From Actinopolymorpha singaporensis (GTDB lineage Bacteria > Actinomycetota > Actinomycetes > Propionibacteriales > Actinopolymorphaceae): a stretch of DNA of 64,000 bases. Shown one piece after another: positions 1 to 64,000 of this stretch. The stretch spans positions 5,815,981-5,879,980 of the forward strand of contig NZ_LT629732.1 of assembly GCF_900104745.1 (NCBI RefSeq), read 5' to 3'. Below the pieces are notes generated by a model. It was not told where the DNA came from. It was given only the letters and a program-made list of their open reading frames with translations, and did no database searches. The first letter of the stretch is position 1. The number at the start of each line of letters is the position of its first letter. Position numbers and translations under genes: made by a program.

Positions 1-485
1 AGCGCACCGGCGAACTCCTCGATGATGGAGTCGGCGTCTGTGCCGGCGTAGTCGCCGAACAGCACGAAGTGCGGGTGGCTGAGCTGCATGGTGCCGCGAT
101 AGGAGTCGATCTTGCCGGCGAAGAGGCCACGCATTCCCTGCTGCAGCTGGTTGGCCCGCCACTGCTGGTTGAAGAACGTCAGCTTCAGCTCGCCCGAGCC
201 GTCGGTCACCACGACCTCGAGAATGTTGCCCCGGCGGTTGCGCATCGGCCGGGTCTTGACCGACTTGATCTCCGCCTGGACGGTGACCTCCTCACCCGCC
301 CTCAGCCCGCGAAGGTTGGTGAGCTCACCGCGCTGGACGTAGCGCCGGGGGTAATGTCGCAGCAGGTCGCCGAGGGTCGCGAGCTCCAGTCGCTCGCGCA
401 TCGCCTTCAACAGCTCGGCCTTCGCGAAACCCGACAACGGCATGCCCAGGTCGACCTCCGCGGGAAGCCGCAGGAGCTTTGCCAT
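1..485 (-). CDS. recG: ATP-dependent DNA helicase RecG, N-terminal part (cut by window edge)
   Basis: Reads leftward from ATG at 485 and runs off the left edge, so only about 161 N-terminal residues are visible. They contain the RecG wedge (OB-fold) domain: a run starting LRHYPRRYVQRGELTNLRGL, then a beta-rich stretch with TDGSGELKLTFFNQQW, and MQLSHPHF. RecG unwinds branched DNA and remodels stalled forks and recombination intermediates. The helicase motor domains lie outside the window. Divergent rpmB starts 161 bp away, an arrangement common in actinobacteria. The family call is firm; the state of the rest of the gene cannot be judged. Confidence 0.93.
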   Translation of the reverse strand, partial: MAKLLRLPAEVDLGMPLSGFAKAELLKAMRERLELATLGDLLRHYPRRYVQRGELTNLRGLRAGEEVTVQAEIKSVKTRPMRNRRGNILEVVVTDGSGELKLTFFNQQWRANQLQQGMRGLFAGKIDSYRGTMQLSHPHFVLFGDYAGTDADSIIEEFAGA

Positions 486-646
486 CACACCTCCACGGTC
501 GTTGCCGTCGAGGCTAGCGGGCGGCACCCCCACTGGGCCGGTTGGCGCTTTCGTGTGGGCGTCGGATACTCTCGACCGGTTGCCCCGCGCGGTTGGCGTG
601 CGCTGGGCAGCGGTCCATGTCCTCATCTTGCTCGGGAGAGTCTCCG

Positions 647-832
647 GTGGCTGCCGTCTGCGACGTTTGTGGCAAGGGGCCCGGCTTCGGCAACAACGTG
701 TCGCACTCGAAGCGGCGCACCCGTCGACGCTTCGACCCCAACATCCAGCGGGTTCGTGCGACCGTCCACGGCACCCCGAAGCGGGTCAATGTCTGCACTT
801 CCTGCCTGAAGGCGGGCAAGGTCACTCGCTGA
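647..832 (+). CDS. rpmB: 50S ribosomal protein L28 (zinc-ribbon form)
   Basis: A 61-residue protein starting at GTG 647, preceded by GGGAGAG about 6 nt upstream. The sequence opens [22 protein letters not shown] and ends [12 protein letters not shown]. The two CxxC pairs (near residues 5-8 and 51-54) mark the zinc-binding C+ form of L28, as opposed to the cysteine-free C- paralogue that zinc-starved actinobacteria induce through Zur. It is a large-subunit structural protein. It is transcribed divergently from recG, and a strong hairpin follows before convergent thiL. Confidence 0.95.
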
Positions 833-908
833 CCCGGTCCCCACTCGCGTGGGGCCGCACCGAACGCCGTACCACAAACCTGGATCGAACGAAGATCGAC
901 TGACCGTC

Positions 909-942
909 GTGGCCGGTCACCCCGTCGGGGGTGGCCGGCCAC
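909..942. terminator. Bidirectional hairpin between rpmB and thiL
   Basis: A 15-bp stem, GTGGCCGGTCACCCC paired with GGGGTGGCCGGCCAC (one G-T pair), with a 4-nt loop. There is no U-tract, which is usual for actinobacterial terminators. It lies between convergent genes. Confidence 0.7.
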
Positions 943-962
943 GTCGCCTGTTCCGACCTGGC

Positions 963-2024
963 TCAGCGGAAGTGGTCGTGCCCGGCCGGGCCCTCGTACT
1001 CCTCGCCGTTCACCGTCACCGGCGGCTCACCGCTCTCCCGTGGCCGGCCCTCGGGGTGGCCCTCGCGTTCGCCCTGCTCCTCCGCCGCGAGCACCCGGCC
1101 CACGACTTGCCACCGCTCGGGGAGTTCGACGTCCGGACCGAACGTCGCGGCCAGCGCGTGGTCCTCGCCGCCGGTGAGCACGAACGCCAACGGGTCGGCG
1201 TTGATCGCGGCCGCCACAGCACGCAGCGGCTCGGCGACGTCCAGGGTGCCGGTGTCCACGTCGATGCGTACCCCGCTCGCCCGGGCCACGTGCCCGAGGT
1301 CGGCGAGCAGTCCGTCGCTCACGTCGATCAGGGCGCTCGCCCCCAGTGCGGCCGCCTCCGGGCCCGCGTCGTAGGGGGGTTCGGGGCGACGGTGTGCCTC
1401 CACAACGACCCGCGGGGACCGGAAGCCCCGGCCCAGGACGGTGAGCCCCGCCGCGGACCAGCCGAGCCGCCCGCACACGGCGACCACGTCGCCTGGCCGG
1501 GCGCCTGAGCGGGTCAGCGCCTCCCGGCCCTGCAGAGTGCCGAGCGCGGTGATCGAGACGACGATCGGCCCGGAAGCCACCACGTCGCCGCCTGCCACGG
1601 ACGCTCCCGCCGCCGCCGTCTCGTCCCGGAGCCCTTCGGTGAACTCCAGCGCCCACTGCGCCGGCAGGTCCGGTGGCGCTCCGAAGCTCACCAGCAACGC
1701 GGTCGGGACCGCGCCCATGGCCGCGACGTCGGCGAGATTCTGTGCCGCCGCCTTGCGGCCCACGTCGTACGCCGGTGACCAGTCGCGGCGGAAGTGGCGT
1801 CCCTCGACCAGCATGTCGGTGGTGGCGACCACGCGGCTGTCCGGCGCCGAGATCACCGCCGCGTCGTCGCCGGGACCGAGCAGGACGTCCGGGCCGGTCG
1901 GGAGGCGTGCGCTCATCGCCGCGATGAGCCCGAACTCCCCCAGTTCGGCGACGGTGCCGCCGACACCCTCGGTGCCGCCGGCCGGTCGCCGCGAGCCCGC
2001 CTGAGTACCCCTGATCTGCGTCAC
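963..2024 (-). CDS. thiL: Thiamine-monophosphate kinase ThiL
   Basis: ThiL phosphorylates thiamine phosphate to thiamine pyrophosphate, the last step of thiamine synthesis. The protein (about 353 aa) has the family N-terminus GEFGLIAAM, the nucleotide/Mg-binding LLGPGDDAAV, the VATTDMLVEGRHFRRDW stretch, the NLADVAAMGAVP motif, the ALIDVSDGLLADLGH motif and a TGGEDHALAATF segment. GTG 2024 was chosen because GGAG lies 8 nt upstream; the frame stays open further, but that part is low-complexity. The C-terminus has a charged EGHPEGRPRESGE insert before the final VTVNG segment. It is convergent with rpmB. The other visible thiamine genes (thiMED-tenA) are at the far right of the window. Confidence 0.94.
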   Translation of the reverse strand: MTQIRGTQAGSRRPAGGTEGVGGTVAELGEFGLIAAMSARLPTGPDVLLGPGDDAAVISAPDSRVVATTDMLVEGRHFRRDWSPAYDVGRKAAAQNLADVAAMGAVPTALLVSFGAPPDLPAQWALEFTEGLRDETAAAGASVAGGDVVASGPIVVSITALGTLQGREALTRSGARPGDVVAVCGRLGWSAAGLTVLGRGFRSPRVVVEAHRRPEPPYDAGPEAAALGASALIDVSDGLLADLGHVARASGVRIDVDTGTLDVAEPLRAVAAAINADPLAFVLTGGEDHALAATFGPDVELPERWQVVGRVLAAEEQGEREGHPEGRPRESGEPPVTVNGEEYEGPAGHDHFR

Positions 2025-2348
2025 CTGCGCCGCTCCTGACCTCGCGTCGTTGATGTCAGCCCACATCGTGCCGTGCCCCACCGCGGTGGTGACCGGCACG
2101 GTGCACCTTCGCCGGGCGCCCTTGCCGTCGGCCCCGACCGGGGTAGCGTCTGAAACATCCCTCAGGTTTGCCGGCCGGGCGGCGTCGCGGCGAGGATCGC
2201 GGACCCTCGGCCTGCAGGGTGGGGGCGCGCGGAGGGGCCGGCTCGCGATACCGTGCACACTCACTTGACCGACCTTGGAGCATCACCACCGAGACGATCG
2301 TCGCGAACGACCGCGCGGTGAGGCCCTCCAGCCCGAGAGGACGTATCG
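2025..2348. other. Intergenic region thiL / Lrp-domain gene
   Basis: 324 bp between divergent starts. It should hold both promoters. No convincing sigma-70 pair, RNA gene or small CDS was found. GAGAGGA lies 7 nt before the ATG at 2349. Confidence 0.5.
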
Positions 2349-2582
2349 ATGGTTCAGGCCTACATCCTCATCCAGACCGAGGTCGGCAGGGCGGCCGAGG
2401 TCGCCGAGGAGATCTCGCACATCACCGGCGTCACCCTCGCCGAGGACGTCACCGGTCCCTACGACGTGATCGTCCGCGCCGAGGCCCACAACGTCGACGA
2501 GCTCGGCCGGCTCGTCGTCGCCCAGGTGCAGGGGATCAACGGGATCACCCGTACTCTCACCTGCCCGGTGGTCCACATCTGA
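2349..2582 (+). CDS. Stand-alone Lrp/AsnC-type ligand-binding (RAM) domain protein
   Basis: A 77-aa protein consisting only of the alpha/beta RAM domain found at the C-terminus of Lrp/AsnC regulators: MVQAYILIQTEVGRAAEVAE, then ITGVTLAEDVTGPYDVIVRAEA, and GINGITRTLTCPVV at the end. There is no DNA-binding helix-turn-helix. Such small proteins are widespread in actinobacteria and are thought to bind amino acids or to co-assemble with full-length Lrp proteins. The site is therefore inferred to be a sensor, not a regulator on its own. GAGAGGA supports the ATG. The DUF3515 gene begins 11 bp after its stop and is probably co-transcribed. Confidence 0.88.
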   Translation: MVQAYILIQTEVGRAAEVAEEISHITGVTLAEDVTGPYDVIVRAEAHNVDELGRLVVAQVQGINGITRTLTCPVVHI

Positions 2583-2593
2583 TCCGGCCGTCA

Positions 2594-3055
2594 TTGCGAA
2601 GGCTCCCCGCGGTCGCCGCGCTCGGTCTGCTCGCCGTGTTCGTGGTGGGCTGCGGCGAGCCGACCGTTCGCGTCGAGCAGCCACACCCGACCGGTGCCGC
2701 AGCGTCCGCGTGCCGTGCGCTGACCGCCGCGCTGCCCACGAAGGTGCTCGGCGAGTCGGCGCGGGTGGTGCAGCCGTCCTCCCCCAACACCGCGGCGTGG
2801 GGTGACCCGCCCATCCTGCTGCGCTGCGGCGTGCCCCGGCCGGCGAAACTGCTGGCGTCCTCGGAGTGCCTGGTGATCGACGGCGTGGGGTGGTTCTCCG
2901 AACGCGCCACCCGCGGATACATCTTCACCACCGTCGGCCGGGACGCCTACGTCGAGATGTTGGTGCCGTCGGCCTACCAGCCGCCGTCCAGCGCGCTGGT
3001 GGACGTCGCCGCGGCGGTCCGGAAGGCGGTTCCCGCCCGTACGCCCTGCGTCTGA
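2594..3055 (+). CDS. DUF3515 family lipoprotein
   Basis: About 153 aa. The N-terminus is a lipoprotein signal: Arg-Arg, a hydrophobic run PAVAALGLLAVFVVGC with lipobox VVGC, then a mature part with the DUF3515 pattern (ACRALTAALPTKVLG, AAWGDPPILLRCGVPRP, DGVGWFSERATRGYIFTTVGRDAYVEMLVP, final ALVDVAAAVRKAVP). The start is uncertain: TTG 2594 is proposed because the signal peptide begins there; CTG 2579 would overlap the upstream stop. No clear ribosome site is visible, so translation is probably coupled to the upstream gene. DUF3515 genes usually sit beside ddl/thiL in actinobacteria, as here. Function unknown; cell-envelope location inferred. Confidence 0.82.
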   Translation: MRRLPAVAALGLLAVFVVGCGEPTVRVEQPHPTGAAASACRALTAALPTKVLGESARVVQPSSPNTAAWGDPPILLRCGVPRPAKLLASSECLVIDGVGWFSERATRGYIFTTVGRDAYVEMLVPSAYQPPSSALVDVAAAVRKAVPARTPCV

Positions 3056-3079
3056 CCCAGGCATGCCCGAACGCACCGC

Positions 3080-3119
3080 AGGGGTCCCCGACGCGGTGGC
3101 CGTGCGTCAGGGGACCCCT
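3080..3119. terminator. Bidirectional terminator between DUF3515 gene and ddl
   Basis: The stem AGGGGTCCCC-GACGC pairs with GCGTC-a-GGGGACCCCT (one bulged A) around a 9-nt loop, between convergent genes. Confidence 0.8.
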
Positions 3120-3213
3120 CGTCCACTGCTCGCCCGAGACACAGCGTCCGTCCCGGGCGAAGGCTTCAGCCCGTCGCGACCCGCCGGGTCCGCGGCCGGG
3201 TCAGCGGCCAGGG

Positions 3214-4377
3214 TCAGCGCAGGCCTGTGGGCCTGCGCAGCGCGAGCTGGATCAGGTGGTCGCACAGCGCGGCGTAGTCGACTCCGCTGGCGGCCCACAT
3301 CCGCGGGAACATGGAGTACGGCGTGAAGCCCGGCATCGTGTTGATCTCGTTCAGCAGCAGCGTGCCGTCGCTGCGGAGGAAGAAGTCGACCCGGGCCAGG
3401 CCCTCGGCACCCAGCGCCTCGAACGCCCGCACCGCGACGTCCTGCACCTGCCGGGTGGACTTCTCGTCCAGGGGCGCCGGCAGTGCCAGGTCGACGTGCC
3501 GCTCGTCGTCGAGGTACTTCGCCTCGAAGTCGTAGAACTCGTACTCCGTGCCGTACCGGATCTCCGCGACCGCGCTGGCTCGCGGCGGCCCGCCGTCGAG
3601 GCTCTCGAGCACCCCGCACTCGATCTCGCGGGCCCCCTCGACCGAGGCCTCCACGAGCACCTTGGGGTCGTGCGCGGCGGCCTTCTCCACCGCCTCGCCG
3701 AGATCCTGCGGCCGGCTCACCTTGGTGATGCCGATGCTCGAACCGCCGCGGGTGGGTTTGACGAAGACGGGGTAGCCGAGAGACGCGACCGCCTCCTCGC
3801 ACGCGGACCGGTCGGCAGCCCAGGCGCCCGGCTTCAGCAGGGTGTAGGGCACCACCGGGAAGCCCTGACCGGAGAGGACGAGCTTGGCGAAGTGCTTGTC
3901 CATGGCGACCGCGCTGGCGAGCACACCGGCGCCGACGTAGCGGACGTCGGCCATCTCCAGCAGACCCTGGAGGGTGCCGTCCTCGCCGAACGGGCCGTGC
4001 AGCAGGGGAAGAACGACGTCGACCTCGCCGAGGGTGCCGGGCACCGTCGCCGGGTCGAGCGAGACCAGCTCACCGCCCCGGTCGTTGGCGAGCACGACCG
4101 CGGCACCCTTCTCGTCGACCTCGGGCAGCCTGCCCGCCCCGATCGCGAGCCGCTCCGGATCGTCCTTCTCCAGCACCCAGCGGCCGTCGACGGTGATGCC
4201 GACAGGGATGACGTCGTAGCGTTCCCGGTCCAGCGCCCGCAACACGCTGCCGGCGGTCGCGCACGACACGGCATGCTCGGAGCTGCGGCCACCGAAGACG
4301 ACGGCCACCCGGGGTTTGCGTCCGGCCCGCGCGGACGGGTCCTCGCCCGCCTGCGGACCCCGCTCGTACTCGCTCAC
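3214..4377 (-). CDS. ddl: D-alanine--D-alanine ligase
   Basis: An ATP-grasp ligase that makes D-Ala-D-Ala for peptidoglycan precursors in the cytoplasm. About 387 aa from GTG 4377. Visible motifs: VAVVFGGRSSEHAVSCATAGS (family N-terminus), VLPLLHGPFGEDGTLQGLLE, MDKHFAKLVL, FVKPTRGGSSIGITKV (ATP-binding lysine and Gly loop), EIECGVLE, RVDFFLRSDGTLLLNEINTMPGFTPYSMFP (Mg ligands and omega loop). An in-frame ATG at 4404 is an alternative start. It is divergent from the PLP-enzyme gene starting at 4452. Confidence 0.95.
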   Translation of the reverse strand: MSEYERGPQAGEDPSARAGRKPRVAVVFGGRSSEHAVSCATAGSVLRALDRERYDVIPVGITVDGRWVLEKDDPERLAIGAGRLPEVDEKGAAVVLANDRGGELVSLDPATVPGTLGEVDVVLPLLHGPFGEDGTLQGLLEMADVRYVGAGVLASAVAMDKHFAKLVLSGQGFPVVPYTLLKPGAWAADRSACEEAVASLGYPVFVKPTRGGSSIGITKVSRPQDLGEAVEKAAAHDPKVLVEASVEGAREIECGVLESLDGGPPRASAVAEIRYGTEYEFYDFEAKYLDDERHVDLALPAPLDEKSTRQVQDVAVRAFEALGAEGLARVDFFLRSDGTLLLNEINTMPGFTPYSMFPRMWAASGVDYAALCDHLIQLALRRPTGLR

Positions 4378-4451
4378 CGGCCTGACCCTACCGGTCGCCG
4401 ACATCGGCCGCTGACCGGTCAGCCCGGGCAGGACTCGGGAAGAATCGGCGT

Positions 4452-5693
4452 ATGTCCGACTTCGACGAGCACGCCGCGCCGGATCAGCCTCCGGCCCAGT
4501 CACAGTTCACGCCGATGGCCCAGTCGCCGGCCCGGTCGCAGGAACACTCACCGGGGTCGCCCGCACTCGGCCTGGACACGGTGGCGGTCACCGCCGGCCG
4601 CCCCCCACGCGACCCGGACCAGCCGCTGAACCAGCCGCTGGTGATGGCCTCGACGTACGTCGCGGGCGGTGATCTGGAGTACGGCCGGTACGCCAACCCC
4701 ACCTGGTCGGCGTTCGAGGAGGTGCTGGGCGCCCTGGAGGGTGGCCGGGCCCTGGCGTACCCCTCGGGCCTCGCGGCGGTGGCCACGGTGCTCGACCTGG
4801 TTCCGGTGGGCGGCATCGTGGTCGCGCCCCGGCACGCCTACCTCGGCACGCTCGGGCAGCTGGCCGACCTGGTGGAGTCCGGCCGGCTGAGCGCGGCGCC
4901 GCTGGTCGACGTCGCGGACACCGAGGGCACCCTTGCCCTGCTGCCCGGCGCCGACCTGGTGATCCTGGAGTCACCCACCAACCCGGCGCTGGAGGTCGCG
5001 GATCTGCCCGCCCTCTGTGCGGGCGCCCGGGAGGCCGGTGCGGCGGTGGTGGTCGACAACACGTTCGCGACGCCGATGCTGCAGCGCCCGCTGGAGTACG
5101 GCGCGGACGTCGTACTCCACTCGGCGACGAAGTACCTCGCCGGCCACAGCGACCTCGTGCTCGGAGCGCTGGTGACCGCCCCGACCGAGCGCGGGAACGA
5201 GCTGCACGACCTGCTCGACCTCCGGCGCCGCAAGCTGGGCGCGACACCGGGTGCGTTCGAGACCTGGCTGGCGCTGCGGGGCCTGCGCACCCTGCCGCTG
5301 CGGGTCGAACGCGCCTGCGCCAACGCCGCCGTTCTCGCACACAGGCTGGCCCAGCACCCGGCCGTGGAGCGGGTGCGGTACCCCGGGCTGCGCGACGATC
5401 CCGGACACGCCCGTGCGACCGCCCAGATGACCGCGTACGGGGCGATCGTGGCCGTGGAGGTACGCGGAGGCGCCGAGGCCGCCGAAGCCCTCACGACGGC
5501 GACCAGGCTGTGGGTACGCGCGACCAGCCTCGGCGGGGTCGAGTCGACCCTGGAGCGCCGGCGGCGGTGGTCGGGTGAGAGCGCCACGATCCCCGACAAC
5601 CTGGTGCGGCTCAGTGTCGGCGTGGAGGACGTCGAGGACCTGTGGGCCGACCTGTCCGCGGCCCTGTCGGCCGTCGGTCCCGGAGCCGGGTGA
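4452..5693 (+). CDS. Cys/Met metabolism PLP-dependent enzyme (cystathionine gamma-lyase/synthase type)
   Basis: A 413-aa fold-type I PLP enzyme. It shows STYVAGGDLEYGRYANPTW (substrate/phosphate region), LAYPSGLAAVATVLDL, VVDNTFATPMLQRPLEYGADVV and the Schiff-base lysine in VLHSATKYLAGHSDLVLG. A C-terminal LGGVESTLERR(R)RW segment corresponds to the family SLGGVESL motif. The first 40 residues are a Gln/Ser/Pro-rich extension. It is likely a cystathionine gamma-lyase or -synthase in transsulfuration; the sequence does not separate these. GGGAAGAA precedes the ATG. It ends 3 bp from convergent gpsA. Confidence 0.85.
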   Translation: MSDFDEHAAPDQPPAQSQFTPMAQSPARSQEHSPGSPALGLDTVAVTAGRPPRDPDQPLNQPLVMASTYVAGGDLEYGRYANPTWSAFEEVLGALEGGRALAYPSGLAAVATVLDLVPVGGIVVAPRHAYLGTLGQLADLVESGRLSAAPLVDVADTEGTLALLPGADLVILESPTNPALEVADLPALCAGAREAGAAVVVDNTFATPMLQRPLEYGADVVLHSATKYLAGHSDLVLGALVTAPTERGNELHDLLDLRRRKLGATPGAFETWLALRGLRTLPLRVERACANAAVLAHRLAQHPAVERVRYPGLRDDPGHARATAQMTAYGAIVAVEVRGGAEAAEALTTATRLWVRATSLGGVESTLERRRRWSGESATIPDNLVRLSVGVEDVEDLWADLSAALSAVGPGAG

Positions 5694-5696
5694 GAG

Positions 5697-6704
5697 TCAC
5701 CAGCCGTGGCGCTCGGGCTTCGCGCTGCGACTGACGAGACCGGCGATCAACTGCGCGGGTGACAGCTCGCCGCGTACGACCCGGGTCACGTGCTCGGCGA
5801 CCGGCATCTCCACCCGGTGCCGGCCGGCGAGTTCCAGGATCGCCGCGCAGGTGCGTACGCCCTCGGCGACCTGTCGGCTGCCCGCGAAGGCCTCGGCGAC
5901 CGTACGCCCCTCCCCCAGGGCGGTGCCGAGCTGACGGTTGCGCGACAGCGGGGACGAGCAGGTGGCCACCAGGTCGCCCAGACCGGCCAGCCCCGCGAAC
6001 GTGTGCGGGTCCGCGCCCAGGGCCACACCGAGCCGGGTGACCTCGGCCAGGCCGCGGGTGATGAGCGAGGCCCGCGTGTTGTCCCCGAACCCCAACCCCG
6101 CGGCGATCCCGACCGCGAGCGCGATGACGTTCTTCGCCGCGCCCGCGAGCTCGCACCCCACCACGTCGGAGTTGGTGTACGGCCGGAACGCGGGAGAGTG
6201 GCACACCTGCTGCAGGCGCCTCGCCACGTCGGCGTCCACGGACGCGACCACGCTCGCGGCCGGCTGTCGTTCGGCCACCTCGCGGGCGAGGTTGGGGCCG
6301 GTGACGACGGCGACCCGTTCCGGTGGGATCCCGGTGGCCTCGGCGATCACCTCGCTCATTCGCTTGCCGGAGTGGAGTTCGACACCCTTGGCGAGACTGA
6401 CCAGCACGGCGCCGGCGGGGACGAGCGGCGCCCACCGGGCCAGGTGGGAACGCAACTCCTGTGCGGGTACGGCGAGGAACACGTAGTTCGTCTCCGCCAA
6501 CGCCGTCTCGACGTCCGCGGTCGCGCTCACCGCAGCCGGCAGTCGCACGCCCGGCAGGTAGTCGGAGTTCTCCCGCCGGGCCGCGATCGTCTCGGCGAGC
6601 GCGCGCCGCCGTGCCCACAGGCCGACCGTCGCGCCCGCGTCGGCTAGCACCAGCGCGAACGCCGTGCCCCAGGAACCGGCGCCGAGAACGGCCGCCCTGG
6701 TCAT
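5697..6704 (-). CDS. gpsA: Glycerol-3-phosphate dehydrogenase [NAD(P)+]
   Basis: Reduces dihydroxyacetone phosphate to sn-glycerol 3-phosphate for phospholipid synthesis. 335 aa, standard length. N-terminal Rossmann GAGSWGTAFALVLADAG (residues about 8-24), NYVFLAVPAQELRSHL, VSLAKGVELHSGKRMSEV, VAVVTGPNLAREV, catalytic lysine region ELAGAAKNVIALAVGIAAGLGFGDNTRASLITRGLAE, and GLAGLGDLVATCSSPLSRN. It starts 7 bp after the stop of the acyltransferase gene, so the two form a plsC-gpsA operon that makes and then acylates glycerol 3-phosphate. Confidence 0.96.
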   Translation of the reverse strand: MTRAAVLGAGSWGTAFALVLADAGATVGLWARRRALAETIAARRENSDYLPGVRLPAAVSATADVETALAETNYVFLAVPAQELRSHLARWAPLVPAGAVLVSLAKGVELHSGKRMSEVIAEATGIPPERVAVVTGPNLAREVAERQPAASVVASVDADVARRLQQVCHSPAFRPYTNSDVVGCELAGAAKNVIALAVGIAAGLGFGDNTRASLITRGLAEVTRLGVALGADPHTFAGLAGLGDLVATCSSPLSRNRQLGTALGEGRTVAEAFAGSRQVAEGVRTCAAILELAGRHRVEMPVAEHVTRVVRGELSPAQLIAGLVSRSAKPERHGW

Positions 6705-6711
6705 CCGAAGG

Positions 6712-7488
6712 TCACTTCCGGGGAACCCGCCGCTTGTAGGGGTTGCCGATGCTGGGCAGGCCCGTCTTGCCCGGGTCGAACCGCACGGCCGGCGGCGCTT
6801 CGTGCCGCAGTCCTGCCACCATCCGGGTGAGCACGTCCATGAGTTCGTTCGTGGCCTTCTTCAACAGCGTGGGCGTGAACGGGACGTCGCGGTAGGCGGA
6901 CAGGTCGAACGCCGGGCCGGCCTGCATCCGCATCGTCTTGCGAGGCAGCAACCGAGGGACCTTGGCGTACGGCAGCAACACTTCCTGCGCACCCCACTGG
7001 GCGATGGGAACGATCTCACATCCGGTACGCAAGGCGATCCGCACCGCACCCGTCTTGCCGACCATCGGCCAGAGGCCAGGGTCACGGGTGATCGTTCCCT
7101 CGGGGTAGACCACCACACACTCGCCGCGTTCGACCGCCTGGCAGGCTTCCTTGAGCGCGTCGCCCGCGGTGCGCTTCTCCCGGTGCACCGGGATCTGACC
7201 CGCCGAGCGCAGGAACCTGCCCACCAGCGGAACGTCGAACAGGCTCGCCTTGGCCAGGAAGCGAACCGCGCGTCCCTGTTCGTGCAGGAAGTGCCCGAGC
7301 GCGATCGGGTCGAAGTAGGACAGATGGTTGGTGACCGCGATGAAACCGCCCTCGCGTGGGACATGCTCGCCACCCCGCCACTCACGTCTGGTGAAAGCCA
7401 GCATGGTGGGCCGAATGACGCCTGCGGCGATGTCGTAGGCCCGACCGGTGCGGGGCAGGGGCACGCTGTCCTCCTCGTCGATCCTCAC
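6712..7488 (-). CDS. 1-acyl-sn-glycerol-3-phosphate acyltransferase (PlsC family)
   Basis: 258 aa. It carries the acyltransferase blocks: NHLSYFDP (HX4D catalytic box, near residue 53), FLAKASLFDVPLVGRFLRSAGQIPV, VVVYPEGTITRDP (EGT block) and IVPIAQWGAQEVLLP. It is expected to convert lysophosphatidate to phosphatidate at the membrane, although no clear transmembrane helix is visible. It lies immediately upstream of gpsA in one operon. The divergent gene, 137 bp away, is cofC. Confidence 0.9.
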   Translation of the reverse strand: MRIDEEDSVPLPRTGRAYDIAAGVIRPTMLAFTRREWRGGEHVPREGGFIAVTNHLSYFDPIALGHFLHEQGRAVRFLAKASLFDVPLVGRFLRSAGQIPVHREKRTAGDALKEACQAVERGECVVVYPEGTITRDPGLWPMVGKTGAVRIALRTGCEIVPIAQWGAQEVLLPYAKVPRLLPRKTMRMQAGPAFDLSAYRDVPFTPTLLKKATNELMDVLTRMVAGLRHEAPPAVRFDPGKTGLPSIGNPYKRRVPRK

Positions 7489-7625
7489 TCACAAACGCGA
7501 GATAGCTGAGCTGACGCCGGCCGCTCGGACGCTGGCCGTGCCGCTTGCCAAAGTGTGAAGTACGCGGCAACCAGTGTCGACCGGCGGGTCGGGGTCGCTT
7601 GCCCGAGGCTGAGAGGATCGGGGCG

Positions 7626-8324
7626 ATGTCAACGCATGAACGTCCCGTGGCGCCGGCCGGTTCCATCGGCTGGAGCCTGGTGGTGCCCGTGAAGCCCGCG
7701 GCGGTCGGAAAGTCCCGCCTCGCACCGTTCGCCGGTGGTCATCGCACCGAACTCGCCCAGGCGATGGCGATCGACACCATCACCGCGGCACTCGCGTGCC
7801 CGCGAGTGGTCGAGCTGCTGGCGATCACTCCCGACCCGGAGTTCGCCGCCATCCTGGCCGGAGTCGGTGCGGTCGTCGTCACCGACGAACCCGCTGCCGG
7901 GCTGAACGCCGCCCTGCTGCACGGTGCCCGGCTGGCGCGTTCGCGCCGCCCCGAAGGCGCCGTGGCGGCCATGCTGGCCGATCTTCCTGCGCTGCGGCCG
8001 AACGAGCTGACGACGGCGCTCGACGCCGCGACGGCGTGGCCGACGTCGTTCGTCCCGGACGCCGCGGGTGTGGGCACCACGCTGTACTGCGCGTCGCCGG
8101 GCGTGGAGTTCGCGCCGAGGTTCGGCGGACCGTCCCGGCTGGCACACCTGGACGCCGGCGCGGTCGAGCTGATGCCGGTGCCGATCACGTCCGTACGCCG
8201 CGACGTCGACACCGGCGCGGATCTCCACCAGGCCAGGGATCTGGGCGTCGGGCCGCGAACCCGGGCAGCCCTCGCGGCGATGGCGCGGGCCGGCGACCCG
8301 GTGGCGGAGACCGGAACCTCCTGA
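7626..8324 (+). CDS. cofC: 2-phospho-L-lactate (phosphoenolpyruvate) guanylyltransferase, F420 biosynthesis
   Basis: About 232 aa with a nucleotidyltransferase fold: WSLVVPVKPAAVGKSRLAPF (GTP-binding N-terminus, catalytic Lys), ELLAITPDPEFAAIL, GLNAALLHGARLARSRRPEGAVAAMLADLPALRPNEL (the MLADLP segment is the metal-binding Asp region), FVPDAAGVGTTLYCA and FGGPSRLAHLDAGAVEL. This is the CofC/FbiD family, which guanylylates phospholactate or PEP to start the F420 side chain. ATG 7626 fits the start of the fold and follows GAGAGGA. No other F420 gene is nearby. Its position by gpsA/plsC is conserved in actinobacteria. Confidence 0.9.
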   Translation: MSTHERPVAPAGSIGWSLVVPVKPAAVGKSRLAPFAGGHRTELAQAMAIDTITAALACPRVVELLAITPDPEFAAILAGVGAVVVTDEPAAGLNAALLHGARLARSRRPEGAVAAMLADLPALRPNELTTALDAATAWPTSFVPDAAGVGTTLYCASPGVEFAPRFGGPSRLAHLDAGAVELMPVPITSVRRDVDTGADLHQARDLGVGPRTRAALAAMARAGDPVAETGTS

Positions 8325-8354
8325 CAACCCGACCGGATGCCCTAGGCTCCACTC

Positions 8355-8564
8355 ATGCAGGCGACGGTGCGAACCTTCGACCCCGGCTCTCGCGCGGGCA
8401 CGGTGCTGGCCGACGACGGTGTGGAGTTGCCGTACGACGCGACCGCCCTCCCCGGCGGCCTTCGTCATCTGCGGATCGGGCAACGGGTCCAGGTGGAGTT
8501 GACAGCCCCGGACGAGCCCGCGACCCGGGTGCGCTCGCTGCACATCTACACCCTTCCGCACTGA
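8355..8564 (+). CDS. Cold-shock-domain-like small protein
   Basis: 69 aa: MQATVRTFDPGSRAGTVLADDGVELPYDATAL, then LRIGQRVQVEL. The spacing resembles the first strands of a cold-shock/S1-like OB fold (turn GxGxVxxDDG, then hydrophobic strands and IGQRV), but the aromatic RNA-binding patches KGFGFI and DVFVH of true CspA are absent. It is therefore a degenerate CSD protein of unknown role. It follows cofC by 30 bp and is probably in the same transcript. A strong terminator follows. Confidence 0.78.
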   Translation: MQATVRTFDPGSRAGTVLADDGVELPYDATALPGGLRHLRIGQRVQVELTAPDEPATRVRSLHIYTLPH

Positions 8565-8604
8565 TCCGGCGTACTTCCGGCGTACCGATCTCGCGCAGAC
8601 GCAA

Positions 8605-8641
8605 GCGAAGGGCCGAGCCCCTGCGGGGATCGGCCCTTCGC
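8605..8641. terminator. Strong terminator downstream of the cold-shock-like gene / hupB
   Basis: The stem GCGAAGGGCCG pairs with CGGCCCTTCGC, with an inner CCCC-TGC-GGGG stem, followed on the + strand by TTTGT. It serves two convergent genes. Confidence 0.9.
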
Positions 8642-8682
8642 TTTGTCCTGCGTGGGTCCGGTTGGTGACCGGTGGAACGCCG

Positions 8683-9258
8683 TCAGCGCTTGGCGGTGCG
8701 CTTGGCCGGAGTCCGCTTGGTGGTGGTCTTCTTCGCAGCGGTCTTCTTGGCCGTCGTGCTCGGGGCCTTCTTGGCCGCGGTCTTCTTGGCCGTCGTGGCC
8801 TTGGTGGCGGCGCGCCCGGTCGTCGTGGTCTTCTTCGCCGCCGCCTTCTTGGCCGGTGCCCTGGTGCCGGCGACCTTGCTCGCTGCGGTCTTCGTCGCAG
8901 GGGCCTTGGTGGCGGTGGTCTTCGTCCCGGCGCGACCGGTCGTCGTGGTCTTCTTCGCCGCGGCGAGCTTCGGCAGCTTCTTGGCGCCGGAGACGACGGC
9001 CTTCAGCTCGGCACCAGCGCGGAACTTCGGCACCGACGTCTTCTTGGCGCGCTTACGCTCGCCGGTGCGGGGGTTGCGGACCATCCGGGCCGGGCGGTCG
9101 ATCTTCTCGAACGCACCGAAGCCGGTGATCGCCACCTTTTCTCCGGACGCAACAGCACGAGTGATCGTGTCGATCACGGACTCGAGCGCGTGCTGCGCAT
9201 CCTTCTTGTTGTCGTCGAAGCGCGAAGCGAGCACCTCGACCAGCTGGGACTTGTTCAC
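8683..9258 (-). CDS. hupB: HU family nucleoid protein with long basic C-terminal tail
   Basis: 191 aa. Residues 1-92 are the HU fold: NKSQLVEVLASRFDDNKKDA, GEKVAITGFGAFE, then the DNA-binding arm MVRNPRTGERKRAKKTSVPKFRAG. The remaining ~100 residues are almost only Lys, Ala, Thr and Arg in PAKKAAAKK-type repeats, a histone-H1-like tail typical of actinobacterial HupB/HupS. It binds and compacts DNA. The start is GTG 9258 with AGGG 5-6 nt upstream. The tail is encoded by imperfect direct repeats, so length may vary between strains. Confidence 0.95.
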   Translation of the reverse strand: MNKSQLVEVLASRFDDNKKDAQHALESVIDTITRAVASGEKVAITGFGAFEKIDRPARMVRNPRTGERKRAKKTSVPKFRAGAELKAVVSGAKKLPKLAAAKKTTTTGRAGTKTTATKAPATKTAASKVAGTRAPAKKAAAKKTTTTGRAATKATTAKKTAAKKAPSTTAKKTAAKKTTTKRTPAKRTAKR

Positions 9259-9868
9259 TGTTTCCCTCCGTGAACGGGATTGATACGAGCCTGCGCTCGG
9301 TTCATGCGCACGTTAGGAAATGTAGCGCCGTTCCTCAATCACCGTCGGCACCGGTTCCCAACGTCGACGGGGATTCTGCCCCTTGCGCGCGCACCTGAGG
9401 CCTGCTCGTACGCACCGTCCGGACGAGTTGACCACGGTCCCGGCAGGCCGCCGCTCCCCTGCTCTGGTTGGGGATGCGGCGTCCTTCCCGGGCCCTCGCC
9501 AGGCCCTCCGCCCGCGCTCCGGCCCGGCGGCCGGAGTGCCCGCCGGTGCGAGTACGTCGACCGGGCCGGTACCGAAACTCCCTTGCATGGTTGGGATCTG
9601 GCGTACTCGTCAACGGTCCATGGCGTGTCGTCGGCCGGTCGGCGGGCCGACCTGGGCGCCACCTCGACGGCTGCAATCGCCAAGGTCGCCCCTCGGCCGA
9701 CAAGATCGTCAGCCGCCCGGTAGGGCCAGGGATCCTCACCGTGCAAGGGCGCCGGCGCCGGATCGCGGCGCCCGGCCCGGCCGTCGAGAAAATCTGAAAA
9801 AAAGTCAGCGATGACTTCCGTCACTTCGGCGTGTCGCACCCGGCATGTCGCGCACGACTGCACGAAGA
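9259..9868. other. Gene-poor region upstream of hupB
   Basis: About 610 bp with no gene I can support. Several frames are open but none has a ribosome site, a conserved domain or consistent codon use. It should contain the hupB promoter. A short A-rich patch at about 9788-9803 (ATCTGAAAAAAAGTC) stands out from the high-GC background. Confidence 0.5.
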
Positions 9869-9909
9869 AGCCCGGTGCGGAGCCAGTCTCGCTGGCATCC
9901 GCACCGGGC
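9869..9909 (-). terminator. leuCD operon terminator
   Basis: The stem AGCCCGGTGCGGA pairs with TCCGCACCGGGCT, and an inner GCCAG-tctcg-CTGGC stem extends it to nearly 18 bp. It lies about 70 bp past the leuD stop. Confidence 0.8.
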
Positions 9910-9979
9910 TGGAAGCGTTCCCAGGACGAGCCCGTCCCTGCGGTGGGCCGGTTTCACGCCCCGGGGAAGGCGTTCGCCG

Positions 9980-10591
9980 TCACGTCCTCACCGGCAACGT
10001 GGTCGGCTTGTAGCTGGGCCGACGGGCTTCGTAGGCGTCGATCTCGGTGACGTGGGACAGGGTGAGACCGATGTCGTCCAGCCCCTCCAGCAACCGCCAG
10101 CGGGTGTAGTCGTCGATGTCGAAGGTCTCCCGGATCGCCTCCGGACCCGAACCCGCGAGCACCAACCGCTGCTCCAGATCGACCGACACCTTGGTCTCCG
10201 GTGCCTCCTCCAGCAACGCCCACAGGCGTTCGATCACCTTCTGGTCCACCAGGGCCGCCAGCAGGCCTGCCTTGCCCGAGTTGCCACGGAAGATGTCGCC
10301 GAAGCGGGAGGAGAGAACGACCCGGAAGCCCGCGTCCTGCAGGGCCCAGACGGCGTGCTCACGCGAGGATCCGGTGCCGAAGTCGGGCCCGGCGACCAGG
10401 ATCGAGGCACCCTGGTGTTCGGGGCGGTTGAGGACGAAGTCGGGATCGCCGCGCCAGGCGGCGAACAGCCCGTCGCCGAAGCCGGTGCGGGTGACCCGCT
10501 TGAGGTAGACGGCGGGGATGATCTGGTCGGTGTCCACGTTGGCCCGGCGCAGGGGCAGCGCCTTGCCGCTGTGCAAGGTGAACTTGTCCAT
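9980..10591 (-). CDS. leuD: 3-isopropylmalate dehydratase small subunit
   Basis: 203 aa, usual length. [57 protein letters not shown] (swivel-domain substrate loop) and [20 protein letters not shown] are diagnostic. With LeuC it isomerises 2-isopropylmalate to 3-isopropylmalate in leucine synthesis. It starts 14 bp after the leuC stop, and GGGAG precedes its ATG, so leuC-leuD form one operon. Confidence 0.97.
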
Positions 10592-10605
10592 GGTGTGCTC
10601 CCGGG

Positions 10606-12018
<1,413 letters not shown>

Positions 12019-12127
12019 GCTGGTGCCTCCAGGTGTGTGAATGCTCTCGTGAAGTGATGTCGCGGACGCTCCGCGGTCCGTCTCCTCGGTCACCGGGCCG
12101 GAGCGACGGCCATTTTGGACCTCCGAC

Positions 12128-12156
12128 TTGCGTCTCGGAATTCGAGACTGCAATAT
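12128..12156 (+). promoter_or_regulatory. ndgR promoter, leaderless type
   Basis: TTGCGT (12128-12133), 17-bp spacer, CAATAT (12151-12156). Only 6 nt separate the -10 from the ATG at 12163, so transcription should begin at or next to the start codon. The palindrome at 12132-12148 fills the spacer. Confidence 0.6.
12132..12148. promoter_or_regulatory. Candidate NdgR operator
   Basis: Inverted repeat GTCTCG-gaatt-CGAGAC (arms 6, spacer 5) between the -35 and -10 of ndgR and upstream of divergent leuC. NdgR binding in this intergenic region is established in Streptomyces. Assigning this palindrome as the site is an inference from position and symmetry. Confidence 0.6.
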
Positions 12157-12162
12157 CGAGTC

Positions 12163-12882
12163 ATGGACAACTCTAGCGGAGTCGGCGTACTTGACAAGGC
12201 CGCGCTCGTACTCGGGGCCCTGGAAGCCGGTCCCGCGACCCTGGCCGGCCTCGTCCAGGTCACCGGACTGGCCAGGCCCACCGCGCATCGCCTGGCGGTC
12301 GCCCTGGAGCACCACCGGCTGGTGGCCCGGGACATGCAGGGCCGGTTCATCCTCGGCCCGCGGCTCGGCGAGCTGGCCGCGGCCGCCGGCGAGGACCGCC
12401 TGCTGGCGGCCGCCGGACCCGTCCTGGCACGGCTCCGCGACATCACCGGCGAGTCCGCCCAACTGTTCCGCAGGCAGGGCGAGGGGCGCGTCTGCGTCGC
12501 CGCGGCCGACCGGCCGACAGGGCTGCGCGACAGCATCCCGGTGGGCACCCAGCTGACCATGCAGGCGGGCTCGGCGGCGCAGATCCTGCTCGCCTGGGAG
12601 GAACCGGAGCGGATGCACCGCGGCCTGCAGGGCGCGAAGTTCACCGCCGCCACGCTGGCCGCCGTCCGCCGCCGGGGCTGGGCACAGAGCGTGGGAGAAC
12701 GAGAGACCGGAGTGGCGTCGGTGTCGTCGGGGATCCGTTCGCCCTCGGGCAAGGTGGTCGCGGCCGTGTCGGTGTCCGGTCCGCTGGAACGCCTTTCCCG
12801 CCAGCCCGGCCGGATGCATGCCCCGGCGGTGATGGCGGCCGCCGAGAGGCTGTCGGAGGCCTTGCGGCGCGCAGCTGAGTGA
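12163..12882 (+). CDS. ndgR: IclR family regulator NdgR
   Basis: 239 aa. The N-terminal winged helix [49 protein letters not shown] is followed by the IclR effector domain ([60 protein letters not shown]). NdgR proteins control leuCD and other branched-chain and sulfur amino-acid genes in streptomycetes. The divergent position to leuC and the operator in its own promoter suggest autoregulation and leucine-responsive control. The start is the ATG 6 nt after the -10, giving a likely leaderless mRNA. A terminator follows at 12924. Confidence 0.9.
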
Positions 12883-12923
12883 CCGCGCGACCGGCCTCGA
12901 CGGCAACGACAGGCCGGAACGGC

Positions 12924-12958
12924 AAAGGCCCCCTCCCCGGACCGGGAAGGGGGCCTTT
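12924..12958. terminator. Terminator between ndgR and tRNA-Glu
   Basis: AAAGGCCCCCT pairs with AGGGGGCCTTT, an 11-bp stem ending TTTGT. It works for both strands (ndgR forward, tRNA operon reverse). Confidence 0.85.
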
Positions 12959-12967
12959 GTCTGGTTG

Positions 12968-13040
12968 TAGCCCCGACCGGATTCGAACCGGCGCTACCGC
13001 CTTGAGAGGGCGGCGTGCTAGGCCGCTACACAACGGGGCC
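12968..13040 (-). tRNA. tRNA-Glu (CTC)
   Basis: 73 nt without the CCA end. Cloverleaf: acceptor GGCCCCG/CGGGGCT, D-loop with TAGCGGCCTAGCA, anticodon arm CCGCC-CTCTCAA-GGCGG reading CTC, T-arm GCCGG-TTCGAAT-CCGGT. It lies 48 bp from tRNA-Gln on the same strand. Confidence 0.96.
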
Positions 13041-13088
13041 TTCGACGAAGCGAGCTGAACTCTAGCAAGAGCCGTACCAGCTCACTCG

Positions 13089-13160
13089 CTGGGGTACTAG
13101 GACTCGAACCTAGACTAACTGGACCAGAACCAGTCGGGCTGCCAATTACCCCATACCCCA
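13089..13160 (-). tRNA. tRNA-Gln (CTG)
   Basis: 72 nt. Acceptor TGGGGTA/TACCCCA with discriminator G, D-arm with AATTGGCAG, anticodon arm ACTGG-TTCTGGT-CCAGT reading CTG, T-arm CTAGG-TTCGAGT-CCTAG. It is upstream of tRNA-Glu in one transcript. In organisms that use GatCAB this tRNA is first charged with glutamate; gltX and gatCAB are both in this window. Confidence 0.96.
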
Positions 13161-13256
13161 TGGGACGGGCCCTCCTCCCGAACCGACGAGCGGATCGTGG
13201 TGGTGAGCCGCGAAGCACAATACCGGAGACCGGCCGCCGACCCCAAAGCGACCGGG

Positions 13257-14273
13257 TCACCCACGCTTCGACCCGGCCTGTCCCGCCTCGAAACCCTTTG
13301 GCACGTAGGTCGCGAGAGCGAAGTTCCGCTTGAGGAGTTCCTCGCGTACGCGGTTGCCGGTACGCCGGTCGATCACCGACCGCCAGATCTCGTTGCGCCG
13401 GAAGTGCCGGCCGCCGAGGGTCAGGAACTGCTCGTCCCTCGCGTACACCGAGTAGGAGTGCGGCAGCTCCCGGTCGGCACGCAGCTCGCCCTCCAGGTAG
13501 CGGTCGCCGACCCCGGCCAGCACCTGGAACGTCGCGTCGGTGTCGTTGCGCACCTGCAGATCGACGTAGTTGTAGAAGACCGCGCAGCCGGTGCCCCAAG
13601 GGATCACCCGGCCGTTGTCGGGGAACGGGTCCCAGCCGTGCGCGGAGCGTTCGACGACGGTCAGCGGACTGTGCAGGACCATCCAGTGCAGGAGGTTGGC
13701 CAACTGGCAGATCCCGCCGCCGAGCCCGGCCCTGGCCTTGCCGTTGGACAGCAGCATCCCGTCGACGTAACCGCGCCGCCTGGTCGCCTTGCCGACCGTA
13801 CGGCAGAAGGACAGCGTCTCGCCCGGCCTGATCAGCAGCCCCGCCACCCGTGGCGCTGCCAACCGGAGGTTGGCGACCTTGTTGTGCTGCAGCCACATCT
13901 CGCTCTCGCCCAGTTGCCGCAGCAGCAACGAGTTGTGCCGCTTCACACGTACCGGCAGCGGCTCGGCAGCGCGTTCGTGCGCCCAGCGGGTGCGGGACGT
14001 CAGCCAGCGCACTCGCCGGCGGGCACGGTGCGCGGCGACCGCCAGCGGATACAGCGCGGGCGCCACCTGGGCGACCCGGCGGCGGCGCCCGGTCAACGCC
14101 ACCGGAAGCTCCCAGCCGTCGGCGACCAGGGAACGCAACAACGCCTCCTCTTCAGCCGACAGCGGGCCGACCTTCCCCGGGCCGGGCACCTGCTGTGGAC
14201 CTGCGTTCGGCTGCCCTGGTTGGCCGGCGAGGTGCGGCTGGTCGGGCTGGACCTGCTCAGGTGCGTACGCCAT
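13257..14273 (-). CDS. VanW family protein
   Basis: 338 aa. Residues 1-35 are Gln/Pro-rich (PEQVQPDQPHLAGQPGQPN). The VanW core begins near residue 120: RHNSLLLRQLGESEMWLQHNKVANLRLAAPRVAGLLIRPGETLSFCRTVG, then GKARAGLGGGICQLANLLHWMVLHSPLTVVERSAHGWDPFPDNGRVIPWGTGCAVFYNYVDLQVRN. The GGGICQ motif is characteristic. VanW is an accessory protein of vanB clusters, but family members are common outside them and their biochemical role is unknown. No signal peptide is visible, and no vanHAX-like genes are adjacent; ddl is about 9 kb away and not linked. Confidence 0.88.
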   Translation of the reverse strand: MAYAPEQVQPDQPHLAGQPGQPNAGPQQVPGPGKVGPLSAEEEALLRSLVADGWELPVALTGRRRRVAQVAPALYPLAVAAHRARRRVRWLTSRTRWAHERAAEPLPVRVKRHNSLLLRQLGESEMWLQHNKVANLRLAAPRVAGLLIRPGETLSFCRTVGKATRRRGYVDGMLLSNGKARAGLGGGICQLANLLHWMVLHSPLTVVERSAHGWDPFPDNGRVIPWGTGCAVFYNYVDLQVRNDTDATFQVLAGVGDRYLEGELRADRELPHSYSVYARDEQFLTLGGRHFRRNEIWRSVIDRRTGNRVREELLKRNFALATYVPKGFEAGQAGSKRG

Positions 14274-14403
14274 CGGTGATTTCCCCCGTCAAGCACGACT
14301 GGTCGTCGCGTGTGCGCGAAGATCATGCACCGGCACCAGGCAGTTCGACCACCATGCGCAGGCAAATCCTCATGGCCGACAGGGCTCTCGGCCCGGACAG
14401 GCC

Positions 14404-14724
14404 CTACTCCCGGTGACCCCGCCCCATGTCGTCGGCGGACTCGACGCGAGCCAGCGCCCACCGCGCCCAGTCGTGGAACGCGGCGTACTGCCGCAGGCCG
14501 AACTCCGCCGCGAACCGGCCGAACCGCTGGGGCTCGCCGGCCTCCTCGGACGCCTCGAGTTGCCGCTGATCTTCCACGCCGCCCGGAGGTTCTCGGCGCG
14601 CACCGAGGCGGCCAGGGCCGGCTGGGAGGACCTGTGGCACTCCTCCCCCGGTTTCCGGCGTACGTTCGTAGTCCTGTCGGCGGGCCCGGCCGCGCAACCC
14701 CGCCGGGCGGCCACGAAACCCCAC
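14404..14724 (-). CDS. Doubtful small hypothetical protein
   Basis: A 106-codon frame on the minus strand whose last ~55 codons have strong GC at third positions and a natural-looking peptide (GRFAAEFGLRQYAAFHDWARWALARVESADDMG). Upstream of about 14560 the coding signal moves to other frames, including a forward frame ending at 14757 (FHAARRFSARTEAARAGWEDLWHSSPGFRR). No ribosome site and no family recognised. It may be a small real gene with a late GTG start, or the remnant of a decayed gene. Confidence 0.25.
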   Translation of the reverse strand: MGFRGRPAGLRGRARRQDYERTPETGGGVPQVLPAGPGRLGARREPPGGVEDQRQLEASEEAGEPQRFGRFAAEFGLRQYAAFHDWARWALARVESADDMGRGHRE

Positions 14725-14771
14725 GAGGACGGCGCTCCGCAGGGCGCCACCACCTGAGTTCGTCCGGCCGA

Positions 14772-16277
14772 TCAGACCCCGACGTGATGGTCGAGCGCAC
14801 GACGGATCCTCGCCAGCGTGCGCTCGCGGCCCAGCAGGGTCAGCGACTCGAACAGCGGCGGCGACACTCTGTTCCCGGTCACCGCCACGCGAACCGGCCC
14901 GAACGCCCGCTTGGGCCGGCGGCCGAGTTCGTCGACGAGGGTTCGCCGCAACGCGCTTTCGATCGCCTCGTCGGTCCAGTCCGGCAACGCCTGCAACGCC
15001 GCCTCGGCGGCCTCCAGCACCGCCTTGGCGTCCTCGGTGAGGATTCGCGCGGCTGCCTCCGGGTCGACGTCGAAGACGTGCTCGGGGACCAGCAGGAACG
15101 CCAGCAGGTCGGCCGCCTCGGTGAGGTGGACGAGACGCTCCTGGATCAGCGGGGCGGCCGCCGCGACCGTGCGCGCCTGCTCCGGCGTCGGCGGCTCGTT
15201 CACCAGGCCGGCGCGGGCGAGGAACGGCATCGTCCTGCCGACGAGTTCGTCCGGCGGAAGTGCCCGGATCTTGTCGCCGTTGATGGCGTCCAGTTTGCGC
15301 GGGTCGAGGCGGCCGGCGGTCGCACCGACACGCTCGAGGTCGAACGACTCGACCAGGGCGTCCAGGGTCAGCTCCTCCCGGTCACCGCCCGGAGACCAGC
15401 CAAGCAGCGCGAGGTAGTTGACCACCGCCTCCGGGAGATAGCCGTGGTGGCGGTACCACGAGATGCCCGCCGCCTGGCGCCACGACGAAAGCGGCGAACC
15501 GTCCGCCGTCAGGATGTCCGGGGTGTGCGTGTAGACCGGCAGGTCGGCCTCGGCCACCCCCATCGCCGCGTGGATGGCGATCTGGCGAGGTGTGGAGGCC
15601 AGCAGGTCGTCACCGCGGACGATGTGGGTGATCCTCATCATGGCGTCGTCCACCGACACCGCGAGGTTGTAGAGCGGATATCCGTCGGATCGCTGCACCA
15701 CGAAGTCGGGCACGTTCGCGTGGTCGAAGACGATCTCGCCGCGGATGGTGTCGCGTACGACGGTGGACCCCTCCGGCATCCGGAAGCGGACCACGGGACG
15801 CCTGCCCTCCCGGCGGTACGCGGTGACCTGCGCGGTGGTGAGCTCTCGGCAGTGCCCGGCGTATCCGGTGGGCAGCCCCTTGGTGCGTTGCTCGTCCCGC
15901 TCGCCGTCGAGCTCCTCCTGCGAGCAGTAGCAGTGGTACGCCGTGCCGTCGGCGAGGAACCTGTCGACCCACTCGCGGTACAGCGACAGCCGCTCGCTCT
16001 GGCGGTACGGCCCGAACTCCCCGCCGACGTCGGGCCCCTCGTCCCAGTCCAGGCCCAGCCAGCGGAGCGCGTCGATCGCCCCGGTCACCGCCTCCGGTGA
16101 GACCCGGGACCGGTCGGTGTCCTCGATCCGGACCACGAAGCTGCCGCCGCAGTGGCGTGCCCACGCCCAGGAGTACAACGCCGTTCGGACCGCGCCGACG
16201 TGGAGGTCGCCGCTCGGTGAGGGGGCGAACCTGGTTCGGGTACGGGCCGAGCCCCTACTTGAACCCTCCCTAGCCAT
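14772..16277 (-). CDS. gltX: Glutamyl-tRNA synthetase with a degenerate KMSKS loop
   Basis: 501 aa, full class I GluRS length. The N-terminus has [22 protein letters not shown] (HIGH box as HVGA) and [11 protein letters not shown]. Cysteines in [10 protein letters not shown] and GYAGHCREL form the usual zinc site. [19 protein letters not shown] and [19 protein letters not shown] are canonical, and an anticodon-binding C-terminal domain is present. At the KMSKS position (usually KLSKR) it reads G-S-P-L-S-S-W (residues about 260-266), losing both lysines that help activate glutamate. The ATG overlaps the stop of the FAH-family gene by 8 nt. Given gatCAB at 43-46 kb, it is expected to charge both tRNA-Glu and tRNA-Gln. 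Confidence 0.92.
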
Positions 16278-17049
16278 GCCCGATCACCCGGTTGGTGAGG
16301 GTGCCGAGGCCCTCCACGGTCACCGACACCTCCTCACCCACCCGCATCGGGCCGACACCCGCGGGCGTTCCGGTGAGGATGACGTCGCCCGGCAGCAGCG
16401 TCATGAAGCTGCTGACGTAGGAGATCAGCGAGGGGACGTCGTGGATCATCTGGGACGTACGCCCGGACTGGCGTACCTCCCCGCCGACGGTCGTGGTCAC
16501 CGCGAGGTCGGACACGTCCAGGCTGGTGTCGATCCACGGCCCGAGCGGGCAGAACGTGTCGAAGCCCTTGGCGCGAGCCCACTGCTTGTCCGACCGCTGC
16601 AGGTCGCGGGCGGTGACGTCGTTGCCGACGGTGTAGCCGAAGACGACCTCGGCGGCGCGTTCGGCCGGGACGTGCCGGCAGATCCGGCCGATCACCGCGG
16701 CCAGTTCGCCTTCGTACTGCAGGTCGCTGGTCTGCGGCGGGTGGACGATGCCGTCGCCGGGGCCGACCACCGAGGTGTTCGGCTTGAGGAAGACCAACGG
16801 CTCGTCCGGCACCTCGTTGCCCAGCTCGGCGGCGTGCTCGGCGTAGTTGCGGCCGATGCCGATCACCTTGCTGCGGGGAATGACCGGGGCGAGCAGCCGG
16901 ACGTCGGCGAGCGGCAGGCGTTCGCCGGTCAACTGCACCTGGCGGTAGAGCGGATCTCCGTCGAGGACGGCGAGGACCTCCGCGCCTGGTTCACCTTCCA
17001 CCGCGGCGTATCGGGGGTCGTCGCCGGCACTAAAGCGGGCGATGCGCAA
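16270..17049 (-). CDS. Fumarylacetoacetate hydrolase family protein
   Basis: About 259 aa from TTG 17049, with GGAGG 10 nt upstream. The C-terminal FAH domain shows [62 protein letters not shown] (Glu and Asp metal ligands), [27 protein letters not shown] and [18 protein letters not shown]. Members hydrolyse C-C bonds of acylpyruvates or decarboxylate oxaloacetate; the substrate cannot be told from sequence. The gene overlaps gltX by 8 nt, a coupling common in actinobacteria. Confidence 0.92.
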
Positions 17050-17200
17050 GGGGCTCTGGCCTCCATCCGTCGAACCTACCGGCGTGCGCAGCCTACCGGG
17101 CGCGGGCGTCAGACGCGGGTGGGCGTGGTGGGCGGAGCGCGGTCGACGTGACCGGGCAGTGCCGGTCGGCCTGACGGGCCGCGAGCCGGCCGAAGGTACC

Positions 17201-18181
17201 GTGGCTCCCGTGAGCGCACCCGGTCCCACCCGTCCAGGCGGCGTCGCAGGGCCGGACGCCGAGCCGGTCCTGGCGGCCGAGGTGCTCCCCGAGCACGAGT
17301 GGCAGGCGCGCCGCGCCGCACACGTTCGCCGGGTGGACGCCTGGCTGGAGCCCCACCTGCACCGGCGCGGGGAACGCCGCGCGCATCCGGTCGAGGACTT
17401 CCTGTTCACCTACTACTCCCACCGGCCGGCCCGGCTGCGCCGCTGGCATCCCGGGGCCGGCGTGGTGCTGGCCGGCGACGCGGCCCGGGCGGCGTACGGC
17501 GGCAGCCGCGACTACCTCGGCGTACCCGCAGGCATCGTGGTCGACCCGGCGACGCTCGCGGCCCGGTCGGACTCGATTCGCTGGATCCGGGACCTGTTGG
17601 CCGCCACCCGGGCGCGGCCGGCGTTCCTCGGCTGCTTCGGCCTGCACGAGTGGGCGATGGTCTACCGCCTGCCGCAGGAGGAGGTCCGGCACTCCGCCTG
17701 GCCGCTGCGGCTGGGGGCCGAGGGCACCGACCAGGTGGTGGAGTCGCACCGGATCCGCTGCTCGCACTTCGACGCGTACCGCTTCTTCACCGAGCCGGCG
17801 CGGCCTCGCAACGCCCTGCGCCCGGCCCGGGAGACCCAGCGCGACCTCGAACAGCCCGGGTGCCTGCACGCGAACATGGACCTCTACAAGTGGGCGTACA
17901 AGCTGTCGCCGTACGTCCGCTCGGAGCTGGTCGCGGACTGCTTCGAGCTCGCCCGGGAGATCCGCGAGCTGGACATGCGGGCCTCGCCGTACGACCTGTC
18001 CGCGCTGGGCTGCCGGCCGGTCCCGATCGAGACGCCGGAGGGCCGGGCCGAGTACGCCGCCGCCCAGCGCGGCTTCGCCGAGCGCGCCGAGATCCTGCGC
18101 GACCAGCTGGTCCGGGCCTGTGACGACCTCCTCGCACTCGCCGACAAGGACCCGGACCCGGGCCGGCCCAGCCCTCGCTAG
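17201..18181 (+). CDS. Actinobacterial protein annotated as 3-methyladenine DNA glycosylase
   Basis: About 326 aa. Conserved blocks: [102 protein letters not shown], and [47 protein letters not shown]. These match a family usually labelled 3-methyladenine DNA glycosylase in actinobacterial genomes. I see no helix-hairpin-helix or AAG/AlkA signature, so the label is weakly founded. Starts GTG 17201 or 17210 are both possible. Its stop overlaps convergent cimA by 4 nt. Confidence 0.75.
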
Positions 18182-19776
18182 GCCTGCTCGGCCGCTGGGG
18201 CCCGCTCGACCCCCGCCCGCACCAGGGCGTACGTCACACCGTCCACCAGCGCCTCCCACGACGCCTCGATGATGTTGTGCCCGACCCCGACGGTCTCCCA
18301 AGACTCCTCGCCGTCGGACAGCTGGATCAGAACTCTGATCACCGCGTCGGTCCCGTGGCCGGTGTCGAGGATGCGGACGCGGTAGTCGATCAGGTCCAGC
18401 TTCTCCACCACCGGGTGGGCCTGCCCGATCGCTCCGCGCAGAGCGGCGTCCAGCGCGTTGACCGGGCCGTTGCCCTCGCCGGTGACGATCGTGCGTTCCC
18501 CACCCGCCCGCAGCTTCACCGTCGCCTCCGACAGCGCCTCCTCCCCCGGCCGGGAGTCGGTGAGCACCCGCCAGGACTCCACCTCGAAGTAGGTCGGGCG
18601 TACTCCCTCGACCTCCTCCATCAACAGCAGCTCGAACGACGCGTCGGCCGCCTCGAAGGTGTAGCCGCGCGCCTCCATCGCCTTCACCCGGTCGGTGATC
18701 CGGGTGACCAGAGCCCGGTCGCCGGCGAGGTCGTAGCCGAGTTCGCGGCCCTTGAGCTCGATGCTCGCCCGGCCGGCCATGTCCGACACCAGCAGCCGCA
18801 TGTCGTTGCCGACGTCGGCGGGATCGGCGTGCTGGTAGAGGTTCGGGTCCACCTTGATCGCGCTGGCGTGCAGGCCGGCCTTGTGGGTGAACGCCGACGC
18901 GCCGACGTAGGGCTGACGGGAGTACGGCGGGATGTTGGTGAGCTCGGCGACCGCGTGGGAGATCCGGGTCGCCTCCCGCAGCGCGTCGGTGGGCACCAGG
19001 CTCATGCCCCGCTTGAGCTGGAGGTTGGCCACGATGGTGACCAGGTCGGCGTTGCCGGTGCGTTCGCCGTAGCCGTTGAGCGTTCCCTGCACGTGGGTGG
19101 CGCCGGCGTCGACCGCGGCGATGGTGTTGGCCACCGCGCAGCCCGCGTCGTTGTGGCAGTGGATGCCGACCCGCGCACCGGTGCCGGCGAGCACGTTCGT
19201 CACCACCTCACCCACCTGGTCGGGAAGCATGCCGCCGTTGGTGTCGCACAGCGCCACGACGTCCGCGCCCGCCTCAGCGGCCACGCGCACCACCTCCAGC
19301 GCGTACGCCGGATTGTCGCGGTAGCCGTCGAAGAAGTGCTCGGCGTCGAGGAAGACGCGCTGGCCGCCGGCGCGCAGGAACTCCACCGTGTCGCGGACCA
19401 TGGCGAGGTTCTCCGCCAGTGTGGTGCGCAGCGCGTGCTCGACGTGCCGGTCGTGGCTCTTGGCCACCAACGTGACGACGCCGGCACCGGAGTCACGCAG
19501 TGCGCGGACCAGCGGGTCGTCGGCGGCGGCCACCCCGGCTCGGCGGGTGGCGCCGAACGCCGCGAGCGTGGCCCGGCCGAGCCGGAGCTCCTCCCCCGCC
19601 CTGCGGAAGAACTCCGTGTCCTTCGGGTTGGCGCCCGGCCATCCGCCCTCGATGTAGCCGACCCCGAGCTCGTCGAGGTGGCGGGCGATCGCCAGCTTGT
19701 CCTCGACCGACAGGCTGAGGCCCTCTTGCTGGGCCCCGTCGCGCAGCGTCGTGTCGTACACGTGGAAGTCGCTCAT
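18178..19776 (-). CDS. cimA: (R)-citramalate synthase
   Basis: 532 aa from ATG 19776 (GGAG about 10 nt upstream). HMGL-like TIM barrel: VYDTTLRDGAQQEGLSLSVEDKLAIARHLDELGVGYIEGGWPGANPKD, DAEHFFDGYRDNPAYAL, VALCDTNGGMLP, GIHCHNDAGCAVANT (HxH metal site) and VQGTLNGYGERTGNADL. A C-terminal LeuA-like dimer domain (TIVTGEGNGPVNALDAALR, YRVRIL) follows. The EGGWPG motif separates citramalate synthases from LeuA. It condenses pyruvate with acetyl-CoA, feeding isoleucine synthesis without threonine. Upstream lie a leader peptide and a terminator that look like attenuation. Confidence 0.9.
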   Translation of the reverse strand: MSDFHVYDTTLRDGAQQEGLSLSVEDKLAIARHLDELGVGYIEGGWPGANPKDTEFFRRAGEELRLGRATLAAFGATRRAGVAAADDPLVRALRDSGAGVVTLVAKSHDRHVEHALRTTLAENLAMVRDTVEFLRAGGQRVFLDAEHFFDGYRDNPAYALEVVRVAAEAGADVVALCDTNGGMLPDQVGEVVTNVLAGTGARVGIHCHNDAGCAVANTIAAVDAGATHVQGTLNGYGERTGNADLVTIVANLQLKRGMSLVPTDALREATRISHAVAELTNIPPYSRQPYVGASAFTHKAGLHASAIKVDPNLYQHADPADVGNDMRLLVSDMAGRASIELKGRELGYDLAGDRALVTRITDRVKAMEARGYTFEAADASFELLLMEEVEGVRPTYFEVESWRVLTDSRPGEEALSEATVKLRAGGERTIVTGEGNGPVNALDAALRGAIGQAHPVVEKLDLIDYRVRILDTGHGTDAVIRVLIQLSDGEESWETVGVGHNIIEASWEALVDGVTYALVRAGVERAPAAEQA

Positions 19777-19829
19777 CGGGGGACGCTCCTTGCGAACCAT
19801 CGTCGACGTTCGGTGGGGGTTCGGTTTTC

Positions 19830-19853
19830 GGATCTGGATCTGGATCTGGATCG
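19830..19853 (-). repeat. 6-bp tandem repeat in the cimA 5' leader
   Basis: GGATCT three times plus GGATCG, between the attenuator terminator and the cimA ribosome site. Probably slippage-prone filler sequence. Confidence 0.7.
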
Positions 19854-19880
19854 GGTCAGGGGTGGGACCGGGCAGACAAA

Positions 19881-19910
19881 CAAAAAAACCTCTCGCGGGG
19901 TGCGAGAGGT
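19881..19910 (-). terminator. Attenuator terminator in the cimA leader
   Basis: On the minus strand the perfect 9-bp stem ACCTCTCGC / GCGAGAGGT with a 5-nt loop is followed by TTTTTTTG. It sits 32 nt after the leader peptide stop and about 105 nt before cimA. A canonical intrinsic terminator placed upstream of a gene implies conditional read-through. Confidence 0.85.
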
Positions 19911-19942
19911 CTGCGCGCGGGACGGGGTGGTGTCCGGCGCGC

Positions 19943-19975
19943 CTAGGTAATGATCACGGTGTACGAGGCGACCAT
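19943..19975 (-). CDS. Leader peptide of cimA (MVASYTVIIT)
   Basis: A 10-residue reading frame ATG...TAG with Val, Val, Ile, Ile and two Thr. The final TVIIT run lies just before the terminator at 19881-19910. For a gene that makes isoleucine precursors, this composition is what ribosome-mediated attenuation requires: stalling at Ile/Val codons when their charged tRNAs are scarce. No Shine-Dalgarno is visible, but a -10-like GACACT ends 7 nt before the ATG, so the message may be leaderless. Too short for statistical support; the inference rests on codon content and position. Confidence 0.6.
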   Translation of the reverse strand: MVASYTVIIT

Positions 19976-19982
19976 GCGGGCC

Positions 19983-20012
19983 AGTGTCGCATACCAACGT
20001 GCGTCCGGTCAC
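19983..20012 (-). promoter_or_regulatory. Candidate cimA promoter
   Basis: On the minus strand GTGACC (-35), 18-bp spacer, GACACT (-10), then 7 nt to the leader-peptide ATG. The -35 overlaps the 12-bp palindrome at 20007-20018. Hexamers match the consensus only partly. Confidence 0.4.
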
Positions 20013-20018
20013 GTGACC
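20007..20018. promoter_or_regulatory. Perfect 12-bp palindrome over the cimA -35
   Basis: GGTCACGTGACC is fully self-complementary and overlaps the proposed -35 of cimA. It is a plausible operator for an unidentified regulator. Confidence 0.4.
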
Positions 20019-20148
20019 CACCGTTCCCGGCCGGTTCCGCGCCGTCGGAGGGTCGTCGGCCAGGTCCCGGGATGCCGGTCTGGTCCCGAATACCCGAGTG
20101 GGACCGGCGCCGGTCACGCCGACGGCGCGGGTGCGACGTGGATACCGG

Positions 20149-20178
20149 TTGAGCGGACCGCCGGGCGTTGGCTAGGGT
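20149..20178 (+). promoter_or_regulatory. Promoter of the ABC-F gene
   Basis: TTGAGC (20149-20154), 18-bp spacer, TAGGGT (20173-20178), a good vegetative-sigma match. The predicted start near 20185 leaves an 80-nt leader. Confidence 0.65.
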
Positions 20179-20267
20179 CTGGTTGGTGGGCAGCTGACCG
20201 GAACTCTCCGATTCTCCTGTGTCGCGTGGTGATCCACCCGCGGCTCCCTTCGAGTTCCCGGGATCCC

Positions 20268-22070
20268 ATGCCTGCATCCACTGTTTCTTCCGTTTCTTCT
20301 GCTGGTTCTGCCGCGCCCGCCGGTGCCACCGCGGCTGCCGGCCCCTCCGCGTCCGGCGCGCCCGTCCTCACCGCCTCCGGCCTGACGAAGACGTACGACG
20401 GCGAGCCGTTGTTCGCCGACGTCAGCCTGGTCGCGAACGCGGGGGAACGCATCGGTCTGGTAGGCCAGAACGGCGCCGGCAAGTCCACCTTGCTCCGTAT
20501 CCTCGCCGGCCGTGAGCAGGCCGACCGCGGGTCGGTGCGGTACGGCCCGCACGACCGGGTCGGGTACCTCGACGCCCAGGTCGCGGACACCACCACGACG
20601 ATCGGGGCCTTCCTGGACGCCGGTCTCGGCGAGATCGCCGAACTCGCGGCCCGGATGAGGACGCTGGAAGCGGCGATGTCGGCCGGCGCCGACGACAGTG
20701 CCGACGTTGCCGACGGTGCCGACGGTGCCGGCGAGGCGGTCCTCGCGGAGTACGCCGCCGCGCAGGACCGGTTCGCCCTGCTGGGTGGCTGGCAGGCGCA
20801 GGCACGGGCGGACGAGGTACGCCACCGGTTGGGTGTCGCCGACCTCGACCTGGACCGCCGCCTGGGCGACGTCAGCGGTGGCGAACAGGCCCGGGTCCTG
20901 CTCGCCCGGCTGCTGCTGGAGGAGCCCGGCATCCTGCTGCTGGACGAGCCCACCAACCACCTCGACGCCACCGGCCTCGCCTGGCTGACCGAGTACCTCA
21001 CCGGCTACCGCGGGGTGGTGGTCGTCGTCACCCACGACCGGGCGTTCCTCGACCGCCTGGTGCACCGGATCGTCGAACTCGACGTGCTCACCGACCGGGC
21101 GGAGTTCTACGTCGGCGGCTACACCGCCTACCGCGAGGAGAAGCGAAGGCGCCGGGCCCGGTTGCTGGCCGACCTGGAGGCACAGGAGAAGTTCCGCCGC
21201 CGGCTGGAGCAGGACATCGAACGCACCGCCAACCAGGCCTTGCGTACCGAACTCGGCACCCACAACGACAAGGCCCGCCGCTACGCCAAGAAGGTGGCCC
21301 GCAAGGCGAAGGCGCGCCGGCGCAGGTTGACCCGGGAGATGACCTCGGCGCGCTGGCTGGAGCGGCCGGAGGAACGACCGCCGCTGGTACTCGACCTCTC
21401 CGGTCAGGCGCCGCCGGACGAGGTGATGGTCGCCGTCGACAACCTGGTCGCCGACCGCGGGAACGGCCCACTGTGGCAGGCGTTCTCGGCGGCCGTACGA
21501 GGCGGCGAGCGCGTGCTCGTCTCCGGGGAGAACGGCACCGGCAAGTCCACCTTGCTCTCGCTGCTGGGTGGGGCGCTCACCCCGGCCGGCGGCACGGTGC
21601 GGCTCTCCCGCGCCCCCGGCGTCCTGCCGCAGGTGCATGACAACCTGCCGTTGACACTGCCCGCGCTGGACCACCTGCGCCGGCAGGTGCCGATCTACGA
21701 GGAGGATGCCGAGCGCCTGCTGGACTCCTACCTCTTCGACCCCGACCAGATCCGCCGTCCTCTCGGCACGTTGTCGGCGGGCGAGATCCGCCGGTTGCTG
21801 CTGGCCTGCCTGGTCAACGGAGGTTCGGACCTGCTGTTGCTGGACGAGCCGACGAACTACCTGGACTTCGAGTCGCTCGACGTGCTGGACGAAGCCCTCG
21901 CCGGTTACGGCGGAACGGTGGTCGCGGTCAGCCACGACGAGCGCTTCGCCGAGAGCTTCCGGCCCACCCAACGCTGGCAGTTGCACCGGCAGGCGGACGG
22001 TCCGGCGCACTGGCAGGTGTCCTCGGAGCCCGCCGTACCTCACGCCTGCCGAGTCGTTCCCGGTTCCTGA
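20268..22070 (+). CDS. ABC-F family ATPase (ribosome protection / antibiotic resistance type)
   Basis: About 600 aa, soluble, with two ABC domains and no membrane segments. Domain 1: Walker A GQNGAGKST, signature VSGGEQARVLLARLLLEEP, Walker B ILLLDEPTNHLD. Linker (roughly residues 285-365): highly basic EEKRRRRARLLADLEAQEKF, then KARRYAKKVARKAKARRRRL, the position of the ribosome-reaching PtIM. Domain 2: SGENGTGKST, LSAGEIRRLLLACLV, LLLLDEPTNYLD. ABC-F proteins act on the ribosome and can displace macrolides or lincosamides; the linker resembles actinomycete resistance types, but no antibiotic can be inferred. The frame is open upstream of ATG 20268. The 3' end overlaps a convergent regulator by 31 nt. 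Confidence 0.9.
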   Translation: MPASTVSSVSSAGSAAPAGATAAAGPSASGAPVLTASGLTKTYDGEPLFADVSLVANAGERIGLVGQNGAGKSTLLRILAGREQADRGSVRYGPHDRVGYLDAQVADTTTTIGAFLDAGLGEIAELAARMRTLEAAMSAGADDSADVADGADGAGEAVLAEYAAAQDRFALLGGWQAQARADEVRHRLGVADLDLDRRLGDVSGGEQARVLLARLLLEEPGILLLDEPTNHLDATGLAWLTEYLTGYRGVVVVVTHDRAFLDRLVHRIVELDVLTDRAEFYVGGYTAYREEKRRRRARLLADLEAQEKFRRRLEQDIERTANQALRTELGTHNDKARRYAKKVARKAKARRRRLTREMTSARWLERPEERPPLVLDLSGQAPPDEVMVAVDNLVADRGNGPLWQAFSAAVRGGERVLVSGENGTGKSTLLSLLGGALTPAGGTVRLSRAPGVLPQVHDNLPLTLPALDHLRRQVPIYEEDAERLLDSYLFDPDQIRRPLGTLSAGEIRRLLLACLVNGGSDLLLLDEPTNYLDFESLDVLDEALAGYGGTVVAVSHDERFAESFRPTQRWQLHRQADGPAHWQVSSEPAVPHACRVVPGS

Positions 22071-23068
22071 CGGCGCACCAGCAGGTCGCCGAGGGCGGTG
22101 CGCTGGTGCAGGACGGACCGGCCCGCTCGCACGGTGGTGATGAGCCCGGCGCCACGCAGGGCCGCGGTGTGAGCGGAGGCCGTGGCGTTGCTGACCCCGA
22201 GCCGACGGGCGAGATCGCTGGTGGTGTACGCGTCGGCAAGCAGGAACAGCAGCTCGAAGCGGGTCCGGCCGAGCACCTCGGCCAGCCCGGCCCGGCCATC
22301 ACCCCCGCGGCCCCCGCGGCCGGCGACGCCCGCACCGTCCGGAGGAAGCGGCGTCCCCGGGCCGGCCGGATAGGTGACGACGACCGGCAGGTCCGGCAGC
22401 GCCGGCAGGTCGCAGACCAGCGGGTGCCCGGTCCAGTGGAACGTCGGCATCAGCACCAGGCCGCGTCCGGCCACGTCGACCTGCTGTTCGACCGGTGCGT
22501 CGAGCTCCCACACCTGGCCACGCAGCCGTGCACCGGCTACCAGTCCACCGAGCGCGCCCCCGATCCCGCGCTCGGCGACGGACACCGCGTACCTGGTGAA
22601 CTCCGCCTGGTGCAGGTCCTGCACCACACCCCACACCGGCCGGACGGCAGCCTCGAACGCCGCCCGCTGACCGCGGCGCAGCACCCGCCACGCGTCGGCG
22701 TCCCCCCGGTGCAGCTCCCGGATCCAGGTCGGTACCGGCGTCGTCGCCGGGGCACGTGCGTACACCCGTTCCAGCTCGGCGCGTACGAGTTCCCGCCGCC
22801 ACGTCCGCGGACGGTCCAGGGCCGCGGCCAACGAGTCGTCGAACACGTCCAGGAAGGCCGGCGCCACGCCGGCGGGCACAAGGTCGGCGAGCGGCCGCAC
22901 GGTCGCGGGCAGGGAACGCGCCAGACGCCGGCGCCAGGCACCGAACAACAACCCACCGTCGGGCCGGCCCATCATCAGGAACGCCGTGTTCAGCTCCAGC
23001 AGCGGCGCCGGGCGGGGGGCGAACCGGATCCCGGCCAGGTCGTCGGCGGTGAGGCGGATGCGGATCAT
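22040..23068 (-). CDS. ArsR-like winged-helix transcriptional regulator
   Basis: 342 aa. The C-terminal 90 residues hold an ArsR-type winged helix: LGRTRFELLFLLADAYTTSDLARRLGVSNATASAHTAALRGAGLITTVRAGRSVLHQRTALGDLLV. The first 230 residues, starting MIRIRLTADDLAGIRFAPRPAPLLELNTAFLMM, match the N-terminal domain (DUF5937-like) seen in many actinobacterial regulators of this type; its ligand is unknown. It overlaps the end of the ABC-F gene tail to tail and is divergent from the hydrolase gene, which it may control. Confidence 0.88.
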   Translation of the reverse strand: MIRIRLTADDLAGIRFAPRPAPLLELNTAFLMMGRPDGGLLFGAWRRRLARSLPATVRPLADLVPAGVAPAFLDVFDDSLAAALDRPRTWRRELVRAELERVYARAPATTPVPTWIRELHRGDADAWRVLRRGQRAAFEAAVRPVWGVVQDLHQAEFTRYAVSVAERGIGGALGGLVAGARLRGQVWELDAPVEQQVDVAGRGLVLMPTFHWTGHPLVCDLPALPDLPVVVTYPAGPGTPLPPDGAGVAGRGGRGGDGRAGLAEVLGRTRFELLFLLADAYTTSDLARRLGVSNATASAHTAALRGAGLITTVRAGRSVLHQRTALGDLLVRRQEPGTTRQA

Positions 23069-23122
23069 CAGGGTCCCCCGGTTTCGCGCGAGCCTTTCGA
23101 GCCGGCCCTCGGCGCCATCCTC

Positions 23123-23157
23123 TGGGGCCAGCCTTTAGGGCCAGCCTTTAGGGCCAG
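23123..23157. repeat. 13-bp direct repeats between regulator and hydrolase
   Basis: GGGCCAGCCTTTA occurs twice in tandem, followed by a partial third copy GGGCCAG, in the short divergent promoter region. Possible operator iterons. Confidence 0.55.
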
Positions 23158-23194
23158 GTCGAAACCATGGTCTCCGTTCCTGGCAAAGGACACC

Positions 23195-24460
23195 ATGCGG
23201 GGCATGTCCCACGTACACGTGTATCCCGACGCCCCCGGGCCTGCTCGCCCGTCCCGGCGAGCCGTCACCGTCTCGGCCGTCCTCGGCGCCTTCCTGGTCG
23301 CGTCCGGCGCGGACGTCGCCGCGGCACGCACCGCTTCGGCCGACATACTCCTGCGGCTGCCGGCACCGACCGGACCTCACCCGGTCGGGCTCACCACCTG
23401 GTACCTCGTCGACCGTTCCCGGCGCGACCCGTGGGACGGCACCATCCCGGTCCGCGAACTCGTGGCAACGGTGTTCTATCCCGCCCGGGGCGTCCGGCGT
23501 CACCCGCCGGCGCCGCAACTGGCCCCGGTCGCGGCAGCGGTGTTCGGCGCCCTGGCTCCCTACCAGCATCCGGGGTTGCCGGTCGCCGGAGTGGACTGGG
23601 CGGCGACCATGACGCACGCCCACCAGGACGCGCCGGCGGCACCCGCCCGCAGGCCGGTGCTGCTCCACAGTCCGGGCGGCGGCGACCCGCGCGGCTTCGG
23701 CGCCGGACTTGCCCAGGACCTCGCCAGTCACGGCTTCGTGGTGGTGACCGTCGACCATCCCGGCGACGCACTGGTGGTGGAGTTCCCTGGTACGACCGAG
23801 TACCGAGGCGACGTGGTCCGCACCACGGCGTTCCGGGAGGACCCGCGTTCGAACCCGGCGACGTTCGACACCATGATCAGCACCCGGATCGCGGACCTGC
23901 GGTTCGTGCTCGACCAGGTGGAGGTCCTGGCCGGGGGCGGCAACCCGGACGCCACCGGGCGTGCGCTGCCGACGGGACTTGCCCGCGCCGTCGATCCGCG
24001 CCGGGTCGGTGTGTACGGACACTCGGCGGGCGGGACCGCCGTGGCCCAGGCGACGTACGACGACCGAAGGATGGACGCCGCGATCGACCTGGAGGGCTAC
24101 CTGGACCACCCGGGCGAGCGGCCCGGCGAGCCTGGGCGGTTGTTCCCGGTCGCGGAGTACGGCGTCAACCGGCCGTTGCTCCTGTGGGGTACCGACGGCT
24201 TCCCCGACCGGGCGGGGATGGAGCGTTCCTGGCAGCCGATGCTCGCCCACCCGGGAGGGTGGACCCGGCGGCGGGAGCTTCGCGACGCCGCGCACTGGGC
24301 GTTCACCGACTTCGCCGCGTTCGCTCCGCAACTGCAGGCGGCCGGGCTGATGACCGCGGACGCCCGCACTGCCCTGGTCGGCGCGATCGAGCCGGCCAGG
24401 TCGGTACCGACCGTGCGAACCGGCGTACGGGAGTTCTTCGCCTGTCACCTGGGTACGTAG
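23195..24460 (+). CDS. Secreted alpha/beta hydrolase (PAF-acetylhydrolase/lipase-like)
   Basis: 421 aa from ATG 23195 (AAAGGA upstream). The N-terminal signal has SRRAVTVSAVLGAFLVASGADVAAARTASA. Catalytic features: oxyanion region VLLHSPGGGDPRGFGAGLAQDLASHGFVVVTVDHPGD, nucleophile GHSAGG (near residue 275), AIDLEGYLDH, and His in RDAAHWAFTDF. The layout is that of the platelet-activating-factor acetylhydrolase / dienelactone-like superfamily, acting outside the membrane on ester substrates. Substrate unknown. It is divergent from the ArsR-like regulator. Confidence 0.85.
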   Translation: MRGMSHVHVYPDAPGPARPSRRAVTVSAVLGAFLVASGADVAAARTASADILLRLPAPTGPHPVGLTTWYLVDRSRRDPWDGTIPVRELVATVFYPARGVRRHPPAPQLAPVAAAVFGALAPYQHPGLPVAGVDWAATMTHAHQDAPAAPARRPVLLHSPGGGDPRGFGAGLAQDLASHGFVVVTVDHPGDALVVEFPGTTEYRGDVVRTTAFREDPRSNPATFDTMISTRIADLRFVLDQVEVLAGGGNPDATGRALPTGLARAVDPRRVGVYGHSAGGTAVAQATYDDRRMDAAIDLEGYLDHPGERPGEPGRLFPVAEYGVNRPLLLWGTDGFPDRAGMERSWQPMLAHPGGWTRRRELRDAAHWAFTDFAAFAPQLQAAGLMTADARTALVGAIEPARSVPTVRTGVREFFACHLGT

Positions 24461-24699
24461 CGGCGCACCCGGAGGAACGACAGCAGACGTACGGCACGTC
24501 GCCAGGCCGGAGCGGGCCGGCGCGCTGTGGCCGGGCGTACCTGTCCACGTTGCAGCGGGATCCGGACAGGCGGGCGGTACGGGGCGCAGGGCCGGGGCTT
24601 CCGGGTGAGCCGCGCCAACTGCCGGGCCTCGGCCGCGCGGTGCAGGTCCGCGATCCGGGCATGAGCGAGGTCGTTGAGCATCCGATCGTGCATGATCAT
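24445..24699 (-). CDS. Small basic actinobacterial protein
   Basis: 84 aa: MIMHDRMLNDLAHARIADLHRAAEARQLARL, then an Arg/Pro-rich tail. Short proteins opening with an amphipathic LARxRIAELHRxAE helix and a basic tail are common near actinobacterial regulators and hydrolases; the function is unknown. In-frame ATG codons at 24693 and 24681 are alternative starts. It overlaps the hydrolase gene end by 16 nt. Confidence 0.5.
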   Translation of the reverse strand: MIMHDRMLNDLAHARIADLHRAAEARQLARLTRKPRPCAPYRPPVRIPLQRGQVRPATARRPAPAWRRAVRLLSFLRVRRYVPR

Positions 24700-24788
24700 G
24701 GATCACCACGCCTTCGGCAGGGCCGGGCGGACCGGCTCGAAACCCTTTGTGTGCAACGGCTTTCGTCACCGGTCCGCCGGTCGTGCGC

Positions 24789-25052
24789 TCAGGTCAGCGG
24801 TGTCTCCAGCTCCTCCGGGTCGAACTCGCCGTCCTTGGCTCCGGCCAGGAACGCCTCCCACTCGTCCTCGGTGAACACGAGCACCGGGCCGTCGGGGTCC
24901 TGGGCGTTGCGCATGCCGATGAGTTCGTCCACGAAGGCGACCTCGATGTCACCGCCGGCGGCGGAGGACCGCCACTCGGCCCGCTCCAGATCGAAGGTTC
25001 CCTTGAGCGGATGGTTGACGCCGGCGCTGTCGTGGGTCGGTCGTTCGATCAT
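24789..25052 (-). CDS. DUF397 domain protein
   Basis: 87 aa. The DUF397 pattern is clear: FDLERAEWRSSAAGGDIEVAFVDELIGMRNAQDPDGPVLVFTEDEWEAFLAGAKDGEFD. DUF397 proteins usually lie next to an XRE-type regulator and act as its small partner (toxin-antitoxin-like or developmental switches in streptomycetes). Here no such regulator is adjacent, so it is an orphan copy. GGGAG lies 12-13 nt before ATG 25052. The C-terminus extends beyond the usual end with DPEELETPLT. Confidence 0.88.
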   Translation of the reverse strand: MIERPTHDSAGVNHPLKGTFDLERAEWRSSAAGGDIEVAFVDELIGMRNAQDPDGPVLVFTEDEWEAFLAGAKDGEFDPEELETPLT

Positions 25053-25205
25053 GTGTGGTGCGTACTCCCTGTGTGAGGATCGGCCCGCGCGGGGCGCCGG
25101 AGAAGACCGGGCGCCTGCCGCGATCCCGCTGCGCAGCAGACAAGCTACTCCCCTTGCCGCGCGCATGTACACAGAGTTCCCGCTCGTACGCAGGACGTAG
25201 ACGAT

Positions 25206-25236
25206 GAGTTCCCACGTCACACGTGAGCGTGGGCTC
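25206..25236 (-). terminator. Terminator-like hairpin after ilvE
   Basis: GAG-tt-CCCACG-t-CAC pairs with GTG-ag-CGTGGG-CTC just past the ilvE stop. The stem is interrupted, and no U-tract follows. Confidence 0.45.
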
Positions 25237-25245
25237 GGGCAGACC

Positions 25246-26334
25246 TCAGCAGACCCGGTGCAGCCAGTCGTAGGTGTCCTCGGTCCGGCCGTACTGGATG
25301 TCCAGCAGCTGCCGGCGGATCCGGGTGGTGACCGGGCCGGCGGTGCCGTCACCCATCACCAGCTCCCCCTCGCGCGAGCGCAGCGTCCCGACCGGGGTGA
25401 GCACGGCGGCGGTGCCGCAGGCGAAGACCTCGGTGATCCGCCCGGAGGCGGCACCCTCGCGCCACTCGTCGATGCCGATCCGGCGTTCCTCGACCTTGTG
25501 CCCGGCCTCGGTGGCCAGGGTGATGATCGCCTCGCGGGTGATGCCCTCCAGGATCGTGCCCAGCTCGGGGGTGACGATCTGCCCGTCGTCGTAGACGAAG
25601 TAGAGGTTCATCCCGCCGAGCTCCTCCACCCAGCGGCGGTCGACCGCGTCCAGGAACGCCACCTGGTCGCAGCCGTTCGCGATCGCCTCCTGCTGTGCGA
25701 TCAGGCTGGCGGCGTAGTTGCCGCCGCACTTGGCCGCACCGGTGCCGCCGACGGCCGCCCGGGTGTAGTCCTCCGAAAGCCAGATCGAGACCGGCTTCAC
25801 TCCCTCGGAGAAGTACGCCCCCGCGGGGGACGCGATCACCACGAAGCTCACCTGCCGGGCCGGGCGCACCCCGAGAAAGACCTCGGAAGCGAACATGAAC
25901 GGGCGGAGATACAGGCTCGCCTCGCCGCCACTGGGAACCCACGCCTCGTCCACCCTGACGAGGGTGTCGAGCGCGGCCACGAAGTCGTCGACCGGGAGCT
26001 GCGGCAACGCCATCCGGGCAGCCGAGCGCTGGAACCGGGCCGCGTTGGCCTCCGGTCGGAAGGTCCACACCGAACCGTCGGCGTGGCGGTAGGCCTTGAG
26101 CCCCTCGAAGATCTCCTGCGCGTAGTGGAGCACCGCCGTCGCCGGGTCGATCGCGAGCGGTCCGTAGGGCTTGACCACCGCGTCGTGCCACCCCTGCTCG
26201 GGGGTCCACGTGACCGTGACCATGTGGTCGGAGAAGTATTTGCCGAACCCCGGCGCGGCGAGGATCTCCTCCCGGCGCGCGGAGGGCACCGGGGAGTCGG
26301 AGAGCTGCTGGCGGAACTCGAGGCTTGCGGTCAT
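25246..26334 (-). CDS. ilvE: Branched-chain amino-acid aminotransferase
   Basis: 362 aa, fold-type IV PLP enzyme. MTASLEFRQQLSDSPVPSARREEILAAPGFGKYFSDHMVTVTW, LHYAQEIFEGLKAYRHADGSVWTFRPEANAARFQRSA, RPFMFASEVFLGVRPA, the PLP-lysine region AAKCGGNYAASLIAQQEA, EELGGMNLYFVYDD and TEVFACGTAAVLTPVG are all class II BCAT hallmarks. It makes Ile, Leu and Val from their keto acids. It lies downstream of leuB on the same strand with a 190-bp gap that contains a terminator, so it likely has its own promoter. Confidence 0.96.
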   Translation of the reverse strand: MTASLEFRQQLSDSPVPSARREEILAAPGFGKYFSDHMVTVTWTPEQGWHDAVVKPYGPLAIDPATAVLHYAQEIFEGLKAYRHADGSVWTFRPEANAARFQRSAARMALPQLPVDDFVAALDTLVRVDEAWVPSGGEASLYLRPFMFASEVFLGVRPARQVSFVVIASPAGAYFSEGVKPVSIWLSEDYTRAAVGGTGAAKCGGNYAASLIAQQEAIANGCDQVAFLDAVDRRWVEELGGMNLYFVYDDGQIVTPELGTILEGITREAIITLATEAGHKVEERRIGIDEWREGAASGRITEVFACGTAAVLTPVGTLRSREGELVMGDGTAGPVTTRIRRQLLDIQYGRTEDTYDWLHRVC

Positions 26335-26465
26335 GGCTGCACCGTACCCAATCATTGCTCGACCCGTGGAGGTGTGATCCTCACGCGGTCCCTCCGGCGC
26401 CCACGCGGGGGAGGGAGATGACGTACGAAAACCGGCGAATGGCAACCGGGAACGACGAACGAGAA

Positions 26466-26494
26466 CCGCCGCCCACGCGTCACGCGGGCGGCGG
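26466..26494 (-). terminator. leuB terminator
   Basis: CCGCCGCCC pairs with GGGCGGCGG, with an inner CGCG-tca-CGCG; it lies about 30 nt after the leuB stop and is followed on the minus strand by a loosely T-rich run. Confidence 0.7.
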
Positions 26495-26524
26495 CCAGCT
26501 CCGAGGCGGATGACGCGACGAAGC

Positions 26525-27589
26525 CTAGTTGGATACTCGCTCGGCGATGTCGTCGCCGATCTGGCTGGTCGTGCGGTCCGGAGCGTCCACCCGGGCCGCG
26601 ATGTCGGCGGTGACGGCATCCTCGACCCGTCGGGCCGCGGCCTGCTCGCCGACGTGGTCCAGCAGCAGCGCGGCGGACAGGATCGCCGCCGTCGGGTCGG
26701 CCTTGCCCTGCCCGGCGATCGACGGCGCGGAGCCGTGCACCGGCTCGAACATCGACGGGGCGGTGCGGTCGGGGTTGACGTTGCCGCTGGCGGCCAGGCC
26801 GATTCCACCGGTGACGGCGGCGGCCAGGTCGGTGATGATGTCGCCGAAGAGGTTGTCGGTGACGATCACGTCGAACCGCTCCGGCTCGGTCACCAGGAAG
26901 ATGGTGGCCGCGTCCACGTGGAGGTAGTCGACGGTGACGTCGGGGAACTCCGGCGCCACCTCGCCCACGATCCGCGACCAGACGCCGCCGGCGTGCACCA
27001 GGACGTTGGTCTTGTGCACCAGGGTCAGCTTGCCCCTTCGCCCCTGTGCCCGGACGAACGCGTCGCGCACCACGCGTTCGACCCCGAACGCGGTGTTGAC
27101 ACTGACCTCGGTGGCCAACTCCTGCGGGGTGCCCTTGCGGACCACACCGCCGTTGCCGACGTACAGCCCCTCGGTGCCCTCGCGAACCACCACGAAGTCG
27201 ATCGGGGCGTCGGAGGCGAGCGGAGTCGGGACGCCCGGGTAGCTGCGCGACGGGCGGAGGTTGACGTAGTGGTCGAGCTCGAACCGCAGCCTGAGCAGCA
27301 GCCCGCGTTCAAGGATGCCCGCGGGCAGGTTCGGGTCGCCGGGGCGGCCGCCGACCGCGCCGAGCAGGATCGCGTCGTGCTCGCGAAGCTCTGCCAGCAC
27401 GGTGTCGGGGAGCACCTCACCGGTGGCGAGGTAACGCTGTGCGCCGAGGTCGTAGTGCGTCGGGTCGACCTTGATGTCGTACGCCGGGGAAATCACCGAC
27501 AGGACCTTCAGCGCCTCCTCGGTGACCTCGGGGCCGATGTAGTCGCCGGGGATCACCGCGAGACGAATGCTCTGCGCCATGGGGCTCAC
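26525..27589 (-). CDS. leuB: 3-isopropylmalate dehydrogenase
   Basis: 354 aa. [143 protein letters not shown] and [22 protein letters not shown] define the actinobacterial LeuB type. It oxidises and decarboxylates 3-isopropylmalate. GTG 27589 is preferred because GAGGAAG is 4-6 nt upstream; ATG 27580 would be too far away. It lies 98 bp downstream of a 46-codon gene on the same strand. Confidence 0.96.
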
Positions 27590-27687
27590 CGTACTTCCTC
27601 ATGTCCACATCTCGACACGCGGGTCTTGCGATGCGGACGGTCGGGTTGGGTCCCGGAACCGGGAGGATCGCGCGAAGGGGATACGAG

Positions 27688-27828
27688 CTACCGGACGGAC
27701 ACGTGCTCGTCGGCGTCGTGCCGGTCGGGCGCGAGCGACTCCGACTCCACCTCACTGCGACCGCCGTTGTCGCGGCGGTCCATGGCTTCCTGCAGGGCGC
27801 GGTAGGCCAGTTGCTGGGCTTCGATCAT
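27688..27828 (-). CDS. Small 46-aa protein of unknown function upstream of leuB
   Basis: ATG 27828 follows a near-perfect Shine-Dalgarno (AAAGGAG, 9-nt spacing), the best ribosome site in the neighbourhood. The peptide begins MIEAQQLAYRALQEAMDRRD and ends acidic/polar (PDRHDADEHVSVR). The first 18 residues could form an amphipathic helix. It is too long and lacks the Leu/Ile/Val runs expected for a leader peptide of leuB. A -10-like TATACG lies at 27860-27865. The family is not recognised; expression is strongly suggested by the ribosome site. Confidence 0.6.
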   Translation of the reverse strand: MIEAQQLAYRALQEAMDRRDNGGRSEVESESLAPDRHDADEHVSVR

Positions 27829-27975
27829 GGGGCGAATCTCCTTTCTGGACAACAAAGGACGTATACCCACATCACCTGGCCGACAATAGTAGGGCGTCCT
27901 AGTAGTTGTCTCGCCAGACGACCCGGTGTCTCGGACTACGAGATCCGGTCGGACCTTGTGCCACACTCTGGCCGC

Positions 27976-28542
27976 ATGAGCGCTCCGCCCCAGATCCCCG
28001 GTGTGGTCACCCGCGCCCACCAACTCTCCCGCCGGCGCGGCTTCGTCTCCTCCTGTCGCAACGAGACCGGCTGGCTGCTCGCCTCCCTGGCGGCCTCGCG
28101 CCAGGGCACCCTGGCCGAGTCGGGCACCGGCTGCGGCGTCGGCTCCGCCTGGCTGCGCAGCGGGATGCGCGCCGGCTCGAGGCTCGTCACCGCCGAACAC
28201 GACGCCGGGCTGGTCGAGGCGGTCCGGGAGATGTTCGCCGGCGACGAGGCGGTCGACGTCCTGGAGGCGGACTGGAAGGAACTCGCTTCGCGGGCGCCGT
28301 TCACGCTGTTGTTCCTCGACGTGCGCGAGGCCAAGCGGGCCGGCCCCGACCTGGCCGCCGAGCTCGTCGAGCCCGGCGGCCTGGTCGTACTGGACGACTT
28401 CACACCCTGCGCCACGTGGCCGCCGATGTACCAGGGACGGGTCGACACCACCCGCCAGCAGTGGCTCACCGACCCGCGGTTCACCACCGTCGAGGTGATG
28501 GTGGCGATCGACGCCAGCGTCCTGATCGCTACCAGGAACTGA
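27976..28542 (+). CDS. Class I SAM-dependent O-methyltransferase-like protein
   Basis: 188 aa. It contains the Rossmann SAM-binding pattern TLAESGTGCGVGSAWLRSGM, LVTAEHDAGLVEAVREMFAGDEAVDVLEADWKEL (acidic residue after strand 2) and LLFLDVREAKRAGPDLAAELVEPGGLVVLDDFTPCATWPP (motif with DDF at strand 5). This matches small class I O-methyltransferase-like proteins in actinobacteria; the substrate is unknown. The first Gly of the usual E/DxGxGxG is replaced (ESGTGCG). It is divergent from the 46-aa gene and leuB. Confidence 0.78.
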   Translation: MSAPPQIPGVVTRAHQLSRRRGFVSSCRNETGWLLASLAASRQGTLAESGTGCGVGSAWLRSGMRAGSRLVTAEHDAGLVEAVREMFAGDEAVDVLEADWKELASRAPFTLLFLDVREAKRAGPDLAAELVEPGGLVVLDDFTPCATWPPMYQGRVDTTRQQWLTDPRFTTVEVMVAIDASVLIATRN

Positions 28543-28572
28543 CGCGGTCCCATTCCGGGCCCAACCGGCCGA

Positions 28573-28590
28573 ACCCCGCGGGAGCGGGGT
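28573..28590. terminator. Hairpin between methyltransferase gene and serA
   Basis: ACCCCGC-ggga-GCGGGGT, a 7-bp perfect GC stem with tetraloop between convergent genes. Confidence 0.7.
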
Positions 28591-28598
28591 CGCGTGGG

Positions 28599-30299
28599 TC
28601 AGTCGTCCAGGTCGATGGCGCGAACGCCCTCGGCGCTGATCTCCTGGGCGATCTCGTCAAGCGCGGCTTGCGGGATGGTCGAGTCGACCGTCATCGCGGC
28701 CAGCGCCTCTCCCCCGCGGCGGTCCCGGCTCACCTGCATGCCCGCGATGTTCACCCCGGCCGCTCCGAGGATCCGGCCGACGACGCCGACCACACCGGGC
28801 CGGTCGACGTACCGCAGCACCGCCATGTGCGAGGTGAGCTCGATCTCGATGTCGAACCCCTCCACCTCGACCAGTCGCTGGATGTGCCGCGGGCCGACCA
28901 GGGTGCCGCCCACCGAGACCTGCCGGCCGTCCGCGAGCGTGCCCCGCAACGTGACGAGGTTGCGGAAGTCGGGGCTCTCGGGGTCGGTGCGCAGGCGTAC
29001 CTCCAGGCCCCGCTCGGCCGCGAGCAAGGGCACGTTGACATAGGAGACCTGCTCCTCCACGACGGAGGCGAAAACCCCTTTGAGAGCAGCGAGTTCGAGC
29101 ACCTTGACGTCGTGGTCGGTGATCTCGCCGCGTACCTCCACGTCCATCTGTACGGCGACCTCGCCGGCCAGCGCGGTGAAGATGCGGCCGAGCTTCTCCG
29201 CCAGCGGGATGCCGGGCCGGACGTCCTCGGCGATGACGCCGCCCTGCACGTTGACCGCGTCGGGTACGAGCTCACCGGCCAGTGCGAGCCGCACCGAACG
29301 GGCGACCGCGACGCCGGCCTTCTCCTGCGCCTCCGCGGTGCTCGCGCCGAGGTGCGGCGTCGCCACGACGTTGGGCAGCTCCAGCAGGGGCGAGTCGGTG
29401 CACGGCTCGGTCGTGAACACGTCGATGCCGGCGCCACCCAGCCGGCCCTCCTTCAGCGCGACGTACAACGCGTGCTCGTCGATGATCCCGCCGCGGGCGG
29501 CGTTGACGATCAGCGCGCCCGGCTTCATCGTGGCCAGCTGGGCCTCGCCCACCAGCCCGAGCGTCTCCGGAGTCTTCGGCAGGTGGACAGTGATGGCGTC
29601 GGCGACCTCGAGCAGTTCTTCCAGTGGAACCAGCCGGACGCCCATCTGGGCTGCCCGGCCGGGCTGGACGTAGGGGTCGTACGCCACCACCTTCATGCCG
29701 AACGCCGCCAGCCGCTGTGCCACCAGCACGCCGATCCGGCCCAGGCCGAGTACGCCGAGGGTCTTGTCGTACAGCTCGACTCCGCCGAACTTGCTGCGCT
29801 TCCACTCCCCCGCACGAAGGGACGCGTCGGCCGCCGGAACGTGCCGGGCCACCGCGAGCAGCAGCGCGATCGCGTGCTCGGCAGCGGAGATGATGTTGGA
29901 CTGCGGCGCGTTGACCACCATGACGCCGGCCTGGGTCGCGGCCCGTACGTCCACGTTGTCCAGACCGACGCCGGCACGGGCGACCACCTTCAACCGGCGG
30001 GCAGCGGCCAGCGCCTCCGCGTCGACTTTGGTGGCACTGCGGACGAGGAGCGCGTCGACGTCGGCGAGCGCGGGCAGGAGGGCCGACCGGTCGGCGCCGT
30101 CGCAGTGCCGGATCTCGAAGTCGTCGCCGAGGACGTCCAGGGTGGCGTCGGACAGTTCCTCCGCGATGAGCACGACCGGCCTGCGCGCGGCGCCTGACGG
30201 CGCCGGCGTTGCCGGCGCTGCGGACACGGCGGGCGTGGCGGCTGGGGTGGCGGGAACGGCCGCCGGGGTGGCGGATCCTGCCGAAATGGGGGAATTCAC
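28599..30299 (-). CDS. serA: D-3-phosphoglycerate dehydrogenase
   Basis: 566 aa from GTG 30299, with GGAGG 9 nt upstream. First enzyme of serine synthesis. After a 35-residue Ala/Pro/Thr linker (SATPAAVPATPAATPAVSAA) come VLIAEELSDATLDVLG, LLVRSATKVDAEAL, VVARAGVGLDNVDVRAATQAGVMVVNAP, the NAD site LGVLGLGRIGVLVAQRL, NAARGGIIDEHAL and the catalytic His in NVVATPHLGAST. An allosteric substrate-binding domain and a C-terminal ACT domain (MAVLRYVDRPGVVGVVGRILGAAGVNIAGMQVSRDRRGG) give the long SerA type, feedback-inhibited by serine. It is downstream of ilvC, separated by a strong hairpin. Confidence 0.95.
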   Translation of the reverse strand: MNSPISAGSATPAAVPATPAATPAVSAAPATPAPSGAARRPVVLIAEELSDATLDVLGDDFEIRHCDGADRSALLPALADVDALLVRSATKVDAEALAAARRLKVVARAGVGLDNVDVRAATQAGVMVVNAPQSNIISAAEHAIALLLAVARHVPAADASLRAGEWKRSKFGGVELYDKTLGVLGLGRIGVLVAQRLAAFGMKVVAYDPYVQPGRAAQMGVRLVPLEELLEVADAITVHLPKTPETLGLVGEAQLATMKPGALIVNAARGGIIDEHALYVALKEGRLGGAGIDVFTTEPCTDSPLLELPNVVATPHLGASTAEAQEKAGVAVARSVRLALAGELVPDAVNVQGGVIAEDVRPGIPLAEKLGRIFTALAGEVAVQMDVEVRGEITDHDVKVLELAALKGVFASVVEEQVSYVNVPLLAAERGLEVRLRTDPESPDFRNLVTLRGTLADGRQVSVGGTLVGPRHIQRLVEVEGFDIEIELTSHMAVLRYVDRPGVVGVVGRILGAAGVNIAGMQVSRDRRGGEALAAMTVDSTIPQAALDEIAQEISAEGVRAIDLDD

Positions 30300-30475
30300 G
30301 GCTGCAGGCCTCCAGCACGTCGCGAGGGCGAGGGACGGTCCCCCGAGCACGACGTTGGGCCCGGCACTTGCGGTCAGGATAGCCAGGGCCGCCCGCCCGG
30401 CGCAGTCCCGGCGCCGGGTCCGGTCGGGGATGGCCGAACCCTCACCCTCGCCGGTCGCGCCGGACTCCGGAAACG

Positions 30476-30529
30476 ACGAGGTGGGAAGACCTGTCAGGGC
30501 TGTGGGCCCCACAGGTCTTCCCACCTCGT
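30476..30529. terminator. Very strong hairpin between ilvC and serA
   Basis: A 19-bp perfect stem (ACGAGGTGGGAAGACCTGT and its complement) around a 16-nt GC-rich loop, 36 nt past the ilvC stop. No U-tract. It most likely ends the ilvBNC transcript or stabilises its 3' end. Confidence 0.75.
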
Positions 30530-30564
30530 TGGACTTGCCGAGCGCCTGCCGGCGACGCCGTACG

Positions 30565-32248
<1,684 letters not shown>

Positions 32249-32332
32249 GTGCCTCGTCCTTGTCCTTTCGAGGGGGCCGGCTACGACGACTGGCGGGACG
32301 CGGGGTCCTTTCCGAGTCGGCGACGCTGCGGT

Positions 32333-34078
32333 CTAGAGGTCGTCGTTCTCCCAGACCGGCGCCAGGTCGCGCGCGATCTTGATGTCGTCGTTGCTGGTGC
32401 CGGCCGCCACCATCGGCCACACCATGGCGTCGCGGTGGACCACGAAGTCGATCACCACCGGAACGTCGTTGATCGCCATCGCCTTGGCCAGCACGTCGTC
32501 GACGTCCTCGGCCTTGTCACAGCGCAGCCCCACACAGCCGTACGCCTCGGCCAGCTTGGCGAAGTCGGGGATCCGGCTGGAGTGCAGGTCGGTGTTGGAG
32601 TAGCGGCCCTCGTAGAAGAGCGTCTGCCACTGGCGGACCATGCCGAGACTGGAGTTGTTGATCACCGCGACCTTGATCGGGATGTTGTCCAGCGCGCAGG
32701 TGGCCAGCTCCTGGTTGGTCATCTGGAAGCAGCCGTCGCCGTCGATCGCCCAGACGGTGGCGTCGGGCCGGCCCGCCTTGGCACCCATCGCGGCGGGCAC
32801 GGAGAAGCCCATCGTGCCGAGTCCGCCGGAGCTGAGGAAGGTGCCGGGATTCTCGTACGAGATGAACTGTGCGGTCCACATCTGGTGCTGGCCCACGCCC
32901 GGGACGTAGATCGCCTCCGGCCCCGCGACCTGGCCGATCCGCTCGATCACCTGCTGCGGCGACAGGGAGCCGTCGTCGGGCTTGTCGTACCCCAGCGGGT
33001 AACGGGAGCGCCATTCCTCCAGCAGCCGCCACCAGCCGGTGTAGTCGCCGGCGCGGCCGGCGGCGTTCTCGGCCTGCAGCGCGACCACCAGGTCGGCGAT
33101 GACCTCCCGGCAGTCACCGACGATCGGCACGTCGGCGGTGCGGTTCTTGGAGATCTCGGCCGGGTCGATGTCCGCGTGCACGACCTTCGCCCGCGGCGCG
33201 AACGTGTCCAGCTTCCCGGTCACCCGGTCGTCGAACCGGGCGCCCAGGCTGATCAGCAGGTCGGCCTTCTGCAGCGCGCCGACCGCCGCGACGGTCCCGT
33301 GCATTCCGGGCATGCCCAGGTGCAACCTGTGGTTGTCGGGGAACGCGCCGCGCGCCATCAGCGTGGTGACCACCGGGATCCCGGTCATCTCCGCCAGCAC
33401 CCGCAGCTCCCGGGCGGCCCGGGCGCGCAGCACGCCACCGCCGACGTAGAGCACCGGGCGCCGGGCCTCGCTGATCAGCCGGGCCGCCTCACGGACCTGC
33501 TTGGCGTGCGGGCGGCTCACCGGCCGGTAGCCGGGCAGGTCGACACCTGACGGCCACTCGAACGTGGTCATCGCCTGCATCGCGTCCTTGGACACGTCGA
33601 CCAGGACCGGGCCGGGCCGGCCGGTGGAGGCGATGTGGAACGCCTCGGCGATCGTGCGCGGGATCTCCGCCGGGTCGGTGACGAGGTAGTTGTGCTTGGT
33701 GATCGGGAGCGTGATGCCCTGGATGTCGGCTTCCTGGAAGGCGTCGGTCCCGATCGAGCTGGCGGCGACCTGCCCGGTGACCGCGACCATCGGCACGGAG
33801 TCCATGTAGGCGTCGGCGATCGGGGTGACGAGGTTGGTGGCGCCGGGCCCGGAGGTCGCCATGCACACGCCGACCCTGCCGGTGGCCAGGGCGTAGCCCT
33901 CGGCGGCGTGTCCGGCGCCCTGCTCGTGGCGGACCAGCACGTGCCGGATCTTGCGGGAGTCCAGGAGCGGGTCGTACGCGGGGAGAATCGCCCCGCCGGG
34001 GATGCCGAATACCGTGTCGACGCCGGCTTCCTCCAGCGATCTGATCAGGCTCTGCGCCCCCGTCATCTGCTCACTCAT
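32333..34078 (-). CDS. ilvB: Acetolactate synthase large (catalytic) subunit
   Basis: 581 aa ThDP enzyme that makes acetolactate or acetohydroxybutyrate. Catalytic Glu in [95 protein letters not shown] and the ThDP/Mg motif [17 protein letters not shown] ending [18 protein letters not shown] precedes the ATG. Upstream are a branched-chain leader peptide and an intrinsic terminator. Confidence 0.97.
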
Positions 34079-34236
34079 GAGCGTCCTCTCGCTGTCGTGC
34101 CGGGTGTACCGCTGCTGGAACCGCCGGCGGTCCTGCCGGTGCTGCCTGTGCGCGTGGTGCGTGCTGCGGGTGGTGCTGGTGCTGCGGGTGTCGTGGTCGT
34201 GGTGGTCTGCGCCGTCAGAACAGTCTCCTGGGAAAC

Positions 34237-34269
34237 AAAAACCCCTCGGCCCGGGTGGGCAACGAGGGG
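34237..34269 (-). terminator. Attenuator terminator of ilvBNC
   Basis: On the minus strand CCCCTCG-tt-GCCC-accc-GGGC-CGAGGGG, an 11-bp stem with a 2-nt bulge, followed by TTTTTGTTT. It lies 29 nt after the leader-peptide stop and about 160 nt before ilvB. Confidence 0.88.
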
Positions 34270-34298
34270 AGCGCGCTGGCTGGAAGCTTCGAGAGCGG

Positions 34299-34340
34299 TC
34301 AGCCGGCGCGCGAGTGGAGTACGAGAATCTGCGGACGCAC
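34299..34340 (-). CDS. ilvB leader peptide ([13 protein letters not shown])
   Basis: A 13-residue frame from GTG 34340 to TGA with a contiguous Ile-Leu-Val-Leu run, the three end products of the pathway. It matches the composition of branched-chain leader peptides described in other actinobacteria (an -ILVL- core). Scarcity of any charged branched-chain tRNA would stall the ribosome here and prevent the terminator at 34237-34269 from forming. The -10-like element ends 6-7 nt before the GTG, so initiation may be leaderless. Confidence 0.8.
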
Positions 34341-34346
34341 CCATGC

Positions 34347-34376
34347 AGGTTTTCCGACCGGCCGCCTTCACGTCAA
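34347..34376 (-). promoter_or_regulatory. Candidate ilvBNC promoter
   Basis: Minus strand TTGACG (34376-34371), 18-bp spacer, AAACCT (34352-34347). The -35 overlaps the stop codon of the upstream PPOX-family gene. The -10 is weak. The predicted start coincides with the leader-peptide GTG. Confidence 0.5.
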
Positions 34377-34972
34377 GCCAAACCCTTGGCCGTCTCGACA
34401 TTTGGACGGTCCGTCCACATGTCGTCGTCGTCGAACGCGGGCAGGCCGTCGACGCTGCGCTGGTTCTTCTTCCGCCGGTAGTCACGCAGCCCCTCCTCGC
34501 CCTTGCGGTCCATGTGCGCGGGCAGCAGGTCCCGCTCCCCCACGTAGTCCATCAGGGGTACGCCGTAGCCGCAGGAGTCGGAGACCCGGGTGACGTCGAC
34601 CACGATCACCGCCCGGGCGCCGCGCCGCTCGGTGAACTGCGCGGCCAGCTCGGCGAACTCCGCGTCGTACATCGACACCACCCGGCCCCGCCCGTGCAGC
34701 CGGACGACGTTGGGCGGGCCCTCGAAGGCGCAGAACATCAGCGTGATCCTGCCGTTCTGCCGCAGGTGGGCGATCGTCTCCGACCCGCTCGCGGTGATGT
34801 CGATGTAGGCGACGGTGTGCTCGTCGAGCACCGCGAACGTCCCGCCGATGCCCTTCGGCGAGACGTTCACGTGCCCGTCGGAACCGCTCGGTGCCGTGGC
34901 TACGAAGAACACCCGCTGCGCCTCGACGAACTGCCGCAGCCGCCCGTCGATGCGTTCGTGCACCTTGCCCAT
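34373..34972 (-). CDS. Pyridoxamine 5'-phosphate oxidase-family flavin-binding protein
   Basis: 199 aa. Split-barrel flavin-binding fold: MGKVHERIDGRLRQFVEAQRVFFVATAPSGSDGHVNVSPKGIGGTFAVLDEHTVAYIDITASGSETIAHLRQNGRITLMFCAFEGPPNVVRLHGRGRVVS. The pattern VNVSPKG and RITLMFCAFEGPP is typical of the PPOX-like, F420/FMN-dependent oxidoreductase group. The C-terminal tail is Arg/Lys/Asp-rich (KGEEGLRDYRRKKNQRSVDG). Redox partner and substrate are unknown. Its 3' end contains the ilvBNC -35. Confidence 0.87.
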   Translation of the reverse strand: MGKVHERIDGRLRQFVEAQRVFFVATAPSGSDGHVNVSPKGIGGTFAVLDEHTVAYIDITASGSETIAHLRQNGRITLMFCAFEGPPNVVRLHGRGRVVSMYDAEFAELAAQFTERRGARAVIVVDVTRVSDSCGYGVPLMDYVGERDLLPAHMDRKGEEGLRDYRRKKNQRSVDGLPAFDDDDMWTDRPNVETAKGLA

Positions 34973-35032
34973 CGGGTGTTCCCCCTTCGCCGTAGGTCGT
35001 GCCGTGGAGCCGTCGGTCGTGCGGTGGGGCCG

Positions 35033-36709
35033 TCAGCCGCACACGGCGCCGTGCGCCGCGGACGTCACCAGCCGGGCGTACTTGCCGAGCACACCGCGGG
35101 TGAACGTCGGCGGCAGCGGCGTCCAGTCGGCGCGGCGCCGCTCCAGCTCGTCGGCGTCGACGAGCAGGTCGAGCGTCCGGTTGGTCATGTCCAGCCGGAC
35201 CATGTCGCCGTCGCGGATCAGCGCGATCGGGCCGCCGTCGACCGCCTCGGGCGCGACGTGGCCGACGCACAGGCCGGTCGTCCCGCCGGAGAACCGGCCG
35301 TCGGTGAGCAGCAGGACGTCCTTGCCCAGGCCCGCGCCCTTGATCGCCCCGGTGATGGCGAGCATCTCCCGCATCCCCGGCCCGCCCTTGGGGCCTTCGT
35401 ACCGGATGACCACCACGTCGCCGGCCTGGATGGTGCCGTCCTCGAGGGCGTCCAGCGCGCCGCGCTCGCGTTCGAAGACCCGGGCCGGGCCCTCGAACAC
35501 CGCCGCCTCCAGGCCCGCGCTCTTGACCACGGCGCCGTCCTCGGCCAGCGAGCCGCGCAGGATCGTCAGGCCGCCGGTGCGGTGGATCGGGTCCTTGATC
35601 GCCCGGATGATCGTGCCGTCCAGGTCGGGCGGGTCGATGTCGGCGAGGTTCTCCGCGACGGTCCTGCCCGTCACCGTCATCGGCTCACCGTGCAGCAGGC
35701 CGGCGTCGAGCAGCGCGCGCATCACCACCGGGATCCCGCCCACCCGGTCGACGTCGCTCATGACGTACCGGCCGAACGGCTTGAGGTCGCCGAGGTGCGG
35801 CACCTGGTCGCCGATCCGGTTGAAGTCGTCGAGGGTGAGGTCGACCTCGGCCTCGCGGGCGATGGCGAGCAGGTGGAGTACGGCGTTCGTGGAGCCGCCG
35901 AGCGCCATCACCACCGCGATGGCGTTCTCGAACGCCTCCTTGCTGAGGATCTGCCGGGCGGTCAGGCCGCGGCGCAGCATCTCCACCACGGCCTCGCCGG
36001 AACGCCTGGCGATGCCGTCGCGGCGCCGGTCGACTGCCGGCGGGGCGGCCGACCCGGGCAGCGCCATGCCGAGCGCCTCGGCTGCGCTGGCCATGGTGTT
36101 GGCGGTGTACATGCCGCCGCAGGCGCCCTCGCCGGGACAGATCGCCTTCTCGATCCGGTCGACCTCCTCGCGCGGGATCAGCCCCCGCGCACACGCGCCG
36201 ACCGCCTCGAACGCGTCGATGATGGTGACGTCGCGGCCGTCGACCTTGCCCGGCAGGATCGAGCCGGCGTAGACGAACACCGACGCGAGGTCGAGCCGGG
36301 CGGCGGCCATCAGCATGCCGGGCAGGCTCTTGTCGCAGCCGGCCAGCAGCACCGAGCCGTCCAGGCGTTCGGCCTCCATGACCGTCTCCACCGAGTCGGC
36401 GATGATCTCCCGGGACACCAGGGAGAAGTGCATGCCGACGTGGCCCATGGAGATGCCGTCGGACACCGAGATGGTGCCGAACTCCAGCGGGTAGCCACCG
36501 GCGGCGTGCACGCCGTCCTTGGCGGCCTTGGCCAGCCGGTCGAGGGAGAGGTTGCAGGGGGTGATCTCGTTCCACGACGAGGCGACGCCGATCTGGGGCT
36601 TCTCCCAGTCCTCGTCGCCCATCCCGACCGCGCGGAGCATGCCGCGGGCGGCTGCGCGCTCCAGCCCGTCGGTGACCTCCCGGCTGCGCGGCTTGATGTC
36701 GCTACTCAT
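35033..36709 (-). CDS. ilvD: Dihydroxy-acid dehydratase
   Basis: 558 aa. Converts dihydroxy acids to 2-keto acids for Ile and Val. Cluster cysteines appear in [30 protein letters not shown] and [86 protein letters not shown] and [27 protein letters not shown] are family hallmarks. GAGGAG lies about 11 nt before ATG. It is monocistronic; the 145-bp upstream region shows no leader peptide or terminator, unlike cimA and ilvB. Confidence 0.97.
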
Positions 36710-36854
36710 GTGCGTTGGGCTCCTCGTTCACCGTGGCGGTGGTGGGGCTTGCTGGGGCGGGGCGCCGGTACGCCGAGCGGTCGGCCGCGGATGCGCAGCA
36801 GATCGCGGGAACGTACACCCGGGCCGCGGTATCGCAGGCGGGGTCACCGCACCC

Positions 36855-38216
36855 TCACCTTACGGCGGCGTCCGCGAGGGGCCGACGGTCGGGCTCGGGG
36901 GTGACCTGCCGACCGGTCGCGTACGCCACCGCGAGCAGGGCCAGCCCGAGCGCAGGGCCGAGCACGCTGAGCGCCTGCTGCCAGGGTGCGTAGGAGAGTT
37001 CGACGTCGCTGCCCCACGGCAGGACGTACTTGAAGATCGCCGCCGCCACCCACACCACGAACACCGCGCCCGTCCAGCGCAGCGACCGCGGCAGGTGCGA
37101 GCCGACCAGCACCGTCGCGCCGAGCGGCACCACCCAGACGTAGTGGTGGGTCCACGACAGGGGGGACGCGAGCAGGGTGGCCAGACCGCAGAGCGAGACC
37201 GCCAACATCTGCTCTCGGCGCCGCCACCACACCGCCGCGACGTAGGCACCGGCGATGCCCGCCGCCGCGCCCAGCGCGAGCCCGGCGTAGTGCTGCCAGC
37301 CGCCGTAGCCGAAGAGCCGGACGACGACGCCCAGCATCGACTGGTTCATCAGGAAGTGCGCGGGGCCGGTGCGGGTGTCGCCGGACAGCAGCAGCTTCGC
37401 GAACCCGATCGTCTCCCGTGGCATCACCACGGCGGTGGCGACGGTGATCACCACGGCGGTGACGACGACCGTGCGCGCCTCCCGCCAGCGCCGCGCGAAC
37501 AGCAGCATCACCACGAACAACGCGGGCGTGACCTTGATCGCCGCCGAGATGCCGGTGAGGACGCCGGTGGGCAGCGACCGGCCGCCGTCGGTGTGCGAAC
37601 GCCGCCGGAGCCGCGGCATCCATCGGCGGCCGGGCACCAGGTCGGCGACCACCAGCGCCATCAGGAACACGTTGATCTGGCCGAAGCTGACCGTGGCGCG
37701 CACCGGCTCCACGACCAGCGCGCAGGCGGTGGCGAGCAGCGACAGCGTCCAGCCGCGCAGGCCGGCCCGGTGCAGGACGAACAGCAGCGCGAGGCCGTTG
37801 AGGACCGTCCAGACCAGCTGCAGGAGCGTCTGCGGCACGAACACCAGCGGGACGCTGAGCAGCGCCGCCACCGGCGGATAGATGAACGCGAGCGCGGTGT
37901 CCGGCGTCCGCGCGGTGAGGATGTCCCCGCCGCCGAGCAGGACGTGGCCGGTGTAGACGTACACGTCCAGGTCGACGGTGTTCGGCTGCCAGGGCCAGAA
38001 CTCGCCGTACGACTGGGCGAACGGCAGTATCGCGAGCAGCGCCACGATCGGCAGCGCGATCCGGGCGGCGAGACCCACGACGCCCGCCGCGCCCCGGCGG
38101 GACGCCCCGGCGGTCGCGGTCGTCTCGGTGGTCGCGGTCGTCTCGGTGGTCGCGGTCGTCTCGGCGGCCCCGGTGGTCTCGTCGCTACTGCCCGTGCTGT
38201 TCGTGCTGGTCCGCAC
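36855..38216 (-). CDS. Polytopic membrane mannosyltransferase (GT87/DUF2029-like)
   Basis: 453 aa from GTG 38216 with AGGAG 4 nt upstream. After an N-terminal Thr/Ala/Glu repeat (TTATTETTATTETTA) come about ten hydrophobic helices. Motifs: DLDVYVYTGHVLLGGGDILTARTPDTALAFIYPPVAALLSVPLVFVP (catalytic Asp and YPP of the family), SFGQINVFLMALVVADL, GISAAIKVTPALFVVMLL and SWTHHYVWVVPLGA. These fit polyprenyl-phosphomannose-dependent alpha-mannosyltransferases that build cell-envelope glycans. The acceptor is unknown. Confidence 0.88.
   Translation of the reverse strand: MRTSTNSTGSSDETTGAAETTATTETTATTETTATAGASRRGAAGVVGLAARIALPIVALLAILPFAQSYGEFWPWQPNTVDLDVYVYTGHVLLGGGDILTARTPDTALAFIYPPVAALLSVPLVFVPQTLLQLVWTVLNGLALLFVLHRAGLRGWTLSLLATACALVVEPVRATVSFGQINVFLMALVVADLVPGRRWMPRLRRRSHTDGGRSLPTGVLTGISAAIKVTPALFVVMLLFARRWREARTVVVTAVVITVATAVVMPRETIGFAKLLLSGDTRTGPAHFLMNQSMLGVVVRLFGYGGWQHYAGLALGAAAGIAGAYVAAVWWRRREQMLAVSLCGLATLLASPLSWTHHYVWVVPLGATVLVGSHLPRSLRWTGAVFVVWVAAAIFKYVLPWGSDVELSYAPWQQALSVLGPALGLALLAVAYATGRQVTPEPDRRPLADAAVR
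38113..38166. repeat. 18-bp tandem repeat inside the mannosyltransferase gene
   Basis: Three copies of GTCGCGGTCGTCTCGGTG (third with one change), encoding the TTATTE-type cytoplasmic N-terminal repeat. Copy number may vary in-frame. Confidence 0.85.
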
Positions 38217-38260
38217 GTCGCTCCTGTCCGATGGTTCCGGGGCACCTTCATACCCCGTCG

Positions 38261-38284
38261 GGCCCGGCCGCGGAATCCCGGGCC
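38261..38284 (-). terminator. Hairpin after the 2-hydroxyacid dehydrogenase gene
   Basis: GGCCCGG pairs with CCGGGCC around a 10-nt loop between this gene's stop and the mannosyltransferase start. Confidence 0.5.
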
Positions 38285-38299
38285 GTGGGTCCGCCAGGC

Positions 38300-39256
38300 T
38301 CAGTAGGCCCCCGCGACGGCGTTGACCAGCGGCTCCCCCGCGGCGTACCGGCGAAGCTGTGCGCTCACCAGCCGCCGCCCGCGCGGGACGAAGGCGGAGG
38401 TGTTGCCACCCACGTGCGGGCTGAGCAGCAGCCCGGGCGCGTCCCACAGCGGGTGTCCGGCCGGCAGCGGCTCGGGGTCGGTGACGTCCAGCGCCGCCCG
38501 CAGCCGGCCGGCGGTCAGCTCGGCCAGCAGGGCGTCGGTGTCGACCACCGGGCCGCGGGCGAGGTTGACCACCAGCGCCCCGTCCTTCAGCCGGGACAGG
38601 AACTTCGCGTCCACCAGGCCGTGCGTCTGCTCGGTCAGCGGAAGCAGCAGCACCACCACGTCGGCGGTGGGCAGGAGCTCGGGCAGCCGGTCCATGCCGG
38701 CCACGCCCTCCCCGGGAGTACGGCTGACCTTGACGACCGAGCACTCGAACGGCTCCAGCCGGCGTTCGAGCGCCCGGCCGATCGCGCCGTACCCCACCAC
38801 GAGCACCCGCTTGTCGGCCAGCGAGTCGCGCCGGCCGGCGGCCCAGCGGTGCTCGTCCTGGGCGCGCACGAAGTCGGGGAAGCCGCGCAGCGAGGCGATG
38901 ATCAGCCCGACGCCCAGCTCGGCGGTGCTGGCGTCGTGCACGCCGCGGGCGTTGCACAACGTGACGCCGGGGCCGACGAACGGGCGGACGTTCTCCACGC
39001 CGGCGGTGAGGGTCTGCACGACCTCCAGCCTCGGCATGTCGGCGATGATCTCGACGGTGTGCGGCGCTCCCATGTACGGGGGTACGTAGAACGCCACCTC
39101 GCCGATCGTGGCAGGCGGGTCGGACCGCCCGTCGTACACGTCGATCGCCAGGCCGGCGGGCAGGTCGTCGTACACCTCCGGCGGCTCCGGCAGCCACACC
39201 CGCCCCGCGGTCGCCGGCCCGCTCGTCTCGTCGGTTCCGCTCGCTGCTGCTCCCAC
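38300..39256 (-). CDS. D-isomer-specific 2-hydroxyacid dehydrogenase
   Basis: 318 aa from GTG 39256 (GAGGAGG upstream). VVQTLTAGVENVRPFVGPGVTLCNARGVHDASTAELGVGLIIASLRGFPDF, NAD site KRVLVVGYGAIGRALERRLEPF, VVLLLPLTEQTHGLVDAKFLSRLKDGALVVNLARGPVVDTDAL, and ALDVTDPEPLPAGHPLWDAPGLLLSPHVGGNT with catalytic Arg, Glu and His. Substrate not predictable. Its start overlaps the stop of the broken patatin gene by one base (TAGTG), so its translation may have depended on coupling with that gene. Confidence 0.9.
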   Translation of the reverse strand: MGAAASGTDETSGPATAGRVWLPEPPEVYDDLPAGLAIDVYDGRSDPPATIGEVAFYVPPYMGAPHTVEIIADMPRLEVVQTLTAGVENVRPFVGPGVTLCNARGVHDASTAELGVGLIIASLRGFPDFVRAQDEHRWAAGRRDSLADKRVLVVGYGAIGRALERRLEPFECSVVKVSRTPGEGVAGMDRLPELLPTADVVVLLLPLTEQTHGLVDAKFLSRLKDGALVVNLARGPVVDTDALLAELTAGRLRAALDVTDPEPLPAGHPLWDAPGLLLSPHVGGNTSAFVPRGRRLVSAQLRRYAAGEPLVNAVAGAY

Positions 39257-40404
39257 TACTGAGGTCCTCCTCGGCACTTCGTGACGTACTGGTCGAAGTC
39301 CCAGGTGCGCAGGAACTCCCGGGCCGCCTGCGACCCCTCGGCCAGCAGCGCGTCCTGTTGCTCCGTGGTGACGTCGAAGTCGACCGCGGACACCGCCGAG
39401 GAGTCCACGAACGTCGTCCGGATCAGGCTGCACGGCTGCTGGGCGAGCTCGAGGTTGTGCGCCTGCAGCAACGTCTCGACCAGCGCGGCGGTCAGCGCGA
39501 CCGGCCCGCGTACCGGGTGGGAGCGTGCCACAGGTCCGGGCTGGGTGGAAAGGCGTACGCCGAATGTCGGCCACCGGGGCGGCCTGCCGTCGGTGCGGTC
39601 GAAGATGGTGATCGGGAAGTTCCACAGCAGGCCGCCGTCGATCAGCGTGGCGTCGCCCGCTCCCGGTGTCCGGCCGGCGATCGCCGCCCTGGCCGCGTTC
39701 GCCCGCCCGGCGCGCAGCGTGTAGGGCTCGAAGAAGTACGGGATGGACGCGGAGGCCCGGACAGCGTCGGCGACCGGCTGCTCGTCGGGGTCCAGGCCGT
39801 ACTCCGGGTAGTCTCACGGCAGCCGGGCCGCGCGCTGCCGGGACACGTCACTGGCCAGCACGACCAGGCGGTAGCGGTGGCCGGGCGGCAGGTCGCTGCC
39901 GGGGTCCGGTGGCAGCCGCAGGTCGCCGAACGTCTTGACACCGAGGTCCCTCAGGACGCCGGCGATCCAGTCGTGGAGGTACTTCCCCTCGAACAGGCCG
40001 GACTCCACCGCAAGCGACATCCCGTCGACCAGGAGCCCGAGACCCACCCGGTCGGCGACCCCGCCGACGACGCCGCCGACGCGGCCCCGGTCGCGGAACT
40101 TCCGGTAGTCGAGGGTGCGGGCGATCTCCTCCAGCCGGTCCAGCGGTTCACCGGCCACCTGCAGCCCGGCGAGGACCGCGCCGACGAGGGCGCCGGCCGA
40201 CGTCCCGGCGATCCGCCGGAAGTCGTACCCACTCTTGGCGAACGTCCCGACCGCGCCGACCAGCCCGATCCCCTTGACGCCGCCGCCTTCCAGGACGAGG
40301 TCCGCCGGACGCGTGCCGGCGGCCTTCCCCGTCCGCTTCTCGGTCCGCTTCTCGGTCCGCCCGGCGCGGCCTTCCGCGCCCGGGTCCTTTCGCGTGGTGC
40401 TCAT
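39256..40404 (-). pseudogene. Patatin-like phospholipase interrupted by an in-frame TGA
   Basis: The frame from ATG 40404 encodes the patatin N-terminus: LVLEGGGVKGIGLVGAVGTFAKSGYDFRRIAGTSAGALVGAVLAG (oxyanion Gly-rich loop and GTSAG Ser nucleophile), through LVVLASDVSRQRAARLP, then TGA at 39816-39814. The same frame continues without shift as DYPEYGLDPDEQPVADAVRASASIPYFFEP, LIDGGLLWNFPITIFDRTDG (catalytic Asp in DGG) and a normal C-terminus to TAG at 39256. Family members have Trp (TGG) at the stop, so a single G-to-A change explains it. The truncated product lacks the catalytic Asp. Total length 382 codons. It could also be a sequencing error or read-through. Confidence 0.85.
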
Positions 40405-40513
40405 ACCTGAAGGTAATCCGATCCATGACCGTGGGCGACTGGTTCGTGGCCCTGCGCGACACCACCAGGTGGCGCGGTGGGTCGCCGTGCCGGTCGCCGT
40501 GCAGACTGGGCCC

Positions 40514-41740
40514 ATGCGTCGCGTCAGGGTACTTCCCGTCCGGCCGGCCGACGGGGCCGTCACCAGGGGCGCCAAGCCGCTCACCAGGGGCGCCAGGGCT
40601 GCCGCCAGGGCCGTCACCGTGGCCGTCGCGGGTGCGCTGGTCGCCGGCTCCGTCGGCTGTACGCCCACGTCCGGGCCGGGTGAGAAGAACTCCCACCGGT
40701 CGCCGGCGGGCGCCGGCTCGAACGGGGACGCCGCGCACCGGCCGCGGGTGGCCGGCACCGTCGCCACCGGGCTGGCCGCGCCGTGGGGGCTCGCGTTCCT
40801 GCCCGACCGAAGCGCGCTGGTCGCCGAACGCGACACCGGCCGGGTACGCCGGATCCCCGGCGCCTCCAGTGCCGGCGCCGGCACTGGAGGCGAGAGCGGC
40901 CGGCCCGTCGAGGTGGACCGGGTGCCGGGCGTGCAGTCCGGCGGCGAGGGCGGGCTGCTCGGGCTCGCGGTGGCCCCGTCGTTCGAGAAGCAGCCGTACG
41001 TCTACGCGTACCTCACCACCGCGAGGGACAACCGGGTCGTGCGGATGCGGTACACCGGCGGGCGGCTCGGCGCCCCCGAGGTGCTCCTGGCCGGCATCCC
41101 GTCGGCCGGGGTGCACAACGGCGGGCGGATGGTGTTCGGACCGGACGGCATGCTGTACGTCGGGACCGGCGACGCCAGCGACGGCGACAACGCGCAGGAC
41201 CGGCGCTCCCTGGGCGGCAAGATCCTCCGGCTGACCCCGGACGGCAGGCCTGCGCCCGGCAACCCGTTCGAGAACTCCCCGGTGTGGAGCTACGGGCACC
41301 GCAACGTCCAGGGGCTCGCGTTCGACCCCGGCGGCCGGCTGTGGGCCAGCGAGTTCGGCCAGAACACCTGGGATGAGCTGAACCTCATCCGCAGGGGCGG
41401 CAACTACGGCTGGCCGCAGGCGGAGGGCGTCGCGCAGGACCGCAGGTCGCTGGACCCGGTGGCGCAGTGGCCGACCAGTGACGCCTCGCCGTCCGGCCTC
41501 GCCTACGCCGACGGCGCGCTGTGGATGGCCGGTCTGCGCGGACGCCGCCTGTGGCGCATCCCGGTGCGGGACGGCCACCGGGCCGGCGAGCCGCAGGCGT
41601 ACCTCACCGGCACCTACGGCCGGCTGCGCACCGTCGCGGTCGCGCCGGACGGCAGCCTGTGGCTGAGCACCAGCAACACCGACGGACGGGGAGCACCCAA
41701 GCCCGGCGACGACCGGATCCTGCGACTGAGGCTTCCATGA
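40514..41740 (+). CDS. Soluble PQQ-type glucose/sorbosone dehydrogenase-like lipoprotein, copy 1
   Basis: 408 aa. N-terminal lipoprotein signal ending VAGSVGC, then a six-bladed beta-propeller: VATGLAAPWGLAFLPDRSALVAERDTGRVRRI, GVQSGGEGGLLGLAVAPSFEKQPYVYAYLTTARDNRVVRMRY, GVHNGGRMVFGPDGMLYVGTGDA, SLGGKILRLTPDG, WSYGHRNVQGLAFDPGGRLWASEFGQNTWDELNLI and GGNYGWP. These are the GSDH/Hhip-type motifs with the catalytic His (HNGG) and Ca/PQQ residues. It probably oxidises sugars outside the membrane. It overlaps copy 2 by ATGA. An extra loop near residue 120 is encoded by a 32-bp palindrome. Confidence 0.9.
   Translation: MRRVRVLPVRPADGAVTRGAKPLTRGARAAARAVTVAVAGALVAGSVGCTPTSGPGEKNSHRSPAGAGSNGDAAHRPRVAGTVATGLAAPWGLAFLPDRSALVAERDTGRVRRIPGASSAGAGTGGESGRPVEVDRVPGVQSGGEGGLLGLAVAPSFEKQPYVYAYLTTARDNRVVRMRYTGGRLGAPEVLLAGIPSAGVHNGGRMVFGPDGMLYVGTGDASDGDNAQDRRSLGGKILRLTPDGRPAPGNPFENSPVWSYGHRNVQGLAFDPGGRLWASEFGQNTWDELNLIRRGGNYGWPQAEGVAQDRRSLDPVAQWPTSDASPSGLAYADGALWMAGLRGRRLWRIPVRDGHRAGEPQAYLTGTYGRLRTVAVAPDGSLWLSTSNTDGRGAPKPGDDRILRLRLP
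40861..40892. repeat. 32-bp perfect palindrome inside dehydrogenase copy 1
   Basis: CGCCTCCAGTGCCGGC is followed directly by its exact reverse complement. It encodes the GASSAGAGTGG loop, which the adjacent paralogue lacks. Confidence 0.9.
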
Positions 41741-43035
41741 CCAGCTCCCGAACCCCGTACCCGGCGCTCCGTGCGGTCCTGGTGATCGTCGCGCTGTGCA
41801 CGGCCACCGCCTGCGGGCTGACCGGCTCAGGCTCCGGTGACACCGACGGTGCCGGCGGACCGGACCGGAGGGCCACACCGACCAGGAGCGCCTCGCCGAC
41901 TCCCGGCACGCCGACGCCGAGCACGACCACGGCCACGCCGTCGGCCACCACCACGTCGCCGACGCCGTCCGCCCGGGCCACCCCGCCCTCTCTTACCCGG
42001 CGGGCCACACCACGGCCGACCGCTTCCCGCAGGCCCGCCGCACGCCCGGCCGGCCCCGCCCGTCCCGTCGTCGCCGGCACCATCGCGAAGGGGCTCACCA
42101 CACCGTGGGACCTCGCCTTCCTGCCCGACGGGTCCGCCCTGCTGTCCGAACGCGACACCGCGCGAGTGGACCGGGTGACCCCGGGAGGGAAGGTCGGCAC
42201 CGTCGGGCGGGTACCCGGCGTGGTGCACGAGGGCGAGGGCGGGCTGCTCGGCCTGGCGCTGTCGCCGCACTACTCCCGGGACCATCTGCTGTACGCGTAC
42301 ATCACCACCCGTACCGACAACCGGGTCGTACGCATGACCTACGACGGCACCGGGCTCGGCCCACCGGAGGCGGTCTTCACCGGGATCCCGCGCGGGCCGC
42401 AGCACCACAACGGCGGGCGGCTGCGGTTCGGTCCGGACGGCTACCTCTACGTACCCACCGGCGACGGTGAACAGCGCGCCCGGGCCCAGAACCGCTCCTC
42501 CCTCGGCGGCAAGATCCTCCGCATCACCGCGAACGGGAAACCCGCGCCGGGCAACCCGTTCGGCACCGCGGTCTGGACCTACGGCCACCGCAACGTCGAG
42601 GGCCTGGTCTTCGACCCGCAGGGCCGGTTGTGGGCGAGTGAGTTCGGCGACAAGGCGGCGGACGAGCTCAACCGGATCCGGGCCGGCGGCAACTACGGCT
42701 GGCCGGTGCTGGAGGGGCGCGGCGGCGCGAGACGCGGGTACGTCGACCCGCTGGCGCAGTGGCCCACCGACGACGCGTCACCGTCCGGGCTCACCTACGC
42801 CGACGGGTCGATGTGGCTGGCGTCGCTGCGCGGTGAACGCCTGTGGCGGGTGCCGGTCGCCGGAGGCCGCGTGACGGGAGCGTCGAAGGCGTTCCTCGTC
42901 GGTACGTACGGACGGCTCCGGCACGTCGCCCGGGCACCGGACGGGTCGTTGTGGCTGCTCACGAACAACACCGACGGGCGGGTCTCCCCGCGACCGGGCG
43001 ACGACCGGATCCTCCGGCTGCGGTTGACGAGGTAG
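41737..43035 (+). CDS. Soluble PQQ-type glucose/sorbosone dehydrogenase-like lipoprotein, copy 2
   Basis: 432 aa. Signal ALRAVLVIVALCTATAC with lipobox ATAC, then an 80-residue Thr/Ser/Pro-rich linker (likely glycosylated or wall-spanning), then the same propeller as copy 1: GLTTPWDLAFLPDGSALLSERDTARVDRV, GVVHEGEGGLLGLALSPHYSRDHLLYAYITTRTDNRVVRM, QHHNGGRLRFGPDGYLYVPTGDGEQ, SLGGKILRITANGKPAPGNPF, WTYGHRNVEGLVFDPQGRLWASEFGDKAADELNRI. The two genes are a tandem duplication with translational coupling. Ends 35 bp from convergent gatB. Confidence 0.9.
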   Translation: MTSSRTPYPALRAVLVIVALCTATACGLTGSGSGDTDGAGGPDRRATPTRSASPTPGTPTPSTTTATPSATTTSPTPSARATPPSLTRRATPRPTASRRPAARPAGPARPVVAGTIAKGLTTPWDLAFLPDGSALLSERDTARVDRVTPGGKVGTVGRVPGVVHEGEGGLLGLALSPHYSRDHLLYAYITTRTDNRVVRMTYDGTGLGPPEAVFTGIPRGPQHHNGGRLRFGPDGYLYVPTGDGEQRARAQNRSSLGGKILRITANGKPAPGNPFGTAVWTYGHRNVEGLVFDPQGRLWASEFGDKAADELNRIRAGGNYGWPVLEGRGGARRGYVDPLAQWPTDDASPSGLTYADGSMWLASLRGERLWRVPVAGGRVTGASKAFLVGTYGRLRHVARAPDGSLWLLTNNTDGRVSPRPGDDRILRLRLTR

Positions 43036-43069
43036 CCCGCGTCAACCGCACCTTGCACCAAGCCTCCGA

Positions 43070-44569
43070 TCACTGCCCGAGGCGCTGCAGGATCAGCTCA
43101 CGAACGCGGCCCGCGTCGGCCTGTCCGCGCATCTCCTTCATCACCGCGCCGATCAGTGCGCCGGCCGCGGCCACCTTCCCGCCACGGATCTTCTCCGCGA
43201 CGTCGGGGTTGGCCTCGATCGCCCGGTCGACCGCGGCGCCGAGCGCCGAGTCGTCGCTGACGACCGCGAGCCCACGCTTGTCGACGACCTCCTCCGGGGT
43301 GCCCTCGCCGGCGAGCACGCCGTCGATGACCTCCCGTGCCAACTTGTCGTTGACAGTGCCGGCATCGACCAGGGCCTGCACGCCGGCGACCTGGGCGGGC
43401 GTGATCGGCAGCGCCTCCAGCTCGACCTCGGTGTCCTTGGCCCGGCGGGCGAGCTCACCCAGCCACCACTTGCGGGCCGCCGCCGGCGTGGTTCCGGCCT
43501 CCACGGTCGCCTCGACCAGGTGCAGCGCGCCCGCGCCGAGGATGTCGCGGAACTCCATCTCGGTGAAGCCCCACGCCTCGAACAGCCGGCGCCGGTGCTG
43601 ACTCGGCGGCTCCGGCAGGGACCCGCGCAGCTCCTCGACCCACTCCTTCGACGGGGCGATCGGCACCAGGTCGGGCTCGGGGAAGTAGCGGTAGTCCTCC
43701 GCCTCCTCCTTGGACCGGCCGGACGTGGTGACGCCGGTGTCCTCGTGCCAGTGCCGGGTCTCCTGGGTGACCTTGCCGCCGCCGGCGAGGATTGCGGCCT
43801 GCCGGCAGATCTCGTACGTCAGGGCACGTTCGACCGACCGCAGCGAGTTGACGTTCTTGGTCTCGGTACGCAGGCCGTACGCAGTCTCGCCCTGCCGGCG
43901 CAGGGAGACGTTGGCGTCGCAACGTAGCGACCCCTGCTCCATCCGGACGTCGGACACGCCGAGCGCCCGCAGCAGGTCCCGCAACTGCGCGACGTAGGCC
44001 CGGGCCACCTGTGGTGCCAGCCGGCCGGCGCCCTCGATCGGCTTGGTGACGATCTCGATCAGGGGAATGCCGGCGCGGTTGTAGTCGACGATGGAGTAGT
44101 CGGCGCCGTGGATGCGGCCGCTGACCCCGACGTGGGAGGACTTGCCGGTGTCCTCCTCCATGTGGGCGCGCTCGATCTCCACCCGGAAGATCTGTCCCTC
44201 GACCTCCACCTCGACGACACCGTTGGTGGCGATCGGCTCGTCGTACTGGCTGGTCTGGAAGTCCTTCGGCATGTCCGGGTAGAAGTAGTTCTTCCGCGCG
44301 AACCGGCACCAGGGCGCGATGTCGCAGCCCAGGGCCAGCCCGATCCGGATCGCCGACTCGACCGCGCGGCCGTTCACCACCGGCAGCGAGCCCGGCAGGC
44401 CGAGGCAGACCGGGCACACCTGGGTGTTGGGGGGCGCGCCGAACTCCGTCGGGCACCCGCAGAACATCTTGGTGGCGGTGTTCAGCTCGACGTGCACCTC
44501 CAGACCCATCACCGGGTCGAAGAGCTCCAGAGCCTCGTCGTAGGACATCAGGTCGGTGGTGACGGTCAT
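43070..44569 (-). CDS. gatB: Asp/Glu-tRNA amidotransferase subunit B
   Basis: 499 aa. [46 protein letters not shown] (zinc cysteines), [78 protein letters not shown] and a C-terminal YqeY-like tRNA-binding domain ([34 protein letters not shown]). It is the kinase/tRNA-binding subunit that converts Glu-tRNA(Gln) (and Asp-tRNA(Asn)) to the amide. Last gene of gatC-gatA-gatB. Confidence 0.97.
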
Positions 44570-44633
44570 GATGCGTCGTTCTCCTCGCCTGCCGGCGCTG
44601 CTTGCATGACTGGCGTTGCTTGCGTGGCGGGTC

Positions 44634-46133
44634 TCACAGCTCCGGCACCTCCGCCAGCAGCGGGTGACCCCAGCGACGCTCGAACTCCTGCTCCACGGCG
44701 GCGCCCACGCGGTAGAGCCGGTCGTCGGCCATCGCCGGCGCCATCACGTGCAGCCCCACCGGCAGCCCGTCGTCGGGCGAACGGCCGGCCGGGAAGGACG
44801 CGGCGGCGTTGCCGGCCAGGTTGGCCGGGATGGTGCACAGGTCGGCGGCGTACATCGCCAGCGGGTCGTCCACCCGCTCGCCGATGCGGAACGCTGTGGT
44901 GGGCGTGGTCGGCGACACCAGCACGTCGACCTGCTCGTACGCCCGCTCGAAGTCGCGGGTGATGAGCGTGCGGACCTTCTGTGCCTGGCCGTAGTAGGCC
45001 TCGTAGTAGCCGCTGGACAGGGCGTACGTGCCGATCATGATGCGTCGCTTGACCTCGGCACCGAATCCGGCCTCGCGGGTCAGCGCCATCACCTCCTCGG
45101 CGCTGTGCCGGCCGTCGTCCCCGGCGCGCAGGCCGTAGCGCATGCCGTCGAAGCGGGCGAGGTTGCTGGACGCCTCGCTCGGTGCGATGAGGTAGTAGGC
45201 GGCCAGCCCGTAGGTGAAGTGCGGGCAGGAGACCTCCACCACCTCAGCGCCCAGGTCGGAGAGCAGGTCGACCGCCTCGCGGAAGCGCTGCTCCACCCCG
45301 GGCTGGAAGCCGGCGCCGCCGAGCTCCTTCACCACGCCGATCCGCAGGCCGCGCACGTCGGGGTTGCGGGCGGCGTCCACCACCGGCGGAACGGGCCTGT
45401 CGATCGAGGTGGAGTCCAGCTGGTCATGGCCGGCGATCACGCTGTGCAGCAGGGCGGCGTCGAGCACCGTGCGGGCACACGGGCCGGCCTGGTCCAGGCT
45501 GGAGGAGAAGGCCACCAGGCCGTAGCGGGACACCCCGCCGTAGGTGGGCTTCACCCCGACCGTGCCGGTCACCGAGCCCGGCTGGCGGATCGAGCCGCCG
45601 GTGTCGGTGCCGATCGCCAGCGGCGCCTCGAACGCGGCCAGCGAGGCCGACGAGCCGCCGCCGGAGCCGCCGGGGATCCGGTCGGTGTCCCACGGGTTGC
45701 GGGTCGGCCCGAAGGCGGAGTTCTCCGTGGAGGAGCCCATCGCGAACTCGTCCATGTTGGTCTTGCCCAGGACGACGACGCCGGCGTCGCGCAGCCGGCG
45801 GACGACGGTCGAGTCGTACGGCGGCCGCCAGCCCTCGAGGATCCGCGAGCCGCACGTGGTGGGCACGCCCTTCATGGTGAGGACGTCCTTGAGGGCGAGC
45901 GGGACACCGGCCAGCGGGCCGAGCGTGCCGCCGGCCGCACGCCGGTCGTCCACCTGACGGGCGGCGGCCAGCGCGCCCTCGGTGTCGAGGTGGAGGAACG
46001 CGTGGATCCGGTCGTCGACCTTGCCGATCCGGTCCAGGTGGGCCTGGGCGACCTCCACCGCGGAGGCCTCGCCGGTGCTGATCAGCTCGGCGAGGCGGGC
46101 GGCGGTGAGCCTGGTCAGGTCGCTGTCGCTCAT
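44634..46133 (-). CDS. gatA: Asp/Glu-tRNA amidotransferase subunit A
   Basis: 499 aa amidase-signature protein, the glutaminase of GatCAB. Catalytic Lys in [24 protein letters not shown], the Gly/Ser loop [31 protein letters not shown] (Ser-cisSer-Lys triad), [27 protein letters not shown], and [18 protein letters not shown]. Its ATG overlaps the gatC TGA by one base (TGATG). gatB follows after 64 bp. Confidence 0.97.
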
Positions 46134-46450
46134 CAGGCCTCCTCACCGAGAATGCGGGGAACGCGGAAACGGCTCTCCTCGACCGCGGGCTCACCGTCGA
46201 CGACGGGAGCGCCGGACAGCGCCTCCTCGGCGGTCAGCCCCGGGCGCAGCTCGTCGGCGCGGAAGACGTTGGTGAGCGGCACCGGGTGGGAGGTGGGCGG
46301 AATGTCCTGGGCGGCCACCTCGCCGACCTGGGCGACCGACTCGAGGATGACGCCCAGCTGGCCGGCGTAGTGGTCGAGTTCGTCGTCGGTCAGGTCGATC
46401 CGAGCGAGGCGCGCTAGGTGCGCGACCTCCTCGCGGGTGATCGCAGGCAC
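46133..46450 (-). CDS. gatC: Asp/Glu-tRNA amidotransferase subunit C
   Basis: 105 aa. [75 protein letters not shown], and the final [19 protein letters not shown] are diagnostic. GatC stabilises the GatA-GatB complex. GTG 46450 follows AAGGAA. First gene of the gatCAB operon. Confidence 0.95.
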
Positions 46451-46784
46451 TGGAGTGCTTCCTTTACCTCGTTCGTGGAGCACCCCGGCGGATCGCGGAG
46501 CGCTTCTGGCTGATGTGGGGTGTTGCCGGCGGCCGGCGACGGCCGTAGGGCAATCCTAGGAGCCTACGCGGAGGCGCCCGCGACCGCCGCGAGCAGAAGA
46601 ACCGCCGCGTCCGGACCCCGGCGCGATCCCGATCCGATCCCGATCCGATCCCGACCCGATCCCGACCCGATCTCGACAAGATCATGGTCAGGCCGGAGGG
46701 ATGGTCCCGGCTTGGCCGGGTCTGGTCGCGTGAGGTCGATCGGTAACGTCCGCGCAACCGCGCGAAGGCGCCGATCGCGCCACA
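46451..46784. other. Intergenic region gatC / ACT-protein gene
   Basis: 334 bp between divergent genes. Apart from the 11-bp tandem repeat at 46625-46677, no gene or clear promoter pair was recognised. Confidence 0.5.
46625..46677. repeat. 11-bp tandem repeat upstream of gatC
   Basis: Four copies of GATCCCGATCC or GATCCCGACCC plus a partial fifth (GATCTCGAC). Confidence 0.85.
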
Positions 46785-47459
46785 ATGAGCAGCGTGTACC
46801 TGCTGCGCATCGCGCTCCCCGACCAGCCCGGCGGGCTCGGCGAGGTCGCCTCGGCCCTGGGCAAGGCCGGCGCCGACATCGTTGCCGTGGACGTGGTGTC
46901 CCGGGGCGCCGACGGCACCGCGATCGACGACTTCGTGGTGGAGCTTCCCCTCGGCGGCCGGGCCGACTCCCTGGTGTCGGCCTGCCTGTCGGTGCCCGGC
47001 GTCCGGGTGATCTGGCTGTCGCGGTACGCCGCCGGCGGAACGCTGCGTCACGACCTCGAGGTGGTCGAGTCGATGACCGAGCAGCCGGCCGAGGCCGAGC
47101 GGATACTCGTGCGGCACGCGCCGGTGGTGTTCCGCGCCGACTGGGCGTTCCTGGTGTGCCAGGACGGGAACTCCGGCAAGGCGGTGGTGGAGGAGTCCAC
47201 ACCGGCCGCCCCCGACCTGCCCGGCGACGACGCGCCCTGGCTGCCGCTGGAACGCCCGTTGCGGCTGGCGGTGCCGGCCGAGTGGGACAACCAGGGGTGG
47301 CGTCACATCACCGCTGCGGCCACCCCGATGGGCAACCCGAACCGGGCGCTGGTGATCGGGCGGTCCGGTGGGCCGGAGATCCTCGACTCCGAACTCGCCC
47401 GGCTCGCCCACCTGGCGGCACTCACCCAGACGGTTCGGCAGGCGCTCTCCCAGAGCTGA
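46785..47459 (+). CDS. ACT-domain amino-acid-binding protein
   Basis: 224 aa. Residues 1-80 form an ACT domain: SVYLLRIALPDQPGGLGEVASALGKAGADIVAVDVVSRGADGTAIDDFVVELPLGGRADSLVSACLSVPGVRVIWLSRY. The rest (RLAVPAEWDNQGWRHITAAATPMGNPNRALVIGRSGGPEILDSELARLAHLAALTQTVRQAL) is a conserved extension with a GAF-like look. ACT domains bind amino acids; there is no catalytic or DNA-binding domain, so it is probably a sensor or regulatory subunit of an unidentified partner. Its place beside ligA and gatCAB is common in actinobacteria. Confidence 0.85.
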   Translation: MSSVYLLRIALPDQPGGLGEVASALGKAGADIVAVDVVSRGADGTAIDDFVVELPLGGRADSLVSACLSVPGVRVIWLSRYAAGGTLRHDLEVVESMTEQPAEAERILVRHAPVVFRADWAFLVCQDGNSGKAVVEESTPAAPDLPGDDAPWLPLERPLRLAVPAEWDNQGWRHITAAATPMGNPNRALVIGRSGGPEILDSELARLAHLAALTQTVRQALSQS

Positions 47460-47482
47460 GCGTCAGCCCCTGAAGCTGACCG

Positions 47483-51188
<3,706 letters not shown>

Positions 51189-51220
51189 CTGCTGACCTCC
51201 GGGTCGCGGTCGGGTGGGTG

Positions 51221-51305
51221 TTCGGGTCGAGCTCAGGTTCGGGTCGAGCTCAGGTTCGGGTCGAGCTCAGGTTCGGGTCGAGCTCAGGTTCGGGTCGAGC
51301 TCAGG
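51221..51305. repeat. 17-bp tandem repeat between permease and deacylase genes
   Basis: Five identical copies of TTCGGGTCGAGCTCAGG plus a truncated sixth, ending 36 bp past the permease gene's 3' end and beginning 33 bp upstream of the deacylase start. Each unit holds GAGCTC, a 6-bp palindrome. Confidence 0.95.
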
Positions 51306-51341
51306 TTCGGGTCGGGCCGACCGTCAGGGCGGGCTTGCGGG

Positions 51342-52862
51342 TCAGGTCATGACCGCGAGCAGGACCGCGTACATCACACAGGCCGGAACCATCACCAGCC
51401 AGCCTGTCAACAAGACGTTGCGGAGGTTCTGCGAGCGGGCCAGGCCCATGGCGCCGATCATGTTGGCGTTCGGGAACGGGCCGTACGTGTCGCCCTTGGA
51501 CGCCCACAGCAGCACGATGACCCAGGCGCTCGCCGACACCCCGAGGGTCGCGCCCAGCCCACCGAAAACCTTGTCCAGCAGGACGACCTGGGCCGCCGTC
51601 GCCCCGGGCACACCCACCCAGCCGAGCAGCCCGATCGCCACCGCGAACGGGAACGCGCCGAGGTGGGACAGCTGGGACCCGAACGTGTCCAGGATGACGT
51701 CGTACGGCTTCAGCCACTGGTCGATGATCCCGAACAGCGCGGCCAGCAGCCAGAACAGCACGAAGATGCTGAGCAGCCGGGCGCCCCCGCGGTACATCCG
51801 GCCCGCGATCTCGACGCTGGAAAGCCCGCCGGCGAAGCCGGTGACGATGCCGAGCAACGGCAGCGCCAGCAGCGGGAACGCCGTACCCGCGTTGGTCACC
51901 GTGGCGTAGACCACGCTCGCGACCAGCAGCAGGAGGAACGCCGCGGTGGCCCGTCCTGCCTTCGGGTTGCGGCCGGTGCTCGCGCCGTCGGAGGCCTCCT
52001 CCGCGGTGTAGAAGTCGTTGCCGGCGGCCGCCGTACGCCGCTGCATCCACGGCACGATCAGCATGGCCAGCGCGATCGACAGCACGGCCAGCGGCCCGGC
52101 GCCGACCCGCAGGTAGGTGAGGTAGTCGACGTTCGCCGCTGTGAGGATGGCGACGTTGGAGCCGGCGAACGGCGCCAGGGCGAGACCCGCGCACCCGCCG
52201 ACGAACATCATCGACGCCGTGGCCGAGCGGGTGAAGCCCATCCTGGCCGTGATGGGGATCAGGATCGGCGCCGCGATGGCCAGCGCGCCGGCGAGCGTGC
52301 CGAGGCTCGCGACCAGCACCAGGCAGGCGAACATCACGCCGAACGTCACCGCGTGCCGGCTGCGTTCGCCGACCGTGCGCATGATCGCGCTGACGATGGT
52401 GTCGGCCACACCGGTGACGCGCAGCACCTCACCGACCCCGGCGCCCAGCACGATGATCAGCCCGATCATCGTCACCAGGTCGCCGAGGGAGGTGCCGAGG
52501 AGTTCGCCCACCTCGGTGGGCGGCCGGGCCGCGATCAGCAGGCCGGAGAGTACGGCGACGACGGTGGCGACCACGATGTCCAGTCCGAGCAGGCACAGCG
52601 CGGCGTACAGCAGGATCGGGAGCAGACCCCACAACGTCGGCGCCTGCACCACCTGGCCGACGACCAGCGAGGCGAGCAGACCGGCGAGCGCGATCACCGT
52701 GCAGATCCGGCGGCGCAGCGGCGGCAGCCCGACCGCGTACGCGTTGGACTCGTTGGACTCCCCCGCCTCGCCGCCCGGCTTGGTGGCTTCGCCTTCGGGT
52801 TTGGTGGCCTCCCCGCCGGGCTTGGTGGCGGCGTCGCTTCGGCCAGGTCGGGACTGGGACAT
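51342..52862 (-). CDS. Polytopic membrane permease of the D-amino-acid island
   Basis: 506 aa; AAGGAG 4 nt before ATG 52862. A cytoplasmic N-terminus with three TKPGGEA/TKPEGEA repeats precedes about 12 hydrophobic segments: ICTVIALAGLLASLVVGQVV, LDIVVATVVAVLSGLLIAARPP, LVTMIGLIIVLGAGVGEVLRVTGVADTIVSAIM, SLGTLAGALAIAAPILIPI, GGCAGLALAPFAGSNVAIL, WVGVPGATAAQVVLLDKVFGG and a final WASKGDTYGPFPNANMIGAMGLARSQNLR. The layout resembles ion-coupled carriers of the NhaC/GntP type. By context it probably imports or exports N-acyl or D-amino acids, which is inference. Confidence 0.75.
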   Translation of the reverse strand: MSQSRPGRSDAATKPGGEATKPEGEATKPGGEAGESNESNAYAVGLPPLRRRICTVIALAGLLASLVVGQVVQAPTLWGLLPILLYAALCLLGLDIVVATVVAVLSGLLIAARPPTEVGELLGTSLGDLVTMIGLIIVLGAGVGEVLRVTGVADTIVSAIMRTVGERSRHAVTFGVMFACLVLVASLGTLAGALAIAAPILIPITARMGFTRSATASMMFVGGCAGLALAPFAGSNVAILTAANVDYLTYLRVGAGPLAVLSIALAMLIVPWMQRRTAAAGNDFYTAEEASDGASTGRNPKAGRATAAFLLLLVASVVYATVTNAGTAFPLLALPLLGIVTGFAGGLSSVEIAGRMYRGGARLLSIFVLFWLLAALFGIIDQWLKPYDVILDTFGSQLSHLGAFPFAVAIGLLGWVGVPGATAAQVVLLDKVFGGLGATLGVSASAWVIVLLWASKGDTYGPFPNANMIGAMGLARSQNLRNVLLTGWLVMVPACVMYAVLLAVMT

Positions 52863-52942
52863 GGCGCTCCTTCTCGGTGGTGCTGGTGTTTCCCTGTAGG
52901 TGCTGAGGGCCGCGTTGCCCAGGTGACGGTTCGTGGGTGAGG

Positions 52943-54064
52943 TCAACCGGCGGAGACGCGAGCCGTGCGCGAGGAGATCTCCCGTACGAACTCCTCGTCG
53001 ACCGAGTGCCCGCTGCCGGCCTGCTTCCACGGCACGTCGACCAGGCCGTGGTCGGCGGTGATCGGCGGACGCACCACGTCGCGGGCGTAGTACTTGTCCG
53101 AGGCGGACACGTCGGAGGGCAGGGTGAAGCCGGGCAGGCTGGACAGGGCGACGTTCGCCGCGCGTCCCACTCCGAACTCGTGCATGCCGCCGCACCACAC
53201 CGGAACGTCGTGGTCGCGGGCGAGGTCGTGTGCCGCGACGGCCGCGGTCAGCCCGCCCATCCGGGACACCTTGATGTTGAGGATCGCGACCGCTTCCAGG
53301 GCCAGGGCGGTGCGCAGGTCGTGCAGGTCGGTGACCGACTCGTCCAGGCAGACGGGAGTACGCAGGACGCGGCGCAGGCGAGCGTGCGCCAGCAGGTCGC
53401 GCGGAGCGAACGGCTGCTCGACCATCGTCAGGCCGAACCCGTCCAGCCCGCGCAGCGCGGCCAGGTGGTCCGGGTCCTCGGTGTAGGCGCCGTTGGCGTC
53501 GACGTGCAGGTCGAGGTCGGGGAACGCCGCGCGCACGGCACGGACCGGCTCGACGTCCCATCCCGGCGCTATCTTCAGCTTCACCCGCGGATAGCCCGCC
53601 TCGACCTGGCGGGCCACCTGAGCGACCAGGTCGGCGGGCGTCGGCTCGATGCCGAGGCTCACGCCGGCCACCACGCGGTCCCGGGTGCCGCCGAGCGCAC
53701 CGGCCAGCGGAACACCGGTCGCGGTGGACCACAGGTCCCAGCACGCCATGTCCACACCGGCCTTGGCGAACTCGTTCCCGCGTACCTTCGACCACAGCGC
53801 GGGCACCTCGCCCGGGTGTGACCAGCCGGCGCCGACCACAGCCGGCAGGAGGTGGTGTTCGGCGACGTGCCAGCAGCTCTGCACGGTCTCCGCGCAGTAG
53901 TACGGCCCGGACGGCGAGGCGATCTCGCCCCAGCCCACCGCGCCGCCGGCGTCGGTCACCCGGACCAGGATGTGCTCCAGGTAGGCCTTGCGGTGCGAGC
54001 TGGTCTCGAACTCGTGCACCAGCGGCAGCCGGGCCGCGAAGAGTTCGGCGGCGGAGATCTGCAT
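52943..54064 (-). CDS. N-acylamino-acid racemase / o-succinylbenzoate synthase family (enolase superfamily)
   Basis: 373 aa. AARLPLVHEFETSSHRKAYLEHILVRV, GVSLGIEPTPADLVAQVARQVEAGYPRVKLKIAPGWDVEPVRAVRAAFPDLDLHVDANGAYT, EQPFAPRDLLAHARL, TPVCLDESV, ILNIKVSRMGGLTAAV and VPVWCGGMHEFGVGRAANVALSSLPGFTLPSDVSAS. Catalytic lysines are in KLKI and NIKV; Mg ligands are D (VDANG), E (EQP) and D (LDES). The VKLKIAPGWDVEPVR and CGGM...GRAANVALSSLPGFTLPSD blocks match the racemase branch described from Amycolatopsis and Geobacillus rather than menaquinone MenC. No men genes are nearby. Confidence 0.88.
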   Translation of the reverse strand: MQISAAELFAARLPLVHEFETSSHRKAYLEHILVRVTDAGGAVGWGEIASPSGPYYCAETVQSCWHVAEHHLLPAVVGAGWSHPGEVPALWSKVRGNEFAKAGVDMACWDLWSTATGVPLAGALGGTRDRVVAGVSLGIEPTPADLVAQVARQVEAGYPRVKLKIAPGWDVEPVRAVRAAFPDLDLHVDANGAYTEDPDHLAALRGLDGFGLTMVEQPFAPRDLLAHARLRRVLRTPVCLDESVTDLHDLRTALALEAVAILNIKVSRMGGLTAAVAAHDLARDHDVPVWCGGMHEFGVGRAANVALSSLPGFTLPSDVSASDKYYARDVVRPPITADHGLVDVPWKQAGSGHSVDEEFVREISSRTARVSAG

Positions 54065-54070
54065 GCGTGC

Positions 54071-54766
54071 TCAGGCCCCTTCGTAGAGTTCGAGGTCGCG
54101 GGTGACCTCCTCGCGCCTGCGCAGGCGGCGGCGTGCTCCCTTGGCGCTGGCCGCCGTGAGCGTGGCGAGGATGTGGGTCGCCGCCGCGACCGCGGTCGGC
54201 GAGTCGACGTACGACGCACTGCGGGTGCCCACCACCACCGCGACCTCCGCCAGCCGGGCCAGCGAACTGTCCGGGTCGTCGGTGATGCCGACCACGGTGC
54301 CTCCTGCGGCGGCGAACTCCCGGGCCACCGCGATGGTCTGGCGGGTGTAGCGGCGGAACGAGAAGGCCACCAGCACGTCGTCGGCACGTACGTCGCACAG
54401 CACGTCCACCGGGCGGGCGGCGATGCCGTCGACGAGGGTGACGTTGGCCAGGCTGGCGGACAGGTCGATGGCCAGCAGCGCGGCGTACGCGGACGACTTC
54501 GAGCCGCCGATCACGAACCTGCGGCGGGCGGCGACGATCCGGGCGGCGGCCTGCTCCAGCGTTCCGTCCACCCGGATCCGACGGGCGGTCTCGGCCAGGT
54601 TGGCGGTCTCGTGGTCGAGCAACCGGTCGAGCAGGATCGAGGACGACGAGCGGCGCCGCAGCCGGGCGCCGTACCGCTGGTCGGGACTGCTCGGGTCGGG
54701 ACTGCTCGAGTCGGGACCGCTCGGGTCAGGAGTGCTCGGCTCGGCGGACTTCGGCTCGGCGCTCAC
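54071..54766 (-). CDS. SIS-domain protein of MurR/RpiR type lacking the HTH
   Basis: 231 aa from GTG 54766, overlapping the GNAT stop by GTGA. From about residue 45 it matches the linker plus SIS domain of RpiR regulators: LLDHETANLAETARRIRVDGTLEQAAARIVAARRRFVIGGSKSSAYAALLAIDL, VDVLCDVRADDVLVAFSFRRYTRQTIAVAREFAAAGGTVVGITDDPDSSLARLAEVAVVV. The ~80-residue winged helix expected before this is absent; only a Ser/Pro/Asp repeat (SPDPS units) stands in its place. It could be a sensor that partners another regulator or an enzyme. The missing HTH is certain in this frame because the overlap with the upstream gene fixes the start. Confidence 0.8.
   Translation of the reverse strand: MSAEPKSAEPSTPDPSGPDSSSPDPSSPDQRYGARLRRRSSSSILLDRLLDHETANLAETARRIRVDGTLEQAAARIVAARRRFVIGGSKSSAYAALLAIDLSASLANVTLVDGIAARPVDVLCDVRADDVLVAFSFRRYTRQTIAVAREFAAAGGTVVGITDDPDSSLARLAEVAVVVGTRSASYVDSPTAVAAATHILATLTAASAKGARRRLRRREEVTRDLELYEGA
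54681..54740. repeat. 15-bp tandem repeat at the 5' end of the SIS gene
   Basis: Four copies of GTCGGGACTGCTCGG (with 1-2 changes) encoding the SSPDP/SGPDS low-complexity N-terminus. Confidence 0.85.
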
Positions 54767-55662
54767 CGGGCCTCCACCGCGCGCGCGAGCAGGTACACCG
54801 CGGTGTCCGGGTTGATCCGGCGGCAGGAGGTGAGGACGTACCCCGCGTCCAGTGCGTTCTCCAGCGCGTCGGCCACCTGGTCGCGGACGTCGCCGGCGCG
54901 GAGCGGGTCCGGCCCGTCAGGCGCGCCCCAGCGGGCCGGGATCGCCAGCAGCCGGATGTCGGCGGAGGGGCCGGCCGCCGGAACCGCCGGGAGCGTGCGG
55001 ACCGTTCCCCACTCCGGGCCGGGATCCCGGCCGGCCCGGGCAACCGGGTCCGCCGTCGGTCCGGGCAGGTCGCCGCCCTGGCCGGTCGCGCCGGTCACCT
55101 CGGTCACCTCGGTCACCTCGGAGTCGGTACGCCACTCCACGATCACCCGGTCGCTGCGGCCGGCGGCGTCGGTGAGGCCGTAGTAGTCCCGGACGAACCA
55201 CCGGCCGCGGGCGCCGAGGACGTCGAGGTTGAAGTGCGCGTTTCGGGCGAGCATGGGGTCGTACGCCCAGCGCATCGCCCGAACGCCCGCCCGTGAGGCC
55301 TCGGCGGCCTGGGCCCGCTTGAGCACCCGGCCGACGCCCTTCCCCTGCGCGGCCGCGTCGACCACGGCCGCCTGGGAGTAGTGGTAGGTCGCGCCGTCCT
55401 GCGTACCGACGAAGCCGTAGGTGAATCCCACCAGGCGTCCGGACGGGTCGAAGGCGCCGAGCGCGGAGCCGCCGTTGCGCTGCAGCGCGACCAGGAGTTT
55501 CGGGGTCATCGCGGGGTCACCGGAGCCGAGGCCGAACACCTTGCGATACAGCCCCACGGCCTCCTCGCGCTCGCGCTGGGTGCGCAGCGGGCGGGCGGTG
55601 ACGGCGGCGCCGGGCGCGGGCTGTGCCGGCTGTGTCTGCTGTGCGGGCCGCATGGTCTGCAT
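54763..55662 (-). CDS. GNAT acyltransferase (COG3375-like)
   Basis: 299 aa. GNAT motifs: AVGLYRKVFGLGSGDPAMTPKLLVALQRNGGSALGAFDPSGRLVGFTYGFVG, YHYSQAAVVDAAAQGKGVGRVLKRAQAAEASRAGVRAMRWAYDPMLARNAHFNLDVLGARGRWFVRDYYG. The acetyl-CoA loop is QGKGVGRVL. The WAYDPMLARNAHFNLDVLGA block is typical of the COG3375-like GNATs. In Geobacillus a GNAT succinyltransferase beside the N-succinylamino-acid racemase makes N-succinyl-D-amino acids. An inserted Thr/Val/Glu repeat (TEVTEVTEVTG) and a Gly/Pro segment occur near residue 190. First gene of the island operon. Confidence 0.82.
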   Translation of the reverse strand: MQTMRPAQQTQPAQPAPGAAVTARPLRTQREREEAVGLYRKVFGLGSGDPAMTPKLLVALQRNGGSALGAFDPSGRLVGFTYGFVGTQDGATYHYSQAAVVDAAAQGKGVGRVLKRAQAAEASRAGVRAMRWAYDPMLARNAHFNLDVLGARGRWFVRDYYGLTDAAGRSDRVIVEWRTDSEVTEVTEVTGATGQGGDLPGPTADPVARAGRDPGPEWGTVRTLPAVPAAGPSADIRLLAIPARWGAPDGPDPLRAGDVRDQVADALENALDAGYVLTSCRRINPDTAVYLLARAVEAR

Positions 55663-55802
55663 GGCACCCCCGGCGAAGACCGACGACCGGCCGAGCCGGA
55701 CGTCACACGATGCGTATGCCTGTCGGACGTGGTTACGGGCGCCTGTCAACACTGGCGAGGCGACCACCACGGGACGAAGATACGCGACAGATAACCGCGA
55801 GA

Positions 55803-55832
55803 TGTCTAGCAGGGGTGCTACCCCCAGGTCAA
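55803..55832 (-). promoter_or_regulatory. Promoter of the D-amino-acid island operon with operator in the spacer
   Basis: Minus strand TTGACC (55832-55827), 18-bp spacer, TAGACA (55808-55803). The spacer contains the perfect inverted repeat GGGGT-gct-ACCCC (55812-55824), a likely regulator site. Confidence 0.6.
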
Positions 55833-55930
55833 TGGCCGCACCCGGAATCCGTGGTCCAGAGCTGGTCTCGACCACGGTCTGGAGCTGCCTCGCGTGCGGG
55901 TCGGTGGCGGACGGACGAGGATACGGGTCA

Positions 55931-55936
55931 TATCCT
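55931..55936 (+). promoter_or_regulatory. -10 element of the M20 peptidase gene (leaderless)
   Basis: TATCCT ends 7 nt before ATG 55944, which predicts transcription starting at the A of the start codon. No clear -35. Confidence 0.5.
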
Positions 55937-55943
55937 GCGCTGC

Positions 55944-57158
55944 ATGGATTCCCTCGAACGGCTCGTGCGCCGGGCCCGTGAGCTCGAGCCGCGGATGCGC
56001 GAGCGGCTCGCCGCCTACGTCCACCACGAGACACCGACCGGTGACGCGGACGCGCTGAACCGCCTCGCCGAGGTGCTCGGTGGCCACTACGCCGAACTCG
56101 GCGCCACCGTGGCCGCGGTCCCCTGCGACACCGGCGACCATCTGCTGGCCACCTGGCCCGCCGGTGAGGCGCACGACTCCTCCGTCTCCGAGCAACCGCA
56201 CGTCGTGGTGCTCGGCCACCACGACACGGTGTGGCCGGTGGGTCAGCTCGCCGAGCGGATGCCCTACGCCGACGACGGAACGCTGATCCGCGGGCCTGGT
56301 GTGTTCGACATGAAGGGCGGCCTGGTCGCGTTCGAGACGGCGATCGCGGTGCTGCGCGACTGCGACGTCCCACTAGCCCAGCCGGTGCGGTTGGTGGTCA
56401 CCGCGGACGAGGAGATCGGCACGCCCACCGGCCGGGCCCTGGTCGAACGCGAGCTCGCCGGCGCGGCCGCCGCTCTCGGGCTGGAGCCGCCGCACCCCAA
56501 GGGCGGGCTGAAGACCGGCCGGCACGGGAGTACGCGGGTACGCCTGGAGGTCACCGGCGTGGAGGCGCATGCGGCGCTGGACCGCACCCGCGGAGTGTCC
56601 GCGATCGACGAGCTCGTCGACCAGCTGGTCCGGCTGCGGGGCGTCGCCGCGGCCGAGGAACACGTGCTCTACAACGTCGGGACCGTGCACGGCGGCACTC
56701 GCACCAACGTGACCGCCGGGAAGGCCCGCGCCGAGCTCGGCTTCAGGTTCGGGGACGCCGAGGTCGAACGCCGGGTGCTGGACCAGCTGACCCGGCTCGA
56801 ACCCGTCCGCGAGAACGCCGGAGTGCAGGCTCGGATCCTCACCAGCCGCCCGGCCTGGGCCGGCACCGGCAACGAGGACCTCTTCGCCGCGGTGGTAGCT
56901 GCCGGAGCAAGGGTCGGGCAGCAGGTCCGGGGGTCGCACGCGCTCGGCGCGGCCGACACCAACTTCGCCGGTGCGGCCGGGGTGCCCGCGCTGGACGGGT
57001 TCGGCCCACGCGGACGCGGGGCCCACGCGGTGCACGAGGAGATCGTGGCCGAGTCGCTGGTCGAACGCGCGGCGCTGATCGCGTCCGTGCTGGCCTCCCC
57101 GCTCGGCCCGACGTCCCAGCCCGACGTCCCAGCCCGACGTCCCGGCCCGACGTCCTAG
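55944..57158 (+). CDS. M20 family metallohydrolase (glutamate carboxypeptidase/ArgE-like)
   Basis: 404 aa. HVVVLGHHDTVWPVGQL (first metal His and Asp), RGPGVFDMKGGLVAFETAIAVL (bridging Asp), VRLVVTADEEIGTPTGRALVERE (catalytic Glu-Glu), GRHGSTRVRLEVTGVEAHAALDRTRGVSAIDELVDQLVRL (dimerisation domain with HA motif), VHGGTRTNVTAGKARAELGFRF and a C-terminal metal His in GRGAHAVHEEI. Such enzymes remove N-acyl or N-glutamyl groups from L-amino acids. It is divergent from the GNAT-led operon and may supply the L-specific deacylation step. It ends in a 4-nt overlap with the convergent MetE-like gene. Confidence 0.88.
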   Translation: MDSLERLVRRARELEPRMRERLAAYVHHETPTGDADALNRLAEVLGGHYAELGATVAAVPCDTGDHLLATWPAGEAHDSSVSEQPHVVVLGHHDTVWPVGQLAERMPYADDGTLIRGPGVFDMKGGLVAFETAIAVLRDCDVPLAQPVRLVVTADEEIGTPTGRALVERELAGAAAALGLEPPHPKGGLKTGRHGSTRVRLEVTGVEAHAALDRTRGVSAIDELVDQLVRLRGVAAAEEHVLYNVGTVHGGTRTNVTAGKARAELGFRFGDAEVERRVLDQLTRLEPVRENAGVQARILTSRPAWAGTGNEDLFAAVVAAGARVGQQVRGSHALGAADTNFAGAAGVPALDGFGPRGRGAHAVHEEIVAESLVERAALIASVLASPLGPTSQPDVPARRPGPTS

Positions 57159-58249
57159 CTCGCCAGGTGTGCGGCCGCCTCCCGGGCCAGCTTCATCGCC
57201 GTACGCGCCCACGCCGGGTCGGCACCGGCCAGCCCGCACGCGGGCGTGACCACGACACCGCGGGCGACCTCGTCCGCGGCGAACCCCAGCCGCCGCCAGA
57301 ACGCCTGAACCGTCCGGGCCACGTCGGCGTCGGTGGGTCCCGGCGGGCCGGCGGGGCGGGGTGCGGCAGCCGCACCGTCGGCCGCGGCCGCCGCGCCCGG
57401 CGCGGGCCGGACCGGCTCCTCGGGCCGCAGCGCGGGTACGGCACCGGCGAACAGCGCCACCCCGGCCTCGACCGCCTCCGACAGCGGGTCCGCGTCGGCC
57501 TGACCGAGCTTCTTCAGGTCGAACGACAGCCCGCGCGCCCCGGCGCGTACCAGCAACTGGAACGGCGTTCCGGCCGCGCAGCTGTGCACGACCGGCACCG
57601 CGTCGGCGGCCACGATCGAGGCGACGACGCCGCCCAGCAGGTCGGTCACCTCGTGCTCCTCGACCGGGCGGTAGCGGGAGAACCCGGAGGCCGTCGGCAC
57701 CGATCCGCGCAGGACGGCGGGCATCGAGGGTTCGTCGAGCTGGACCACGAGCGACCCACCCGGCACCCGGCGGCGCAGGTCGCGCAGGTGGACCGTCAGG
57801 CCCTCCGCCAGGGACTGCGCGAGGTCGCGGCGGGCCCCGCTGTCGCCCACCACCCGGCCCCCGCGCGGGCGCTCGACCGCGGCGGCGAGCGTCACCGGCC
57901 CGGTGAACTGGACCTTCAGCGGACCGGCGTAGCCCTGCGTCAGCTCCTCCAGCGCGTCCAGGTCGCGGGCCAGGGTCGACCGGGCGCGGCGCTGGTCGAG
58001 TCCCTCCCCCGCGACCAGCCGCCAGCCGGCCGGCTGCAGGTCGACGCCGAGTTCGACCAGGAGTGCGCAGGCCCGGCCGATCATGTCCGCGCCGGGGCCC
58101 CGGCCGGGCAGCTCGGGCAGGTGCGGCAGGTCGGGCAGCTCACCCAGTACGACCCGGGTGGCCTCCAGCGGGTCGTCGTACGGCAGCGAACCGACGCCGG
58201 TCGCGGCACCCGGACGCCAGGGCATCTCGATGGGATTCGGCACGGGCAA
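57155..58249 (-). CDS. Short cobalamin-independent methionine synthase-like protein (core MetE type)
   Basis: 364 aa, half the length of true MetE. It resembles the catalytic C-terminal barrel: GAATGVGSLPYDDPLEATRVVLGELPDLPHLPELPGRGPGADMIGR, LKVQFTGPVTLAAAVERPRG, GSLVVQLDEPSMPAVLRG, zinc ligands in VPVVHSCAAGTP (His-x-Cys) and VVVTPACGLAGADPAW (Cys). An Ala/Pro-rich loop interrupts it near residue 290. Core MetE proteins lack the folate-binding half, and some take methyl groups from methylcobalamin; the methyl donor here is unknown. It lies directly downstream of mnmA. Confidence 0.85.
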   Translation of the reverse strand: MPVPNPIEMPWRPGAATGVGSLPYDDPLEATRVVLGELPDLPHLPELPGRGPGADMIGRACALLVELGVDLQPAGWRLVAGEGLDQRRARSTLARDLDALEELTQGYAGPLKVQFTGPVTLAAAVERPRGGRVVGDSGARRDLAQSLAEGLTVHLRDLRRRVPGGSLVVQLDEPSMPAVLRGSVPTASGFSRYRPVEEHEVTDLLGGVVASIVAADAVPVVHSCAAGTPFQLLVRAGARGLSFDLKKLGQADADPLSEAVEAGVALFAGAVPALRPEEPVRPAPGAAAAADGAAAAPRPAGPPGPTDADVARTVQAFWRRLGFAADEVARGVVVTPACGLAGADPAWARTAMKLAREAAAHLAS

Positions 58250-58277
58250 AGCCTACGGGCGCCGGTGGCCGGCGGAC

Positions 58278-59363
58278 TCAGTGCGCGGCGGCGGGGACCG
58301 TGGCGGCGATGGTCGCGGACCCGATCACCCGGGTGCCGGTGTACAGCACCACTGCCTGCCCGGGCGCGACGCCGGTGGCCGGCTCGGCGAGCTCGACCCG
58401 GAGCACGTCGTGCTCGACCCATGCCCGCGCGGGCAGCGTCTCGCCGTGCGCACGGATCTGGGCACGGCACTCCACCGGGCCCGTGGGCGCCGGGCCGCAC
58501 CACCGCGGCTGGCTGCCCTGGATGTGGGCGACCGTCAGCCGGTCGCGGGGGCCGACGGTGACGGTGCGGCTGACGGGTTCGATGGACAGGACGTAGCGGG
58601 GCTTGCCGTCGGCGGCCGGCCGACCGAGGCGCAGGCCGCGCCGCTGCCCGACGGTGAACGCGTACGCCGCGTCGTGCTCGGCCAGCACGCTGCCGTCCTC
58701 GTCGACCACCTGCCCGGGCTGCTCGCCCAGCTCACGGGCCAGGAAGCCCGCGGTGTCGCCGTCGGCGACGAAGCAGATGTCGTGGCTGTCGGGTTTGTCG
58801 GCGACCGCGAGCCCACGCTCGGCGGCCTCGGCCCGCACCGCCGACTTCGGCGTGCCGCCGAGCGGGAAGTAGGCGTGGGCCAGCTGCTCGGCGGTGAGGA
58901 CGCCGAGGACGTACGACTGGTCCTTGCCGGGGTCGACCGACCGGTGCAGCTCCCGGCCGTCGGGGCCGTCCACGAGCTGGGCGTAGTGGCCGGTGCAGAC
59001 GGCGTCGAAGCCGAGGGCCAGCGCCCGGTCGAGCACCGCGGCGAACTTGATCTTCTCGTTGCAGCGCAGGCACGGGTTGGGGGTGCGGCCGGCTGCGTAC
59101 TCCTGCACGAAGTCGGTCACCACATCGGCGTGGAACCGCTCGGCGAGGTCCCAGACGTAGAACGGGATGCCGAGTACGTCGGCGGCCCGGCGGGCGTCGC
59201 GGGCGTCCTCCAGCGTGCAGCAGCCGCGTGCGCCGGTGCGGTAGGACGACGGGTTGCGCGACAGCGCGAGGTGCACCCCGGTGACCTCGTGGCCGGCGTC
59301 CACCGCCCGCGCGGCCGCCACCGCGGAGTCGACCCCGCCGGACATCGCCGCCAGCACCCGCAT
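58278..59363 (-). CDS. mnmA: tRNA-specific 2-thiouridylase MnmA
   Basis: 361 aa. PP-loop [27 protein letters not shown], catalytic cysteines in [16 protein letters not shown] and [32 protein letters not shown], and [15 protein letters not shown]-type motif (here [15 protein letters not shown]). It thiolates U34 of Glu, Gln and Lys tRNAs using sulfur from a cysteine desulfurase. Its ATG overlaps the desulfurase stop by one base (TGATG), a direct functional pairing. Confidence 0.96.
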
Positions 59364-60580
59364 CAGTTCCTGCCTCCGCTCACGTTGACCAGACCCGCAC
59401 TGCGGGCGCGCTCCACCACCGGACCGATCGCCGCGCCGAGCGCGTCGACGTCGGCGCGGGTGGAGGTGTGGCCCAGGCTGAACCGCAGCGACCCGCGGGC
59501 GCGTTCCTCGTCGCGGCCCATCGCCAGCAGTACGTGGCTCGGCTCGGCCACCCCTGCCGAGCACGCCGAGCCGGTGGAGCACTCGATGCCGCGCGCGTCG
59601 AGCAGCAGCAACAGCGAGTCGCCCTCGCAGCCGGGGAAGGAGAAGTGCGCGTTGCCCGAAAGCCGGCCACCGGGGTCGGGGTGAGCGATGCCGGGGTCGC
59701 CGTTGAGCTCGGCGTCGGGCACCGCGGCGCGTACCTGTGCGACGAGCTCGGCCCGCAGCCCGGCCAGCCGGTCGGCGAGCCGTTCACGGCCGGTCGCGGC
59801 GGCCTCGACGGCGACGGCGAACGCCGCGATCGCGGCCACGTCGAGGGTGCCCGAGCGGACGTCGCGTTCCTGTCCCCCGCCGTGCAGCAACGGCACCAGC
59901 TCGACCTGGCGCCGCACGACCAGTGCGCCCACACCGACCGGGCCGCCCAGCTTGTGCCCGGTCACCGTCATCGCGTCCAGACCGGAGGCCGCGAAGTCGA
60001 CCGGGAGCTGACCGACCGCCTGCACGGCGTCGGAGTGCACGGGGATGCCGTGGTGCCTCGCCAGCTCGGCGACCTCGGCGATCGGCTGGACGGTGCCCAC
60101 CTCGTTGTTGGCCCACATCACCGTGACCAGCGCCACCGACCCGGGATCGGCCTCGATGCTCGTACGCAGGGCCGCCACGTCGACCCGGCCGTGCTCGTCG
60201 ACCGGCAGGCACTCGACCTCGGCACCGGCGAACGACCCCAGCCAGCGCACCGAGTCGAGCACAGCGTGGTGCTCGACCGCGCTGGCCAGCACCCTCCGAC
60301 GGCGTGGGTCGGCGGCCCGCCGCGCCCAGAACAGGCCCTTGACGGCGAGGTTGTCCGCCTCGGTGCCGCCGGCGGTGAAGACGATCTCCGACGGCCGGGC
60401 ACCGAGTGCCTCGGCCACCGACTCCCGGGACTCCTCCACCAGCCGCCGGGCGGCCCGGCCGGAGGCGTGCAGGGACGACGCGTTGCCCAGCCGGGCGAGC
60501 TGGGCGGTCATCGCCGCCACGGCCTCCGGGAGCATCGGGGTCGTCGCGGCGTGATCGAGGTAGATGTGTGGTGCCGTCAT
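59363..60580 (-). CDS. Cysteine desulfurase (NifS/IscS family)
   Basis: 405 aa, GGAG 5 nt before ATG 60580. [127 protein letters not shown] lysine in [21 protein letters not shown], and the active-site Cys loop [12 protein letters not shown]. It supplies persulfide sulfur to MnmA, and possibly to Fe-S assembly. Coupled to mnmA by a one-base overlap. Confidence 0.95.
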
Positions 60581-60651
60581 CGCGGCTCCAGCGTAATGAC
60601 CGCCACCGACAGCCGCTCCACCCGCCGGTCCGCTCGGCGCCGCCAAACCCG

Positions 60652-61317
60652 TCAGGTCCGGGCCGGCCAGCCTTCCAGCCGCCACGCGGCGTCCCAGAAC
60701 ATCCACTCCCACGCCGTCGCCCGGGCGAACGCCTCGTGCATGCGTTCCAGCGTGGCCGGGTCGGCCAGGTCGGCCATCCGGTCGGCGATCCGGCAGACCT
60801 GGGCGGTGGACCGGGCGAACTCCTCGTCCGCGTAGGTGCCGATCCAGTCGCCGTACGGGTGGCCGGTGAGGTCGCCGGCCGCCGCCAGCAGCCGCGTACC
60901 CACGTCCTGGTAGATCCAGAAGCACGGCAGCAGCGCGGCGACCAGCTCGGCGTAGCCGCGGGTGTGCGCGACACCGAGGAGGTACGACGTGTAGCCGACG
61001 CAGGTCGGCGACCGCTGGTACCGGTCGAGGTCCGGGACGTGGGTGCGGTGCAGGTCCTGTTCGACCTTGATCGCGGTGTGCGCGGACTTCGCGAAGAACG
61101 CGAGGTCCGCGCCGTTCGGCGCCTTCACCGCCGCGGCCGCGAGCGCCCGGGCGTAGTCGTCGAGGTAGAAGGTGTCCTGGGCGAGGTAGTACGCGAACCG
61201 CGCGCGGTCCAGGCTGCCGTCGCCGAGGCGTACGACGAACGGCAGTTCGTCGATCGCGGCCCGAGTGGTCGCGGTGGCCGTCCAGGCATCCGCACAGAAC
61301 CCCGTCGATCCGGTCAT
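60652..61317 (-). CDS. tenA: TenA-family thiaminase II
   Basis: 221 aa all-helical protein. [94 protein letters not shown] (catalytic Cys in ALLPCFWIY), [13 protein letters not shown] and the final [15 protein letters not shown]. TenA salvages aminomethyl-hydroxymethylpyrimidine from degraded thiamine for ThiD. Its ATG overlaps the thiD stop (ATGA). Last gene of the riboswitch-controlled thi operon. Confidence 0.95.
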
Positions 61318-62144
61318 CGCGATCCCCACCAGGCGTGGAAGTGGTGCACGGGCCCGTGTCCCCCGCCGACGTCGAGGGAGTCGGCCGCGGTCAGCGCTCC
61401 GGTGAGGTAGTCCTTGGCGTCGCCGACGGCGGTACGCCAGTCCGGCCGCTGGGGCCGCAGCGCGGTGATCGCCGAGGACAGCGTGCAGCCGGTGCCGTGC
61501 GTGTGCCGGGTGCGGATCCGGGGTGCCCGCAGCCACTCGGCGCCGTCGGCGTCGACGTAGAGGTCGGCGGACTCGTCCGGGTCGTCGCCGTGCCCGCCCT
61601 TCAGCAGGACCCGGGGTACGCCGAGCGCGAGCAGGTCGGCGGCCTGGCGTTCGACCTCGGCGGGCGTCCGCGCCGGTGAGGTGTCCAGCAGGGCGGCGGC
61701 CTCGGGGAGGTTCGGGGTCACCAGGCCGGCCAGCGGGAGCAGCTCGGTGCGTACCAGCGCGACCGCGTCCTCGGTGAGCAGCCGGTCCCCGCTGGAGGCG
61801 ACCATCACCGGGTCGAGCACCACCGACGGAAGCCGGTGCCGGCGCAGCGCCTCGGCGACCGTGTGCACGACGGTGGCGTCGGCGAGCATGCCGATCTTCA
61901 CCGCGTCCACGCGTACGTCGGCGACGAGGGTGTCCACCTGCTCGGCGATGAACGCCGGCGGGACGACGTGGATGCCGGTGACGCCACGGGTGTTCTGGGC
62001 GGTCAGTGCCACCAGGACCGCGGTGCCGTAGGCACCGAGGGCCGAGAACGCCTTCAGGTCGGCCTGGATGCCCGCCCCACCGGACGGGTCGCTGGTGGCG
62101 ATGGTGAGCGCGACGGGCACACGCGTGGGAAGGTGACTGGTCAT
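61314..62144 (-). CDS. thiD: Hydroxymethylpyrimidine/phosphomethylpyrimidine kinase
   Basis: 276 aa ribokinase-fold enzyme. [118 protein letters not shown] and [21 protein letters not shown] (catalytic Asp replaced by the GTGC loop region typical of ThiD). Two successive phosphorylations give HMP-PP. GGAGG precedes ATG 62144, and it overlaps thiE by ATGA. Confidence 0.96.
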
Positions 62145-62800
62145 CGAACCTCCGTACGCAGGACTCGGGCGGCGGCCGCGGGGTCGGGCCGGCCGCAGAC
62201 GGCGCTGACCACCGCGATCCCGGCCACACCGGTGGCGCGTACGGCGGCGGCGTTGTCCGGGCCGATACCGCCGATCGCGACGCTGGGCAGGCCACCCGCG
62301 GCGGCGGTGGCGACGAGTTCGGCGAGGAAGGCCAGGCCGAGCGGGGACGCCGCGTCCGGCTTGGTCGCCTGGGGGAAGACCGGCCCCACTCCGAGGTAGT
62401 TCACGGTCCCCCGCGGCAGGGCCAGCGCCCGGTCGAGCTGGCCGGAGGTGTGCGCGGACAGGCCGATCCACACGCGCGGCCCGAGCAGGTCGCGCGCGTG
62501 CTCGGGCGGCAGGTCGGACTGACCGAGGTGCACGCCGTCGGCGCCGAGCGCGTGCGCGACGTCGGCACGGTCGTTGACGAACAGGGGTACGCCGGTGCCC
62601 GCGAGCACCTCGCGGACCTGCGCACCCGTTCGGAGCAGGTCCCGGGTCGTGGCGCCCGGGTCGCGAAGCTGTACCGCGCTCACGCCGCCGGCCACCGCTT
62701 CTCTCACCGTCGCGGCCACCCCGCGCGGCCCGCACAGTGCGGTGTCGGTGACGAGGTAGAGCGAGAGGTCGAGCGAGCGATCCGGGTTGTTCGGCCCCAT
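62141..62800 (-). CDS. thiE: Thiamine-phosphate synthase
   Basis: 219 aa TIM barrel: LSLYLVTDTALCGPRGVAATVREAVAGGVSAVQLRDPGATTRDLL, GVPLFVNDRADVAHALGADGVHLGQSDLPPEHARDLLGPRVWIGLSAHT, VNYLGVGPVFPQATKPDAASPLGLAFLAEL and VAIGGIGPDNAAAVRATGVAGIAVVSAVC. It joins HMP-PP and the thiazole phosphate into thiamine phosphate. It begins 2 nt after thiM. Confidence 0.96.
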   Translation of the reverse strand: MGPNNPDRSLDLSLYLVTDTALCGPRGVAATVREAVAGGVSAVQLRDPGATTRDLLRTGAQVREVLAGTGVPLFVNDRADVAHALGADGVHLGQSDLPPEHARDLLGPRVWIGLSAHTSGQLDRALALPRGTVNYLGVGPVFPQATKPDAASPLGLAFLAELVATAAAGGLPSVAIGGIGPDNAAAVRATGVAGIAVVSAVCGRPDPAAAARVLRTEVR

Positions 62801-62802
62801 CG

Positions 62803-63612
62803 TCAAGCCAGCCTTGCGCCGGCGCGGATGCGGTCGGCGTCGGTGGCGTCCAGCTGGTCCAGCAGGGCGGTCGCGAACGACCCCGGCCGCGGTGCCCGCG
62901 CGGCCGCCGCCTCCCCGGCGAGGGTGAGCAGGACGGTGGCCGCCGTCGCGGCCAGCAGGGCGTCCCCGGTCACCGCGAGACAGCCGGCGGTGAGCGCGCC
63001 GAGCACGCAGCCGACCCCGGTGACCCGGGTCATCAGCGGATGGCCGTTGGCGACGCGTACGGTGCGTTCGCCGTCGGTGATCAGGTCGACCGGTCCGCTC
63101 ACCGCCACTGACAGGGCGTACGTCCCGGCGAGCGACCTCGCGGCCGGCCAGGCCTGCTCCGGGTCGGCGGTGGACTCCACGCCGCGGCCGCCGGTGCCGC
63201 CGGTCAGGGCGAGCACCTCCGAGGCGTTCCCGCGTACGACCGCCGGCGGCGCGAGCGCCAGCAGGTCGCCGGCCAGGGCGGTACGCCAGGGCAGCGGACC
63301 GGCGGCCACGGGGTCGAGCACCCACGGACGCCCCGCCCGGGCCGCCGACGTCACCGACGCCCGCATGCCCTCGGCCGAGGCGTGGGTGACCGTACCGAGG
63401 TTGACCAGTACGGCACCGGCACCGGCAGCGAGGACGTGCGCGTCCTCGGGGGTGTCGGTCATCGCCGGGGACGCGCCCGCGGCGAGCAGGGCGTTGGCGG
63501 TGAAGTTGGCGACGACGAGATTGGTGAGGCAGTGCACCAGCGGCGCTTGATCGCGGAGGTCCTCGCGTACCCGCGCTACGGCGTCCGCGGTGACGGACGT
63601 GGTCGTGACCAT
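62803..63612 (-). CDS. thiM: Hydroxyethylthiazole kinase
   Basis: 269 aa. PLVHCLTNLVVANFTANALLAAGASPAMTDTPEDAHVLAAGAGAVLVNLGTV, WVLDPVAAGPLPWRTALA, VVRGNASEVLALTGG, VAVSGPVDLITDGERTVRVANGHPLMTRVTGVGCVLGALTAGCL. It salvages thiazole alcohol. First gene of thiM-thiE-thiD-tenA, immediately behind a TPP riboswitch. In place of de novo thiazole genes (thiS, thiG, thiO), this operon is built for salvage. Confidence 0.95.
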   Translation of the reverse strand: MVTTTSVTADAVARVREDLRDQAPLVHCLTNLVVANFTANALLAAGASPAMTDTPEDAHVLAAGAGAVLVNLGTVTHASAEGMRASVTSAARAGRPWVLDPVAAGPLPWRTALAGDLLALAPPAVVRGNASEVLALTGGTGGRGVESTADPEQAWPAARSLAGTYALSVAVSGPVDLITDGERTVRVANGHPLMTRVTGVGCVLGALTAGCLAVTGDALLAATAATVLLTLAGEAAAARAPRPGSFATALLDQLDATDADRIRAGARLA

Positions 63613-63618
63613 CGTGCG

Positions 63619-63700
63619 ACAGTCCCTTCGCCAGCATGATCTGGATCAGGTTCGACGGGTGTGATCTCAGTCCCGGCGTCCGGGACACCCCGCGTCACTG
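63619..63700 (-). ncRNA. TPP riboswitch (THI element)
   Basis: On the minus strand GCGGGGTGTCC, then CTGAGATCACACCC (the pyrimidine-sensing thi-box CTGAGA), GAACCTGATCCAGATCATG and CTGGCGAAGGGA, the conserved order of a thiM/thiC THI element with a short P3. The final GAAGGGA is also the probable ribosome site of thiM (start 63612), so TPP binding should block translation initiation. Confidence 0.95.
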
Positions 63701-63729
63701 CGTCCGACCGTACCGGCTGAACGCGCACA

Positions 63730-63780
63730 ATGGCGAACGCCGGCCCGCGCGGTCAGCCCGCGTGGACCGGCGTTCGCCAT
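63730..63780. terminator. etfA terminator
   Basis: A perfect 14-bp stem ATGGCGAACGCCGG and its complement, about 28 nt past the etfA stop and upstream of the riboswitch. Confidence 0.85.
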
Positions 63781-63807
63781 GAGGCCGGGACCGTGGAACC
63801 ACGTCGT

Positions 63808-64000
63808 TCAGCCCTTGCGGCGGTTGATCTCCTCGGTCGCCTGCGGCAGCACCGCGTGCAGGTCGCCGACGACGCCGAAGTCGGCCATCTCGAAGATCGG
63901 CGCCTCCGGGTCCTTGTTGACCACCGCGATCGTCCTCGAGGTCTGCATGCCTGCCCGGTGCTGGATCGCGCCGGAGATGCCGGCGGCGAGATACAGCTGC
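63808..64000 (-). CDS. etfA: Electron transfer flavoprotein alpha subunit, C-terminal part (cut by window edge)
   Basis: The last 63 residues only: [63 protein letters not shown]. This is the FAD-binding domain II of EtfA/FixB ([25 protein letters not shown]). The protein pairs with EtfB to pass electrons from acyl-CoA and other dehydrogenases. The rest lies to the right. Confidence 0.95.

Follow-up and report, generated by a model that had tools for sequence, protein, structure and literature searches.

Whether the gap upstream of ilvB in Actinopolymorpha singaporensis holds an attenuator through which a translating ribosome could control the operon for branched-chain amino acid synthesis, and by which RNA structure such a ribosome would act on the terminator, was the question raised by this locus. 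It was addressed in a stretch of 64,000 nucleotides (hereafter the window, whose positions are used below) from the genome of this bacterium, which is a single contig of 6.4 Mb, and by comparison with ilvB loci of other Actinomycetota.

Organization of the ilvB upstream region

On the minus strand, TTGACG, AAACCT, a leader ORF beginning with GTG, a terminator and then ilvB-ilvN-ilvC follow each other in this order, and the leader region fills the gap between a PNPOx-like gene (end at 34373) and ilvB (start at 34078). Re-reading of the sequence confirmed the coordinates and the order of leader, terminator and ilvB as given in a preliminary description of this DNA. The operon encodes the large subunit of acetolactate synthase (ilvB, 32333–34078; Pfam TPP_enzyme_N/M/C), the small subunit (ilvN, 31712–32248; Pfam ALS_ss_C and ACT_AHAS_ss) and ketol-acid reductoisomerase (ilvC, 30565–31614, start codon not settled; Pfam KARI_N and KARI_C), all on the minus strand. 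A serA-like gene is located downstream of ilvC and ilvD upstream of the PNPOx-like gene.

The leader ORF (34299–34340, minus strand) starts with GTG at 34340, predicted to be the mRNA 5′ end, stops with TGA at 34299 and encodes 13 residues, with the regulatory codons ATT CTC GTA CTC for Ile, Leu, Val and Leu at 34317–34328. It is followed at a distance of 29 nt from the stop codon by an intrinsic terminator (34237–34269, minus strand; −20.5 kcal/mol) having an 11-bp stem with a TT bulge and a five-T run; the stem reads CCCCTCG-TT-GCCC-ACCC-GGGC-CGAGGGG (34269–34242) and continues into TTTTTG (34241–34236). Both of the features by which members of this class are recognised, a short ORF with a run of Ile, Leu and Val codons upstream of ilvB and an intrinsic terminator between this leader and ilvB, were thus found. 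The bulge on the 5′ side of the stem (TT, 34261–34262 here) seemed by eye to recur in several genera, and it should weaken the stem. A simple consensus scan returned 0 promoters and 0 terminators at the locus, reflecting the limit of that scanner towards a poor −10 element and a bulged stem, and an Rfam search over 33500–35200 gave three weak matches, all under the cut-off and none within the leader.

The spacer between the terminator and ilvB (34079–34231, minus strand) is C/A-rich and T-poor (64 C, 44 G, 37 A and 8 T of 153) and contains CACCAGCACC-like repeats, which differ among the genus members; it may be a site of Rho loading or a spacer without structure. The second genomic match to the upstream region (L002) was 36 nt long and covered only CA-rich bases of this spacer. 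Elsewhere in the window, a tRNA pair, Glu(CTC) and Gln(CTG), was found at G000:C1:5828948–5829140.

The leader and terminator recur in actinobacterial ilvB loci

A set of 150 ilvB loci was assembled from the genome itself and five members of the genus, two other genera of the family, 80 named actinobacterial records (the best 80 of the matches listed) and 62 genomes of the order. The IlvB match at E up to 1e-200 was absent in 5 of 196 genomes searched in the order; of the 183 matching genomes outside the family, the 62 used (22 loci and 40 stretches) were picked by score and by hand with the aim of a spread over genera. The search required a short ORF holding three or more Ile, Leu or Val codons in a row, followed by a terminator. 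Both were present before ilvB in 140 of the 150 loci; dinucleotide shuffling, repeated five times, left 3, 3, 0, 0 and 1 of 150, and the reverse complement gave 0/150. Chance can therefore be excluded, as the same layout recurs in relatives (140/150 against 0–3/150 in shuffled sequences), and the earlier proposal of an ilvBNC attenuator with an ILVL leader is supported by this comparison. A leader was not found in seven loci (L063, L088, L102, L107, L109, L110 and L111), among which L109 and L110 had only ~30 nt of upstream sequence, too little to show a leader, and a leader-like ORF without terminator was found in three (L033, L048 and L050). The counts of structures and promoters below refer to the 140 loci, which keep near-copies such as L059 and L147 and some doubtful picks (L067, L153, L158–L160 and L163), or to the 105 left once loci with a similarity of more than 85% across 75 nt were removed.

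The leader peptide is identical in three other members of the genus (L004, L005 and L006), making four with A. singaporensis, and is recognisable in L007 and L008, and hence in all five genus relatives, the two non-identical peptides being MRPQILVPRQRAG and MRPLILVLRQRAG. In the L007 leader, MRPQILVPRQRAG, Pro takes the place of the last regulatory Leu and Ile-Leu-Val remains. Both other genera of the family (L113 and L114) also carry the leader, as MRDQILVLRERAG and MRSFLLVLRKRAG. Among 26 Streptomyces loci, 23 encode MRTRILVLG(K/Q/R)RVG, the K form of which is the published IlvL of S. lividans, two a variant and one no leader. The preliminary description had likened the core to the branched-chain leaders known in actinobacteria. 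In some short-leader variants (L034, L035, L062, L064, L100, L103 and L106), the peptide stops soon after the core (e.g. MARILVLP).

Promoter spacing points to a leaderless transcript

The −35-like TTGACG (34371–34376, minus strand), the TGA of which doubles as stop codon of the PNPOx-like gene, is followed after 18 nt by the −10-like AAACCT (34347–34352), which ends 6 nt before the GTG. TTGAC occurs 35–38 nt before the leader start in 105/140 loci, and in 132/140 a −10-like nAnnnT lies with its end 6 or 7 nt ahead of the leader start codon, as compared with 2/140 at the control offsets of 0–2 nt and 3/140 at 12–14 nt. The complete arrangement (nTGACn, 15–19 nt, nAnnnT, 5–7 nt, start codon) was present in 118/140 loci, or 84/105 after de-duplication. 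In S. lividans, the distance from the −10 element to the transcription start is reported to average 6.3 nt, and the IlvL transcript has been reported as leaderless (PMC8079986); transcription in Corynebacterium glutamicum was found to start one nucleotide from the leader start codon (PMC11857589). The recurrence of nAnnnT at 6 or 7 nt in 132/140 loci makes leaderless initiation apparently the rule for this class, and this spacing together with the reports from S. lividans and C. glutamicum makes it very likely, and ordinary, at the Actinopolymorpha leader. The earlier suggestion that the mRNA may be leaderless thus agrees with the promoter spacing and the S. lividans report. Leaderless loading, which according to that suggestion would change the kinetics of attenuation, is ordinary for these leaders across the phylum and not special to this locus. 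That translation starts elsewhere, at an out-of-frame ATG 5 nt upstream or on an mRNA that extends further 5′ and carries a ribosome-binding site, is highly improbable: the context GCATGG-GTG or GCATGA-GTG occurs in all six genus members, but the upstream ATG is missing from both other genera of the family, where the GTG frame is retained, and Shine-Dalgarno-like strings precede the leader start in only 7/105 de-duplicated loci (27/140 overall), the same test before ilvB giving only 19/105, which makes it a weak control, and the true starts of ilvB being uncertain. The leader was also predicted to fold into a 5-bp hairpin between its first five bases and bases 18–22 (34319–34340, minus strand), which would occlude the 5′ start codon; a comparable start-masking hairpin is discussed for C. 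glutamicum.

The regulatory codons are strongly biased

Codon choice in the 140 cores was compared with that in the ilvB genes of those loci that include the gene. GTA makes up 154/190 Val codons of the cores (81.1%) as against 1.7% of 5112 in the ilvB genes, and at least one GTA was found in 138/140 cores. ATT accounts for 87/113 Ile codons (77.0% against 4.0%) and CTT for 105/263 Leu codons (39.9% against 2.3%), while CTG, with 56.7% in the ilvB genes, is reduced to 7/263 (2.7%). The tRNA search of the A. singaporensis genome gave 45 matches, with one gene each for Val (GAC, CAC and TAC), Leu (CAA, TAG, TAA, CAG and GAG) and Ile (GAT), and these tRNAs are assigned to codons by the wobble rules. 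On theoretical grounds, leaders are expected to prefer codons for which charging of the isoacceptor responds most to supply, and not merely rare codons (PMC1183508), and the conservation of CUU and GUA has been noted among the closest relatives of C. glutamicum.

A covarying hairpin ends next to the terminator

The best helix near the terminator was formed between the end of the leader ORF (arm B) and the stretch that directly precedes the terminator (arm D). In the window, arm B (GCGCGCCGGCTG, 34300–34311, minus strand) takes in the end of the ORF and part of the stop codon and pairs over 11 bp with one mismatch with arm D (CAGCCAGCGCGC, 34271–34282, minus strand), which ends 1 nt before the terminator stem. 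Arm D ends 0–2 nt before the stem in 99 of the 140 loci, overlaps it in 34 and is farther away in 7. B:D pairing scored above all 20 shuffles of B in 92/140 loci, and in 93/105 B gave a higher pairing score with the D of the same locus than with those of others (mean score 24.7 against 18.2; 0/5000 permutations as good), so by sequence comparison the hairpin covaries across loci. Another helix, A:C, between the regulatory codons and the stretch past the stop codon, had been spotted by eye in some leaders and was rejected, since over the 132/140 loci in which it could be scored it was not enriched: its mean percentile was 0.43, and it exceeded all shuffles in only 6.

Arm B starts 3–7 nt past the last core codon in 111/140 loci and 8–11 nt past the first base of the last GTA in 90/105. 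Relative to the stop codon its start falls into two groups, at −13 to −10 (99 loci) and at 0 to +2 (21 loci); in the short-leader variants, arm B starts at the stop codon and is still near the core. The register of B:D thus seems to be set by the regulatory codons and not by the stop codon, because B stays near the core and is split into two groups with respect to the stop. If the ribosome is taken to shield 10 nt beyond the codon in its A site, one stalled at the last GTA would hide the first 2–5 nt of B in 90/105 loci (2 nt in the window). At the stop codon, it would extend 11 nt or more beyond the point where B begins in 104/105.

Proposed mechanism and alternatives

We assign the locus, with a probability of about 85%, to the actinobacterial IlvL type of attenuator, in which the translating ribosome controls transcription of ilvBNC. 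From the promoter spacing and the reports in relatives, transcription would start on or beside the GTG, and the ribosome would load straight onto the mRNA 5′ end, translate ATT CTC GTA CTC and stall there when Ile-, Leu- or Val-tRNA is short. A stalled ribosome would cover at most the first few bases of B, so that B:D could form, impede the adjoining terminator and leave the operon on. With ample charged tRNA, the ribosome would reach the UGA and cover B, D would be free, the terminator would form and the operon would be off. We infer this direction of control, and with it the role of B:D as the antiterminating element. Since B:D ends 1 nt before the terminator stem, it would have to act sterically or kinetically, and the same would hold for antitermination at this locus, provided that the leader is regulatory. 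The function would most likely be to switch on branched-chain amino acid synthesis when Ile, Leu and Val are short. Attenuation is supported by experiments in Mycobacterium tuberculosis, where replacement of LVVI by AAAA left reporter expression low and unresponsive to the inducer (PMC13236596), and in C. glutamicum, where mutations at the base of the terminator raised ilvB expression (PMC11857589), and by work on a C. ulcerans sequence (PMC10272879). Counting against the attenuator reading, mutations of candidate regulatory codons in S. coelicolor, for which a leader peptide and alternative RNA structures were reported, are said to have had no effect on ilvB regulation (Craster 1999, described in PMC1262725). 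Equilibrium folding of the 105 loci also counts against it, as it gave no switch (see below) and a lower mean probability of B:D when the ribosome occupies the last GTA (0.53) than for free RNA (0.75).

A textbook attenuator as in E. coli trp, with an antiterminator sharing bases with a terminator arm, follows the same general logic and is a possible but rather unlikely form of this control. The leaders of M. tuberculosis and C. glutamicum have been modelled with competing hairpins, and in 34/140 loci B:D shares 1 nt or more with the terminator stem; in ten of these the overlap is 5–8 nt, and nine of the ten have peptides with the ending ILLVLVRRAD. However, the best pairing of either terminator arm with the leader did not exceed that with shuffled leaders (mean percentile 0.44; better than all 20 in 2/140), and the trp-type feature of an antiterminator sharing bases with the terminator stem was not predicted in the window, where B:D falls 1 nt short. 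In equilibrium folding of the 105 loci, the mean probability of the terminator was 0.90 in free RNA, 0.91 with the ribosome stalled at GTA and 0.95 with the ribosome at the stop codon; it exceeded 0.5 in 99/105, 100/105 and 103/105 loci, respectively, and rose by more than 0.3 from the stalled state to the stop in only 8/105. A textbook overlapping antiterminator is therefore not visible, as the pairing between arms and leader is not enriched and the terminator is predicted in all the states.

The same folding bears on the view that B:D is a pause or anti-antiterminator hairpin that merely synchronises the polymerase with the ribosome, as the first hairpin does in trp-type leaders; we regard this as doubtful. 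B:D is transcribed ahead of the terminator and in the window takes in part of the stop codon. It was predicted to coexist with the terminator in 85/105 free and 68/105 stalled RNAs; the predicted fold of the window RNA likewise holds both hairpins simultaneously. On the other hand, no single distance after D stood out sharply for a pause-like pyrimidine-G step (at most 32/105 loci at any of 14 offsets), and a stall at the core leaves most of B free, unlike in trp, where the stalled ribosome covers the first arm.

Extended to Actinomycetota as a whole, the steric or kinetic action proposed for B:D would define an "abutting-hairpin" type of attenuator, in which the hairpin formed upon stalling sits against the terminator stem and, with no competition for its bases, blocks completion of the stem at the RNA polymerase exit, on a leaderless mRNA and with stalling tuned to isoacceptors (Val-UAC and Leu-GAG); we put this forward only tentatively.

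The leader may instead be translated without being the main sensor, a factor such as the IclR-type NdgR controlling the promoter and the terminator setting the basal level. NdgR of S. coelicolor binds at ilvB by ChIP-seq (PMC4340878), and the codon mutations without effect in that species would fit. This explanation is nevertheless improbable, given that codon choice is far from neutral, with GTA in nearly all the cores, and that the M. tuberculosis codon mutant lost induction (PMC13236596).

Comparison with known systems

The kind of element is already known, the leader, the terminator and the leaderless start having been published for relatives, and the single locus adds one more lineage to a known class. 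What the comparison adds is the strong bias of the regulatory codons and the covarying B:D hairpin at the end of the leader ORF; among the papers listed, titles and opening lines of abstracts gave no earlier account of the abutting geometry or of a phylum-wide codon bias, which is weak evidence of novelty. The comparison across the class offers a testable answer to the S. coelicolor puzzle by giving the exact hairpin, register and codon choice to mutate, and kinetic or steric antitermination may bear on this paradox.

Among the closest described systems is IlvL of the S. lividans TK24 ilvBHC operon (MRTRILVLGKRVG). It likewise has 13 residues, ILVL occupies the same place in the peptide, hairpins and a U-rich stretch come between the leader and ilvB, and its transcript is reported as leaderless (PMC8079986). 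The Actinopolymorpha leader differs from it in having HSRAG in place of GKRVG, from the Streptomyces loci compared in starting with GTG and not ATG, and from the 25 Streptomyces loci with a leader in its distance of 29 nt, against 39–56 nt, from stop codon to terminator. The candidate ilvB leaders of Corynebacterium, Mycobacterium and Streptomyces described by Seliverstov et al. (2005) are similar in having a run of Ile, Leu and Val codons and a poly-U terminator; the part of their genome list that was compared contains no genome of this family, and the mode of regulation was called unclear and left open there (PMC1262725). The M. tuberculosis ilvB1 leader (LVVI), set beside this locus by description only, resembles it in having a uORF with GUA, a terminator and, by experiment, codon-dependent induction, and differs in the order of its core. 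The Corynebacterium ilvB-II motif and the C. glutamicum ilvBNC attenuator share with it a branched-chain uORF and a hairpin before the terminator, and in C. glutamicum the transcription start also adjoins the uORF start codon (PMC11857589). The antiterminator and terminator of C. glutamicum have a GCC trinucleotide in common, whereas in A. singaporensis B:D stops 1 nt short of the stem.
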